A DNA stretch of 47,335 nucleotides from NCBI GenBank assembly GCA_030595125.1, contig JAUVDV010000042.1, positions 1 to 47,335 on the forward strand, written 5' to 3'. The position numbers and the translations under genes were made by a program. Below are positions 1 to 47,335 of this stretch, piece after piece. Source of the stretch: Deltaproteobacteria bacterium (GTDB lineage: Bacteria > Myxococcota_A > Polyangia > JAAYKL01). Position 1 is the stretch's first letter. Every line of letters starts with the position of its first letter. A model generated the notes under the pieces. The model was not told the DNA's origin and ran no database searches. It saw only the letters and a list, made by a program, of their open reading frames with translations.

Positions 1-1
1 G

Positions 2-280
2 ATCGGCGTCATCCAGGGCATGTTCAAGATGCGCGCCCTCGTCGATGCCGACTACGCGGCCGAGCTCGGAATCGAGCCCCCGGTGCTCGCCATAGCCGGA
101 CAGATCGAGGCTCTTGCCAGCGCAGATCTCGATTCGTTCGACATTCCTGCCGGCCGTCTGGCCTGCCTGATTCCGGCGTTCGAGGATTCTGCTGACATCC
201 TGGCTTCCGCAGGCACCGATCTCGTGGTGACTCTGAATGCCCAGATCAGCATCTTAGAGATCATTGAAGATGCGATGTAA
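2..280 (+). CDS. C-terminal fragment of an unrecognised protein (5' truncated by window edge)
   Basis: The frame is open from the first complete codon at base 2 to TAA at 278-280, so the gene enters from outside the window; the internal ATG at 20 need not be its start. The visible 92 residues are acidic and hydrophobic with many Ala, Leu and Asp, have no cysteines and end in Leu-Glu-Ile-Ile-Glu-Asp-Ala-Met. I recognise no domain. It converges with the glycosyltransferase gene, whose stop is 15 bases downstream. No function can be given. Confidence 0.6.
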   Translation: MGVIQGMFKMRALVDADYAAELGIEPPVLAIAGQIEALASADLDSFDIPAGRLACLIPAFEDSADILASAGTDLVVTLNAQISILEIIEDAM

Positions 281-295
281 TCGCACCGATCGCTT

Positions 296-1981
296 TTAAC
301 TACAGTGCGATCGAAACCACTTCAGGAAATCCGAGGCGGTAACTTTCCAGTCCATTTTGTCGGCAATTTCCTTGAGCAACTTCGCCCGACGCTTTCGCTC
401 CGTGTCGTCGGTGAGCAATCGCTCCATCGCCTGCGCGAATCCGTCCACGTCGCCGGCCTCGACCACCAGTGCGGCGTCTCTTGCGTACTGCGTGGCAAAG
501 GGGATCAGGTCGGACGAGACCACCGCGACCTGCGCGGCGGCAGCCTGGGACACGGACATCCCGAAGCCCTCCATTTCCGACGCCGAGACAAACAGGTCGG
601 CTGTGGAGAAGAGCGGCGCGAGCACCTCCTCGGGAATGAAGCCCAGCAGAAAGGCCCGCCCCTCCAACACCGGGAGGCTCTTCTTGCGGTCCGCAAGCTG
701 TACGAAGGTCTCGCTGTCCGCCGGGCCTCCGCCGATGAACAAGTATACGTTGTCCAGCTTTTCGGCCACCAGGGCGAAGGCGTCGAGGAGAAGGTCCTTT
801 CGCTTGGTTCGATCCATGCGGCTGGTCTCGAACACGATCAACCCCGATTTGAGATCGTCAATCGAGATCCCCGATTGGTCGCTCAGGTAGGTGTATGCGT
901 CGGCCGTTTCCCTGTCATCCCTGGGGCGGAAGGCCTCGTGATCGATGCACGGCGGAAAATCGAACACGGCACCCGGATCGACACCGTGGTAGGAGACCAG
1001 CGCCCGCCAGATCTCCGATGACGTGGAGCAGAAAAGCTGCGTGTGACGACACACCGACTCCTCGTGCGCGTTTCGCTCTGTGAACTTGAGCTTTCGGACG
1101 GTCTCTTCGCGTTTGTCCCAGAAGTTGCGTTCCTTGATTATCCCGATCGAATGGGGCGTCCACACGTGCGTGTCTATCTCTTTGAAGATGTCGCGGAGGG
1201 TTTTCCCGTTTACGACCAGGTTGTCGGCCAGGATTTTCCCCGTTGCGCAGAAGTGTTCGATGGCCCTGTATGATTGCGCCGTACCGGGCGAGGGCGCCGC
1301 AGCGTCTTCTGGGATCGGCGTATTCCCCAGTAGCCTGGTGAACATCGTCTCCGCAGTGTCTTCCGGGAAGGCCTGACTTGCCAGCCGGCCGAGGAAGATC
1401 TCGATCTCCCTGGAAAGACTCTGTCTGTGCCGCTCGTCCCCTTCGAACGGAGTCAGGAACGGTTTTAGCAATCCGTCGGCGGTTTTTCCGAGAAACTCGT
1501 ACGCCGCCTGGTCCCGCCAGCGCTCAACGAGCTTGCAGCCCATTACTGCGGCATCCCAGTAGTGCGTATTGATGCACTCGAAGTACGCCCAGGGATCGAC
1601 GCGGGCCTCGCGGGCCTCGTCGCAGATGAAGCGGGAGAGCCACTTCACCTCCTCGTCGAGAGCGATGGCGATATCTTCCTTTCGCAGGAACTCGTTGCCG
1701 CCGCCGCGCACGTAGACATAACGCACGTGATCGGTGAGCTGCTCGGTGCCTTCTCGCACACGCTTCGACTTGAAGAAGGGAAATCCGCCCCTGGCGAAAA
1801 TCGTCACTTCCATGCCCAGATCACCCAGAGAGCGGGCCAGCGAGTTTACGTAGAAGTTCTGGCCTCCGGTGTCCGGAGCGCCGCCGACCGGGATATCCAC
1901 GCCGCCGTATCCGTGGTTGGTGACAATGGCGATCCTGGGCCTCGAGTTCGCCTGTGCCGACTCTCTTTGCATGGTTGTCAT
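296..1981 (-). CDS. GT4-family glycosyltransferase, sucrose-synthase/sucrose-phosphate-synthase-like
   Basis: A retaining GT-B glycosyltransferase of about 561 residues that should move a sugar from a nucleotide-sugar donor. The N-terminal Rossmann domain opens with IAIVTNHGYGG and then PDTGGQ, the glycine-rich loop of sucrose-synthase-like GT4 enzymes; THYWDA and TPHS motifs follow. The C-terminal domain has the family signature: FETSRMDRTKRKDLLLDAF, FIGGG, and an acidic SEMEGFGMSVSQA segment that contacts the donor sugar-nucleotide. A helical, charge-rich stretch at about residues 145-250 is longer than usual. The frame runs back to 2110, but residues there are not family-like; ATG 1981 places the first strand normally (ATG 1972 is also possible). 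It diverges from the zinc-ribbon gene at 2116. The acceptor cannot be told: a sucrose-type product or a surface glycan are both possible. Confidence 0.82.
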   Translation of the reverse strand: MTTMQRESAQANSRPRIAIVTNHGYGGVDIPVGGAPDTGGQNFYVNSLARSLGDLGMEVTIFARGGFPFFKSKRVREGTEQLTDHVRYVYVRGGGNEFLRKEDIAIALDEEVKWLSRFICDEAREARVDPWAYFECINTHYWDAAVMGCKLVERWRDQAAYEFLGKTADGLLKPFLTPFEGDERHRQSLSREIEIFLGRLASQAFPEDTAETMFTRLLGNTPIPEDAAAPSPGTAQSYRAIEHFCATGKILADNLVVNGKTLRDIFKEIDTHVWTPHSIGIIKERNFWDKREETVRKLKFTERNAHEESVCRHTQLFCSTSSEIWRALVSYHGVDPGAVFDFPPCIDHEAFRPRDDRETADAYTYLSDQSGISIDDLKSGLIVFETSRMDRTKRKDLLLDAFALVAEKLDNVYLFIGGGPADSETFVQLADRKKSLPVLEGRAFLLGFIPEEVLAPLFSTADLFVSASEMEGFGMSVSQAAAAQVAVVSSDLIPFATQYARDAALVVEAGDVDGFAQAMERLLTDDTERKRRAKLLKEIADKMDWKVTASDFLKWFRSHCS

Positions 1982-2115
1982 GAGCGGAGTATTATTCGGG
2001 CGTTGATCGGTGTCAAACAGTCGGACACTTGCGAACCGTTCATTCAATGACTGGCGCGATCTCTGTCTTGGCTGTATACTTCCACGGTTTTGCGGGGCGA
2101 GAGGAGACATCCAAG

Positions 2116-2553
2116 TTGCCGTACGTTGTCGGAAATGCCATTGAAGGTTATTGCGTCGAGTGTAAACAGGACACCGTTCATACCGTACTCGAGATCGAGG
2201 GGTTGATGATAAGGGCTGTCCGTTGCGAGAAGTGCCGGACCGAGGGCCCGCTGAAGACGCCGAGGTCCAAGACCAAGGCCGGTCTCAGGGAAGTGGCCGC
2301 CAAGCGTCGAACAACGCCTCCCCGGCGCAGGAGAAGAAAGGCCGAGGATCCGGCGCAGATCTTCCGAAAGCACCTGGTGGGCAAAGAGGTAAACCGCGCC
2401 AAGAAGTACAGTCCCAAGGCGGAGCTCGAGATAGGTAAGGTCATAAAGCACCCGTCTTTCGGGATCGGCGTGGTGGTCTCCATGAACGAGCCCCAGAAGG
2501 CGAGCATCGTGTTCGAGGACGGAACCCGCGTGCTGGTTTGCGACAGAAAGTGA
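2116..2553 (+). CDS. Small zinc-ribbon protein with CarD-like C-terminal segment
   Basis: A protein of about 145 residues. The N-terminal third carries two CxxC pairs (CVECK and CEKC) spaced like a zinc ribbon. The middle is strongly basic, with Arg/Lys runs around residues 60-80. The C-terminal 45 residues contain IGKVIKHPSFGIGVV and then VFEDGTRVLV, which resembles the small beta-barrel of CarD/TRCF-interaction proteins common in myxobacteria. I chose TTG 2116 because GAGGAG lies about ten bases upstream; an ATG-type start at 2029 would overlap the divergent gene. Its stop overlaps the likely GTG start of the hydrolase gene (GTGA), suggesting translational coupling. A nucleic-acid-binding or RNA-polymerase-contacting role is inference from the basic charge and domain resemblance. 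Confidence 0.68.
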   Translation: MPYVVGNAIEGYCVECKQDTVHTVLEIEGLMIRAVRCEKCRTEGPLKTPRSKTKAGLREVAAKRRTTPPRRRRRKAEDPAQIFRKHLVGKEVNRAKKYSPKAELEIGKVIKHPSFGIGVVVSMNEPQKASIVFEDGTRVLVCDRK

Positions 2554-5348
2554 TCCCGCCTTGGCGTTCCGTGCGCCAAACACATCTCACAGCAGCAGTA
2601 GTTCTTGTCACAAGCCTTGTTTTCACCCATCCGTCGTTATCCGAGAATGCAGACTTGATGATCGCGCCGGGAATTGACGGCTTCGTCTCCACCTGGATGC
2701 AACTCGGTCCGGTCAAGGCGCCGGTGGGGGTTCGCCGGGGACAGGAGGGGGTAGCCGGCTGGGATCCCGTCGGGATTGGTGACCTGGAGCGGCTGCCCCT
2801 GGAAGGTGAGCGGGTCCACGGGGATCGCTGGAAGATCGTCGCCGCGTCGCGCGCCGCCACGCGTTTGAAGGGAACCCGGCCGGGGGTAACCTATCTGGCG
2901 GCCTCGATTCACACCGAGCGCGCCAGGGATCTCGTTCTTTCCACCGGGAACAGCGGAGGGCTCGAAGTTTGGCTCAACGGATCCATGCTGATGCGCCGGG
3001 ACACCCGTAGGCGCGCGAATGCGGACACAGAGAAGGTGAGCCTGAAGCTGACGGCCGGAAACAATCTTCTTGTTCTCCGAACGTGGAAATCGGGGAAGGC
3101 GGGTGCGTGGACGGTATTGGCCCGTCTTCTGGACGAACGTTATCGGCGGCCCCGGGGCGTGAGGCTGGTCTTTCCGGGCGCGGCGAGTGGGTTCAAGGAC
3201 GTTTTAAATAAGTCGGCTGCCCTGTCCGTGGACCGGGAGGTGGATCTGGATTCGGGATCGTTGACAGTACGCTACTGGCTGGATTTTCCCGGCGGTTGTC
3301 CCGTCGGGGTTCCCCTGTCCGGAAAGTTGTCCACGCTGGGCCCGCGCGGTCATGGCCCACGCGATATGGAGATCCGGATGAGTGAGGATGGGCTGGCATT
3401 TGAACTGTTGGGTTCCGAGCGATACGAGGGAAGCAAGTGCCCCCACACGGTGCGCGTGGAGCTTGGCGAGACGGTGCTGGAGCGCAAGATTGCTGTGAAG
3501 CTCGGACACGTCGGGCTGCTGGCACGGGCTCACGCGGATCTGCGCGCCGCAAAGGAGCGCGGCGACTTGCCTCGGACGAGCCTCGAAAGTGTGGAGTGGC
3601 GGATAGATCATCTGAAGAAGTTGATCGAGGCGGGAGACGGGGACTTTCGCTACATCGGTCGCGAGGCGAAGCTGACGGCCGGGATGGCTTCAGTCCTTTC
3701 GCGAGGCGAAGATCCGTACGGGGGCAAGCGGGCGGGAATTCAGCGTCGGGGTTATCGGTCCTCGGTGGACGGGAAGCTGCATCACTACGCCATGTACGTG
3801 CCGCCCGGATGGCGCGAGAAGGGTAAACGGGAATTTGGGCTGGTGGTGACGTTGCACGGTCTGAACAGTTATCCCATGAAGTCTCTGACCTCCCTGTTCG
3901 GCGTTCCCCTTGCCGATGGCGAGAGCAAGGAACAACGCGTGCGAAACCCGGGGAAAGTGGGGTCCGCGCCGATGTTTGTCGTCGCACCCGAGGGTTTTGG
4001 CAACTCCGGTTACAAGGCCTTTGGCGAGCGCGACGTCGAGGAAGTAATCGGAAGAGTGATGGAGCGCTATCGCATCGATCCCGACAGGGTATACATCACC
4101 GGAGCGTCCATGGGTGGAACCGGCGCGGCGTCTATCCCCCTGCATTTTCCGGATCGGTTCGCCGCCTTTGCGCCGCTTTGCGGTTATCACAGCCTCGCCG
4201 AGTACGCCTCCCTGAGACGCGTCGATCTTCAGCCGTGGGAGAAATTCCTGGCCGGGTTCCGTTCCAACGCGAGATGGGCCCGCAACGGCCGCCACCTTCC
4301 GCTGTACGTCGTTCACGGGACGAGGGACGGCTTGCGTCACTCCAAGTCCCTGGTGGAGGCATTCCGGGTGCGCGGTTTCAGGTTCATCTTCGAGACCCCG
4401 ACGGCGGGACACAACGTATGGGATCAGACCTACGCGGGTAGACGCATCTTCGATCACTTCGCGAAATACAGGCGGGTCGCCCATCCGAGAAAGGTGACCA
4501 TTCGCACGTCGAGGCTCAGATACAGAAAGAACCACTGGCTGGAAATAGACGATGTTCCGGATTATGCGGCGTGGTCCATGGTGAACGGCGTCTGGGGCAA
4601 GGACAACCAGGTGGCGCTCACCACGCGGAATGTGACCGCCCTGGCGCTTACAAGAGATTCGAAACTCGCAGCCGGCGGGACGCCGACGATAACCATCGAC
4701 GGCGAAAAGGTGGAGCCGGGTGGATCGTCGGGAGGGGGCTGGAGCTTTCATCGCGTGAAAGATCTGTGGAAGTCGGGCAGAGCAAAAGTTCGCGAGGGTC
4801 TTCGCAAGCGGCCGGGCCTCGCAGGGCCGATGTTCGACGCGTATTACGAGCCCCTCATTTTTGTGTACGGAACCGCAAACCCCGACGAGATCGCTCTTTG
4901 CAGAAGTGTGATTGAAAAAATGCGCGCGCAAAGAAGTGGGACGACCGTGGACTGGACGGTGAAGGCGGACGTGGAGATCACCGAGGCCGACATTGCGTCT
5001 CACTCACTGGTGCTGGTGGGGACCGTGCGGGGGAACGGCGTGCTGAAACGGATCGCGGACAGGTTGCCGGTGCGGGTCGACGCAGCGGCGATCACCGTGA
5101 AAGGCGAGCGGTACGAGGGGGATACCGTGGCCGCGTCGTTCATCTACCCCAATCCCCTAAACACGGACCGCTACGTGGTGGTTCACACGGGTGTCACGCC
5201 GGGCGCTGTTTTTTACGCGGCAAATCTCCCCGAGCTGTTGCCCGACTACCTGGTTTACGATGGAACCGACTGGGCGCGCACGGGCGGTCTGGCCCTCGTG
5301 GACAGGAAAGTTCTGGCCGGCGGGTTTTTCGACAGTAACTGGAAGTAG
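2550..5348 (+). CDS. Large secreted alpha/beta hydrolase (prolyl-oligopeptidase/esterase type)
   Basis: An exported hydrolase of about 932 residues. An N-terminal signal segment (hydrophobic LTAAVVLVTSLVF) is followed by about 380 residues of probable beta-sandwich domains, including a part with LEVWLNGS. The catalytic domain has VVTLHGL, the nucleophile elbow GASMGG (Ser near residue 520), HGTRDG (Asp near 593) and AGHNVWD (His near 621), a complete Ser-Asp-His triad. The last 250 residues are a further uncharacterised domain, also seen after carbohydrate-esterase or peptidase modules. The start could be TTG 2538, GTG 2550 (GTGA overlap with the upstream stop) or GTG 2571; 2550 is preferred for coupling. 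The substrate (ester, peptide or polysaccharide side chain) cannot be decided. It converges with the M15 peptidase gene three bases away. Confidence 0.8.
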   Translation: MIPPWRSVRQTHLTAAVVLVTSLVFTHPSLSENADLMIAPGIDGFVSTWMQLGPVKAPVGVRRGQEGVAGWDPVGIGDLERLPLEGERVHGDRWKIVAASRAATRLKGTRPGVTYLAASIHTERARDLVLSTGNSGGLEVWLNGSMLMRRDTRRRANADTEKVSLKLTAGNNLLVLRTWKSGKAGAWTVLARLLDERYRRPRGVRLVFPGAASGFKDVLNKSAALSVDREVDLDSGSLTVRYWLDFPGGCPVGVPLSGKLSTLGPRGHGPRDMEIRMSEDGLAFELLGSERYEGSKCPHTVRVELGETVLERKIAVKLGHVGLLARAHADLRAAKERGDLPRTSLESVEWRIDHLKKLIEAGDGDFRYIGREAKLTAGMASVLSRGEDPYGGKRAGIQRRGYRSSVDGKLHHYAMYVPPGWREKGKREFGLVVTLHGLNSYPMKSLTSLFGVPLADGESKEQRVRNPGKVGSAPMFVVAPEGFGNSGYKAFGERDVEEVIGRVMERYRIDPDRVYITGASMGGTGAASIPLHFPDRFAAFAPLCGYHSLAEYASLRRVDLQPWEKFLAGFRSNARWARNGRHLPLYVVHGTRDGLRHSKSLVEAFRVRGFRFIFETPTAGHNVWDQTYAGRRIFDHFAKYRRVAHPRKVTIRTSRLRYRKNHWLEIDDVPDYAAWSMVNGVWGKDNQVALTTRNVTALALTRDSKLAAGGTPTITIDGEKVEPGGSSGGGWSFHRVKDLWKSGRAKVREGLRKRPGLAGPMFDAYYEPLIFVYGTANPDEIALCRSVIEKMRAQRSGTTVDWTVKADVEITEADIASHSLVLVGTVRGNGVLKRIADRLPVRVDAAAITVKGERYEGDTVAASFIYPNPLNTDRYVVVHTGVTPGAVFYAANLPELLPDYLVYDGTDWARTGGLALVDRKVLAGGFFDSNWK

Positions 5349-5351
5349 CCC

Positions 5352-6296
5352 TCAATTCGCTTCGGTTTTCAATCCCGAAGCTCCCCTCACGCACAATGGA
5401 TGCAAAAGCTCCGGACGATATTCGAAGTGCATTGTGTCAAAGTGGTACCACTTTCCTCCCCATATGAATCCGTGTTCCTCGAATACCTCTACTATCTCGA
5501 ACGGGATCTTGTTTCTGTAGGGAAGTGATGGGTCCTTTTTTTTGGTCCAGCGCCAGTAGTCGGAGTGCTCCAGATTGATATCCACGGCCAGGGCGAAAGA
5601 GTGAACGCTGAGCCGCGCTGTTCCGGCGATCTTGCGCCAGTTGAAAGTTCCGGCCGTCGGATTGACATACTTGAGCAGATCCTTCGCGAGCCCGTCGTCG
5701 AGTTGCGAGCTCACCGCGCGAAGCGCTTGCGCGGCGCCGTTTAGCTTGTTGAACCGGAGCTTCCCGCCGCTGTGTTTCGGCATCCAGTTCACGGTGACCA
5801 GGTTGTCATTAACCGCCTGTTTGTCTGCGCCGTAGATTGACTTGAAGAAGCGCTCCACTCTGATTCGACCGGGGTCGTCGTTGATCCCCGGGGCCTCCGA
5901 ACGGCGGCCGAGCGGATAACTCATGGACATCTGATCCCGAAGATCGGGTTCGTTCAAAAGCTGCTCGAACGTCTTTCCTTCGACGCCGTCCTCCCACCGG
6001 ATTTCAGTTCCGTCGTTCATGACCACCACCGCGCGGGCGCTCTCATGTTCGTTTCGGATTTCGCGGATGAAATCTCCGTACGCCGCTGCGATGCACTGCA
6101 ACCCGACAATGGTCTCTTGCTCGCGAGGCGTTTTTTGGGGCGTGACCTCGCCACCCTCATCGATCTGCTCGATCGGGGCGGGGTGTTCGGTCCGTGGCTC
6201 CTCGATCGGCCCCCGGCCTCCGGTACAGCCGACAATTAGCGTCAGGCCGAGAAACGCAATGGTCGATGCGTTGGTTGAAGTGTGGTATCCGATCAT
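5352..6296 (-). CDS. M15-family (VanY-like) D,D-carboxypeptidase lipoprotein
   Basis: A predicted zinc peptidase of about 314 residues acting on peptidoglycan stem peptides. The N-terminus has a signal and lipobox ending LIVGC, then a Pro/Glu-rich linker. The C-terminal third carries M15 metal motifs: SVHSFALAVDIN, corresponding to SxHxxGxAxD, and KWYHFDTMHFEYRPEL with the second histidine pair. The usual Gly of the first motif is Ala here, but the His and Asp ligands remain. ATG 6296 gives the best lipoprotein signal; longer starts at 6323 or TTG 6338 would bury it. It is divergent from the DUF4846 lipoprotein gene with only 41 bases between the starts, so the two share a promoter region. 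Confidence 0.83.
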   Translation of the reverse strand: MIGYHTSTNASTIAFLGLTLIVGCTGGRGPIEEPRTEHPAPIEQIDEGGEVTPQKTPREQETIVGLQCIAAAYGDFIREIRNEHESARAVVVMNDGTEIRWEDGVEGKTFEQLLNEPDLRDQMSMSYPLGRRSEAPGINDDPGRIRVERFFKSIYGADKQAVNDNLVTVNWMPKHSGGKLRFNKLNGAAQALRAVSSQLDDGLAKDLLKYVNPTAGTFNWRKIAGTARLSVHSFALAVDINLEHSDYWRWTKKKDPSLPYRNKIPFEIVEVFEEHGFIWGGKWYHFDTMHFEYRPELLHPLCVRGASGLKTEAN

Positions 6297-6337
6297 AATA
6301 TTTCGCCAAGATAGAGCACACATGGTTTGGGAGTTCA

Positions 6338-7285
6338 ATGGACTGGAAAACGATTATAGCAGCAGCGCTGATTGTGGGTTGCGCCAATCCGCCGCCCCAG
6401 AAGGCCGCCGCCCCAACTGACGCCCACCTGGAGCCGGTTCTCGAGGATCCGTCAGCCGTGAAAGTTCCCGCTTCCGTTGTGGTTGCAACTCCGATGGAAC
6501 AGGCCCCGGTGAAGATCTCATTCGATGAGGAGGAGCGGAAATACCCGTGGTTGAAGGGCGCTGCTCCGGGTGAGCCACTGTGGAAGAGGTTCGAGCCGCC
6601 CGCAGGTTTTCGCCGTATCGAGACCGCGAAGGGAAGCTTCGGCAACTGGCTGCGGCACTTGCCCCTCAAGCCCGGCAAGCCGGACGTGATGTTGCACGAC
6701 GGCAACCCCAAGGGTCGCCAGGACGTTCATGCGGCGGTGCTGGAGGTGGACGTGGGCAGACGGGATCTGCAGCAGTGCGTGGACGCCTGCATGCGGTTGC
6801 GGGCAGAGTACCTCTGGTCGGTCGGGCGAGCGCAAGACGTCTGTTTCAGAAGCGTGAGCGGTCTCGACCTCTCGTGGAAGAAATGGAGCAAGACCGCCTC
6901 TCCACAGGGAAGCTGGAGGGCCTTCCGAACGTACATGGACAAGGTGTTCGGCACCTGCAACACGCGCTCACAGCTCAAGCAGATGATCCCTCTGGGAGAT
7001 TCGCTGAAGATGGAGATCGGCCACGTGTTTCTCAACAGGCCCGACCCGAACTCCTTCGGCCACGCAGTGATGGTGGTGGATATGGCTTCGAACGCCGAGG
7101 GCAAAAAGGCATTCCTCCTGGCACAGAGCTACATGCCTGCCCAGGAGATCCATGTCCTCAATAACTTTTCAGATGAGTCCATGAGCCCCTGGTTCACCCT
7201 GGAGGATGGGCGAGATCTCCTCACCCCCGAGTGGACCTTCGCGATCGCGGATTTGATGAGATACCCGGAAAAGGACTGCTCCTAA
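6338..7285 (+). CDS. DUF4846 family lipoprotein
   Basis: A lipoprotein of 315 residues: the signal ends LIVGC at about residue 15 and a Pro/Ala linker follows. The body matches what I know of DUF4846: YPWLKGA, a GFRRIE segment, FGNWLRHLPLKPGKPDV, then HAAVLEVDVGRRDLQQCVDACMRLR and GHAVMVVDMA near the C-terminus. Family members are exported and their biochemistry is undescribed. Four Cys outside the lipobox could form disulfides. It starts 41 bases from the divergent M15 peptidase, also a lipoprotein, so a joint envelope role is plausible but unproven. Its stop overlaps by four bases the stop of the convergent beta-barrel gene. Confidence 0.82.
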   Translation: MDWKTIIAAALIVGCANPPPQKAAAPTDAHLEPVLEDPSAVKVPASVVVATPMEQAPVKISFDEEERKYPWLKGAAPGEPLWKRFEPPAGFRRIETAKGSFGNWLRHLPLKPGKPDVMLHDGNPKGRQDVHAAVLEVDVGRRDLQQCVDACMRLRAEYLWSVGRAQDVCFRSVSGLDLSWKKWSKTASPQGSWRAFRTYMDKVFGTCNTRSQLKQMIPLGDSLKMEIGHVFLNRPDPNSFGHAVMVVDMASNAEGKKAFLLAQSYMPAQEIHVLNNFSDESMSPWFTLEDGRDLLTPEWTFAIADLMRYPEKDCS

Positions 7286-7989
7286 AAAGTGTAACGAAGC
7301 TCCCCGCCGAAATGGAAGATGAGGGGGAAATCATCGTCGTCGAGTCCGAGGCCGGGCTCATCGAAATCATCGCGGCTCGCACAATGTTCATCCATGTTGT
7401 CACCGTCGACACAGGCCTTGAGCCACAGGGGAAACCCCATGCGAAAATACGGACCCAGTCCCAGCTTTGGAGCTTTGGAGAAGAAATACAGTGTCGCTCC
7501 GGTTCGCGCTTCGAAGTTGAGAGCGTGTGCTCGAAATGTGAATTCGTCGTCCTCACGAGGCCCGCCGTCTATTTCTCCATTTGCCAGCACAAAGGCGTGG
7601 CCGATTCCCCCGCCCACATAGGCGTCGAGCCATCCGACTATCGGGAAATGGAACTCGGCTCCTCCCGTTATCTGGGCCAGCACCCCTCGGTCGTCATCGT
7701 AGTGGCTCGAGTCGAGGCGAAGATAGGTGGTGTTGAAATCGATGAAGAAGGCCACCATGGGGCTGAGTCGGTAGAAGATGCCTATTGTGGCGCCAATGGA
7801 TCCGAAGAACTCCTGATCCCAATGATCGTCGTAATGATCGTCGGTCAACATGACACTTCCAATGCCCGCGATGAGCCCGAAACCTGTGCGTTTTTCCCAG
7901 ATAGCTCCGCCGCCGGGCTTCCACGCGGCGGTTTGTGTCGCGAACGCAAGGAGTGCAACAAATGTCAATCCGGTCAGTATCTTTCGCAT
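7282..7989 (-). CDS. Outer-membrane beta-barrel protein
   Basis: A protein of about 235 residues with a Sec signal peptide (MRKILTGLTFVALLAFATQTAAW). The mature part has alternating aromatic/glycine strands (GFGLIAGIGSVML, GATIGIFYRLSPMVAFFIDFNT, WLDAYVGGGIGHAFVLANG, TGATLYFFSK) and ends in FHFGGELRYTF with a terminal phenylalanine, the usual BAM insertion signal. Loops are rich in Asp (DDDDF, HYDDD). ATG 7989 is chosen because AGGAG lies nine bases upstream; the ATG at 7998 sits directly on that Shine-Dalgarno sequence. No ligand or pore specificity can be read from the sequence. Confidence 0.78.
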   Translation of the reverse strand: MRKILTGLTFVALLAFATQTAAWKPGGGAIWEKRTGFGLIAGIGSVMLTDDHYDDHWDQEFFGSIGATIGIFYRLSPMVAFFIDFNTTYLRLDSSHYDDDRGVLAQITGGAEFHFPIVGWLDAYVGGGIGHAFVLANGEIDGGPREDDEFTFRAHALNFEARTGATLYFFSKAPKLGLGPYFRMGFPLWLKACVDGDNMDEHCASRDDFDEPGLGLDDDDFPLIFHFGGELRYTF

Positions 7990-8096
7990 GTTCCTCATCT
8001 CCTTTGTGACGCCAAGAGCCTCACTTATATTGCTATGATTGTAACCGGCGGTCAATTCCTCGACACCCCGATTTGCGGGGCGCATACTCCTCCACC

Positions 8097-8960
8097 ATGA
8101 GTTTGCAGGTGAAAGGCGCCCTGATTCTGGGCCTCGCAATGCTGGCCTTTTCGGCGTCCAGCGCGCTGGTGAAGGTAGCCTGTGCCCATGTTCCGGTGAT
8201 GGAGGTGGTCTTCGTTCGCGGGATTGCCGGCGCGATCATCCTGTTCGCCCTGGCAACGTACAAGAGAGTTCCGCTTGGGGGAAAACGCAAGGGGTTGCTC
8301 CTTACCCGGGGCGTCTGTGGAACCGTGGCTATAATGCTGTATTACCACGCCCTGACGCGCATTCCGGTGGCGGACACCATGCTCCTCAACCAGGCCGCGC
8401 CCATCTTCGTCCTTCCCCTGGCCGCGATCTTCTTGAAAGAGCGAATCACGTGGCGGCACGGCCTGTTTGTCCTGATGGCGCTTTTCGGGGTGACCGTAGT
8501 GATCAGGCCGAGCACCGAGCTGGTCAATGTTCCCGGAATGGTGGCCCTTTCCTCCGCCTTCTTCGCGGCGTGCGCATACGTGCTGGTGAGAAAACTCACC
8601 GCGACCGAGCACACCCTGACAATCGTCTTCTGGTTTACGACCGTAACCGTGATCGTTGCCACACCTTTCATGCTGCTTGATTTTGTTGTTCCCGATGCCC
8701 GCACCCTCGCTGTTCTGGCGGCCGTGGGGCTCTTCGGGACCGCCGGCCAGCTGCTGCTCACCAAGGCGTACAGTTACGGCGAGGCGGGGCGCCTGGCTGT
8801 TGTGGGGAGTCTCGGGGCAGTAATGGGGGCCGGGTGGGATCTGGTGATCTGGGGGCACACCCCGGACATCTGGACCGCAGCAGGAGGAATCGTGATCATC
8901 ACTGCCTGCGCCGCAATACAGATGTTGCGCCAATCCACCGCCCCGCGGGTGAGGAATTAA
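8097..8960 (+). CDS. EamA/DMT-superfamily drug/metabolite transporter
   Basis: An inner-membrane carrier of about 287 residues with about ten predicted transmembrane helices in two five-helix EamA repeats. Recognisable motifs are FVRGIAGAIILF in helix 2, YYHALTRIPVADTMLLNQAAPIFVLPLAAIFLKERI in repeat 1, and GTAGQLLLTKAYSYGEAGRLAVVGSL in repeat 2. DMT members usually export amino acids, nucleosides or drugs; the substrate is not evident. ATG 8097 is preferred to a TTG at 8073 because it starts just before the first helix. It appears monocistronic and is followed by the hairpin element at 8993. Confidence 0.86.
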   Translation: MSLQVKGALILGLAMLAFSASSALVKVACAHVPVMEVVFVRGIAGAIILFALATYKRVPLGGKRKGLLLTRGVCGTVAIMLYYHALTRIPVADTMLLNQAAPIFVLPLAAIFLKERITWRHGLFVLMALFGVTVVIRPSTELVNVPGMVALSSAFFAACAYVLVRKLTATEHTLTIVFWFTTVTVIVATPFMLLDFVVPDARTLAVLAAVGLFGTAGQLLLTKAYSYGEAGRLAVVGSLGAVMGAGWDLVIWGHTPDIWTAAGGIVIITACAAIQMLRQSTAPRVRN

Positions 8961-8992
8961 GGCGGGCGAAGGCACGGTTTTGCCTTTTGCTT

Positions 8993-9189
8993 CCGCGCCC
9001 TGAATAGGGCGCGGTCAGGATGAGCTTGTGTTCCCACCAAGCCTGAGAATCCACCGCCCAAGCCCGCAGGGCTTGCATGTCAGACGGGTCGGGCAGCCCG
9101 ACGCTTTAAGCCCTCGGGGCTTGGCCGAAGGAATCAAAGGTCAATGAAGACAACTAGGCCATCCTGACCGCGTCCTCATAAGGGCGCGG
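8993..9189. repeat. Hairpin-rich element A with 30-bp terminal inverted repeats (REPIN/MITE-like)
   Basis: This fills most of the 374-base gap 8961-9334. The left arm 8993-9022 and right arm 9160-9189 are inverted repeats matching at 26 of 30 positions. Each arm contains its own palindrome: CCGCGCCCT and AGGGCGCGG around a 4-nt loop, followed by TCAGGATG. Between the arms are three triloop hairpins: 9059-9075 (CAAGCCC/GGGCTTG), 9088-9102 (GTCGGG/CCCGAC) and 9108-9122 (AAGCCC/GGGCTT). No reading frame is supported. The rest of the gap, 9190-9334, holds only a weak G-run/C-run inverted repeat (9226-9266) and the leader of the next gene. The plan matches element B at 18458. Confidence 0.72.
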
Positions 9190-9334
9190 TGACCAGGCCT
9201 GTCAGCGCGGCTGGATCCAGATAAGCAATTTGGGGGACTAGAAAAAAGTTTACCACCCCCCATTTGGTCGTGGATTAGCTGGCGTCACGCCGTCATATCC
9301 CCTAAGATGCGCCCGAAATCCCAAAGGATGGTCA

Positions 9335-10810
9335 ATGAGATTACGCGGTTACATTTTCAGTTTATTTTCGGCGGCAACGATCGTGTTTTCGATTGCCGGC
9401 TCGCTTGAGGCATACGATGGGGGAGTGCCGTACGATACGGACGCGGGAGTGTGCACGGGGGCCGGTAACGACGGATACCAGCGCCCGGACGACTGGGATG
9501 ACGACGGCATCGTCGATGACCTGGACAGTTGCCCGTTCGATTTCGAGAACATTTTCGAGATCGATGACAGCGGCATGAGCGAGCCGTTCGACGTGGACGG
9601 AGATGGGGTGGGCGACAAATGTGACAACTGTCCGGCTCACTTCAATCCTCATCAGCGCGACATGGACTGGGACGGGGTTGGAGACGCGTGCGACAACGAT
9701 ATCGACGGTGACGGCGTGCTCAACGCAAACGATAATTGCTATTATCACAACGAATATGAGATTGGCGGCGGTGAGATTGACGGCGGCGTAGTTGATGGCG
9801 GCGTAGTTGATGGCAGCGAAGTTGTGAGCAAGGGTCCGACGGATGTGTACAACCCCGATCAGAGGGACACTGATGGCGACGGGACAGGCAACGCCTGTGA
9901 TAACGACATAGACGGCGACGGGATCCTCAATCTGGAGGACGCGTGCCCGTTCGACTTCGAGCCCGTTTTCCTGTGTCTCATGCAGGATAGTGACAGCGAC
10001 GGGATCGTGGATTTCAGCGCCGTAAGCGGTCAGATCCACCGCGTGGACAACTGTCCCTACATGCCCAACGAAGATCAATCCGATATGGACGGCGACGGAA
10101 TTGGCGACGCCTGTGATCCGGACGTGGACGGTGACGGGGTGATGAACAGCTCGGACAACTGTTTCGATGTTCCGGCCCCTGTTCTCCTCGACGGGGGAGT
10201 TTCACAAGAGGACACCCCGCTCGACGTGTACAATCCCGACCAGGAAGACTGGGATCGCGACAAGGTGGGAAAGGCGTGCGACGACGAGTTCTGTTTCGTC
10301 GTGCTGGGCGACAAGGGCAATTGTCTGGATCCGGTTGCCGAGTTTACCGTCTATTCTCCGGATATCCTGGATGCCAGAACCGGAGACGAGATCCGGTTGC
10401 GCATGTTCGCCAATCGGCAGAACGCGCTTCTTACGTACCACTGGGCCCTGGTATCGGGCCCGGCCTACAGCGGCGGTGTGCAAAACCCGGACGGAGAAGT
10501 GGATTGCTCCACCCCCTACGAATATCACTACATCGAAGGCCAGGAGCCGTCCTTCAAACCCACCGAGACCGGGATCTACGAGTTGCAGCTCATCGCCACG
10601 TACCCCGGGCAAGATCCGGTGACCGAGGCGTTGGATGCCATCGCTAACCGAACGGTGGTCATTCAGGTCTCGGGGAGCAATATCTCGGGCGGCAGCTCTT
10701 GCACGTGCGACAGTGTGGGTCATCGAAGCTCCCCAGCGGGAGGATCTTTCTTGATCTTGCTCATTTTGCTCCTCGCCGGTCTCGCTGTCAGAAGGTCGGC
10801 GGTGCGGTGA
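9335..10810 (+). CDS. Secreted thrombospondin type 3 repeat protein with MYXO-CTERM-like tail
   Basis: A cell-surface protein of 491 residues. A signal peptide (about residues 1-27) is followed by roughly 300 residues of Asp-rich calcium-binding thrombospondin type 3 repeats: DWDDDGIVDDLDSCP, DVDGDGVGDKCDNCP, DTDGDGTGNACDNDIDGDG, DMDGDGIGDACDPDVDGDG. A short tandem VVDGG/VVDGS repeat sits near residue 150. An Ig-like region follows (about 340-455), then a tail with SSCTCDS, a hydrophobic FLILLILLLAGLAV helix and RRSAVR, like the MYXO-CTERM sorting signal. AAAGGA precedes the ATG. The stop TGA overlaps the histidine kinase start (GTGA), making it the first gene of a coupled operon. Confidence 0.87.
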   Translation: MRLRGYIFSLFSAATIVFSIAGSLEAYDGGVPYDTDAGVCTGAGNDGYQRPDDWDDDGIVDDLDSCPFDFENIFEIDDSGMSEPFDVDGDGVGDKCDNCPAHFNPHQRDMDWDGVGDACDNDIDGDGVLNANDNCYYHNEYEIGGGEIDGGVVDGGVVDGSEVVSKGPTDVYNPDQRDTDGDGTGNACDNDIDGDGILNLEDACPFDFEPVFLCLMQDSDSDGIVDFSAVSGQIHRVDNCPYMPNEDQSDMDGDGIGDACDPDVDGDGVMNSSDNCFDVPAPVLLDGGVSQEDTPLDVYNPDQEDWDRDKVGKACDDEFCFVVLGDKGNCLDPVAEFTVYSPDILDARTGDEIRLRMFANRQNALLTYHWALVSGPAYSGGVQNPDGEVDCSTPYEYHYIEGQEPSFKPTETGIYELQLIATYPGQDPVTEALDAIANRTVVIQVSGSNISGGSSCTCDSVGHRSSPAGGSFLILLILLLAGLAVRRSAVR

Positions 10811-11763
10811 GCGAGCGGCCATTCAGGACCAGGATCAAACAACTTCAACGGAGTATGAGTCTGACGAGCGCCATCGTCGCCCTTGCGGTCGGTGTCATCT
10901 TGCCGGTGCTCCTGTCCACATCCCTGGGTATCGTGCGGCTCGCGTCGGGTGGGAAGTCCGAGGACATCGTGTTCGGCGTGCTCGTGCTCTCCTTTGCCGC
11001 CGCGGCATTCGGCAGCGCGATCGTTGTGACAGTCCTTCTGGGGAAGCGTGCGCGGGTAGCCCGGCTTCAGGCCGACTTCACGGCCAATATTAGCCACGAG
11101 CTGCGAACGCCGCTCGCCTCCATTCGAATGTACGCCCAGACGCTCCAGATGGGTCGTCTCGACGGCGACCAGAAGCGGACGAAGGAGAGCCTGGAGATCA
11201 TACTGCGGGAGACCGAGTGGCTCGAAGCCATGATCGATCGTGTCCTGGCCTGGAGAGCGGCGGCCGGGGATCGGGAACAACCCGAGATGAAAATCGGTTC
11301 CATGCGCGTGGCGGTGGAGTCCGCGGTGGCCCGTTTCGAGCGGATGGTAGCGCCCGGGGAGGTCGATCTTGGTGTCTCCATCGAGTGCGAGACTCCGGTT
11401 CTCCACGACGTGGACGGCATGGGATCGCTCCTGCTCAACTTGCTCATCAACGCGTACAAGTACTCCGGCTCCGACAAGAGGATCAGTATCACAGTGGAGG
11501 ATCTGGACGACAATGTGGAGATATCGGTCAAGGACAACGGCATTGGTATCCGGAAGGACAGGGTAGGTCGGATCTTCGACCCGTTTTATCAGGTGGACTC
11601 GAGCAACGCGGGAGGATCCTCGGGCGTGGGACTGGGTCTGGCCATTGTCAGGCACCAGGCGAGATCGCACTCCGGAGAGGTGTACGTTGAGAGTGAAGAG
11701 GGCGTGGGGAGCAAGTTCTCGGTGCATCTGCCCCGTGCAATCGATACGAAGAAGGACGAATGA
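10807..11763 (+). CDS. Membrane sensor histidine kinase
   Basis: A kinase of about 318 residues. Two transmembrane helices (about residues 20-45 and 54-78) enclose an extracytoplasmic loop of only about ten residues, so it has no sensor domain of its own. HisKA follows with FTANISHELRTPLASIR (phosphoacceptor His97), then HATPase_c: N box NLLINAYKYSG, G1 VKDNGIG, F box IFDPFYQ and G2 GGSSGVGLGLAIV. GTG 10807 overlaps the TGA of the upstream surface-protein gene; the frame runs further upstream only inside that gene. Its own stop overlaps the regulator's ATG (ATGA). The tiny loop suggests the signal comes through the membrane or a partner protein. Confidence 0.93.
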   Translation: MSERPFRTRIKQLQRSMSLTSAIVALAVGVILPVLLSTSLGIVRLASGGKSEDIVFGVLVLSFAAAAFGSAIVVTVLLGKRARVARLQADFTANISHELRTPLASIRMYAQTLQMGRLDGDQKRTKESLEIILRETEWLEAMIDRVLAWRAAAGDREQPEMKIGSMRVAVESAVARFERMVAPGEVDLGVSIECETPVLHDVDGMGSLLLNLLINAYKYSGSDKRISITVEDLDDNVEISVKDNGIGIRKDRVGRIFDPFYQVDSSNAGGSSGVGLGLAIVRHQARSHSGEVYVESEEGVGSKFSVHLPRAIDTKKDE

Positions 11764-12461
11764 ACGAGGAAACCAACAAGAGCGAAACCATCCTCATTGT
11801 GGAGGACGACAAGTCCCTGCGTGAGGGCCTGGCGATGAACTTCAGCCTGCAGGGGTACAGGGTCCTCACCGCCGGCGACGGGGACGAGGGGATGCAGAAG
11901 GCGTTCGACAGCCGTCCGGACCTGATCATCCTGGATATCATGTTGCCGGGCTGGAGCGGGCTCGAGATCCTCTCCGAGTTGCGGGAAAAATCGCAGGACG
12001 TACCGGTACTTATTCTTTCGGCGAGGGACAAGACGGGCGACAAGATCGAGGGGTTCGATCTCGGCGCGGACGACTACGTCACCAAGCCGTTCGAGCTCCC
12101 GGAGCTGCTCGCCCGCGTTGAGGCGATGCTCAGACGTCGGCGAGGTGAGCGCGGCAAGGAGCCGAAAATCGAATTTGGAAACATTGTCATCGATCCAGTA
12201 AGCCGTACCACCCTTGTGGGAGGGAGCGAGGTCAACCTGTCGGCGAGGGAATTCGACCTGTTGATCCTGCTAGCCCGCTCCTCCGGAAGGCCCTTTTCCC
12301 GCGCCACCATTCTCGATCGGGTGTGGGGTTGGGGGTTCGACGGCACGGAGCGAACCGTTGATAACTTCATCATGGCGCTTCGCCAGAAAATAGAATCCGA
12401 CCCCTCAAATCCCGCGCACATCAAAACCGTCCGCCAGGTCGGCTACAAGATTGATTTTTAA
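11760..12461 (+). CDS. OmpR/PhoB-family response regulator
   Basis: A regulator of 233 residues. The receiver domain has the acidic pair Glu15-Asp16-Asp17, phosphoacceptor Asp59 in LIILDIMLPG, Ser87 in LILSARD and Lys109 in DDYVTKPFE. The C-terminal winged helix (about 138-233) ends with the usual VDNFIMALRQKIE...IKTVRQVGYK. ATG 11760 overlaps the kinase stop by four bases, so it is the cognate partner. The gene converges with the TraB/GumN gene twelve bases downstream. Targets are unknown; the operon's first gene is a natural candidate. Confidence 0.94.
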   Translation: MNEETNKSETILIVEDDKSLREGLAMNFSLQGYRVLTAGDGDEGMQKAFDSRPDLIILDIMLPGWSGLEILSELREKSQDVPVLILSARDKTGDKIEGFDLGADDYVTKPFELPELLARVEAMLRRRRGERGKEPKIEFGNIVIDPVSRTTLVGGSEVNLSAREFDLLILLARSSGRPFSRATILDRVWGWGFDGTERTVDNFIMALRQKIESDPSNPAHIKTVRQVGYKIDF

Positions 12462-12473
12462 CCCCACGTCTTT

Positions 12474-13424
12474 CTAGCCCTTCCCCTCCATCTGGCGAAC
12501 CGTGAATCCTTCCTTCTCCAGCAAGTCGACAAGACCGCCCTCTCCGATGATGTGGGCCGCCCCCACGACCACAAACACCGAATCATGGTTCGCGAGGCTC
12601 TCGATGATCCCGTCTCTCATCCGAAGATTTCGTCTGGTGAGAAGCGCATCGAAGAGCGCCTCCATATGAGGTTCGGCTTCCTCCAGAATAAACTCCTCCA
12701 TGAACTCCACGTCTCCGTCCTGCCAGGCCTGAGCCAGTAGGGCTATTGTTGACGCGGCATCTTCCATATCGTCCATGGTGTCCACCAGGAAAAGCTCCTG
12801 CTGCTCGGTCGAGAGAACGGAAAAAATTTGCAGCTGCTGCTCAACGGTTTCCAGCCCGACGATGGGAATACCGTCCGCATCCGCCCGGGCCATGAGGTGA
12901 ACATCGATCCCCAGCGAAGGATCCAGCCCAGCGAGGTGAATGGCCAGAACTGCCAGGGTTATCCCGGCTGTCCAGGGCCTCATTCGATCCACCGTTTTGA
13001 CGGGAATTCCCAGAGAGTCCAGCAGGGCGACCAGCTTGTCCATGGTCTCCACGGAGATGTGATCCGAGAGTGACTCGCCCTCGGGGAGAATACCGTGTTT
13101 GGCGATCATCCGGGACACCAGGGAGGGCTCCATCTGGGACCTGTCGATCTCCACCAGCAGGACCTCGCTACCCTTCAGCGCCTCGGCGAACACCGGATCG
13201 AGTGGATAAAACTCCGGTGTCCCCGCGTGCACGGAACCCACCATGTGCACATCCTTGCCCGGCATGTCCGAGTGCTCAACATGCCACATGAACAAAGGAG
13301 AGGAAGAGACCGCTTTCTCGGGAGCTGATACCGGTGAAGCGGCAGAGCCACACGATGACAGGACAAAGGCGACCGCAATAAAAAGCGTGAACGCCGCGAG
13401 TCGGACGATTCTGCATGTTTTCAT
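12474..13424 (-). CDS. TraB/GumN (Tiki-like) family lipoprotein
   Basis: A lipoprotein of about 316 residues with lipobox FVLSSCG. It has the TraB/GumN layout: HMVGSVHAG with the first conserved GxxH near residue 65, EVLLVEIDRSQ, a helical middle rich in LVALLDSLGI and MRPWTAGI, GIDVHLMARADADGIPIVGLETVEQQL, and a C-terminal VVVGAAHIIGEGGLVDLLEKEGF with the second GxxH. Some family members are metal-dependent proteases, but the bacterial function is largely undefined. ATG 13424 gives the cleanest signal; ATG 13442 is possible. Confidence 0.85.
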   Translation of the reverse strand: MKTCRIVRLAAFTLFIAVAFVLSSCGSAASPVSAPEKAVSSSPLFMWHVEHSDMPGKDVHMVGSVHAGTPEFYPLDPVFAEALKGSEVLLVEIDRSQMEPSLVSRMIAKHGILPEGESLSDHISVETMDKLVALLDSLGIPVKTVDRMRPWTAGITLAVLAIHLAGLDPSLGIDVHLMARADADGIPIVGLETVEQQLQIFSVLSTEQQELFLVDTMDDMEDAASTIALLAQAWQDGDVEFMEEFILEEAEPHMEALFDALLTRRNLRMRDGIIESLANHDSVFVVVGAAHIIGEGGLVDLLEKEGFTVRQMEGKG

Positions 13425-13489
13425 GGGAACAGGATGTCCCATCGGTAGATTCAGTCAATGAAAAATTCGTAGAGTAAACTACTTGCGGT

Positions 13490-13549
13490 CTATCCGGCGA
13501 ACACCTCGATGTCGTCGATATGCCAGACCCCCACGTCCCCCTTTTCCAT
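13490..13549 (-). pseudogene. Possible 3' remnant of a secreted or lectin-like protein gene
   Basis: A 19-codon frame, open further upstream through at least 13600, ends at TAG 13492-13490 and encodes GVWHIDDIEVFAG at its C-terminus. This resembles the last strand of jelly-roll or carbohydrate-binding domains (VWHIDDIEVF). It has no usable start or ribosome-binding site, and its open part runs into the start of the DUF1566 gene on the other strand. I read it as the stump of a deleted gene, but chance cannot be excluded at this length. Confidence 0.3.
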
Positions 13550-13639
13550 ATGCGCTAATAGACGGGAGCAGCCAAATTGTCGAGCGACCCAGGGCAAACC
13601 ATGATACGATACAAACCAAAGACGAAAAGGAAAAGTGAC

Positions 13640-14203
13640 ATGATGGCGCGTTTTTCAATTCTGTTAGCGATGGTTGCTGGGCTGGTTGTCGCCGCTGGAT
13701 GTGACGGTGGTCAGCGGGGCGTCGACGGAGACAATGATGGCGCGGAGGATGATACCGAATCGGATACAGGCGATGATCCCAATTACTGCGCCGGTGGAGG
13801 ATACGATATCATCAACAACCTGTGTTGGCAGAACCCGGACGCCGGTTCGTTCAACTGGGCTGATGCCGTAGCCTATTGCGATGATCTTGTACTCGCGGGG
13901 CAGGACGACTGGTATCTGCCAACAGTCTACGAGTTCATCGATATGTTGGGAGGTTGCTACAGTATCGATTTTGAACAGCCGCAGTCAGGCGGCTGTGACG
14001 AATGCTTTGATAGCGCGACCTGTCAGATAATTATTGGCTGGAGCTTTGACTCAAACACGTACTGGTCCTCAACATTGTCAGGCTGGGGATACTCGGTGGA
14101 GGACAAGTATGCATGGAAGGTCTCTTTTTCAAATGGTGGTGTTTCGCCAGCCGGTTTCATGACCAGCGACCTCAATGTGCGATGTGTGCGGCAGGGGAAG
14201 TAA
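13640..14203 (+). CDS. DUF1566 domain lipoprotein
   Basis: A lipoprotein of about 187 residues: signal LLAMVAGLVVAAGC, then an Asp/Glu-rich linker (DGDNDGAEDDTESDTGDD), then a DUF1566/Lcl C-terminal domain. Marks of that domain are NLCWQNP, WADAVAYCDDL, DDWYLPTVYEF, YWSSTLSG, YAWKVSFSNGGV and the terminal NVRCVR. The domain occurs in exported bacterial proteins, mostly with no known activity and often thought to bind ligands. Seven Cys in the mature part suggest disulfides. ATG 13640 has AAGG nine bases upstream; ATG 13601 or 13577 would add a charged N-terminus. Confidence 0.8.
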   Translation: MMARFSILLAMVAGLVVAAGCDGGQRGVDGDNDGAEDDTESDTGDDPNYCAGGGYDIINNLCWQNPDAGSFNWADAVAYCDDLVLAGQDDWYLPTVYEFIDMLGGCYSIDFEQPQSGGCDECFDSATCQIIIGWSFDSNTYWSSTLSGWGYSVEDKYAWKVSFSNGGVSPAGFMTSDLNVRCVRQGK

Positions 14204-14221
14204 ATTTGATTTAGTGCTGTG

Positions 14222-14419
14222 TCAAGCGTTCAGAGTCGGGTGAAGACTCCGATTCCCCTTTGAAAAAATGGGGAACCTTCCTCCTGGCTCCCCAAGGGTG
14301 CCATCGATAAAGCGGACGTCACTATCATCGATTTTTAGCATCGTTTTGATCTCGTCATAGCCCCCGACATTAGGACTCAAACTTCTAAATAAAAGGACTC
14401 TTTCAGGAGGGGAAACCCG
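14222..14419 (-). pseudogene. Remnant of a protein-coding gene on the minus strand
   Basis: The 325-base gap 14204-14528 is not empty. Its reverse strand has an open stretch from 14419 to TGA 14224-14222 with protein-like composition: SPPERVLLFRSL, then GGYDEIKTMLKIDDSDVRF, then FIDGTLGEPGGRFPIFSKG. The only ATG in frame (14341) would give 39 residues without a ribosome-binding site, and an in-frame TAA lies just upstream at 14422-14420. It reads as a fragment of a decayed gene. The first segment weakly recalls TOTE-system primase/helicase proteins, but the rest does not, so no family is assigned. Confidence 0.35.
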
Positions 14420-14528
14420 TTAAGTCCATTACTGTACTATTGTTGTGAAATTTACAAGAATAACTAATTTACTCTTTTAATATTAATTAAGCATATTATT
14501 ATATTCGGCGAAAGAGAGGTTTTGTCTA
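14420..14528 (+). promoter_or_regulatory. AT-rich leader and probable promoter of the PLP-lyase gene
   Basis: About 110 bases of much lower GC than the surroundings precede the ATG at 14529. They hold several TATAAT-like hexamers (TATTAT at 14494-14499, TATATT at 14500-14505) with no clear TTGACA partner, then GAGAGG about nine bases before the ATG. This is the likely promoter zone, but the exact boxes cannot be fixed. I see no riboswitch that I could name. Confidence 0.35.
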
Positions 14529-15752
14529 ATGCAGCAATTCAATCCAGAGCAGGCAATGACCCGTGGTCACCGGGAGTTCGGCGAGCACGGGGGAGTCACC
14601 CCATCCATCGAACGTTCATCCACATTCACGGTCCTCGAGTCCAACACCATGCCCGCCATTTTCAACGGGGAGAAGAGCCCCGAGAACGGCGGCTGCTATC
14701 TGTACAGTCGCCACTTCAATCCGACGGTGGACGCCGTCGCTCGAAGGCTGGCCGCCCTGGAGGATACCGACTACGCCGTATGCACGGCCAGCGGGATCTC
14801 GGCCATCGCCTGTGCCATCTCCCAATTATGCACGTGCGGCGGTCACGTCGTCTCCAGCAACACGGTATACGGCGGCACCCACGCGCTCCTGGGGGACCTT
14901 CTCCCCACCATGGGAATAGAGACGACCTTCGTTGACCCCACCGACACAGAAGCCTTCCGGGCAGCCATGCGCGAGGACACACGTGTGGTCTATACAGAAG
15001 TACTGGGAAACCCCACACTCAAGGTCGCGGACATCCCCGCCATCTCGAGAATCGCCCACGAGGGAGGGGCTGCGCTGGTCGTGGACAACACCTTTACACC
15101 TGTGCTCCTTTCCCCCGCCCGGCTTGGAGCGGACGTGGTGGTCTACTCCCTCACCAAGTTCGTGAACGGCGCAAGCGATATCATCGGTGGATCCATCTGT
15201 GGTTCGAACGAGTTCATCGGCGATCTGATGGATCTACACACGGGCAGGGTAATGCTCCTCGGCCCGACCATGGACCCCAGGGTAGCGTTCGATGTGTATC
15301 AACGGATCCCTCATCTACCCCTGAGAATGCGCGAGCATGGCGCCAGAGCCCTGGCGATTGCCTCGAGGCTGGAGGAGTTGGGGGTGGATGTCGGCTACCC
15401 GGGGCTTCGTTCGCACCCCGGTCACGAGCTTTTCTCGTCCATGCTGAACGAGGGCTATGGTTACGGTGGAATGATCACCGTCGACTGCGGTTCCGTAGAT
15501 CGGGCCGGCAAGTTCATGGACGCCCTCCAGAACGACGAGGACTTCGGTTACATCGCGGTATCCCTGGGATACTTCGACACTCTGCTCACATGTTCCGGCT
15601 CGTCGACTTCTTCGGAAATAGCGCCGGATGAACAGGCCTCCATGGGGCTCTCTCCCGGGCTGGTGCGCATGGCGGTGGGTTACACCGGCGGAGCCGATGA
15701 GCGGATCGAGCAGATAGAGCGCGCAGCGCGCAAGGTGGGGTTGGCGAAGTAG
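14529..15752 (+). CDS. PLP-dependent Cys/Met-metabolism enzyme (methionine gamma-lyase / cystathionine gamma-synthase type)
   Basis: A fold-type I PLP enzyme of 407 residues. Family marks: YSRHFNPTVDAVARRLAALE near the N-terminus, TASGISAI (cofactor phosphate loop), VVYTEVLGNPTLKVADIPAI, LVVDNTFTPVLLSPARLGADVVVYSLTKFVNG with the Schiff-base Lys near residue 210, and the C-terminal GLVRMAVGYTGGADERIEQIERA. The reaction is either alpha,gamma-elimination of methionine (to methanethiol, ammonia and 2-oxobutyrate) or gamma-replacement in methionine synthesis; sequence reading alone does not separate these. It appears to be its own transcription unit, with no other methionine gene adjacent. Confidence 0.88.
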   Translation: MQQFNPEQAMTRGHREFGEHGGVTPSIERSSTFTVLESNTMPAIFNGEKSPENGGCYLYSRHFNPTVDAVARRLAALEDTDYAVCTASGISAIACAISQLCTCGGHVVSSNTVYGGTHALLGDLLPTMGIETTFVDPTDTEAFRAAMREDTRVVYTEVLGNPTLKVADIPAISRIAHEGGAALVVDNTFTPVLLSPARLGADVVVYSLTKFVNGASDIIGGSICGSNEFIGDLMDLHTGRVMLLGPTMDPRVAFDVYQRIPHLPLRMREHGARALAIASRLEELGVDVGYPGLRSHPGHELFSSMLNEGYGYGGMITVDCGSVDRAGKFMDALQNDEDFGYIAVSLGYFDTLLTCSGSSTSSEIAPDEQASMGLSPGLVRMAVGYTGGADERIEQIERAARKVGLAK

Positions 15753-15811
15753 ACCGAAAAATGACGGAATCCCCAATAGCCCCATCCCTCGAAATAGGTG
15801 CAGTTTTTCCA

Positions 15812-15829
15812 GGTATATTGTTGTATACC
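15812..15829 (+). promoter_or_regulatory. Inverted repeat upstream of sucCD (possible operator/promoter)
   Basis: GGTATA, a six-base centre TTGTTG and TATACC form a perfect 18-base inverted repeat 33 bases before the sucC ATG. It includes the TATA-like sequences expected of a -10 region, so it may combine promoter and operator. No regulator is identified in the window. Confidence 0.35.
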
Positions 15830-15861
15830 CGTCTTGAACTTTTGAAATTTCGGAGGAACGG

Positions 15862-17037
<1,176 letters not shown>

Positions 17038-17048
17038 GAGGTATTAAT

Positions 17049-17924
17049 ATGACTATTCTGGTCAACAAAGATACGAAGGTTCTCATTCAGGGCATCACGG
17101 GGGGCGCGGGAGCTTTTCACACAAGGCAAATGCTCGACGCCGGCACCAACATCGTCGCGGGCGTAACCCCGGGCAAGGGTGGGCAGAAGTTTGACGACAA
17201 GATCCCTGTGTTCAACACGGTCAGCGAGGCAATGGAAGCTACCGGCGCGAGCGCGTCGGTGCTCTTCGTCCCCGCGGCATTTGCGGCCGACTCTGTCAAG
17301 GAGACGGTAGCGGCCGGGATGGACCTGGCGATCTGCATCACGGAGGGCATTCCCACTGTGGATATGGTCGGTGTGAGAGCGTACATGGAGAACAAGAATA
17401 CGCTGCTCATCGGGCCCAATTGCCCCGGGCTGATCGCTCCGCCGGTCAACCAGAAGCTGGGCATCACTCCTCACAGTGTCACGAAGCCCGGGAAGATAGG
17501 CGTGATATCGCGTTCGGGAACCCTCACCTACGAGGCCATCGGGCAACTCACGGCACTCGGGCTCGGGCAGTCCACCTGCATCGGCATCGGCGGCGACCCG
17601 GTCGGGGGCATGGACTTCGTGGATCTTCTTGCCCTGTTCGAGGAGGATCCGGACACGGACGCTACCATCATGATCGGGGAGATCGGCGGGACCGCCGAGG
17701 AGCAGGCCGCGGCCTTCATCAGGGAAAACATCAAGAAGCCGGTTGCGGCGTTCATCGCCGGCGCCACCGCTCCTCCGGGCAAGCGCATGGGGCATGCCGG
17801 CGCGATCATCGCCGGAGGCAAGGGCACCGCTGCCGAGAAGATCGCCGCGTTGAAAGACGCGGGCGTTGCGGTGAGCCCCACCCCTGCCGCGATGGGCACC
17901 ACCCTGGCAAGTCTGCTAAAATAG
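17049..17924 (+). CDS. sucD: Succinyl-CoA synthetase alpha subunit
   Basis: The CoA-binding, phosphohistidine-carrying partner of SucC; 291 residues, the family length. Visible signatures: [18 protein letters not shown] at the CoA-binding N-terminus, [29 protein letters not shown], and [17 protein letters not shown] with the active-site His near residue 249. ATG 17049 lies seven bases after AGGAGG. The frame extends upstream into sucC only as an overlap artefact. Confidence 0.97.
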
Positions 17925-17977
17925 TTCTATACTTTTCGTCGGATGCCGACACTAAGATCTTGTTGAGGGGAAAGATC

Positions 17978-18334
17978 ATGGCCATTCGCAGAATAGCGAT
18001 CGGAGCATTCATCGCGCTTTTGTGCGCGGGTTGCTGGATGGAGCAGAGCATCCTGGACGAGGACGCGCAGGCTGCGTTTGGCGACAGTGGAACGTCGACG
18101 GGGGATGAAACCGATTACGACGATATTACCTGCCTCGAATTGGGGGCGTGCGTCGTCAGTGACGTGAGCGGGTACACATGCCCGGGCTTTGCCGGCACCA
18201 AGTGCTGGAATCTCGGCAACAAATGCAGCGTCAGTTACCTGTGCGCCACCACCGGTCAGGCTTGCAGCATAGTCTGCAACCAGACCACCTGCGGAGAATC
18301 GACCGCAACCCCACCCAAGCCCATTTGTAATTAG
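17978..18334 (+). CDS. Small cysteine-rich lipoprotein, unknown function
   Basis: A predicted lipoprotein of 118 residues. The signal IALLCAGC places the lipobox Cys near residue 19; an acidic spacer (DSGTSTGDETDYDD) follows, then a domain with ten Cys in about 70 residues (TCLELGAC, TCPGF, KCWN, KCSVSYLC, ACSIVCNQTTC). Such spacing suggests a disulfide-stabilised fold exposed in the periplasm or on the surface. GAGGGGAAAG precedes ATG 17978. It lies 53 bases after sucD and could be read through from it. I recognise no family. Confidence 0.75.
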   Translation: MAIRRIAIGAFIALLCAGCWMEQSILDEDAQAAFGDSGTSTGDETDYDDITCLELGACVVSDVSGYTCPGFAGTKCWNLGNKCSVSYLCATTGQACSIVCNQTTCGESTATPPKPICN

Positions 18335-18457
18335 TACCTCGTCACCTTTTTGATGAGGAGATCAGGGCGACGCGGGCGTTAATGATTGATCGCATCCTCT
18401 CATGTACAATATTCGACGCCACAATTGCCCAATGTTGTCGGCACTCCCTGCGCCAGC

Positions 18458-18611
18458 ACCGCGGAAATAAATCCCGCGGCCAGAAATGCGCCACTTCGTG
18501 TCGGAAAGGGCTTCGCCCTGAAGCACTGAGAGCCCCAAGGGCTGTTTCTTTTCTTGAGGCCTATGGCCTTTTTTGTTCTTCATTTCTGGCCGCGGGATTT
18601 ATTTCCGCGGT
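18458..18611. repeat. Hairpin-rich element B with perfect 31-bp terminal inverted repeats (REPIN/MITE-like)
   Basis: It occupies the middle of the 339-base gap between the Cys-rich lipoprotein and parE. Arms 18458-18488 and 18581-18611 are identical over 31 bases in inverted orientation. Each arm has an internal palindrome (CCGCGG, nine bases, CCGCGG) followed by CCAGAAATG. The interior carries three triloop hairpins: 18507-18519 (AGGGC/GCCCT), 18531-18543 (AGCCC/GGGCT) and 18557-18569 (AGGCC/GGCCT). No credible gene lies in it. The rest of the gap holds only an imperfect stem at 18338-18357. Confidence 0.78.
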
Positions 18612-18673
18612 ACAGAGTCAGGCGAAATGCATCGTTGAAGATGTGATAAATCTTCAGCGCATGTTCGCCCCTT

Positions 18674-20506
18674 CTAATCCAGGTTGGAAATCAGATTGTC
18701 GACGATGAACTTCTTTCGCTCGGGGGTGTTCTTGCCCATGAAGAAGTCGAGCGTGTTGGAGACGTGGCTGCGGGAACCGAGGATGACGGGGATGAGGCGG
18801 ATTTTCTTGCCGATGAAGAGCCCAAACTCGTTGGGGCTGATCTCGCCGAGCCCCTTGAAGCGCGTTATTTCGGGGGTTTTGATCTTTGCGAGCGCTCTTT
18901 TTTTCTCGGTTTCGTTGTAGCAGTAAACGGTTTCTTTTTTGTTTCGCACGCGAAAGAGGGGGGTCTCCAGAATGAAGACGTGTCGCTTGGCGACCAGCTC
19001 CTCGAAGTAGCGAAGGAAGAAGGTGAGCAGGAGGTTGCGGATGTGCATACCGTCCACGTCCGCGTCGGTGGCGATGACCACCTTGTTGTAGCGCAGCCCG
19101 TCGAGATCATCTTCTATCCCCAGGGCGCGCATGATGTTGTACAGCTCCTCGTTCTTGTAGATGGCGTCGCGCTTGAGTCCGTGGCAGTTGAGCGGCTTGC
19201 CCTTTAGCGAAAAGATGGCCTGCGTGTAGACGTCTCGCGATTGCACCATGGCGCCGCCGGCGGAGTCGCCCTCTGTGAGGAAGATGATGGTATCGTCGCG
19301 TCGATCTACCGCCTTCTTGCCCTTGGGTTGGGGATCGCAGAAGTGAACCTTGCAGTCGATGAGCTTGGGAATGTGGATGGCCACCTTCCTGGCGCGGTCC
19401 TTCGCCTCCTTCTTTATGGAGGACAGCTCCTTTCGCACTCGTTCGTTCTGCTTGATCTTGTCGAAGAGCTTCTCGGTAGACTTGGGATCCTTGTGCAGCC
19501 ACAAGTTGACCTGCTCCTTGACCGTGGCGACGACCCATGGTCGCACCTCGGTGGAGCCCAGCTTGTTTTTGGTCTGGCTTTCGAAGACCGGATCCTTGAG
19601 CTTGATGGCCACCGCGCCGATGAGCCCGTCGCGCACGTCCTCCCCGGCGTAGTTCTTTTTGGAGAACTCGTTGATCCCCTTGAGGATGCCCTCGCGAAAT
19701 GCGCTCTGGTGCGTCCCGCCGTCACTGGTGTACTGCCCGTTGACGAAGCTGAAGTAGCTCTCACCGTACTGCTGCGTGTGGGTGAACATGAACTCGATCT
19801 TGTCGTCCTTGTGGTGCAGGCCGTCGTACACGGTGCGCTCCTCGCCGATCTCCTCGTCGAGCAGGTCGGCCAGGCCGTTATTGCTATGAAAGATCTGTCC
19901 GTTGTAGACCAGGCTCAGGCCGCTGTTCAGGTAAGCGTAGTAGCGTAGCCGATGTTCGACGTACTCACTCTTCCAGTCGTACTCTTCGAAGATCTCCGGA
20001 TCCGGAATGAAACGCACGAAGGTGCCGTTTCGCTGCTTTGCCTTGCCCGACTGGACCTTTACCTTTTCGCCGCGCTCGAAAAGGGCTCGCTTGAACTTGC
20101 CCTCACGATAGCTGATGACTTCGAACTCGGAAGAAAGGGCGTTGACCGCCTTGGTGCCCACGCCGTTCAGGCCCACGGAGAACTGAAAGACGTCGTCGTT
20201 GTACTTGGCGCCCGTGTTGATCTCGCTGACGCACTCCACCACCTTGCCCAACGGAATGCCGCGGCCGAAATCGCGGATGGAGATTTCGAGATCGTTTTGC
20301 GTGATGTCGATCTTCCGTCCGTTGCCCATGATGAACTCGTCGACGGCGTTGTCGATCACCTCCTTGAGCATCACGTAGATTCCGTCCACGGGGTTGGATC
20401 CATCGCCGATGCGGCCGATGTACATCCCGGTTCTCAGGCGAATGTGCTGGAGGGCGTCCAGGGTCTGTACTGAGGCTTCGTCGTATGTCGCGGGCGTTTT
20501 TGCCAT
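18674..20506 (-). CDS. parE: Type IIA DNA topoisomerase subunit B (ParE-type)
   Basis: The ATPase/TOPRIM subunit of a topoisomerase IV-like enzyme that decatenates or relaxes DNA by ATP-driven strand passage. Its 610 residues fit ParE rather than long GyrB. Signatures in order: RTGMYIG, EVIDNAVDEF (ATP/Mg), IRDFGRGIP, GLNGVGTKAVNALS, FLTEGDSAGG and VIATDADVDGMHIRNLLLTFF (TOPRIM acidic residues), and FKGLGEISPNEF. ATG 20506 is preferred over an upstream frame extension to 20572 that is not family-like. No parC/gyrA partner is adjacent: downstream on the same strand is only element B. Confidence 0.93.
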   Translation of the reverse strand: MAKTPATYDEASVQTLDALQHIRLRTGMYIGRIGDGSNPVDGIYVMLKEVIDNAVDEFIMGNGRKIDITQNDLEISIRDFGRGIPLGKVVECVSEINTGAKYNDDVFQFSVGLNGVGTKAVNALSSEFEVISYREGKFKRALFERGEKVKVQSGKAKQRNGTFVRFIPDPEIFEEYDWKSEYVEHRLRYYAYLNSGLSLVYNGQIFHSNNGLADLLDEEIGEERTVYDGLHHKDDKIEFMFTHTQQYGESYFSFVNGQYTSDGGTHQSAFREGILKGINEFSKKNYAGEDVRDGLIGAVAIKLKDPVFESQTKNKLGSTEVRPWVVATVKEQVNLWLHKDPKSTEKLFDKIKQNERVRKELSSIKKEAKDRARKVAIHIPKLIDCKVHFCDPQPKGKKAVDRRDDTIIFLTEGDSAGGAMVQSRDVYTQAIFSLKGKPLNCHGLKRDAIYKNEELYNIMRALGIEDDLDGLRYNKVVIATDADVDGMHIRNLLLTFFLRYFEELVAKRHVFILETPLFRVRNKKETVYCYNETEKKRALAKIKTPEITRFKGLGEISPNEFGLFIGKKIRLIPVILGSRSHVSNTLDFFMGKNTPERKKFIVDNLISNLD

Positions 20507-20680
20507 GTCAATTCCGGGGCTTATAATCTGCTGAACAGATGAGCGGTACTCTATTTTGAGGCGTATCACCAACGAAATCGTTTTTCAACTTGTTGTCGCC
20601 GCCTGTCCAGTAGTCATATTGACAATGCTTTTGTCACGTGCCAACTGTCGGCTGGCATATTATTTAAAAGGGAGAGAGCC

Positions 20681-21451
20681 ATGAGTAAAACAAGCAAGCA
20701 TTTTGTGTGGGCGGTGTTTCTGATCGCCTCGATTGTCATTATCGGTTGTGACGGCGACGACACCAGCGCGGACGCGGGTGGCGCAGACGACCTCGCCGAT
20801 CCGGCGATCAGCATTGACAACGTCGACCTGTTTGCGGCTATCGCCGGCATGTTCGACGTCGAGGTGACGGCTACTGACGACGTCGCGGTGCAGCAAGTCG
20901 ACCTGATGATCGACGGCGCGGTGGCCGCTACCTCCGCAGAGGCGCCGTTCACTATTCCGTGGGATACCACCACTGCCTCCGACGGCATCGTTTCCATCTC
21001 GGCGTTGGTGACCGACACCGCCGGGAAGACCGCCGAGACAGAGGCGATTGACGTCGTCCTGATCAACTCGGGTGTGGAGGTTACCTTCACCGAAGGCAAC
21101 ACCGGGACCATCAGCATTCCCGATCCGGTTGAGGGCGACAACCACGTGGCGCATCACTGGACCACCGGCACGGAAGGCGCGGCCGAGGCGCTTGTGATTT
21201 TGCAGTTCGAAGCGGATGAGGCCGACGGGGAGTGGACGTTTGTCATCGATGTCGGCACCGGCGTATGCCCTCATAGCGGCGAGACCCTGGCCACGTCGGA
21301 CACCCTGACCGCCAGCCCCATTATTTTCGAGCCCGACCTGTCGAGCGCGCTGCCGGCTACCACCGGGTGTTTCGTCCACATGGCCCCCAACGAGTTTGAT
21401 CACGCCGGCCACGATCTCGATTTCGAGGTCCGTGTATTCAATTTCTTTTAG
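20681..21451 (+). CDS. Lipoprotein with an Ig-like (Big_7-type) domain
   Basis: A lipoprotein of 256 residues: signal LIASIVIIGC, then an Asp/Ala/Gly spacer (DGDDTSADAGGADD). Residues about 45-130 form an Ig-like fold of the Big_7 kind: VEVTATDDVAVQQVDLMIDG, EAPFTIPWDT, VSISALVTDTAGKTAET. The C-terminal half is beta-rich with two Cys and no recognised family. GGGAGAGAG precedes the ATG. Its TAG shares one base with the GTG start of the glycerol-1-phosphate dehydrogenase gene, so the two are probably co-translated although their functions look unrelated. Confidence 0.75.
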   Translation: MSKTSKHFVWAVFLIASIVIIGCDGDDTSADAGGADDLADPAISIDNVDLFAAIAGMFDVEVTATDDVAVQQVDLMIDGAVAATSAEAPFTIPWDTTTASDGIVSISALVTDTAGKTAETEAIDVVLINSGVEVTFTEGNTGTISIPDPVEGDNHVAHHWTTGTEGAAEALVILQFEADEADGEWTFVIDVGTGVCPHSGETLATSDTLTASPIIFEPDLSSALPATTGCFVHMAPNEFDHAGHDLDFEVRVFNFF

Positions 21452-22818
21452 TGTCTCCAATTCCCACCACCCTCGATGATCTCATCGGATTCTCCATGGA
21501 GTGTTCGTGCGGGCGCACGCATTCCGTCGATACAAGAGGGATAGCCATAAGGCGAGGCGCGCTGGACGACCTGGTCGACTGGTCACGCGCGATCGGACGG
21601 CGTCAGGAGATCTGTGTTGTGGCGGATCGGGTGACGGCGGAGCTGGCCGGCGAAAAGGTGAGGGGACTCCTCCAGAAGGACGGCAACCGCGTCAGGATGT
21701 ACACTGTTCCAGACGGTGCGGGTGCTCGACCTCACGCCGATATGAACAACCTGGCGCTGGTAGAAGCGTCCCTGAGAGGCGCGGATTTTGCGGTTGCTGT
21801 GGGCGCCGGCACGATCAACGACCTCGTCAAGCTGGCGTCTTTCCAGCGCGGCATACCGTACATCATAGTTGCGACTGCGCCCTCCATGAACGGCTATACC
21901 TCGGCCATCGCGGCGATATTGCGAGCGGGGATCAAGCGAACTGTGGAGTGCCGGCAGCCGTTCGCGGTGATTGCGGATCTGGACATCCTGTGCCACGCGC
22001 CCCGTCATCTCGTGGCAGCGGGGCTCGGAGATCTTGAGTCAAAGCCTACGAGTACCGCAGATTTCAGACTGTCGGGAATCCTGAGAGGCACGTATTACTG
22101 CAAGGTTCCCGAGGAGGTCGTCTTCGCGGCGGAGGCCCGCGCTGCCGATGCCGCAGAGGGTCTGGCACACGGAGATCACGCGTCCATCGCGGCGCTGAGC
22201 GAGGCCCTCATCCTGTCCGGGATTTCCATGAAGCTCGCGGGATCGTCCAGCCCGGCGTCCGGTGGGGAGCATCTCATCAGTCACTACTGGGACATGACCG
22301 CGAAAGACGAGGGTCGTGTGGAGGGCTGGCACGGCGCCCAGGTAGGAGTGGCCACTATTGTCACGTCTGCTCTGTACGAGCGGCTCAGGTCCGTGGATCC
22401 GGACGAGATCGATGTGGATGGCCTGGTCGCCGCGAGACTCGACGACGCAGAGTACCAGGAGAGTATCGCAAGTCGCCACGGCTCCCACGGGGAAGAGGTG
22501 GCAAGGGAGTTCTTTTCCAAGCATCTGCAAGAGCGGGACTACCGGGCCGAGATCGAGCACCTCAAGAGCGGGTGGGAAGACATATGGGAGGGGCTCTTTG
22601 ATGTATTGCGCCCGGCGGCAAGGGTTCGCGAGATCCTCGATGCGGCGGGGGCGCCCGTCAATGTACGCGATCTGGGGTTGACAGCCGACCATCTGAGGCG
22701 TGGCTATCTCGCCGCCCGGGATATCCGGGGACGCTTTACAGTGCTAGATCTGGCCGCAGATTTGTGTATGCTCGAATCATCGAGCGAGGAGGTCCTCGCG
22801 TCGAGCGGTTGCCTGTAG
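21451..22818 (+). CDS. egsA: sn-glycerol-1-phosphate dehydrogenase (AraM/EgsA-like)
   Basis: A metal-dependent dehydrogenase of the Fe-ADH_2 group predicted to reduce dihydroxyacetone phosphate to sn-glycerol-1-phosphate, the enantiomer used for archaeal-type lipids. Its 455 residues exceed the roughly 400 of Bacillus AraM. Signatures: VAVGAGTINDLVKLASF (dinucleotide loop), IVATAPSMNGYTS, AAGLGDLESK (Asp metal ligand), ASGGEHLISHYWDM and WHGAQVGVATI (His ligands). The first 20 residues include CSCG, unusual for the family; the C-terminal 60 residues are an extra helical part. GTG 21451 overlaps the previous stop by one base. No PcrB or GGGP synthase gene is nearby. Confidence 0.87.
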   Translation: MSPIPTTLDDLIGFSMECSCGRTHSVDTRGIAIRRGALDDLVDWSRAIGRRQEICVVADRVTAELAGEKVRGLLQKDGNRVRMYTVPDGAGARPHADMNNLALVEASLRGADFAVAVGAGTINDLVKLASFQRGIPYIIVATAPSMNGYTSAIAAILRAGIKRTVECRQPFAVIADLDILCHAPRHLVAAGLGDLESKPTSTADFRLSGILRGTYYCKVPEEVVFAAEARAADAAEGLAHGDHASIAALSEALILSGISMKLAGSSSPASGGEHLISHYWDMTAKDEGRVEGWHGAQVGVATIVTSALYERLRSVDPDEIDVDGLVAARLDDAEYQESIASRHGSHGEEVAREFFSKHLQERDYRAEIEHLKSGWEDIWEGLFDVLRPAARVREILDAAGAPVNVRDLGLTADHLRRGYLAARDIRGRFTVLDLAADLCMLESSSEEVLASSGCL

Positions 22819-22848
22819 TCGCCGCGCAAACAAACCAGGAGCAAAGCT

Positions 22849-23985
22849 GTGCCTCTTTTTGGAACACTGGATACAATGCAGCTCGCCGATCTGGTCCAGT
22901 GGATACACGGATCTAAACTGGACGGGATCCTGACCATATCCGCCGACATGGAGGAAACCTACCTCGGGTTCGATCGCGGAGATATCGTGGCGGTCGGATC
23001 CGGGGATCCGCTACGACTCGATCTGGGTCAGCTGCTTCTTTCCCACAACGTGATTACAGAGCGGCAGTTGAAAGATGCGCTCGAAGAGGCGAAGGATGCG
23101 CATTCCATGCCGGATGTGCTTCACCTTCAGGGCGCCGCGAGCCATGAGGACATGGAGCGGGTCCGGCAGGAGCACCTCTTCGAAATGGTGCTCGACCTCT
23201 TTTTCAGAGATGAGGGGAGCTTTCATTTTTCGACGATGCGCCCGGCGGATGATCTGCTCTCCCCCCACGAGATGTCCAGGATGGATACGCTCGCGAGCCC
23301 CATATCCACCAAGAACGTCATCATAGAGGCAATGAAGAGGCTCGACGACTGGCAACGGTTCAGGGGGATCTTCCCGGCCGGCAACATGGTCGTTCGCGCT
23401 GTGGCCGGAGAGTCCCGCGATTCCGTTTTCCTCGAGCTTCGCGAATACGGGTCACCCATTTCGATAGGAGATCTCTGTTTGAGGATCGGCCACGGCCGGT
23501 TCAAGGTTTACAAAAGTCTGTTCGATCTCCACGCGCTGGGACTGGTGGAGATCGATGAGCTGTGGGAGGGGAAGGATGTCAGTGAGACGATCGGTCCGAT
23601 TAGCATGCTGATTGACAGCGCGCGCCTCCTGATCGACGAAAAACAGTTCGACGAGGCACGTGAGGTTCTCTCTACCGCGACCAATCTGGATCCCGACAAT
23701 CGGGACGCGCGGGAGCTTCTTCGTGGTATGAGGGCGTCTCATATCGAGTATCTTTACGGACAGATCCCTCCTCACAAGGTTCCCGTGCTCATCGTTTCTC
23801 GGGATGAGCTGCATCGATACGACCTGTCGCAGAGGGAGACCTACCTGGCCTCCCGTCTCGTGGGGAAATGGGATGTGGCCACGTTGGTGGTGGCGACCCC
23901 ATTGGGCGAACTCGAGACGCTTCGTATCTTGAGCAAGTTCATGCACGCGCAAATCGTGAAACTGGAGGTCAACTCCGGGGCGTAG
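22849..23985 (+). CDS. DUF4388 (PatA-N-like) protein
   Basis: A cytoplasmic protein of 378 residues. The N-terminal 110 residues are a DUF4388 domain: FGTLDTMQLADLVQWIHGSKLDGILTI, DRGDIVAVGS, LGQLLLSHNVITERQL. DUF4388 proteins are frequent in deltaproteobacteria and often sit with GTPases, kinases or receiver domains. A helical middle follows, then a TPR-like stretch (IDSARLLIDEKQFDEAREVLSTATNLDPDN) near residues 245-280 and a C-terminal domain with YDLSQRETYLASRL. GTG 22849 has AGGAG about eleven bases upstream. It converges with the MglA-like GTPase gene eight bases away; a link between the two is plausible but not shown. Confidence 0.82.
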   Translation: MPLFGTLDTMQLADLVQWIHGSKLDGILTISADMEETYLGFDRGDIVAVGSGDPLRLDLGQLLLSHNVITERQLKDALEEAKDAHSMPDVLHLQGAASHEDMERVRQEHLFEMVLDLFFRDEGSFHFSTMRPADDLLSPHEMSRMDTLASPISTKNVIIEAMKRLDDWQRFRGIFPAGNMVVRAVAGESRDSVFLELREYGSPISIGDLCLRIGHGRFKVYKSLFDLHALGLVEIDELWEGKDVSETIGPISMLIDSARLLIDEKQFDEAREVLSTATNLDPDNRDARELLRGMRASHIEYLYGQIPPHKVPVLIVSRDELHRYDLSQRETYLASRLVGKWDVATLVVATPLGELETLRILSKFMHAQIVKLEVNSGA

Positions 23986-23993
23986 ATCCGGCG

Positions 23994-25106
23994 CTACTCC
24001 TGTAACTGGATGCCGGCGGCTTGCATTCGGAGATCTACATCAGTGAGGAAGAACAGGCAGAACAGCGCATCGGCGATGGAGGGATCGCCTCGGGATACGG
24101 CTCCCTGGAAGCGAACGTAGTGGCCGCCGTGGACGCCAAGCGCGAGGAGCGCCTCTGCAGTGGTGGTTCCCGGTCCGGCGACATCGTCGATATGAGCCCG
24201 CAGCGCGTCCTGCGCAGTCTTCACCGCCGTGAGGTAGTCGCCCTCGATGACATGTTGCTCCAGCGCGATGATGTGATCCAGTCCAGTGCCGGGCTTCCAC
24301 AGGTTGGACAGGCCGAGGGGCTGTGAGATGTCTTCCACGGGCGGAGGTATCTGGGAGGGAGAGACCGTCTCGATGTGTGCCTCTATGGCGTCCACGATCG
24401 CCGATTGTTCCCGGAGGTTCTTGGGGCGGGCCTTGTCCGTTTCCGGCGGCGCCCATGAAGGTGTCTTGTCTTCCTCTGCCTTCCGAGATGCCGTCTCGGC
24501 GCCCTTGTCCTGGTAGATGCCCTTGCGCTTGAGATCGGCCAGCACAAGCTTGGTGATGGACTTGAGCGATTCGAACACGCCTTCTCCGGAGGTTGCGCAG
24601 GTTTCGAAAAAGGGCACACCCTTGGGATTGAGATCCCTGTTCATTTGATCTACCGGCATCACGTTGGGCAGATCGCGTTTATTGTGCTGAATGACCAGGG
24701 GGACCGTGTTCGGATTCATGCCGTGGGTCTGGAGATTGACCCTGAGATTCTCCATGCTCTCGGTGTTGGCCTCGTGCCTGGCCGGCTGCGAATCAGCGAC
24801 GAAGACCACGCCGTCGGCCCCTTGCAGAACCAGTTTGCGCGTGGCGTCGTAGTGCACCTGTCCGGGGACTGTGTACAGGGACATGCGGATGGAGAACCCT
24901 CGTATTTTGGGGAGCTTTACCGGAAGGAAATCGAAGTAGAGCGTTCTGTCGATACCGGTGGCAAGAGAGATGAGCTTGCCCCGGCTATCGGGTTTGAGGA
25001 CGTGGTGCATGTGCTGGATGGAGGTGGTTTTTCCGCCGAGACCCGGGCCGTAGTACACGACCTTGATACCGATCTCGTCATTATGGAGATTAATCGATGA
25101 CATCAT
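23994..25106 (-). CDS. MglA-like Ras-superfamily GTPase with C-terminal extension
   Basis: A small-GTPase domain of about 190 residues very like Myxococcus MglA, the switch that sets cell polarity: VVYYGPGLGGKTTS (P-loop, Lys26), KLISLATGIDRTLYFDFLP, SLYTVPGQVHYDATRK (G3 region), GVVFVADSQPARHEAN and QHNKRDLP (NKxD). The protein is 370 residues, against about 195 for MglA. The extra part has a charged, Pro-rich linker (about 200-255) and a helical C-terminal domain (ALEQHVIEGDYLTAVKTAQDALRAH). ATG 25106 is followed at once by a second ATG (25103); GGGAG is just upstream. No roadblock (MglB) partner gene is adjacent. Confidence 0.88.
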   Translation of the reverse strand: MMSSINLHNDEIGIKVVYYGPGLGGKTTSIQHMHHVLKPDSRGKLISLATGIDRTLYFDFLPVKLPKIRGFSIRMSLYTVPGQVHYDATRKLVLQGADGVVFVADSQPARHEANTESMENLRVNLQTHGMNPNTVPLVIQHNKRDLPNVMPVDQMNRDLNPKGVPFFETCATSGEGVFESLKSITKLVLADLKRKGIYQDKGAETASRKAEEDKTPSWAPPETDKARPKNLREQSAIVDAIEAHIETVSPSQIPPPVEDISQPLGLSNLWKPGTGLDHIIALEQHVIEGDYLTAVKTAQDALRAHIDDVAGPGTTTAEALLALGVHGGHYVRFQGAVSRGDPSIADALFCLFFLTDVDLRMQAAGIQLQE

Positions 25107-25217
25107 TTACTCCCAAAAAATCGAGAAACCCGACTGGTGACGGGAGATGTAGAGATTAGGTATCATCGTTGTTAATTGCAAGGGACTTCGCAAGTCCTGT
25201 CACAGACGTTCAGCATG

Positions 25218-25246
25218 TTGACAGTCTTGTAGTTGGGCTGCACCAT
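25218..25246 (+). promoter_or_regulatory. Probable sigma-70 promoter of selC
   Basis: TTGACA at 25218-25223, a 17-base spacer and CACCAT at 25241-25246 (which keeps the key A2, A5 and T6 of the -10 box) lie 15 bases before the tRNA. A small hairpin GGACTT-CGC-AAGTCC at 25183-25197 sits just upstream, in the gap after the GTPase gene. Confidence 0.5.
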
Positions 25247-25261
25247 GACACGGTTTCTTAA

Positions 25262-25356
25262 GGGAGCGGATGGGTACCTGGTGGGCCCTGCGGACTTCAA
25301 ATCCGACATTGCGCGTTAGTAGCGTGCTGGGTGGGTTCGATTCCCACACGTTCCCG
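25262..25356 (+). tRNA. selC: Selenocysteine tRNA (anticodon UCA)
   Basis: A 95-base tRNA-Sec. The acceptor strand GGGAGCG pairs with CGTTCCC (one G-U), and an extra eighth position gives G-A. The anticodon loop CTTCAAA (25295-25301) presents TCA at 25297-25299. A long variable arm folds as GCGCG/CGTGC. The T arm is GTGGG-TTCGATT-CCCAC, and the discriminator base is G. CCA is not encoded. These features (long variable arm, UCA anticodon, extended acceptor/T domain) are those of selenocysteine insertion, which also needs SelA, SelB and SelD, not found here. Its last 41 bases overlap the 3' end of the PHP gene on the other strand. Confidence 0.93.
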
Positions 25357-26188
25357 TCGATGCTAGCGCGATGGGCTCCAACAGTTCGTCCGGAACGTAC
25401 AGGGAGCCGAAACCTCTTCCCAGTTTAATGTCCGGTTTGAGAGCACCGTGGAAATCGGTGCCTCCGCTGCGCACGAGATCGTATTTGCGGGCGAGGCGCG
25501 TGTACTGGGTAGTGAGGTGGGACTTGTAGCTCGAACAGAAGACTTCTATTCCCTTCAGGCCCATGCCCACCAGTTGCCCGACGAACGCGTCCAGATCCTC
25601 TCCTGCGAACCCGATCTGGTCCGGGTGAGCGAGGATCGGAACCCCTCCCGCTTGAAGGATGAGATCGATGCATTCGGCGGGATCCAGCCGCTCCTTGAAT
25701 ACGTATGCGGCGCCTTTCTTGCCCAGGAAGCGTGTGAACGCGTCCTTCGGGTCCTTCGCATAGCCCCGATCCACCATCACGCGGGCGAAATGGGGTCGTC
25801 CCACAACTTCTCCACCTGCGAACTCGGTGGCGTCCTCCAGGGAAACGTGCATGCCCAGTTCCCCGAGCTTTTTTGCGATTCGCGGGTTGCGTTCATTCCG
25901 CATGTCGAGCACCCGCTGCAGGCCGGAGGCGAGACGCGGGTTTTCGTGATCGATGTGAAGGCCGACGATGTGCAGGCTGCCCTTTTCGTTCTTTGCGGAT
26001 AGCTCCACTCCGGGGATCAGGATGAGATCGGTTCCGGTTGCGGCGTCGATGGCCTCGTCCAGGCCGGCCACGGTGTCGTGATCCGTGAGCGCCAGCGCCT
26101 TCAGGCCGATCTTGTTCGCCAGCTCGATAATACTCCGTGGAGACAGGGAGCCGTCGGACGCCGTGGAGTGTGTATGAAGGTCGATCAC
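25316..26188 (-). CDS. PHP-domain metal-dependent phosphoesterase
   Basis: A PHP-domain hydrolase of 290 residues, RNase AM/YciV-like. Motifs: MIDLHTHSTASDGSLSP (first His pair), ALALTDHDTVAG, LIPGVELSA, LHIVGLHID, VGRPHFARVMV, ILAHPDQ and SGGTDFHGA, together the usual trinuclear metal-site ligands. It likely acts on nucleotide or RNA phosphoesters; the exact substrate is inferred from the family. GTG 26188 is the start. The last dozen or so residues (TCGNRTHPARY) are read from the antisense of the selenocysteine tRNA, so the natural domain ends near residue 278. Confidence 0.87.
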   Translation of the reverse strand: MIDLHTHSTASDGSLSPRSIIELANKIGLKALALTDHDTVAGLDEAIDAATGTDLILIPGVELSAKNEKGSLHIVGLHIDHENPRLASGLQRVLDMRNERNPRIAKKLGELGMHVSLEDATEFAGGEVVGRPHFARVMVDRGYAKDPKDAFTRFLGKKGAAYVFKERLDPAECIDLILQAGGVPILAHPDQIGFAGEDLDAFVGQLVGMGLKGIEVFCSSYKSHLTTQYTRLARKYDLVRSGGTDFHGALKPDIKLGRGFGSLYVPDELLEPIALASTGTCGNRTHPARY

Positions 26189-26240
26189 GGCGGCGTTCTA
26201 ACGCAAAACGGACTTGTCGTAAAAGGGAAAATTGTTGACT

Positions 26241-26268
26241 TTGATTTTGCGTCTATCCAGCGTATTTT
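26241..26268 (+). promoter_or_regulatory. Candidate promoter of the Mop gene
   Basis: TTGATT at 26241-26246, a 16-base spacer and TATTTT at 26263-26268 lie in the gap between the divergent PHP and Mop genes, about 58 bases before the Mop ATG. A TTGACT at 26235 is spaced too far from the same -10. I see no ModE-type palindrome. Confidence 0.4.
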
Positions 26269-26326
26269 ACGTCTGGTGAGTCATTACCGAGATGCAACAC
26301 CGGATTTCGCCACAAGGAGAAATATT

Positions 26327-26536
26327 ATGAAACTCAGCGCACGAAACGTTCTCAAGGGAGAAGTGAAAAAACTCACTCCGGGAATGGTCAACACAGAAGT
26401 CGTCGTCGAACTCGCGGGAGGAGCAGAGATTGTAGCTATTATCACAAAGCAGTCCGCCGAAGGCCTGGCCCTGGCCGAGGGCAAGGAGATCCATGCCGTT
26501 ATCAAGGCATCCAATGTGATGATCGCCACAGACTGA
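26327..26536 (+). CDS. Mop/TOBE molybdopterin- or molybdate-binding protein
   Basis: A 69-residue single TOBE/Mop domain: LSARNVLKGEVKKLTPGMVNTEVVVEL, a loop with AIITKQSAEGL, and EGKEIHAVIKASNVMIATD, which matches the whole family. Such molbindins assemble into hexameric rings that store molybdate or tungstate oxyanions. AAGGAGA seven bases before ATG 26327 fixes the start; the longer open frame upstream lacks family similarity. It lies next to selC. Selenocysteine- and Mo/W-dependent formate dehydrogenases would use both, but no such enzyme gene is in the window. Confidence 0.9.
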   Translation: MKLSARNVLKGEVKKLTPGMVNTEVVVELAGGAEIVAIITKQSAEGLALAEGKEIHAVIKASNVMIATD

Positions 26537-26549
26537 CGAATTATTCTGG

Positions 26550-27392
26550 CTAAATAATCAGTCCCCACTCAGTAACAGTGAAACCTTCACGACTGAAAAC
26601 AGGTATCTGGGGAGCGGTGAGTGCCGAGCATGTTTCACTCTCGTCCAGAAGTAACCAGAGGCGCAATATACTTGCCGGCATGGGATCTACAATGAGCCCC
26701 ACCGCAGACGAGATCTCCTCATCCAGCTGTGGGTAGATATTGTAGCAGGGTTCCCATGGCAGATTCTCGGCCCAGTAGGATATGAAATCGTCCACCTCAC
26801 GCTCGTTGAAGCCATATTCGAACAGGGTTATCTCGAACCAGGAGATTACTTCTTCTTGTGGAACCGCCCAACCCTCGCTTCTCTGGAATTCTCCCTCCGA
26901 CTTTGTTTCGTAAAACAGGTAGTCATACATGCCGTCGATGAGCCCGTCCGGCTCGACACTGACTGACCAACCCTCCACGTACTCCGGATAGGACGCCAAG
27001 ATCCATGTCCCTTGCGACATCTCCAATAAGACTGTCACGTCGCTCGTCTCCTCGGGGTAGAGGTAGATATTCGGCTTGGCGGACACCATGGGATAGTCGA
27101 CGCAGTCGTCGTCGCAGGAATGGCAGTCTTCATCAAAGATCGGCTCGCCGTCCATTAAGCCGCCACCAATAATGTCTCCTTCGCAAATCAAGGCCATCTC
27201 CGTTGCACATTCATCCTTGTTCGCAAGATCCTGGATACACATTTGATCCATGTTGGGCATATCGGGGTCTTCCGAATCTGTAATGCAAAGTGCGTAACAG
27301 ACAGTTCCTTTGTCACAGCCGGCACTCGCGGCGATCATAACCAGCCCGGCAAAAAGAACGAAAAAACGCTGCAGAGTTAAAGGAAACGACAT
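26550..27392 (-). CDS. Lipoprotein of the KPNIYLYPEE (uncharacterised) family
   Basis: A predicted lipoprotein of about 280 residues: signal LVMIAASAGC with the lipobox Cys near 26, then a Cys-rich segment (CYALC, CIQDL, CHSCDDDC, ten Cys by residue 100). The body begins KPNIYLYPEETSDVTVLL and has EGWSVSVEPDGLI, DYLFYET, WFEITLFEYGFNEREVDDF and a terminal GFTVTEWG. This KPxxYLYPE module recurs in many exported bacterial proteins with no assigned activity. ATG 27392 has GAGGGGAT upstream. The gene converges with Mop. Confidence 0.75.
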   Translation of the reverse strand: MSFPLTLQRFFVLFAGLVMIAASAGCDKGTVCYALCITDSEDPDMPNMDQMCIQDLANKDECATEMALICEGDIIGGGLMDGEPIFDEDCHSCDDDCVDYPMVSAKPNIYLYPEETSDVTVLLEMSQGTWILASYPEYVEGWSVSVEPDGLIDGMYDYLFYETKSEGEFQRSEGWAVPQEEVISWFEITLFEYGFNEREVDDFISYWAENLPWEPCYNIYPQLDEEISSAVGLIVDPMPASILRLWLLLDESETCSALTAPQIPVFSREGFTVTEWGLII

Positions 27393-27576
27393 TTTAATCC
27401 CCTCAAGAATTGGCAAGTCTCCCGATTATAAACCACTTTTTGGGGTGCCAGACACATTTATTCCATGTCCGCTTGACCCGGCCAGAAGCTGCGAAGTCTA
27501 AACGCAGCTGCGTCTTGAAACACCCCACCCATTTGCGCTATCCTCCGTGTTCCCAATCTTTTAAGAGGTGAAAAAA

Positions 27577-27975
27577 ATGACCGAGAAAACTATGGCCTGC
27601 AAGGCTCTCGCAGCGATGTTCAAAAAACACGGCGATCCCAATGATCTCGAGATCACCTTCGTGGCAAACGCAGCCATGGAACTGGGTCTCGACAACAAGG
27701 AGGCCGACGAGGTGATGCAGGTCCTCAAGGAGGGCGGCGACTACCAGACCTTCATCGGCGGCATGAACAGCAAGGCGGTGAAGACCTTCTTCTTTCGGCG
27801 CGTGGTAGCGGCGACCCTCCTCGACGAGCAGATCGAGGACGCGGAACTCAAGCTGATTTACGACACGGCCGGGATGTTGGCTTTCAACAAGGAGGCGGTC
27901 GACGAGTACCTCGAGTGGATGAAAGAGGGCATCGCGTGGGACAAGCGCGGCATTGCCATCGCCGGCAAACTCTGA
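27577..27975 (+). CDS. Small helical protein, possibly TerB-like
   Basis: A protein of 132 residues, soluble and predicted all-helical, with an acidic DEQIEDAELKLIY segment near residue 85 like the metal-binding helix of TerB-family proteins (DxxID...E). No signal peptide or Cys cluster is evident; the single Cys is Cys8. AGAGGTG precedes ATG 27577. It stands alone between two minus-strand genes. The TerB assignment rests on the short acidic motif and helix pattern only. Confidence 0.62.
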   Translation: MTEKTMACKALAAMFKKHGDPNDLEITFVANAAMELGLDNKEADEVMQVLKEGGDYQTFIGGMNSKAVKTFFFRRVVAATLLDEQIEDAELKLIYDTAGMLAFNKEAVDEYLEWMKEGIAWDKRGIAIAGKL

Positions 27976-28007
27976 TCTGCCGTTTAAGCAGGCCGCCATC
28001 ATCTTCC

Positions 28008-28030
28008 CCTTCCCCTATCTCAGGGGAAGG
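28008..28030 (+). terminator. Strong hairpin between convergent genes
   Basis: A nine-base perfect stem (CCTTCCCCT / AGGGGAAGG) with a five-base loop lies 33 bases after the TerB-like gene and 12 bases before the stop of the convergent barrel gene. There is no T-run on either side, so it is only a possible bidirectional terminator. Confidence 0.4.
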
Positions 28031-28041
28031 CCGGGATGGGG

Positions 28042-28803
28042 TCACTCCGTTTTTACCAGTGATATATTCATTCGAAGGCCCATGAGGAGCCGGAGATCGG
28101 AGGTCTCTGTGTCGGAGTCCACGTCGGCCCTCACCATCCCAATGATATCGAGCCAGGGGGCCGTGTGGATGGCGAAGGTGGGGAGATCTTCAAACGGAGA
28201 AGACCTCACCGCGCCGATTGAAAACCGGGCATCGCCGACCCAGCCCGGACGTTCGGTCCCGTCCGGCGCGCCCTCGCCGATCAATTTTCGCTGATAGGAG
28301 AAACCCGCCGCGACGGTAAGGTAAGGCCCCATGTCTATCAGCAGCGCGACGGAACCCCGGATCCACGCCGGGTGGTCGCCGCCGTCAAAGTCCTCCTCGA
28401 CTCCAGTGAGATCGAAAGCTGCGCGAAGGGACGCGCTGTGCGCCACGCGAACCTGCGCGTACAGGATCGCGGCGGGGGTCCACAGGAAACGGCCGTCCTC
28501 GGTAACCCACATGTCCGTGACTCCGCCGGCCAGCACCAGCCCGGATCCGCTGGGAGTCCCCACGATCTCGATGGCCAACGCCAGGGGAGCGGCGATCTCG
28601 AGCCCGAACGGCAACCCCGCGCGAAAGGAGGCCTCTATGGTCCAGGTCCATTCTTCGTCCATGGAAACCGCGCCCCCTGCGGCAACCACCCGGAAATCAC
28701 CGGGCGCCAGCACGGCGCCGTGTTGCGCGTCGGCCACGGCCTTGCCCGTCGTGAAAAGGGCACAAAGAGCGATCAGGGTGGCAATGGTGTGACGGCGGGT
28801 CAT
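28042..28803 (-). CDS. Predicted outer-membrane beta-barrel protein
   Basis: A protein of about 253 residues: signal peptide MTRRHTIATLIALCALFTTGKAVADA, then alternating hydrophobic strands separated by Asp/Gly turns (WTWTIEASFRAGLPFGLEIAAPLALAIEI, ILYAQVRVAHSASLRAAFDLTG, YLTVAAGFSYQRKLIGEG, RLLMGLRMNISLVKTE). The pattern fits an outer-membrane barrel of about 12 strands, though the C-terminus lacks the classical terminal aromatic. ATG 28803 is chosen because it starts the signal peptide; the frame runs on to 28848 without need. It follows the lipoprotein gene at 28818 by 14 bases, so the two probably form an operon. Confidence 0.7.
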   Translation of the reverse strand: MTRRHTIATLIALCALFTTGKAVADAQHGAVLAPGDFRVVAAGGAVSMDEEWTWTIEASFRAGLPFGLEIAAPLALAIEIVGTPSGSGLVLAGGVTDMWVTEDGRFLWTPAAILYAQVRVAHSASLRAAFDLTGVEEDFDGGDHPAWIRGSVALLIDMGPYLTVAAGFSYQRKLIGEGAPDGTERPGWVGDARFSIGAVRSSPFEDLPTFAIHTAPWLDIIGMVRADVDSDTETSDLRLLMGLRMNISLVKTE

Positions 28804-28817
28804 CGAGGTCGAGTATA

Positions 28818-29774
28818 TCAGATCGGGTCCTTGACCAACCCCACCCATCCAAATCTGTTGATGCCGGACGTGACGATCTCGCCGCCTTCCCAGTCAGCGG
28901 TTCCGCACTCGACGAATTCGCCGATGTGCTCGTCACCGTTGCCGCAGTCCAGATAACCCATATTGTAGTCGCCCAGCATGTAGAGGGTTCCCGTGTCGAA
29001 GTTTACCCAGCCGGCCGAGTCGGGATCGATGTGCAGGACCACGTCCGAGGTGAGCTCATCGAAGTAGGGGGCAATGAAATAGAGTACGTCCGGGATCACG
29101 TCGCCCAGGAAGGGAGGTGTCCAGTCTGACAGCGGGAACTCCATGACCTGAATGAGCTGGTCGTCGGCTCCCAGTACGCCGGTAGGAACCTCAAAGGAAA
29201 CCCCGTCGAGATCGGTGACTGTGGCTCCTCCCGCCTCAGTGTAGTCGGCGCCTGTGCCCGGTAGCGGGTAATAATAATGGGTGCCCGTGTCGAAGTTGAA
29301 GTCCGCGTCGATTTCCGCCTGGGTCTCTGGTTTTACCCCGATGGCATACTGTGTGTGCGTTCCCTCGGTCGAGAACAGGGTCAGGTGGGGCGGTTCATCG
29401 GTTGCCCAGTCGAAGCCGCCGCAGCCGGCCGGCAGGATGTAGAAGAAGTCGCCGGCGTCGTCGGTCGCAATCGGTACGCAGTTTGTGATGCAGATCTGGA
29501 GGGTTCCGACGAAGGGTGTTTCGTCCGAGAAGAGCACCTTGCCCGAAATTGAGCCCATACAGATTGGCGCGGTGCACTCGGAGCAATCGACAACCACTTC
29601 CGTGTCCGTGTCGGTATCTGTGTCCGTGTCGGTGTCCGTGTCGGTATCCGTGGCGCCATCGGCTCCGGCGTCCGAATTGTTGTTGCCGTTGGAGCAGGCG
29701 CTCGCGACAAAAAACGACACGACTGCCAAAATGGCAATCACTATTGTGAAATTGAGTGATTTTCTCAGGTTCAT
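28818..29774 (-). CDS. Lipoprotein with (Thr-Asp)n linker
   Basis: A lipoprotein of about 318 residues: signal ending FFVASAC, linker NGNNNSDAGADGA and then seven or more Thr-Asp repeats, then a Cys-rich beta domain starting CSECTAPICMGSISGKVLF. That opening resembles a carboxypeptidase-regulatory-like (Ig) fold: GSISGKVLFSDETPFVG, DDAGDFFYILPAG. A longer beta-rich C-terminal domain follows with DWTPPFLGDVIPD. GAGGAA precedes ATG 29774; the open frame continues upstream without signal-like features. It lies in one transcription direction with the barrel gene 14 bases downstream, which may serve the same surface structure. Function unknown. Confidence 0.78.
   Translation of the reverse strand: MNLRKSLNFTIVIAILAVVSFFVASACSNGNNNSDAGADGATDTDTDTDTDTDTDTDTEVVVDCSECTAPICMGSISGKVLFSDETPFVGTLQICITNCVPIATDDAGDFFYILPAGCGGFDWATDEPPHLTLFSTEGTHTQYAIGVKPETQAEIDADFNFDTGTHYYYPLPGTGADYTEAGGATVTDLDGVSFEVPTGVLGADDQLIQVMEFPLSDWTPPFLGDVIPDVLYFIAPYFDELTSDVVLHIDPDSAGWVNFDTGTLYMLGDYNMGYLDCGNGDEHIGEFVECGTADWEGGEIVTSGINRFGWVGLVKDPI
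29600..29653 (-). repeat. In-gene tandem repeat coding (Thr-Asp)n
   Basis: Nine copies or so of a degenerate six-base unit, ACNGAY on the coding strand, encode the lipoprotein linker. Near-identical units of this kind can slip during replication in multiples of six bases, which would change linker length without shifting the frame. Confidence 0.75.
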
Positions 29775-29822
29775 CTGTTCCTCGTTTCTGCTATTGGAAT
29801 CCACTAAGTTACAATACTCTTT

Positions 29823-29851
29823 ATTATAATCTGTTTTATTTGTGGAGTTTA
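29823..29851 (-). promoter_or_regulatory. Promoter of the lipoprotein/barrel pair
   Basis: Within the AT-rich 143-base divergent gap 29775-29917, the minus strand has TAAACT (29851-29846), a 17-base spacer and a perfect TATAAT (29828-29823). Transcription would start near 29816, about 40 bases before ATG 29774. On the plus strand I find no equally good promoter. Confidence 0.5.
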
Positions 29852-29917
29852 GCAAAAAGAAAGTACAAAAAAGTATTAGTGATTGAAGGATTAACTTTGA
29901 AATACCCGGTAACGAAC

Positions 29918-31927
29918 ATGCGCCCGAGATCAATTTGGAATTCTTTCACGCTTGCGGCGGCTCTGCTCGTCATGCCCCTGACCGCGTTTGCCCAGGAGTC
30001 GGTCGAGGATTTCGAACCCGGCATGGACGGCGGTGTTCACGATGGAGACGGGGGGATCGATAGCGCCGACGGGATAGGGCCGCAAGGCGATGGCGGTCCG
30101 GTCGATACGGATGGCGGCGCCGACTCGATCGCGCCGATGATCTCCGGGGAACCCGAGAGCAAAGAGGAACCGGAGCCTGAAGTGCAGAGCGAGGAGATGC
30201 CCGAGCCGCCCTGCGATCTGGAGCCCAGAACCAGATGCGGGCATACGCCGCGTTCCGCGCCCACGCCGGTCAATTTTCGTGTCACCGAGACCTTCATATC
30301 CGAGTACGTGGGAGACAACGGCGCTGCCAACGAGGCCCTGTACGGGGATGATGACGACTACTGGACCTTCCGAAATCTCCTGTACCTCCAGGCCGGCAAC
30401 AAGTACTTCGACAGCGCCATGAGGCTCGATCTGACCCTGTTCCAGAACCCGCCGGCGCGCGTGGATCCCGACGGCTTCGTGTGGGGCACCGGGGCGGGCG
30501 GATACACGACGCTCAACTACGGCAACGACTTCAGGGTCGAGAGGATCCACGGCACCGCTCACATGGGCAACCTGCACATCACCGGCGGTGACTTCTATGT
30601 CAACTTCGGCCGCGGCATCGCCCTGTCCCTCATCAAGCTGGACGATGTCGGCGTGGACAATGCCCTGCGCGGCGCCCGGGTCGAGTACCGGATACCGCGG
30701 AAGTTCAAGTTCATCCTGGTGGGCGGAGTGGTCAACTCTCTGAACATCGATCCGATTACGCACCAATTGCAGGAGGACGATCCCCTCGACAAGATAGTCG
30801 GCGCCAGGTCCGAGTGGGAGATCGGGGACGCCCTGTGCCTGGGAGCTCACGGTGTCCTCATGAAGCCTCGATTTGAAAATGATATCGAAGTCGATCCCGA
30901 TCGCATCAACGTGGACCAGGGCACCGGCGTCGGCGTGCTCACAGGAGGCGCGTCGGCGGAAATTCACCTGGGCGGCGCTCACATTTACATGGAGGGTGAC
31001 GGACAGAGCCACGATAACTACAGGCCCACCGGGCTCAACCCCGACGTTCACGACGAGTCGGGCTACGGGGTTTTCATGGAGGCGTCGTACGATCTGTCAC
31101 CCTTCATGTTGAAAGGGGAGGGGATCTTCTACCGGCGCTGGCTGATGGAGGGACCGTATCGGGGCTCCTCCGTCAACGCGGTGGAGCAACCCATCGTCTA
31201 CAATCACATGGTCACCCTGGAGCCCGTGTGGATGATCATCAAGTCCTTTGGAAACGCGCAGGGCGGGCGTCTCACGGGCGATCTGTACCTCAAGGGATCC
31301 GACACACAGCTCACCCTGACGAACTCGTTCATCAAGTACGAGGGCGGTCTGTTGCCCAGCGGAGTGTGGGATGATCACCCGCCCACGTTTATCGTGCACC
31401 CAATTCTCAAGGCGAGGCAGACCTTCGGCAGCTCGGGCATCGCGCTCGTCCTGGAGGGTGGTTTCAGGTACGAGACAACCGACGAGCCGCCGGTGAATCA
31501 TCCGGACGACGGCACCCTCTGGCACATGCTCTCGGATTTGTCCGTTCCCATATCGGGACCCCACAGCCTCGAACTCAAGTTGGAGTTGAGGCGACACGAA
31601 CTCGCGGTCACCGAGGGCATGAACTACTGGGTCACCATGGAGAGCCTGGGCTACGAGATGTCCGGCATGTTCGGCATAACCTTCGTTCACGAGTACAGCG
31701 ATCAGACTCCCGGTGAGGACGCCAAGATCGGCAACTGGACCATGCCCATGCCCCACCAGCACTACATGTGGGCGCTCTTGTCGGTCCACGCGCCGGAGCC
31801 GCTGGACGGTCTCACTCTGAGGTTGTTTGCCGGTTCCCAGCGGGGCGGTATCAAGTGCGCGGGTGGTGTTTGTAGGCTCTATCCCGATTCGGTGGGAGTC
31901 AAGATCGAGGCGGTATACAGGTTTTAA
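29918..31927 (+). CDS. Large outer-membrane beta-barrel protein (DUF6029-like)
   Basis: A protein of about 669 residues. Signal peptide FTLAAALLVMPLTAFAQ is followed by an acidic Gly/Asp/Glu/Pro-rich segment (about 25-95) and then a long beta-barrel. The barrel has FVNFGRG-type strands (ITGGDFYVNFGRGIALSLI, VRVEYRIPRKFKFILVGGVVNS) and ends in VGVKIEAVYRF with a terminal phenylalanine. The FYVNFGRGIALSL and VDNALRGARVEYR segments resemble DUF6029 proteins, mostly uncharacterised. ATG 29918 starts the signal; TTG 29897 with GAAGGA upstream is an alternative. Its stop is 17 bases before the next ATG, so it is co-transcribed with the thioredoxin-like lipoprotein. Confidence 0.78.
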   Translation: MRPRSIWNSFTLAAALLVMPLTAFAQESVEDFEPGMDGGVHDGDGGIDSADGIGPQGDGGPVDTDGGADSIAPMISGEPESKEEPEPEVQSEEMPEPPCDLEPRTRCGHTPRSAPTPVNFRVTETFISEYVGDNGAANEALYGDDDDYWTFRNLLYLQAGNKYFDSAMRLDLTLFQNPPARVDPDGFVWGTGAGGYTTLNYGNDFRVERIHGTAHMGNLHITGGDFYVNFGRGIALSLIKLDDVGVDNALRGARVEYRIPRKFKFILVGGVVNSLNIDPITHQLQEDDPLDKIVGARSEWEIGDALCLGAHGVLMKPRFENDIEVDPDRINVDQGTGVGVLTGGASAEIHLGGAHIYMEGDGQSHDNYRPTGLNPDVHDESGYGVFMEASYDLSPFMLKGEGIFYRRWLMEGPYRGSSVNAVEQPIVYNHMVTLEPVWMIIKSFGNAQGGRLTGDLYLKGSDTQLTLTNSFIKYEGGLLPSGVWDDHPPTFIVHPILKARQTFGSSGIALVLEGGFRYETTDEPPVNHPDDGTLWHMLSDLSVPISGPHSLELKLELRRHELAVTEGMNYWVTMESLGYEMSGMFGITFVHEYSDQTPGEDAKIGNWTMPMPHQHYMWALLSVHAPEPLDGLTLRLFAGSQRGGIKCAGGVCRLYPDSVGVKIEAVYRF

Positions 31928-31944
31928 AAGTGAGGAATAGAGAT

Positions 31945-32655
31945 ATGAAAGCTTTTTTTCGAACAGCGTTTGTGATCGCCTCTTTGGTCATCGTTTCGGC
32001 CTGCGGGCAGGACAACATCACCCTGCCGGACGGCGGCGGCGGCGGAACCACGGGAGAGTGCGGCTCCTGGTATCCGGGAGGAGGCGGCGATGCGGGCGGC
32101 GACTACCAGTTTGCGGAGGGATCCACCTTGCCGTGCTTTGTCTGGGAGTCGGTCAGGAACGGCCCCAAGGGAGCTGAGCCCAACACGTATATTAATGTTG
32201 GCGAATTGTACCTCATGGCCAAGAACAACGACACGGCGATGCTCCAGGCCAAATTCGGCATCGGTGAGGCCAGGGCCCTGGTTGTCGCCGTCAGCGCCGA
32301 GCAGTGTAGCAACTGCCCCGTGTTGATGGGCGCGCTGGCGGACGACAAGGATCAGCTGGAGGCGCTGGGCGCCGTCATGGTGGGGGTGTGCCGACATAAC
32401 TTTTTCGACACATCCATGGAAACGAATCTCACCATGGAGGAAGCCGATGAGGTGCTTCTCGACGAGGACGGATGGCTCGAGGACTGGCACCGCACAAATG
32501 ATACCGAGCGTCACATGGACCTGGCGGACGGCATCTACCCCAAGCTGGCCGTGATCCGGTTGAGTGACATGAAGGTCGTGGACCTTGGAACCGGCGCCGA
32601 ATATCCTGACGTGGGGCCTCTCATCACCATCCTCCAGGGGCTCGATAGTATGTAG
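31945..32655 (+). CDS. Thioredoxin-like (redoxin) lipoprotein
   Basis: A lipoprotein of about 236 residues: signal VIASLVIVSAC, a Gly-rich spacer (DGGGGGTTG), then a thioredoxin-fold domain. The redox centre is EQCSNCPVL (CxxC near residue 115), following the strand ARALVVAVSA and preceding a helix; YPKLAVIRLSDMKVVD occupies the cis-Pro strand. Other Cys lie near residues 45, 67 and 148. Its location in the envelope suggests disulfide or thiol chemistry on exported proteins. GAGGAA lies before ATG 31945. It directly follows the large barrel gene and should be expressed with it. Confidence 0.83.
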   Translation: MKAFFRTAFVIASLVIVSACGQDNITLPDGGGGGTTGECGSWYPGGGGDAGGDYQFAEGSTLPCFVWESVRNGPKGAEPNTYINVGELYLMAKNNDTAMLQAKFGIGEARALVVAVSAEQCSNCPVLMGALADDKDQLEALGAVMVGVCRHNFFDTSMETNLTMEEADEVLLDEDGWLEDWHRTNDTERHMDLADGIYPKLAVIRLSDMKVVDLGTGAEYPDVGPLITILQGLDSM

Positions 32656-32755
32656 GGTGCGGTGACGGGCTGGATTCGGATGAGCCCCCAAATCAACACT
32701 TGGCTCCTGTCGGCTCGATCTCTTATACTTAAAGACAATCAGAAAGGCGGATACC

Positions 32756-33826
32756 ATGACGAAACTTGGATTTTGGAGCATCTGGTTTTTGGCGGTCATT
32801 GCGGTCTGGACCCTGGGCTGCAGCAGCTCATCTTCAAACAACGGAGACGGAAGCGACTCGGACGCGGACTCGGATTCGGATTCAGACGGTGACTCGGATG
32901 GCGACTCCGATTCCGACGCCGACACCGTTTGCGACGAGCAGGATTTCGACATCGAGCCCGTTCCCGTGAAGCTCATGATCGCGCTGGACATGTCCGGCTC
33001 GATGGTAATTCCTTCTGTAGCCAAGTACGACTCCGCGAAGGCGGCCATCATCTCCATGCTCACAACCTACAACAGCGACTTTTACTTCGGATTCGACACC
33101 TATCCGGACACGTTTGCTTCCCAGAGCTGCACAGTGGACGGACCCATCTGGTTCGATTGCGACAGCGGCAATGAGACGGATATTACCACCTGGCTCAACA
33201 CGCACTCCCCGGTGCTGGGCTCCGGAGATCCTCTTGTCCGCCTGATGGACGCATTTCTTAATACTTCAGGATACGCGCCCAACTTCACAACCAGCGCCCT
33301 GGCCGGAGATCCATATCTGTTGATTGTCGCCGACGGGGACGACTGTTGCGGACCCCTGGGAACCTACAACTGCTCGGCCGACTGGGTCCCCGAACTCATC
33401 GACAGAACCTCCAGCCTGCTGGCCGCGGGAATCAAAACCATCGTTATCGGCTACAGCGAAAACGCCGACGAAACCGCCCTGAACGCCGTCGCGGCCAACG
33501 GCGGAACCTCGTTTACCACATACATCCCGGCCATCGATCAGATCGCCATGGAGGCCGCCCTCGATACCATCGCGGGATCAATCATCAGCTGCGTCTTCGA
33601 AATCAATGACGTGGACGCCACGGCCGATCCTGAAAACGTCAATTTCTACTTCGACGGCGTTCTTGTTCCCTGGGATGAAAACTGCGAAGACGGCTCCGGC
33701 TGGGACTGGACGGACACCACCCACACTGCGGTGGAGTTCTGTCCCGATATTTGTGCCGAGCTGAAAGCAGGCAACGTCGATGAGGTTACCGCGATCTTCG
33801 GATGCCCGACCGTTCCCATCGAGTAA
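32756..33826 (+). CDS. von Willebrand factor A domain lipoprotein
   Basis: A lipoprotein of 356 residues: signal IAVWTLGC (lipobox Cys22), a 30-residue Ser-Asp repeat linker, then a vWA domain. The MIDAS motif DMSGSM (near residue 80), the GFDTYPD strand and the later DGDD/CCGP segment mark the domain, and about ten Cys suggest disulfide bonds. A C-terminal part of about 85 residues (NDVDATADPENVNFYFDGVLVPW) recurs in related surface proteins. vWA lipoproteins usually bind proteins or metal-dependent ligands. AGAAAGGCGG precedes ATG 32756. Confidence 0.83.
   Translation: MTKLGFWSIWFLAVIAVWTLGCSSSSSNNGDGSDSDADSDSDSDGDSDGDSDSDADTVCDEQDFDIEPVPVKLMIALDMSGSMVIPSVAKYDSAKAAIISMLTTYNSDFYFGFDTYPDTFASQSCTVDGPIWFDCDSGNETDITTWLNTHSPVLGSGDPLVRLMDAFLNTSGYAPNFTTSALAGDPYLLIVADGDDCCGPLGTYNCSADWVPELIDRTSSLLAAGIKTIVIGYSENADETALNAVAANGGTSFTTYIPAIDQIAMEAALDTIAGSIISCVFEINDVDATADPENVNFYFDGVLVPWDENCEDGSGWDWTDTTHTAVEFCPDICAELKAGNVDEVTAIFGCPTVPIE
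32851..32926 (+). repeat. In-gene Ser-Asp repeat
   Basis: A degenerate six-base tandem array encodes Ser/Ala/Gly-Asp dipeptides, the Asp-rich linker of the vWA lipoprotein. Most units are variants of KCGGAY or GAYTCS, so slippage would alter linker length by whole dipeptides. Confidence 0.7.
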
Positions 33827-33843
33827 AATAAGAGGAGTTTATA

Positions 33844-34539
33844 ATGAAGCATCTAATTCTGATCGCGATCCTGTTCGCGTCGGCGCTGTCGGCCTGTGAG
33901 AGCAACAGCCCGGTGCCCGGCGGCGACACGGATACGGACACTGACACGGATACGGACACTGACACCGACACTGACAGCGACACCGATACGGACTCGGACA
34001 CCGACGCCGATTCGGATACGGACACCGATACCTCCAGCCCGGTGATCGAACTGCCGGGTCTCGAGAGCATCACCTTCTGGGAGCGCACCGGCGGCGACGC
34101 GCCGACCGAGTACGAGTTCACGGTCGACGGTCCTGAACTCTCGGTGCGGCTCGACGATCCGCTGACCATAGACAACAGCGACATCGTCGGGGTTCCCAGT
34201 TCGGAGTTCTACGACGTGTACTACTCCGACGAGGACGGCAGCTTCAACCTCGACGGCAGCTACCTCACCATCTCCGGCGTGTTCGGATCTGCGTTGCCGG
34301 CCGGTCCCGGGCTCAACCTGGCCGAGATCGGGCTCAACTTCGCCGACTCGTACACCGAGTACGGAAACTACGTGGCCAGCTACGTGTTCCTCGGTGACAA
34401 CGCCTACGAGGAGGACACGGTAGACCAGTGCATCGACAGTGACCTGCAGACCCACACCGGCATGGGCAACACGGTCGGGTCGGTGGATCGGCTGCGTTTG
34501 ACCCTGGGGTTCGAGTCCACCTCCGGACCGGTGGAGTGA
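33844..34539 (+). CDS. Lipoprotein with long (Thr-Asp)n linker
   Basis: A lipoprotein of 231 residues: signal ILFASALSAC, then about 35 residues of nearly pure Thr-Asp, Ser-Asp and Ala-Asp repeats, then a beta-rich domain (about 65-231: ITFWERTGGDAP, YEFTVDGPELSVRLDDP, YLTISGVFGSALPAGPGLNLAEIGLNFAD). No catalytic motif or known family is visible. It is 17 bases after the vWA gene, with AGAGGAG before the ATG, and the Asp-rich linkers are shared, so both may sit on the same surface structure. Confidence 0.78.
   Translation: MKHLILIAILFASALSACESNSPVPGGDTDTDTDTDTDTDTDTDSDTDTDSDTDADSDTDTDTSSPVIELPGLESITFWERTGGDAPTEYEFTVDGPELSVRLDDPLTIDNSDIVGVPSSEFYDVYYSDEDGSFNLDGSYLTISGVFGSALPAGPGLNLAEIGLNFADSYTEYGNYVASYVFLGDNAYEEDTVDQCIDSDLQTHTGMGNTVGSVDRLRLTLGFESTSGPVE
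33924..34031 (+). repeat. In-gene tandem repeat coding (Thr-Asp)n
   Basis: About eighteen near-identical units of GACACBGAY/GATACGGAC type (six or twelve bases) encode the linker of the 33844 lipoprotein. It is the longest such array in the window, with long identical runs (for example GATACGGACACTGACACG twice). Confidence 0.78.
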
Positions 34540-34561
34540 GAACCCTCCCTTAACGAGGCAA

Positions 34562-35122
34562 TCAGTCTGATTTTTTCAGAAGGGCAGCGTGGCTTCGTCC
34601 GATCGCCGGTCGATCGACGGTCGTGAGTCCCGCCTCTGCGGACCACCGGAGCGTATCGTCGAATTCCCCGGAGGATACGTGTCCCCTGGGTTCCGCCACC
34701 AGCAGGTGACCGCCTTTCTTGAGGAGAGAGTGGATCTGGCGGATGAGGGCCTCCGGGTCGTCGACCTCGTGAACCATTGCGAAGGCCAGGGCGAAATCCA
34801 CGTCGCCGCGCAGATGCTCAAGCCCCGTTTCGTTTTCCGCGCAGTTCAGGACATTCATCCGGTCGTCAACCCCGGCCTTCACGGCCCGTTTTCGCAGGGA
34901 CTCGAGCATTTTTTCCTGCACGTCCACGCACACGACTCGGCCATCGGCGCCCACCATGGTTGCCATGGGAACGCTGAAGAAACCCATGGCGCACCCCATG
35001 TCCAGGACCGTCATCCCTTCTTTCACGTGGGGGCCGACTATCTTGTCGGGGCTCTGGAAGATGCGTCTGACGGGACTCGCTAGCAAATACCCAACCCAGA
35101 CGGGGCATATGTGATCGGCCAT
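34562..35122 (-). CDS. Class I SAM-dependent methyltransferase
   Basis: A methyltransferase of 186 residues. Motif I is VLDMGCAMGFFSVPMA, then GRVVCVDVQEKMLESLRKRA (motif Post I), LNCAENE, DVDFALAFAMVHEVDD (motif II region), and GGHLLVAEPRGHV. The first 30 residues (CPVWVGYLLASPVRRIFQSP) resemble the N-terminus of small UbiE/Mtase_11-type enzymes; the substrate is not visible. ATG 35122 with AGGAAG upstream. It is divergent from the TetR gene and its promoter contains two of the three TetR-type operators, so TetR very probably represses it. Confidence 0.87.
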   Translation of the reverse strand: MADHICPVWVGYLLASPVRRIFQSPDKIVGPHVKEGMTVLDMGCAMGFFSVPMATMVGADGRVVCVDVQEKMLESLRKRAVKAGVDDRMNVLNCAENETGLEHLRGDVDFALAFAMVHEVDDPEALIRQIHSLLKKGGHLLVAEPRGHVSSGEFDDTLRWSAEAGLTTVDRPAIGRSHAALLKKSD

Positions 35123-35153
35123 GACTCGCTTCCTTTCGTTTTTTTAGCAAATG

Positions 35154-35167
35154 TGAACCTGGGTTCA
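35154..35167. promoter_or_regulatory. Operator 1 (TGAACC-TG-GGTTCA)
   Basis: A perfect 6+6 inverted repeat with a two-base centre, in the methyltransferase leader just after the likely transcription start. One of three copies 32 bases apart. Confidence 0.7.
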
Positions 35168-35179
35168 GTTTCTTGGACA

Positions 35180-35208
35180 AGAATATGAACCAGGGTTCAG
35201 TTTGTCAA
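35180..35208 (-). promoter_or_regulatory. Methyltransferase promoter with operator 2 filling the spacer
   Basis: On the minus strand a consensus TTGACA (35208-35203), a 17-base spacer and TATTCT (35185-35180) form a promoter for the methyltransferase gene. Operator 2, TGAACC-AG-GGTTCA (35186-35199), lies entirely in the spacer, which would block RNA polymerase when bound. Confidence 0.68.
35186..35199. promoter_or_regulatory. Operator 2 (TGAACC-AG-GGTTCA)
   Basis: A perfect 6+6 inverted repeat identical in its arms to operator 1 and starting exactly 32 bases after it. Confidence 0.72.
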
Positions 35209-35217
35209 TGGTAAAAA

Positions 35218-35231
35218 CGAACCGTAGTTCA
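35218..35231. promoter_or_regulatory. Operator 3 (CGAACC-GT-AGTTCA, degenerate)
   Basis: The same layout with 4 of 6 arm pairs, again exactly 32 bases after operator 2. It is the copy nearest the tetR gene and ends just before a weak candidate tetR promoter (TTTCTT 35239, 17 bases, TATCAT 35262), so it may serve autoregulation. Confidence 0.5.
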
Positions 35232-35296
35232 CTTTTTCTTTCTTGCTGACGGTCTCGGTGTTATCATTCCGAAAATACGGAAGAACCGAAGGAACC

Positions 35297-35926
35297 ATGA
35301 GCTCTGACAAGCGAAGGATAATAGTGCCGAAACAGAAGAGGAGCGAGGAGACCCGCGCCAAGATCCTCGCCGCCGGAGTGGACCTCTTCTCCCGGGACGG
35401 CTTCCACTCCACCACCTCCAAGAAGATAGCTCGACACGCCGGGATCTCCATTGGGAGTTTTTACAACCACTTCGAGGACAAGCGAAACCTTCTCATAGAG
35501 ATACACAGGATCCACGCGAGCAAGGTCCACGATATGATCGGGGATGCCCTGAAAATCGAGAGCCTTGGGAGCCCGGGACCGGGTGGATCGAATATCGGCA
35601 GGGACATTGTGGAGCAGTCCTTGAAGCTTCACGACTTCTCCCCGGAGCTGCACCGGGAGATCACGGCGCTGGCATACAGCGACCCCCAGTTCTCCGAGAT
35701 GAGCCGGCGTGAGGAGGAGCGGGTTGTTGAGTTGATGGTTGGGCTGCTGGAACGGCACCGGGACCAGCTACGGGTGGACGATCTGGAGGCGGCCGCCCGG
35801 GTGGTAGTTCACGCGGCAGAGGAGGTGGTGCATTCCATCAAGATCTTCGGCGCTCCGATAGAAGAGAAACGGCTCACCGACGCCCTCGGTGACATGCTGT
35901 TTCGTTTTCTCTACAAAGATTCTTGA
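35297..35926 (+). CDS. TetR-family transcriptional repressor
   Basis: A regulator of about 209 residues. The N-terminal DNA-binding domain is typical: TRAKILAAGVDLFSRDGFHSTTSKKIARHAGISIGSFYNHFEDKRNLL, with the recognition helix in the SIGSFYNHF part. The helical C-terminal domain (about 60-209) binds an unknown ligand; it is rich in SPELHREITALAYSDPQFSE and EEVVHSIKIFG. ATG 35297 has GAAGGA upstream; the frame extends to 35243 but without family similarity. It is divergent from the methyltransferase gene over three phased operators. Confidence 0.9.
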   Translation: MSSDKRRIIVPKQKRSEETRAKILAAGVDLFSRDGFHSTTSKKIARHAGISIGSFYNHFEDKRNLLIEIHRIHASKVHDMIGDALKIESLGSPGPGGSNIGRDIVEQSLKLHDFSPELHREITALAYSDPQFSEMSRREEERVVELMVGLLERHRDQLRVDDLEAAARVVVHAAEEVVHSIKIFGAPIEEKRLTDALGDMLFRFLYKDS

Positions 35927-36022
35927 AATCTCGTGGGGGCTGTCCCCGCATCCACTCATTTTTCCATCCTGATCATCATTCAATATGTTATCTATAGAAA
36001 AACTACCCAAAGGAGTTTTTCC

Positions 36023-37708
36023 ATGAAATTGCCAGGACAGTTCCATGTTTTCTGGGCGCTCGTCGCACTATTGTTCGTCGGGAGTCAGGTCTTCGGTTGT
36101 GACGAGGATGGCGGGGACAAGGTGGATGCCGGCACGGATGCCGGGGACGCAGGTGGCGACACCGACACCGATACCGATACCAACCCGGATTTCGAAATTG
36201 ATCCGCAACGGATTCACGACGACGTTGCGTGGTTGGCGGACGACGAACGGGGTGGCCGCAAGCCCGGCACAGAAGGCAACGAAGCCGCCCTCGACTACGT
36301 CACGAGTTTGCTCGAGGAGCTCGGACTCGGCGCCGAGAGCGACGCCCATTTTCGCCAGCCGTTCTCGTATCAGGCCTGGGAGATTACCGGTGATGCGGCC
36401 GCCGTCATCGACACCACGGCTCTCGACTATGGCACCGACTACCAGATCTTCGCTTATTCCGGCAGTGGCGACGTCACCGCCGAGATGGTGTTCGTGGGCC
36501 ACGGCATGACTGTGCCGGCGTTCTCGGCCGCCGCCTATCCGGACTGCCCACTTCCCGAGTCCGGCTACGACGACTTCGATGGGATCGACGTGACCGGCAA
36601 GATCGCGCTGGTGATTCGCCACGGTCCTGACGACCTCGAAGCGATCCACGATAACTGTCCGGCCAATTCAGTTTGTAACTCCACGCCGTGCCTGTGGAAC
36701 TTCGGCTACAAGGCGAACAACGCCGCCGCGCACGGGGCTATCGGCATGCTGATGGTCAACCACTACCAGATCGGTGGCGCCGTCGAGGCCGGGGGCACCA
36801 TCGGCGAGGAGTACTACGACGACGATTTTCCGTCCCTGTTCCTGGATCGCGGCGTGGTCGAAGCCGCCGTTCCGAACCTCGAGACCTGGTCCGGCACAAT
36901 TGACTCCACCCTGCAGCCGAACAGCCAGGCCACCGGCGTGAACGCGACGATCGAGGTCTCTTCCGGGGTCGAAGATACCGGAACCGAGAATCTGCTCGCG
37001 GTGTTCGAGGGGACCGACCCGGTGCTCAAGGACGAGGTGATCTTGATAGGCGCCCACATCGATCACCTGGGGATCGATCCGATAAGCGGGGAGATATTCA
37101 ACGGCGCTGACGACAACGCTTCGGGCAGCGCGGTGAACATGGAGCTGGCCCGGGCGATGGCACTGAGCGGGATCCAGCCGGCGCGTACCGTGGTCATTGC
37201 CTGGTGGAACGCCGAGGAGGTGGGTCTGATCGGCTCGTGCTACTACGTCGACAACCCGTCTATTCCGATCGCTAACATCATCGCCGCCTACAGTGTGGAC
37301 ATGGTCGGCTCGGGCAACGGCATGGGGGTAATGGTCAGTGGCGGCGAAGTCGCCGCGAACAGCTGGCTGGTGGACGTGATGTCCGGTTCCTCAGAAGAGC
37401 AGGGCCACGACTATCTGGTCAGCCCGGCGGAGGCCACCCAGAATTCGGACCACGCCTGCTTCGCCCAGGCCGGCGTGTCGGCGGTGATGGTTGCGACCCT
37501 CGGCGAGCACGGATTCTACCACACCCCCCAGGACACCATCGACAAGATCTTCGTCGACGACCTGGCAGCTGCGGCCTACCTGATGTGGGCGCTGCTCGAG
37601 CCCGTGGCGATGGGCATGGAGGGCCTGTACACCGGTGACAAGAGCCCGACCACGCCGTTCGATCCGCGGGACGCCGATGCCAGGGACTGGCGCAACCGCG
37701 GACTTTAG
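36023..37708 (+). CDS. M28-family aminopeptidase lipoprotein with PA-domain insert
   Basis: A predicted exported zinc aminopeptidase of about 561 residues. The signal has lipobox FVGSQVFGC and an Ala-Gly-Asp/Thr-Asp linker. Family marks: GGRKPGTEGNEAALDYVTSLLEELGL, a PA-like insert (about 130-300), then metal site 1 GAHIDHLG (His345/Asp347), GADDNASGSAVNMELARA (Asp364), NAEEVGLIGS (Glu398/Glu399), YSVDMVG (Asp426) and EHGFYHTPQDTIDK (last His). All five ligand positions are present. AAAGGAG fixes ATG 36023. It releases amino acids from peptides, probably at the cell surface. Confidence 0.88.
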   Translation: MKLPGQFHVFWALVALLFVGSQVFGCDEDGGDKVDAGTDAGDAGGDTDTDTDTNPDFEIDPQRIHDDVAWLADDERGGRKPGTEGNEAALDYVTSLLEELGLGAESDAHFRQPFSYQAWEITGDAAAVIDTTALDYGTDYQIFAYSGSGDVTAEMVFVGHGMTVPAFSAAAYPDCPLPESGYDDFDGIDVTGKIALVIRHGPDDLEAIHDNCPANSVCNSTPCLWNFGYKANNAAAHGAIGMLMVNHYQIGGAVEAGGTIGEEYYDDDFPSLFLDRGVVEAAVPNLETWSGTIDSTLQPNSQATGVNATIEVSSGVEDTGTENLLAVFEGTDPVLKDEVILIGAHIDHLGIDPISGEIFNGADDNASGSAVNMELARAMALSGIQPARTVVIAWWNAEEVGLIGSCYYVDNPSIPIANIIAAYSVDMVGSGNGMGVMVSGGEVAANSWLVDVMSGSSEEQGHDYLVSPAEATQNSDHACFAQAGVSAVMVATLGEHGFYHTPQDTIDKIFVDDLAAAAYLMWALLEPVAMGMEGLYTGDKSPTTPFDPRDADARDWRNRGL

Positions 37709-37781
37709 AGCCTGTCTCGATCAAATATCGATCCTCGAATGTTGACGTTAAATTTTACACGGCCTAATTATTAAAGAAGGC

Positions 37782-39854
37782 ATGCGTAACGTTTTCAACA
37801 CATTGCGTGAGTTCGTGATCGCGCACTGGGCGATACTGACCCTGGTGGGCTTTGTCCTCGTGCTCCACTGGGATCTGCTCACGTGGGCGGTTCCCGCTAC
37901 GGGCGATCATATGATCCACATGTACAAGGGCTGGCTGATGGCAGAGCACATGCTTCCGTCGGGACGGCTCACCGGGTGGAGCAACATGGCGTTCGCGGGT
38001 TATCCAGCCGGTGTGTACTACCCGATCCTCGGTGATCTGCTCATCACAGTCACTCGCTGGGTCACCTTCGGGTTGTTCACATGGGAGAGAACCTATGCTC
38101 TCTTTTTCATGGTGCTGGTCGTGGCCATTCCGGTGTCTATCTACTTCGTGACACGGCGGCTCACCGGACCGTTCGGTGCGCTCGCGGCGGGTATCCTCAT
38201 GGCCGGCGACGTGGGCGGCTGGCCCCAGGGAGGACACGTCTCCACCGTGTACTGGGCGGTGTGGCCTTTTATCCTGGGGCTTGTCCTTGCGATGACCACC
38301 GTGGTGGTTTGCGAGAAGGCGATCACTCGGCCGATCGGGAAGCATCCTATTCCGTTCATCGGCTTCGTCATGCTCCTGGCCTGCACAGTGCTCGCTCATC
38401 CCATGGCCAGCTTCTTTCTCGGTCTGAGCGTGCCCACCCTTGTGATCGTGATGGCGATCTCGGAAAGGAAGAAGATCCATCCGACCCGGGTTATCGGCCG
38501 GGCTGCCCTCGCGGGTCTTGCGGCCTTCGTTCTCTCGTCGTTCTGGACCGTTCCGTGGATTACCACCGGCTCCGAATGGACCCTCGGCTGGCCCGCGGTG
38601 GGATTCGGAGGGATGTGGATGTCTCTCCCCCGGCTCTTGAAGAAGCTGGCCACCAACGAACTGTTCTACGATTTTTATTGGGTGACCTGGATTCTCGGGG
38701 CGGTCGGATTCGTGCCGGCGCTCATCACGCGCAAGAGATGGCCTGTCTATGCGGCCTTGCTGCTCGTCACTATTTTTCTGTTTGTCGGGTTCGCCAACAC
38801 GCTCGGCGACGGGATAATGGCCCGCAAGGTGCAGATCGAGCGCATGGCCGCGTTCATGAAGTTTGTATGGTTTGTGTTGGCGGGCTTTGCCGTGGATCGC
38901 ATCGCTTTCGGTACGGGATGGCTCGTGGACCGGTTGCCCTCAAGATGGCATGAGGGAAAATGGGAGACCGTGCGGCGCGTTGCGAGACCGGCGCTCATGG
39001 TGGCGGTTCTGGTGGCCATTGTGGCGGTGGGCTGGACCGACAATTTCAAGAAATCGGCCGGTATAGGGCGCCTGGGCGGCGATCTCTGGGAAGATGTCGT
39101 GCAGGCCGAAAAGTGGCTGGAGAAGCAGAAAAGGGGGCCGCTGGATCGCGTGCTTTACCAGCCGGGCAAACTGTGCGTTTCGGGAAACCTGGTTTCGTCC
39201 AAGTGCAACGAGGTGTACCACCGACATATCTTCGCGTCGGCGCCCGTGCACACAAATCTTCCAAAGATCAAGTTTGGATATGAGGCCACCGCCATCTTCA
39301 GAAATGTCACCCTGGCACACAGGTGGCCGTACGACACGCAACTCATCAGGCACCTCTACACCAACCCGAAGGCCCTCGAAAACCTGCATATTCGATGGAT
39401 CTTCTCTATCGAAAAGTGGCCTCAAAGGGATGACCTCAAGATCGCAAAGGAGTTCGGGCAGGTGACGATCTACTCCGTTGAGGCTGGTACGAAACCGCCT
39501 GTCAAGCTAGAGGGTCCCGGTTCGATATCCGTGGAGCATTTTTCGGACGAGCGAGTGGCGGTTCGTGTGTTGGGCTCTGATTCGTCATCGCGCATCCGTT
39601 ATCCAATTGCGTATTTCTATCCCTGGCGAGCCTACCATGAGGGAGATGAGATCGAGGTCGGGCGCAAGGGCGTGTTGCCGAACGCGAGGGATATTCTGAT
39701 CACCGTGGAGGCGAGGGACGGAGTGACAGAGTTGCTCTACGTCAGGCCCTGGTGGGAGAGAACAGCCAACTGGGTGAGCCTCTTCGCATGGGCTGCATGC
39801 CTGATTCTTGTGGGGGGCATAGTCGTTCGAAACAGGCGCAGGAGTTCCCGGTGA
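37782..39854 (+). CDS. Polytopic membrane protein, GT-C/PTPS-related type
   Basis: A membrane protein of 690 residues with about ten or more helices in the first 440 residues (ILTLVGFVLVLHWDLLTWAV, TYALFFMVLVVAIPVSIYF, AALLLVTIFLFVGFANTL) and a hydrophilic C-terminal domain (about 420-660) ending with a last helix and RRRSSR. The early GDHMIHMYKGWLMAEHMLPSGRLTGWSNMAFAGYPAG segment resembles the extracytoplasmic loop of PTPS-related/YfhO-like proteins, a GT-C-like fold. AAAGAAGG precedes ATG 37782. The next gene starts in its stop codon (GTGA). It probably moves lipid-linked sugars or decorates surface glycans; this is inference from the family and neighbours. Confidence 0.75.
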   Translation: MRNVFNTLREFVIAHWAILTLVGFVLVLHWDLLTWAVPATGDHMIHMYKGWLMAEHMLPSGRLTGWSNMAFAGYPAGVYYPILGDLLITVTRWVTFGLFTWERTYALFFMVLVVAIPVSIYFVTRRLTGPFGALAAGILMAGDVGGWPQGGHVSTVYWAVWPFILGLVLAMTTVVVCEKAITRPIGKHPIPFIGFVMLLACTVLAHPMASFFLGLSVPTLVIVMAISERKKIHPTRVIGRAALAGLAAFVLSSFWTVPWITTGSEWTLGWPAVGFGGMWMSLPRLLKKLATNELFYDFYWVTWILGAVGFVPALITRKRWPVYAALLLVTIFLFVGFANTLGDGIMARKVQIERMAAFMKFVWFVLAGFAVDRIAFGTGWLVDRLPSRWHEGKWETVRRVARPALMVAVLVAIVAVGWTDNFKKSAGIGRLGGDLWEDVVQAEKWLEKQKRGPLDRVLYQPGKLCVSGNLVSSKCNEVYHRHIFASAPVHTNLPKIKFGYEATAIFRNVTLAHRWPYDTQLIRHLYTNPKALENLHIRWIFSIEKWPQRDDLKIAKEFGQVTIYSVEAGTKPPVKLEGPGSISVEHFSDERVAVRVLGSDSSSRIRYPIAYFYPWRAYHEGDEIEVGRKGVLPNARDILITVEARDGVTELLYVRPWWERTANWVSLFAWAACLILVGGIVVRNRRRSSR

Positions 39855-41353
39855 GGATTCATCCGCAGATAAGGCTCGTCAGAAACTGGGCTCCCGCCCT
39901 GTTCGGCGTCCTGGTCGTGCTTGGCGTCTATCTGGGATTTTGTGTGCACTTCCATCACACCGCCATGATGGCGCCGGACGAGAGCTTCTACACCCTCGCG
40001 GCGCGATCTGTGTACGAGGGCAAGATCCCTTATCGGGATTTCGCCTATACCCAGACACCTCTTTTGCCCTACGTGAACGGTCTCTTTCTGGAGATCGTGG
40101 GGTTCTCAATGGACGCTCACAGAACCCTGAACGCCTCCTGGGGGGCGTTGACCCTGGTGATCCTGATGGTCTTTCTTAGGCATCGGCTGGGACGGTGGGA
40201 GCCCGGGATCGTCGCCGGTTTCCTGCTGGCGGCGTCTCCGCGATGGGTATCCCTGCAGACCCTCGGGGTGTGGTGCGGGCCGGCCGGAGCTTTCATGACG
40301 CTGGCCATGGCCGCGGCCTTGTGGCGAGGGCCGCCCCGCAAGCGCGCGGTAGTGTTTGCGATCGCCGGAACCCTGGCCATCGGATGCAGGCTGTCCTGCG
40401 CGCCGGTTGTCGCGGTGCTCACCCCCGCGCTCATGTTGAGCGCCGACGGATTGAAAGGCCGCCTCAAGATCCTGGGGATCTGCCTGGGTGTGGGAGTTTT
40501 TGCGTTCCTTCCGTTCCTCATATCTGCGCCGGGAAACTTTATTTTTCACATCTGGAGCTACCACATGGAAGCGGCGTTCGAGCGCAACTCCGTCGCCCAG
40601 TTGATGCAGTGGTGGAACGTTTCTCCCGGAGTGATCTGCGTCACCGTGGTGGGGCTTTTTGGGGTGCCCAGACTTTTGTCCATGCGCAAGTGGCCCGAAC
40701 TCGTGCTGATCGCCGCCGCCGTCACGGGGCTCGTCACACCCATGATCCCGTCGTCCGCCTGGGGTGTCTACATCGCGGCCGGGGTGCCGGTGGCCGCAGC
40801 TGCAGGAGCCATCTCTTTCTGGACGATCTGCGATGGCGAGAGAACTCCCATCCGCCACGTGGCGTGGTTGCTTCCCGCGATGGCCGTGTTCTTGTACCTG
40901 CCCGTCGAGGTGATAGAGGGCGCTTCCACCGAAGTGAAGGAGATAGCTGCGTTCATTCGTGACGAGGCGCCGGACGGTCCGTTGCTCACCCCGGCGACCA
41001 TCATTGCCGTGGAGGCAGACAGGGAAGTCATCCCCGGAACAGAGCTCGGGACATTCAGCGCCATGCTTCCAGGCGACGCGAAGCGTGCGCGCGAGGTGCA
41101 CATGACCACACTTGTCGAGTTGACCGAGGTGGTCGAGCGCCAGGACGCAGCGGCCATCGTCAAGATGGTCGATCCGCCCCCCTGGAGGGTGTGGAACTTC
41201 AGGTGGGCGCTTCCGTCCCTCGACGATCAGCCCCTCGATGTCGTCATGCGGTTCGAGGACAGGATCTCCGAATGCTATAGGCCGGTGATGCGCACCTCCA
41301 CAATGGAAGTGCTGTTTGCGCGCGAGGATTTTTCAAAGGGGGCGCTTCCATGA
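39851..41353 (+). CDS. GT-C glycosyltransferase (ArnT/PMT-like)
   Basis: A membrane protein of about 500 residues with ten or more helices. The first lumenal loop holds APDESFYTLAARSVYEGKIPYRDFAYTQTPLLPYVNGL, with the Asp-Glu pair typical of GT-C donors' catalytic loop, followed by a helix with GALTLVILMVFLRHRLG. The C-terminal 120 residues are extracytoplasmic. GTG 39851 overlaps the previous TGA and AGGAG lies six bases before it. It likely transfers a sugar from a polyprenyl-phosphate donor to an envelope molecule. The 3' end overlaps the acyltransferase start (ATGA), so three genes in a row are coupled. Confidence 0.8.
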   Translation: MRIHPQIRLVRNWAPALFGVLVVLGVYLGFCVHFHHTAMMAPDESFYTLAARSVYEGKIPYRDFAYTQTPLLPYVNGLFLEIVGFSMDAHRTLNASWGALTLVILMVFLRHRLGRWEPGIVAGFLLAASPRWVSLQTLGVWCGPAGAFMTLAMAAALWRGPPRKRAVVFAIAGTLAIGCRLSCAPVVAVLTPALMLSADGLKGRLKILGICLGVGVFAFLPFLISAPGNFIFHIWSYHMEAAFERNSVAQLMQWWNVSPGVICVTVVGLFGVPRLLSMRKWPELVLIAAAVTGLVTPMIPSSAWGVYIAAGVPVAAAAGAISFWTICDGERTPIRHVAWLLPAMAVFLYLPVEVIEGASTEVKEIAAFIRDEAPDGPLLTPATIIAVEADREVIPGTELGTFSAMLPGDAKRAREVHMTTLVELTEVVERQDAAAIVKMVDPPPWRVWNFRWALPSLDDQPLDVVMRFEDRISECYRPVMRTSTMEVLFAREDFSKGALP

Positions 41354-42591
41354 GGGCGGAGCTTTCCACCTCGGGCCGGCGGCATTACTTCGACGGAGTG
41401 CGCTACCTGACGATAATGTGCGTCGTCCTGTTTCACGCCACCATGGCCTATTCCAATTCCGCCCGTTGGTGGCCGGTGACAGAGTCGCACAGGAGCCTGG
41501 CGTTGAACGTTCTCCTCAGCATACTGGATGTCTACATGATGCCGGTTCTGTTCTTTGTCGCGGGCGTTTTCGCGGTTCCGTCCATGAGGCGGCATGGGCC
41601 CGGTACCTTCATGATCGGCAAGCTCCGACGTCTGGGAATCCCGCTTGTGCTCATTACCGTGTTCTCCAACCCGATAGTTTCGTATGTGCGCCATGTCAGG
41701 ATGCACGAAGCTCCAATGGGTCTCTTCGAGTTCTGGCTGGGCCAGCTGAGGACCGCAGGCGATATGAGCATGACCTTCCTGGCGGGGAGGTCTACCGACT
41801 CGAAGTACATCGATTACATCTCATTGTGGCACCTGTGGTTCATCTCGTTGCTCATCGTGTTCTTCGCCGTGTATGCGATAACCCATATCCCGGTATTGAA
41901 AAGACCGTGGGCGCCGCCCGTGAATGATACGCCGGGATCGCGTCGGATACTGTTGACCATGTTGGTGTTCGGTCTCGTAGCGGCGTTACTGGTAGGTATA
42001 TTCGGCATGTGCACCGTGCCTCGCACGTGGGTGAGGATCGGCCCGTTTCTCGTCTTCCAGCTTACCCGGGCGCCCATTTATCTCGGATTGTTCGCGCTGG
42101 GGGCATACGCGTATTCGAGGAAATGGTTTGAAGATCGCACCCTGCCGGGCGCGTTCTGGATATGGGGGTTGGCCGCGTTCCTGTTGTTTGTCTCCAATCT
42201 GGGGTTCATCGCCGCCATGAAGAACCATCCGGATTTGCCCCGGTGGTTCGGGGCTGTCGTGAACGGCGTCTTGCGATCTTTTCTTGGCCTTGCCTTCACG
42301 GGTTTGTTCCTCACCCTGTGTCACCGATTTTTCAATCGGCCATCCGCTGTTTCGAGGAGCCTGGGGGATGCCACCTACGACATCTATCTCATTCACCTGC
42401 CAATAGTGATCGGCTTGCAGTACCTGCTGCAGTCGCTGTCGATCTCCATCTACCTCAAGATCCTGGTCGTTTTTGTGATCACATTTGCCGCGTGCTGGGG
42501 ACTGAGCCGCTGGCTCATCAAGCCTCATCCGAGGATCGCGGTCGGCGTGCTCATCGCGAGTTTCGGAGGGTTGTGCGTGATTCTGGTGTAG
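41350..42591 (+). CDS. Acyltransferase family 3 (MdoC-like) membrane protein
   Basis: A membrane O-acyltransferase of 413 residues with about ten helices. Family marks: RRHYFDGVRYLTIMCVVLFHATMAYS with the conserved His in helix 1, MMPVLFFVAGVFAVPSMRR, WHLWFISLLIVF, and a late FIHLPIVIGLQ-type helix (DIYLIHLPIVIGLQY). MdoC/OpgC-type enzymes transfer succinyl or acetyl groups to glucans or other surface sugars. ATG 41350 overlaps the preceding stop, the last of three coupled genes. The acyl group and acceptor are not known. Confidence 0.86.
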   Translation: MRAELSTSGRRHYFDGVRYLTIMCVVLFHATMAYSNSARWWPVTESHRSLALNVLLSILDVYMMPVLFFVAGVFAVPSMRRHGPGTFMIGKLRRLGIPLVLITVFSNPIVSYVRHVRMHEAPMGLFEFWLGQLRTAGDMSMTFLAGRSTDSKYIDYISLWHLWFISLLIVFFAVYAITHIPVLKRPWAPPVNDTPGSRRILLTMLVFGLVAALLVGIFGMCTVPRTWVRIGPFLVFQLTRAPIYLGLFALGAYAYSRKWFEDRTLPGAFWIWGLAAFLLFVSNLGFIAAMKNHPDLPRWFGAVVNGVLRSFLGLAFTGLFLTLCHRFFNRPSAVSRSLGDATYDIYLIHLPIVIGLQYLLQSLSISIYLKILVVFVITFAACWGLSRWLIKPHPRIAVGVLIASFGGLCVILV

Positions 42592-42639
42592 GGCGAAGGC
42601 GCAGGGTAGGGTTCGTGACTCAATCTTTCAAAAAGATGT

Positions 42640-43158
42640 CTACCAGGCCATGTTGGTGGTGGGGCCGCCTCGGAAAGACCTGTCGCCCCTGTTCTGACCG
42701 CGACCGCGATTTCCCTTCATGTCGGTGCGACGTTCCCGACGCTGTTCCCTCAACTCGACGGCCTTTGCCTTCTGCTCGGGGGTGAGCAGGGCATTGATGT
42801 CCAGCCGGAGCTCCGCGCTAATCTTTTTCAGCTCCAGTTTGACGGCGTTCATCTCCTCGATCTTGGTCATGATGGCGTCTTCGTTGGGATTCTCGGCGTT
42901 CCAGAGCCAGTGCATTTCTTTTCTCAAATCGTCGAGCTTCTGGCGAAGGGCCTTTGTCTCATTTATCGTCTCTTCTCTCAGCTTTTCCACTTTTGCCTGC
43001 TGCTCGGCGGTCAAATCGAGATTTTCGCAAAGCCGTGCCGCCATTGCTCCCTTATCCTTGTGGCCCCGATGTCCGCGCTTGGAACTTGCCTCGACGTTCA
43101 ACGCAAATGCAAAGACCATCAACGAAACAACGGCTGTTATCAGATGTGTACGTTTCAT
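42640..43158 (-). CDS. Spy/CpxP-family periplasmic protein
   Basis: A protein of about 172 residues: signal LITAVVSLMVFAFALNVEAS and then a helical, charged mature domain. Two LTxxQ-type motifs, LDLTAEQQAKVEKLREE and LLTPEQKAKAVELREQ, mark the Spy/CpxP cradle fold. Spy is a periplasmic chaperone and CpxP senses envelope stress; this member could be either. The C-terminus is Arg/Gly-rich (RGRGQNRGDRSFRGG). AAGGAG precedes ATG 43158. It sits on the opposite strand inside the glycan cluster. Confidence 0.85.
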   Translation of the reverse strand: MKRTHLITAVVSLMVFAFALNVEASSKRGHRGHKDKGAMAARLCENLDLTAEQQAKVEKLREETINETKALRQKLDDLRKEMHWLWNAENPNEDAIMTKIEEMNAVKLELKKISAELRLDINALLTPEQKAKAVELREQRRERRTDMKGNRGRGQNRGDRSFRGGPTTNMAW

Positions 43159-43290
43159 TTTCTTTCTCCTTCTCAAGACAGGCTCAATGAGCCGCGTCGT
43201 GTTGTTGTCTGCCCAATCGCTGCGCAGCGACATTCTGTAGGATAGTGGGTCGAGCAAGAGCGCCGTATGACAGCGCAAGGAAAAAATTTA

Positions 43291-44478
43291 TTACCGTCTG
43301 TCCGAAGGTGCGACTTTGTCCCTCAGGGTGAGCATGGGTCTTTCGACAATAAGATGAAGTACGTATGACACGGCGATTGACCCGAGCACCAGCAAGGTGA
43401 GTGTCACGGCCCATACGAGAGTGGTCGACAGGTGAAGATCATAGATGGCCCATCGCGCCAGGGGGATGAGCGGCAAGCAGACGGGTATGTGCATCAGGTA
43501 GATGCCGTATCCGAGGGTGGCTATCCGCCTGAAGAACGGAAGACCGAGAAATCGGTGCGCCAGATCCTTGCCGTTGATCATGATGAGAACGAGCGGAACG
43601 TACATGATGCTGGTGATGGTTCCCCACCCGAGCACGCGCAGAAACGGCTCGATGTCGCGACCGAAAAAACGGGGGTATAGAAGCACAATCAGGCAGAGGA
43701 GGGAGACAATGTACCCGGCCGCGCGAACCCGGCGGTGCTCGATCCATCGCTTGACGGTCGCGGCGTGATACCGCTGGACATACGCCAAAAATATGCCCGC
43801 GATGAGGATGTCCAGCCGGGCGTGGGTGCGGAGGTACAATTGCTCGAAGAGTTCCTGCTTGGTCCAGAACCCTTCGTGGGAGAAAAAGATCCACATGCGC
43901 AGGCCGAAGGCGGCGAGCCATGCGCCGACCAGGATCGCGAGTCGTCCCCGTGACGATGAGATCTTCATGAGCGCGAACATGACCACGGGTACGGCCAGAT
44001 AGAAGTGCTCCTCCACGCACAGGGACCAGCCCCAGAATATGATGGACGTTTGTTTGATGTTGTGTCCGTAGTTGGTGAGGTAGAGGAAGTCGCGCCACAC
44101 TGCGAACTCGTGGTCCGCCAGGGCCGGGAAGATGAGCGGGGTGATGAGTATAAGAAGGATCAATGTGAACCAGTAGAGCGGGACCGTGCGAAAGAGTCGC
44201 CTGGCGTAGAACCGGGCGACTCCCTTCAGACCGGATTTCTTTTCGTAGTTGTACAAAAGGATCGATCCGATGAGGAAACCGCTCAGGATGAAAAAGAGAT
44301 CCATCCCGAAAAAAATGTTTCTGGACAGGGCGGTCACGTTTGTGGGCGGGATCAGATTGCCCCGGCGCAGGACGATCGTTACGTGAATCTGAAGTACGGA
44401 GATTATGGCGATGACACGCATCCCGTGCAGAGCGGGAAAGTGATTGTCCAGAAGGTGGAGGCCGAACAGTTTGCGCAT
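43291..44478 (-). CDS. Acyltransferase family 3 (OafA-like) membrane protein
   Basis: A membrane acyltransferase of about 395 residues with about ten helices. FPALHGMRVIAIISVLQIHV (active His region), DLFFILSGFLIGSILL, RFYARRLFRTVPLYWFTL (RxxR motif), and WSLCVEEHFYLAVPVVMFAL (the E-HFY signature) are typical of OafA-like O-acetyltransferases. ATG 44478 is preferred to a TTG at 44517 because the ACGAGA sequence is upstream and the extra residues are hydrophilic. It is divergent from the second glycan-type membrane protein. Confidence 0.86.
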   Translation of the reverse strand: MRKLFGLHLLDNHFPALHGMRVIAIISVLQIHVTIVLRRGNLIPPTNVTALSRNIFFGMDLFFILSGFLIGSILLYNYEKKSGLKGVARFYARRLFRTVPLYWFTLILLILITPLIFPALADHEFAVWRDFLYLTNYGHNIKQTSIIFWGWSLCVEEHFYLAVPVVMFALMKISSSRGRLAILVGAWLAAFGLRMWIFFSHEGFWTKQELFEQLYLRTHARLDILIAGIFLAYVQRYHAATVKRWIEHRRVRAAGYIVSLLCLIVLLYPRFFGRDIEPFLRVLGWGTITSIMYVPLVLIMINGKDLAHRFLGLPFFRRIATLGYGIYLMHIPVCLPLIPLARWAIYDLHLSTTLVWAVTLTLLVLGSIAVSYVLHLIVERPMLTLRDKVAPSDRR

Positions 44479-44640
44479 GTCGATCTCGTTGATGGTTGTG
44501 CTCGTGTTGCGGCTCAAGTCTTTTTTATAGGAGGTTAAAAGTCCACAAGTTTGTTTCGGTCAATCCGGTCTATTGATACGCTCTTGTTTTCGCAGGCGGA
44601 AGAAGCCGCAATAATACGGAAGAACCGGGGCCACCGGAGA

Positions 44641-46590
44641 ATGATTGATCGCGACAAGATCTTGCGAGCGCTTTTTGGGAAGAGCAAGTACGTCTACTGG
44701 CTTTCCCTCGCGCTGGTGCTTCTGGTTTACGTGCTGCTCGTGTTCTATTTCGAGCCGCCCCATGTGATCTTCGGCGACCTGCCGCTCTCCGGTCGCGATC
44801 TGGATACCCATGTGGAACAGGCTTACAGGGTGTCGGAGGCCCTGGACGGGTGGGGCAAGAGTTGGGCCTACGATCCCCAGATGCTCGCCGGATATCCCAA
44901 CGGCACCATCTTCGACGCGGACAACAAGGCCTGGGAACTGTGGACCTTCGCCCTGTGGAAGATGGGATTGCCAAGGGGGCTGGCCTTCAACCTTTTTATG
45001 CTCTTTGCACATCTCATGTGCCCCATCGTCATTTTTTTCAGCGCACGGATGTTCGGCCTGAACAGGTCGGCGTCGCTCGTTGCCATGTCTCTTGGCCTGG
45101 CCATCTGGTTTTTTGACGGTTTCATTCACTGGGCCTGGTGGGAGGGGATGACGGCCTACTCCATTGCCAGCTTCCTCTTCCTGTTGCCCCTGGCCCTCTT
45201 CTACAACTACCTCGCGGACCGGCGCCGGTGGCGTGTGATCCTGCTGGCGGTGGTGATGGCATTGGGCCATCTGATTCATCCCTACATCTTCTTCATGTTG
45301 GCCTTGCCCATGGTTACTCTGTACGCGAGTCGATTTCGTTCGCTCAAGATCGAGCAACATCTTTCCATCGCGGGGGTGGTGCTACTCACCATCGCTGTCA
45401 ACTGGTACTGGCTGGCTGTCGCGATACGTTTTTGGCACTACATTCTGGACTCGGGATACCTGGGCGCGAGCACTCTCAGTCACCTGTTCACCGACTACTT
45501 CGGCCTGGTGAGCGATCGGTCGGTCACCGGCGGCGCCGGTATGCGCAGCGGTTTCAGGTTCATCTCCCTGGCGGCCGCGGCGGTTACACTGTTTTACTGG
45601 AAGAAGGACAGGGACAAGAGGTTTCTCGCGTTCGCAGTGGGCCTGATCTCTCTTATTGTCATGACTTATGTGGGTGGGTATTTTCGCTTCGGACAGCAGG
45701 TTCAACCGTATCGTTTCGTTGCGCCGTTGATCTTCCTGTCCGTGATCCCCGCCGCGTACCTGGTGCAACGGATCGTGGAGACCCGCGCGCTGGCCGGGCT
45801 ACCACTTATCGTGCGGCTGCTCGGCGTGGTTATCCTGCTTGTGGCGGCGCCCCGACTGATTCGAGACGCACTCTATTTCGTACCGGACGGCGTGCCGAAG
45901 GCGGCCGAGCTCGAAGACGAGAAGCCGCGAATAACTGACATGATCGGATTCGGAAACATCGGATATCCCGAGCACAAGGTCTTTGCGCACGAACCGATCC
46001 ACGAGGACTTCCTTCTCCTGGCGTCGTGGCTGGAAAATCACAAGGGGTACGACGGGCGCATCGCGGTGGAAAACTGGACCCTCGGTGAGCTGCTGGCCTG
46101 GAAGACGGATATGCAGGTGCTCGGCGGGTTCCGTCTGCGAAATTTGCAGCATTCCGCCGCGAACTTCTTTCGAAGATATCCACTGGGTTCACCGCCCAAG
46201 GGTGAGTTGCGGCGCTATCTGGAGACGTACGCCGTTCGGTACGTGATCGCGTCGGTGACGTTCAAGCGTTTCTACGATTCTCCGAACCTGCTCACCAGGG
46301 TGATAGAGTTCGGCCACCACGTGATCTTCGAGTCCAGGATGCCTGTGAACTTCTTCGCGAGGGGATCCGGGAAGGTGAAAGCCTCCATGAACCTGATCTC
46401 CGTGACCGGAACCGATCCCGAAGAGGACGTGGTGCTTCGCTACCATTGGCTGGAGACATTGCGTTGCAAGGGTGCCGATGGCAATGGCGCGTGCGATATC
46501 GTCCGTGAGCCCGTTCGGGACAACCCGGTGGGTTTCATGCGCATCCCGGCAGGGCACCCCGCGGACTTCGATATCGTCAACGAATATTAG
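44641..46590 (+). CDS. Second polytopic membrane protein, GT-C/PTPS-related type
   Basis: A membrane protein of about 649 residues, similar in plan to the 37782 product: ten or more helices, then a soluble C-terminal domain of about 190 residues. The first loop GDLPLSGRDLDTHVEQAYRVSEALDGWGKSWAYDPQMLAGYPNGTIFDADNKAW matches the PTPS-related/YfhO-type pattern. The C-terminal part has NWTLGELLAWKTDMQVLGGF and YAVRYVIAS, as in YfhO-like enzymes. Start is uncertain: AGGAGG at 44529 sits 16 bases from TTG 44551, while ATG 44641 begins just before helix 1 and is used here. Confidence 0.72.
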   Translation: MIDRDKILRALFGKSKYVYWLSLALVLLVYVLLVFYFEPPHVIFGDLPLSGRDLDTHVEQAYRVSEALDGWGKSWAYDPQMLAGYPNGTIFDADNKAWELWTFALWKMGLPRGLAFNLFMLFAHLMCPIVIFFSARMFGLNRSASLVAMSLGLAIWFFDGFIHWAWWEGMTAYSIASFLFLLPLALFYNYLADRRRWRVILLAVVMALGHLIHPYIFFMLALPMVTLYASRFRSLKIEQHLSIAGVVLLTIAVNWYWLAVAIRFWHYILDSGYLGASTLSHLFTDYFGLVSDRSVTGGAGMRSGFRFISLAAAAVTLFYWKKDRDKRFLAFAVGLISLIVMTYVGGYFRFGQQVQPYRFVAPLIFLSVIPAAYLVQRIVETRALAGLPLIVRLLGVVILLVAAPRLIRDALYFVPDGVPKAAELEDEKPRITDMIGFGNIGYPEHKVFAHEPIHEDFLLLASWLENHKGYDGRIAVENWTLGELLAWKTDMQVLGGFRLRNLQHSAANFFRRYPLGSPPKGELRRYLETYAVRYVIASVTFKRFYDSPNLLTRVIEFGHHVIFESRMPVNFFARGSGKVKASMNLISVTGTDPEEDVVLRYHWLETLRCKGADGNGACDIVREPVRDNPVGFMRIPAGHPADFDIVNEY

Positions 46591-46720
46591 GATAGCCGGC
46601 CCTTCCTGCTTGCCTCACAGTCGTATTTTTCCATCAAAAAGATCTTCATGCTCTTCCATGTTTTATAAGGATGGTTATGCCATTCCTCGACGGTAAATTT
46701 GCATAGAAAGGCCAATCGAC

Positions 46721-47137
46721 ATGACAAGCGAGATGACCATCAGCTTTCCGGGAAATTTGAAAGTAGATGCCAACTTGGGAAATCGGGTGATACGCACAGA
46801 CCAGTCCGAACTCTCCGGTGGTGACGGTTCGGCGCCGGAACCTTTCACCCTTTTCCTGGCCTCGATCGGTACTTGCGCCGGCATCTACGTGCTGAGGTTC
46901 TGCCAGATCAGGAATATCCCGACCGACGATATCAGGCTGGTTCAGAGAGTCATATCGAGGGAGGGAGGGGGCATAGGAAAGGTGGAAATTGACATCGAGG
47001 TTCCGCCCGACTTTCCGTCCAAGTATCACAAGTCTCTGGTTCGCGCTGCCAACCAGTGCGCTGTCAAGAAGGTGGTAGAGAAACCGCCCGAGTTCGAGAC
47101 GAGAACAGTTCAGTGCCCAACAATTGATAGAAAATAG
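46721..47137 (+). CDS. OsmC-family protein
   Basis: A protein of 138 residues of the OsmC/Ohr family, thiol peroxidases that reduce organic hydroperoxides. It has GDGSAPEPFTLFLASIGTCAGIYVLRFC with the first reactive Cys (near residue 51) and HKSLVRAANQCAVKKVVEKPP with the second (near 114). An additional Cys lies at FCQ (about 60) and near the C-terminus (VQC). ATG 46721 has GAAAGG upstream. Cysteine is encoded at both positions, so it is not a selenoprotein form. Confidence 0.87.
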   Translation: MTSEMTISFPGNLKVDANLGNRVIRTDQSELSGGDGSAPEPFTLFLASIGTCAGIYVLRFCQIRNIPTDDIRLVQRVISREGGGIGKVEIDIEVPPDFPSKYHKSLVRAANQCAVKKVVEKPPEFETRTVQCPTIDRK

Positions 47138-47141
47138 GGTG

Positions 47142-47209
47142 CAGGTTCACAAGAGTCCCAGTCAGGTTCACAAGAGTCCAGGTTCACAAGAGTCAGGTTC
47201 ACAAGAGTC
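47142..47209 (+). repeat. Short tandem repeat, unit CAGGTTCACAAGAGTC
   Basis: Four copies at 47142-47157, 47163-47178, 47179-47194 and 47194-47209, the second pair with no spacer and the last sharing one base. The unit contains no obvious palindrome. It lies between the OsmC gene and the start of the next gene. Confidence 0.8.
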
Positions 47210-47312
47210 CTAGTCATTATTCCCTCTGATTTTGCCTCATTTTTCACCCGTTTCTGACGATTTCAGGCAACTGCCGGCTCAAACGACCGATTACAGGGGT
47301 AAAGGAGGCCCC

Positions 47313-47335
47313 ATGGCAAAACGACCAAGATGGCT
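47313..47335 (+). CDS. Start of a gene cut by the window edge
   Basis: AAAGGAGG at 47301-47308 and ATG 47313 begin a reading frame MAKRPRWL. A strong ribosome-binding site supports a real gene. The first residues recall the basic N-termini of REP-associated tyrosine transposases (MxRRPR-like) but seven residues cannot decide this. Confidence 0.5.

What the first reader, a model, noticed from the sequence alone, without database searches (positions are those of the whole stretch)
18458..18611. Second hairpin element with perfect 31-bp inverted repeats and the same plan as element A
Both elements have a 21-22-base palindrome next to a YCAGRA(A)TG-like segment at each end and three GC-rich triloop hairpins inside, but differ in sequence. 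That suggests a family of related non-autonomous elements. The shared end motif GGYCAG.ATG is a hint of a common mobilising enzyme, such as a REP-associated transposase.
Basis: partly seen in the sequence, partly recalled or inferred. Interest (0 to 1): 0.68.

Follow-up and report, generated by a model that had tools for sequence, protein, structure and literature searches.

The report
Hairpin mini-transposon of an IS200-like transposase
The 152-base hairpin is one of about 15 complete copies of a gene-less "passenger" transposon in this genome, and a sister species carries the full version, in which the same two ends flank a single-strand DNA transposase gene; this is a known style of mobile DNA with an unusual build.

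Summary
In detail: a 152-bp element (18459-18610) with 30-bp perfect inverted ends (31 with the flanking A/T pair), a 21-nt palindrome plus CCAGAAATG tag at each end, and three triloop hairpins.

The genome (a MAG; the congener with the full element is labelled Deltaproteobacteria) holds about 41 copies of the arm and 15 complete inverted pairs. Two congeners also have the family; the 56 other relatives searched do not.

In congener G001 the same arms flank a 142-aa Y1 (HUH) transposase gene in two ~616-bp copies. Window element B is therefore a non-autonomous derivative (MITE) of that element. A 230-bp copy in the window's own genome still carries the end of the transposase gene.

Element A is the same thing for a different, 53% identical transposase, present as full-length copies plus a graded series of deletions. 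Six co-diverged arm types (palindrome + CAVRAT(G)-like tag) flank members of one transposase clade in this bacterial family.

So "related non-autonomous elements" is right. "A common mobilising enzyme" is better read as sibling enzymes, each with its own arms. They score as IS200/IS605-type, not as RAYTs, yet have inverted REPIN-like ends. New variant of a known kind; the transposition chemistry is inferred.

The parts
18459..18610 (.). Element B: 152-bp non-autonomous element (MITE/REPIN-like) with 30-bp perfect inverted ends
   Evidence: 15 inverted-arm pairs in the genome
18459..18479 (+). Left palindrome CCGCGGAAATAAATCCCGCGG
   Evidence: folds as ssDNA hairpin; 100% identical in 14 full copies
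18480..18488 (+). Inner tag CCAGAAATG (reads 5'-CATTTCTGG-hairpin on the other strand; position equivalent to the guide/GTAG foot)
18459..18523 (+). End corresponding to the tnpA-upstream end of the autonomous B element (61 of 65 nt identical to G001:C102)
18507..18519 (.). Internal triloop hairpin 1 (AGGGC-TTC-GCCCT); stem kept, loop changed, in the autonomous copy
18531..18543 (.). Internal triloop hairpin 2 (AGCCC-CAA-GGGCT), in the region that varies between copies
18557..18569 (+). Internal triloop hairpin 3 (AGGCC-TAT-GGCCT) followed by T-run; terminator-like on the + strand
18581..18589 (-). Inner tag of the right arm (CATTTCTGG on +)
18590..18610 (-). Right palindrome CCGCGGGATTTATTTCCGCGG
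18381..18458 (.). Left part of a longer repeated unit in which this B copy is embedded (conserved at six other loci)
18611..18656 (.). Right part of the longer unit, ending in a tagged hairpin ATCGT-TGAAGAT-GTGATAA-ATCTTCA (18631-18656)
8993..9189 (.). Element A: sibling non-autonomous element with CCGCGCCC..GGGCGCGG palindromes and TCAGGATG tags; its arms flank five A-type Y1 transposase genes in the same genome

Best explanation
Element B is a miniature, non-autonomous transposable element: the two ends of an IS200-like element without its gene. The autonomous parent is about 616 bp long, encodes a 142-aa Y1/HUH transposase (TnpA-B), and is bounded by two inverted arms, each a 21-nt palindrome plus an inner CCAGAAATG tag. 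B arose by loss of the tnpA interior and replacement of the middle by other small hairpins, and it spread because TnpA acts on the arms in trans. Shown: shared arms, the autonomous copies, a deletion intermediate, conserved ends with variable middles, and presence/absence between sister species. Inferred from the known chemistry of HUH/Y1 transposases: the arms fold as hairpins in single-stranded DNA (for example on the lagging-strand template), the 4-nt foot beside the hairpin guides cleavage, and the element moves by TnpA-tyrosine cleavage and re-joining. Element A is the parallel product of a sibling transposase, TnpA-A.
For: Two G001 loci have a Y1 tnpA between inverted B arms. One end matches the window element at 61 of 65 nt, the other at about 29 of 30. 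TnpA-B hits Pfam Y1_Tnp at E 6e-19, passes NCBIfam IS200/IS605, and aligns with solved IS200/IS605-type TnpA structures over the HUH region and, for the best hit, the Y motif. Own-genome copy C18:47100-47329 has B ends around the 3' end of a tnpA. Among 14 full copies the palindromes and tags are 95-100% identical and the middle 69%, with several different interiors. Some insertions are shared between species by their flanks; others, including the window's, lack a B copy at the matching flanks in congeners. The A family shows the same path: complete 619-620-bp copies, then pairs at 486, 483, 414, 351, 348, 344, 338, 264, 229, 228, 197, 147 and 122 bp, with truncated tnpA in C25 and C120. Six arm types pair with six members of the same TnpA clade; all 48 stem positions pair, against a mean of 38.5 with halves swapped.
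Against: The window's own assembly has no intact B-type tnpA (best own hit 53%), so B may be orphaned there, or the gene may lie in an unassembled gap; several B copies sit at contig ends. No clean B insertion/empty-site pair was found: the intergenic spaces that lack B are otherwise rearranged, so exact cleavage points and target are unknown. Part of the amplification may have been of the longer outer unit rather than of B alone.
Confidence: 0.87

Rival explanations
1. B is a true REPIN: a REP doublet moved by a domesticated, single-copy RAYT (TnpA-REP).
For: Inverted palindromes with a foot next to the hairpin, folding into one long hairpin, are the REPIN plan (PMC3116915). Type C arms have a GTGG foot like canonical GT[AG]G REPs.
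Against: The transposases score 16-25 bits on NCBI's RAYT model (cut-off 80) but 65-77 on IS200/IS605 (cut-off 55). The foot of B is CTGG and of A is CTGA. The genes are multicopy units with the arms at their ends (five A-type genes). The two longer Y1 proteins in the genome (300 and 315 aa) have no such arms.
Confidence: 0.07
2. The mobile unit is the longer outer repeat (about 18381-18656), and B is only its inner part or an old insertion carried along.
For: Seven G000 loci share the left outer part at 94% or more. Every right outer end examined in G000 lies next to B or a B remnant. The outer right end is itself a tagged hairpin.
Against: Several B copies lack the outer parts (C50, C95, C132:2292). 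The autonomous tnpA copies end at the B arms and lack the outer hairpin end. No outer unit with its own tnpA was found.
Confidence: 0.25
3. B is a cis-acting RNA element such as a bidirectional terminator or mRNA stabiliser, not a mobile element.
For: The window copy lies between a + strand ORF and a - strand gyrB/parE-like gene, so between convergent genes, and hairpin 3 is followed by a T-run.
Against: Dispersed near-identical copies with conserved ends and variable middles, and autonomous parents with the same ends, need mobility. Terminator function may be a by-product.
Confidence: 0.1
4. B is a classical MITE of a DDE transposase, with terminal inverted repeats and target duplications.
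For: Perfect 30-bp inverted repeats.
Against: No target duplication is apparent at the ends in the listed flanks, and the gene found between B ends is a Y1/HUH enzyme.
Confidence: 0.02

Closest known systems
TIRtrons / TIRYT transposases (Di Nocera et al. 2013, PMC3733652)
   Same: RAYT/IS200-like Y1 genes flanked by terminal inverted repeats, some double-palindromic, with moderately abundant dispersed families of the same repeats, single or in dimers.
   Different: Most TIRYTs were later placed in TnpA-REP subclass 2.1; ours pass the IS200/IS605 model. The GGGGWSAS motif common in TIRtron repeats is absent. Our tnpA units are multicopy, with a graded series of deletion derivatives.
REPINs and RAYTs (Bertels and Rainey 2011, PMC3116915)
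   Same: Inverted doublet of tagged palindromes forming a long hairpin, dispersed in many copies, dependent on a Y1 enzyme in trans.
   Different: RAYTs are single-copy and not self-mobile, with a GTAG-type foot; here the transposase gene itself is bounded by the arms and multicopy, with feet CTGG, CTGA, GTGG, GTTG, CTGT and GTAA.
IS200/IS605 insertion sequences and their PATEs (PMC7290912, PMC3119063)
   Same: Enzyme type, single short tnpA gene, hairpin ends, gene-less derivatives by core deletion, residual solo palindromes.
   Different: IS200/IS605 elements and PATEs are described as lacking terminal inverted repeats; here the arms are perfect inverted repeats.
TnpA-Y1 subclass 1.2 and class 3 (Quentin et al. 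2018, PMC6006769)
   Same: Y motif Y---Q--HH in types A, D, E and F (RH in B and C), close to subclass 1.2. Class 3 is described as intermediate between IS and REPtron, with repeated atypical structures.
   Different: Subclass 1.2 is described as low copy, generally without terminal structures and mostly in Cyanobacteria and Bacteroidetes.

Membership tests
MITE (non-autonomous transposon) | no coding capacity; ends shared with an autonomous element; multicopy | tested here: met
   152 bp; same ends as the tnpA units in G001; 15 inverted pairs
Y1/HUH transposase family (PF01797), for the partner gene | Y1_Tnp domain with HUH and catalytic tyrosine motifs | tested here: met
   68.9-70.7 bits (cut-off 23); HLH and YIRNQ present
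IS200/IS605 insertion sequence | TnpA of the IS200/IS605 type | tested here: met
   NF033573 65.0 bits for B, 76.5 for A (cut-off 55)
IS200/IS605 insertion sequence | no terminal inverted repeats (subterminal hairpins only) | tested here: not met
   ends are 25-31-nt inverted repeats in types A, B and C
IS200/IS605 insertion sequence | insertion 3' of a fixed 4-5 nt target, no target duplication | tested here: inconclusive
   no duplication apparent in listed flanks; no clean empty site to map the target
IS200/IS605 insertion sequence | single-stranded DNA transposition | not testable with these tools
   needs biochemistry
RAYT / REPIN | enzyme of the REP-associated tyrosine transposase type | tested here: not met
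   NF047646 16.3 bits for B against cut-off 80
RAYT / REPIN | GTAG or GTRG foot at the hairpin | tested here: not met
   B CTGG, A CTGA; only type C has GTGG
RAYT / REPIN | inverted doublet of palindromes forming a hairpin, dispersed | tested here: met
RAYT / REPIN | transposase gene single copy, not self-mobile | tested here: not met
   five A-type genes in one genome, two B-type genes in G001, with arms
TIRtron | Y1 gene flanked by terminal inverted repeats that also form a dispersed family | tested here: met
TIRtron | enzyme groups with the described TIRYTs | not tested
   their sequences were not at hand
TnpA-Y1 subclass 1.2 | Y---Q--HH motif | tested here: inconclusive
   met in types A, D, E and F; B and C have RH; C-terminal domain not compared
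PATE | subterminal palindromes without terminal inverted repeats | tested here: not met
   perfect inverted ends

The most novel reading that the evidence does not exclude
This clade of short IS200-type transposases with inverted, foot-tagged palindromic arms is a living intermediate between ordinary IS200 elements and REPIN/RAYT systems: the transposase still moves itself, while its arms already work as REPIN-like doublets that diversify type by type with the enzyme.
Probability: 0.3. Interest if true: 0.6.

Novelty: new variant of a known kind. Interest (0 to 1): 0.42.

Why it matters
How REPINs and their captive transposases arose from IS200-like elements is an open question (PMC3116915, PMC6006769). 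Here one bacterial family offers several matched enzyme/arm pairs, with full-length copies, graded deletions and miniature copies side by side, and palindromes that change while the tag position stays. That makes the recognition code (hairpin, foot, cleavage site) and the step from self-mobile IS to trans-mobilised hairpins directly testable with small proteins and short oligonucleotides.

Tried and rejected
Rfam found no match here, only a tRNA-Sec elsewhere in the window. I looked for clean empty sites by searching joined flanks of 12 insertions in three genomes: syntenic places without B exist, but the intergenic DNA around them is replaced, so no cleavage site or target could be mapped. 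C21:11960-12072 looked like an empty outer unit but keeps 10 nt of a B arm, so it is a deletion product. G002:C47 keeps exactly one B palindrome between the outer parts, a solo palindrome left by deletion or excision. A DDE-type MITE was rejected: the gene between the arms is Y1. RAYT membership was rejected on the HMM score and copy number. The two long Y1 proteins of the genome (C83, C64) have no such arms. The genome-wide protein scan added only closely related copies.

Full report
WHAT IS THERE. The element at 18459-18610 is 152 bp long. Each end is a 21-nt palindrome (CCGCGGAAATAAATCCCGCGG) followed on the inside by the tag CCAGAAATG; the two 30-nt arms are perfect inverted repeats, 31 with the flanking A/T pair. 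Three triloop hairpins lie inside. The whole folds far better than shuffled sequence (z -9.0, 0 of 200).

HOW MANY. The window is contig C66 of a 5.39-Mb, 203-contig assembly. An arm pattern with up to two mismatches hits 42 places, 0 for the reversed control. One of the 42 (C91, two mismatches) is a type C arm; the other 41 form 15 inverted pairs plus solos. Several copies lie at contig ends, so counts are lower bounds. Of 59 genomes searched, only the window genome and its two congeners carry the family. A public record of the congener is labelled 'Deltaproteobacteria bacterium' MAG.

THE PARENT. In congener G001 two places have B arms about 616 bp apart. Between them lies a 142-aa gene for a Y1 transposase: Pfam Y1_Tnp at 69-71 bits, NCBIfam IS200/IS605 65 bits over a cut-off of 55, NCBIfam RAYT model 16 bits under a cut-off of 80, and recognisable similarity to solved TnpA structures of this type, including IS608. 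The window element's left 65 nt match the tnpA-upstream end of this unit at 61 positions; the right 30 nt match the other end with about one difference. A third copy in congener G002 is cut by the contig end.

INTERMEDIATES. In the window's own genome, C18:47100-47329 has both B ends around the 3' end of a tnpA whose reading frame stops early. Among 14 full B copies the palindromes and tags are 95-100% identical, while the middle is 69% identical and comes in different versions, some with an unrelated hairpin. That is the pattern expected if only the ends matter for movement. Comparison of flanks shows insertions shared by congeners (for example C50 in G000 with C258 in G002; C132:2292 in G000 with C254 in G001) and others absent there: the window locus has no B copy at the matching flanks in G002 (C87) or G001 (C488).

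ELEMENT A AND THE WIDER CLADE. The arms of element A flank five A-type tnpA genes in the same genome (one of the five, in C162, has a broken left arm). There are 64 A arms in G000, 24 and 17 in the congeners, and none in three more distant genomes of the family. A pairs run from 620 bp (with the gene) down to 122 bp, and some intermediates carry truncated tnpA. TnpA-A and TnpA-B are 53% identical. Four further members of the clade each have their own arms: type C (G000:C91), D (G001:C21), E (G012) and F (G005). The arm plan is constant: palindrome, then a tag TCAGGATG, CCAGAAATG, CCACGATG, CAACGATG, ACAGGATT or TTACGATG. Across the six types all 48 stem positions pair; swapping 3' halves between types gives 38.5 on average, and 4 of 720 arrangements reach 48, which is what sharing of a stem by A and F and of a 3' half by B and E allows. 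With six types this is modest evidence, but the palindromes do change on both sides.

A LONGER UNIT. The window copy is embedded in a longer repeated unit: 18381-18458 on the left and 18611-18656 on the right are conserved around B at other loci. The right end is itself a hairpin with the tag ATCGT (18631-18656). In G000 every right outer end seen adjoins B or a B remnant; G002:C47 holds the outer unit with a single B palindrome in it. B copies without the outer parts exist, and the autonomous units end at the B arms, so B is a unit of its own, later co-amplified with or nested in the outer one. I could not decide which.

MECHANISM. Most likely TnpA recognises each arm as a hairpin in single-stranded DNA, with the 4-nt foot (CTGG for B) in the position of the guide sequence of IS608 and the GTAG foot of REPs (PMC8266576), cleaves with its tyrosine, and re-joins. 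B supplies only the ends and depends on TnpA in trans. The hairpin-forming sequence, the foot and the enzyme are shown; cleavage, strand choice and target are inference from the family. Because G000 has no intact B-type tnpA in the assembly, B there may be orphaned, moved by an unassembled gene, or cross-mobilised by a sibling enzyme.

PLACE AMONG KNOWN SYSTEMS. The enzyme is of IS200/IS605 type; the inverted arms are not, since IS200/IS605 elements and PATEs are described as lacking terminal inverted repeats. The arms resemble REPINs, but the enzyme fails the RAYT model and is multicopy. The arrangement is closest to the TIRtrons of PMC3733652. The Y motif is that of subclass 1.2 in four types, a subclass described as lacking IS features. 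I file it as a new variant: TIR-bearing, Y1-driven mini-elements with self-mobile parents (self-mobility inferred from copy number and arms).

POSSIBLE SIDE ROLE. The window copy lies between convergent genes, the right one a DNA gyrase B/topoisomerase IV subunit-like gene, and contains two terminator-like hairpins on the + strand (0.3 expected). It may end transcription there; this is a guess.

Noticed in passing
window 25262-25355 (+): Selenocysteine tRNA (Rfam tRNA-Sec, 61.9 bits), so the organism probably makes selenoproteins.
   Followed up: no
G002:C47:11916-12099 (L204): Outer unit with exactly one B palindrome and nothing else between its halves: a solo palindrome left by deletion or excision, comparable to core deletions of PATEs.
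   Followed up: partly
L066 (G000:C91) and L011, L022, L025: A third arm type (C: CCGCGGGTATAAAACCCGCGG-CCACGATGCGC) occurs in clusters and beside B copies, and flanks another Y1 transposase gene.
   Followed up: partly
L010 1250-1560 (G000:C95) and dozens of places in G000, G001 and G002: A stretch of about 110 bp at the end of a gene matches dozens of loci across the three congeners at about 73-84%; probably a shared C-terminal segment of a large protein family.
   Followed up: no
L018 (G000:C177:11255-11605): A B end fragment lies between two A arms, so the families are nested in each other.
   Followed up: partly
L012, L013, L014, L017 interiors; L018/L019 flanks: Another recurrent hairpin, CCCCCTATCCCC..CCCTTTCCCCCGG..GGGGAAAGGG, sits inside some B copies and beside others.
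   Followed up: no
L118 (G002:C330), L120 (G002:C192), L185 (G134): More distant Y1 transposases (Y---Q--HH or a similar Y motif) are also flanked by inverted repeats (16-43 nt), so the arrangement may extend beyond this clade.
   Followed up: partly
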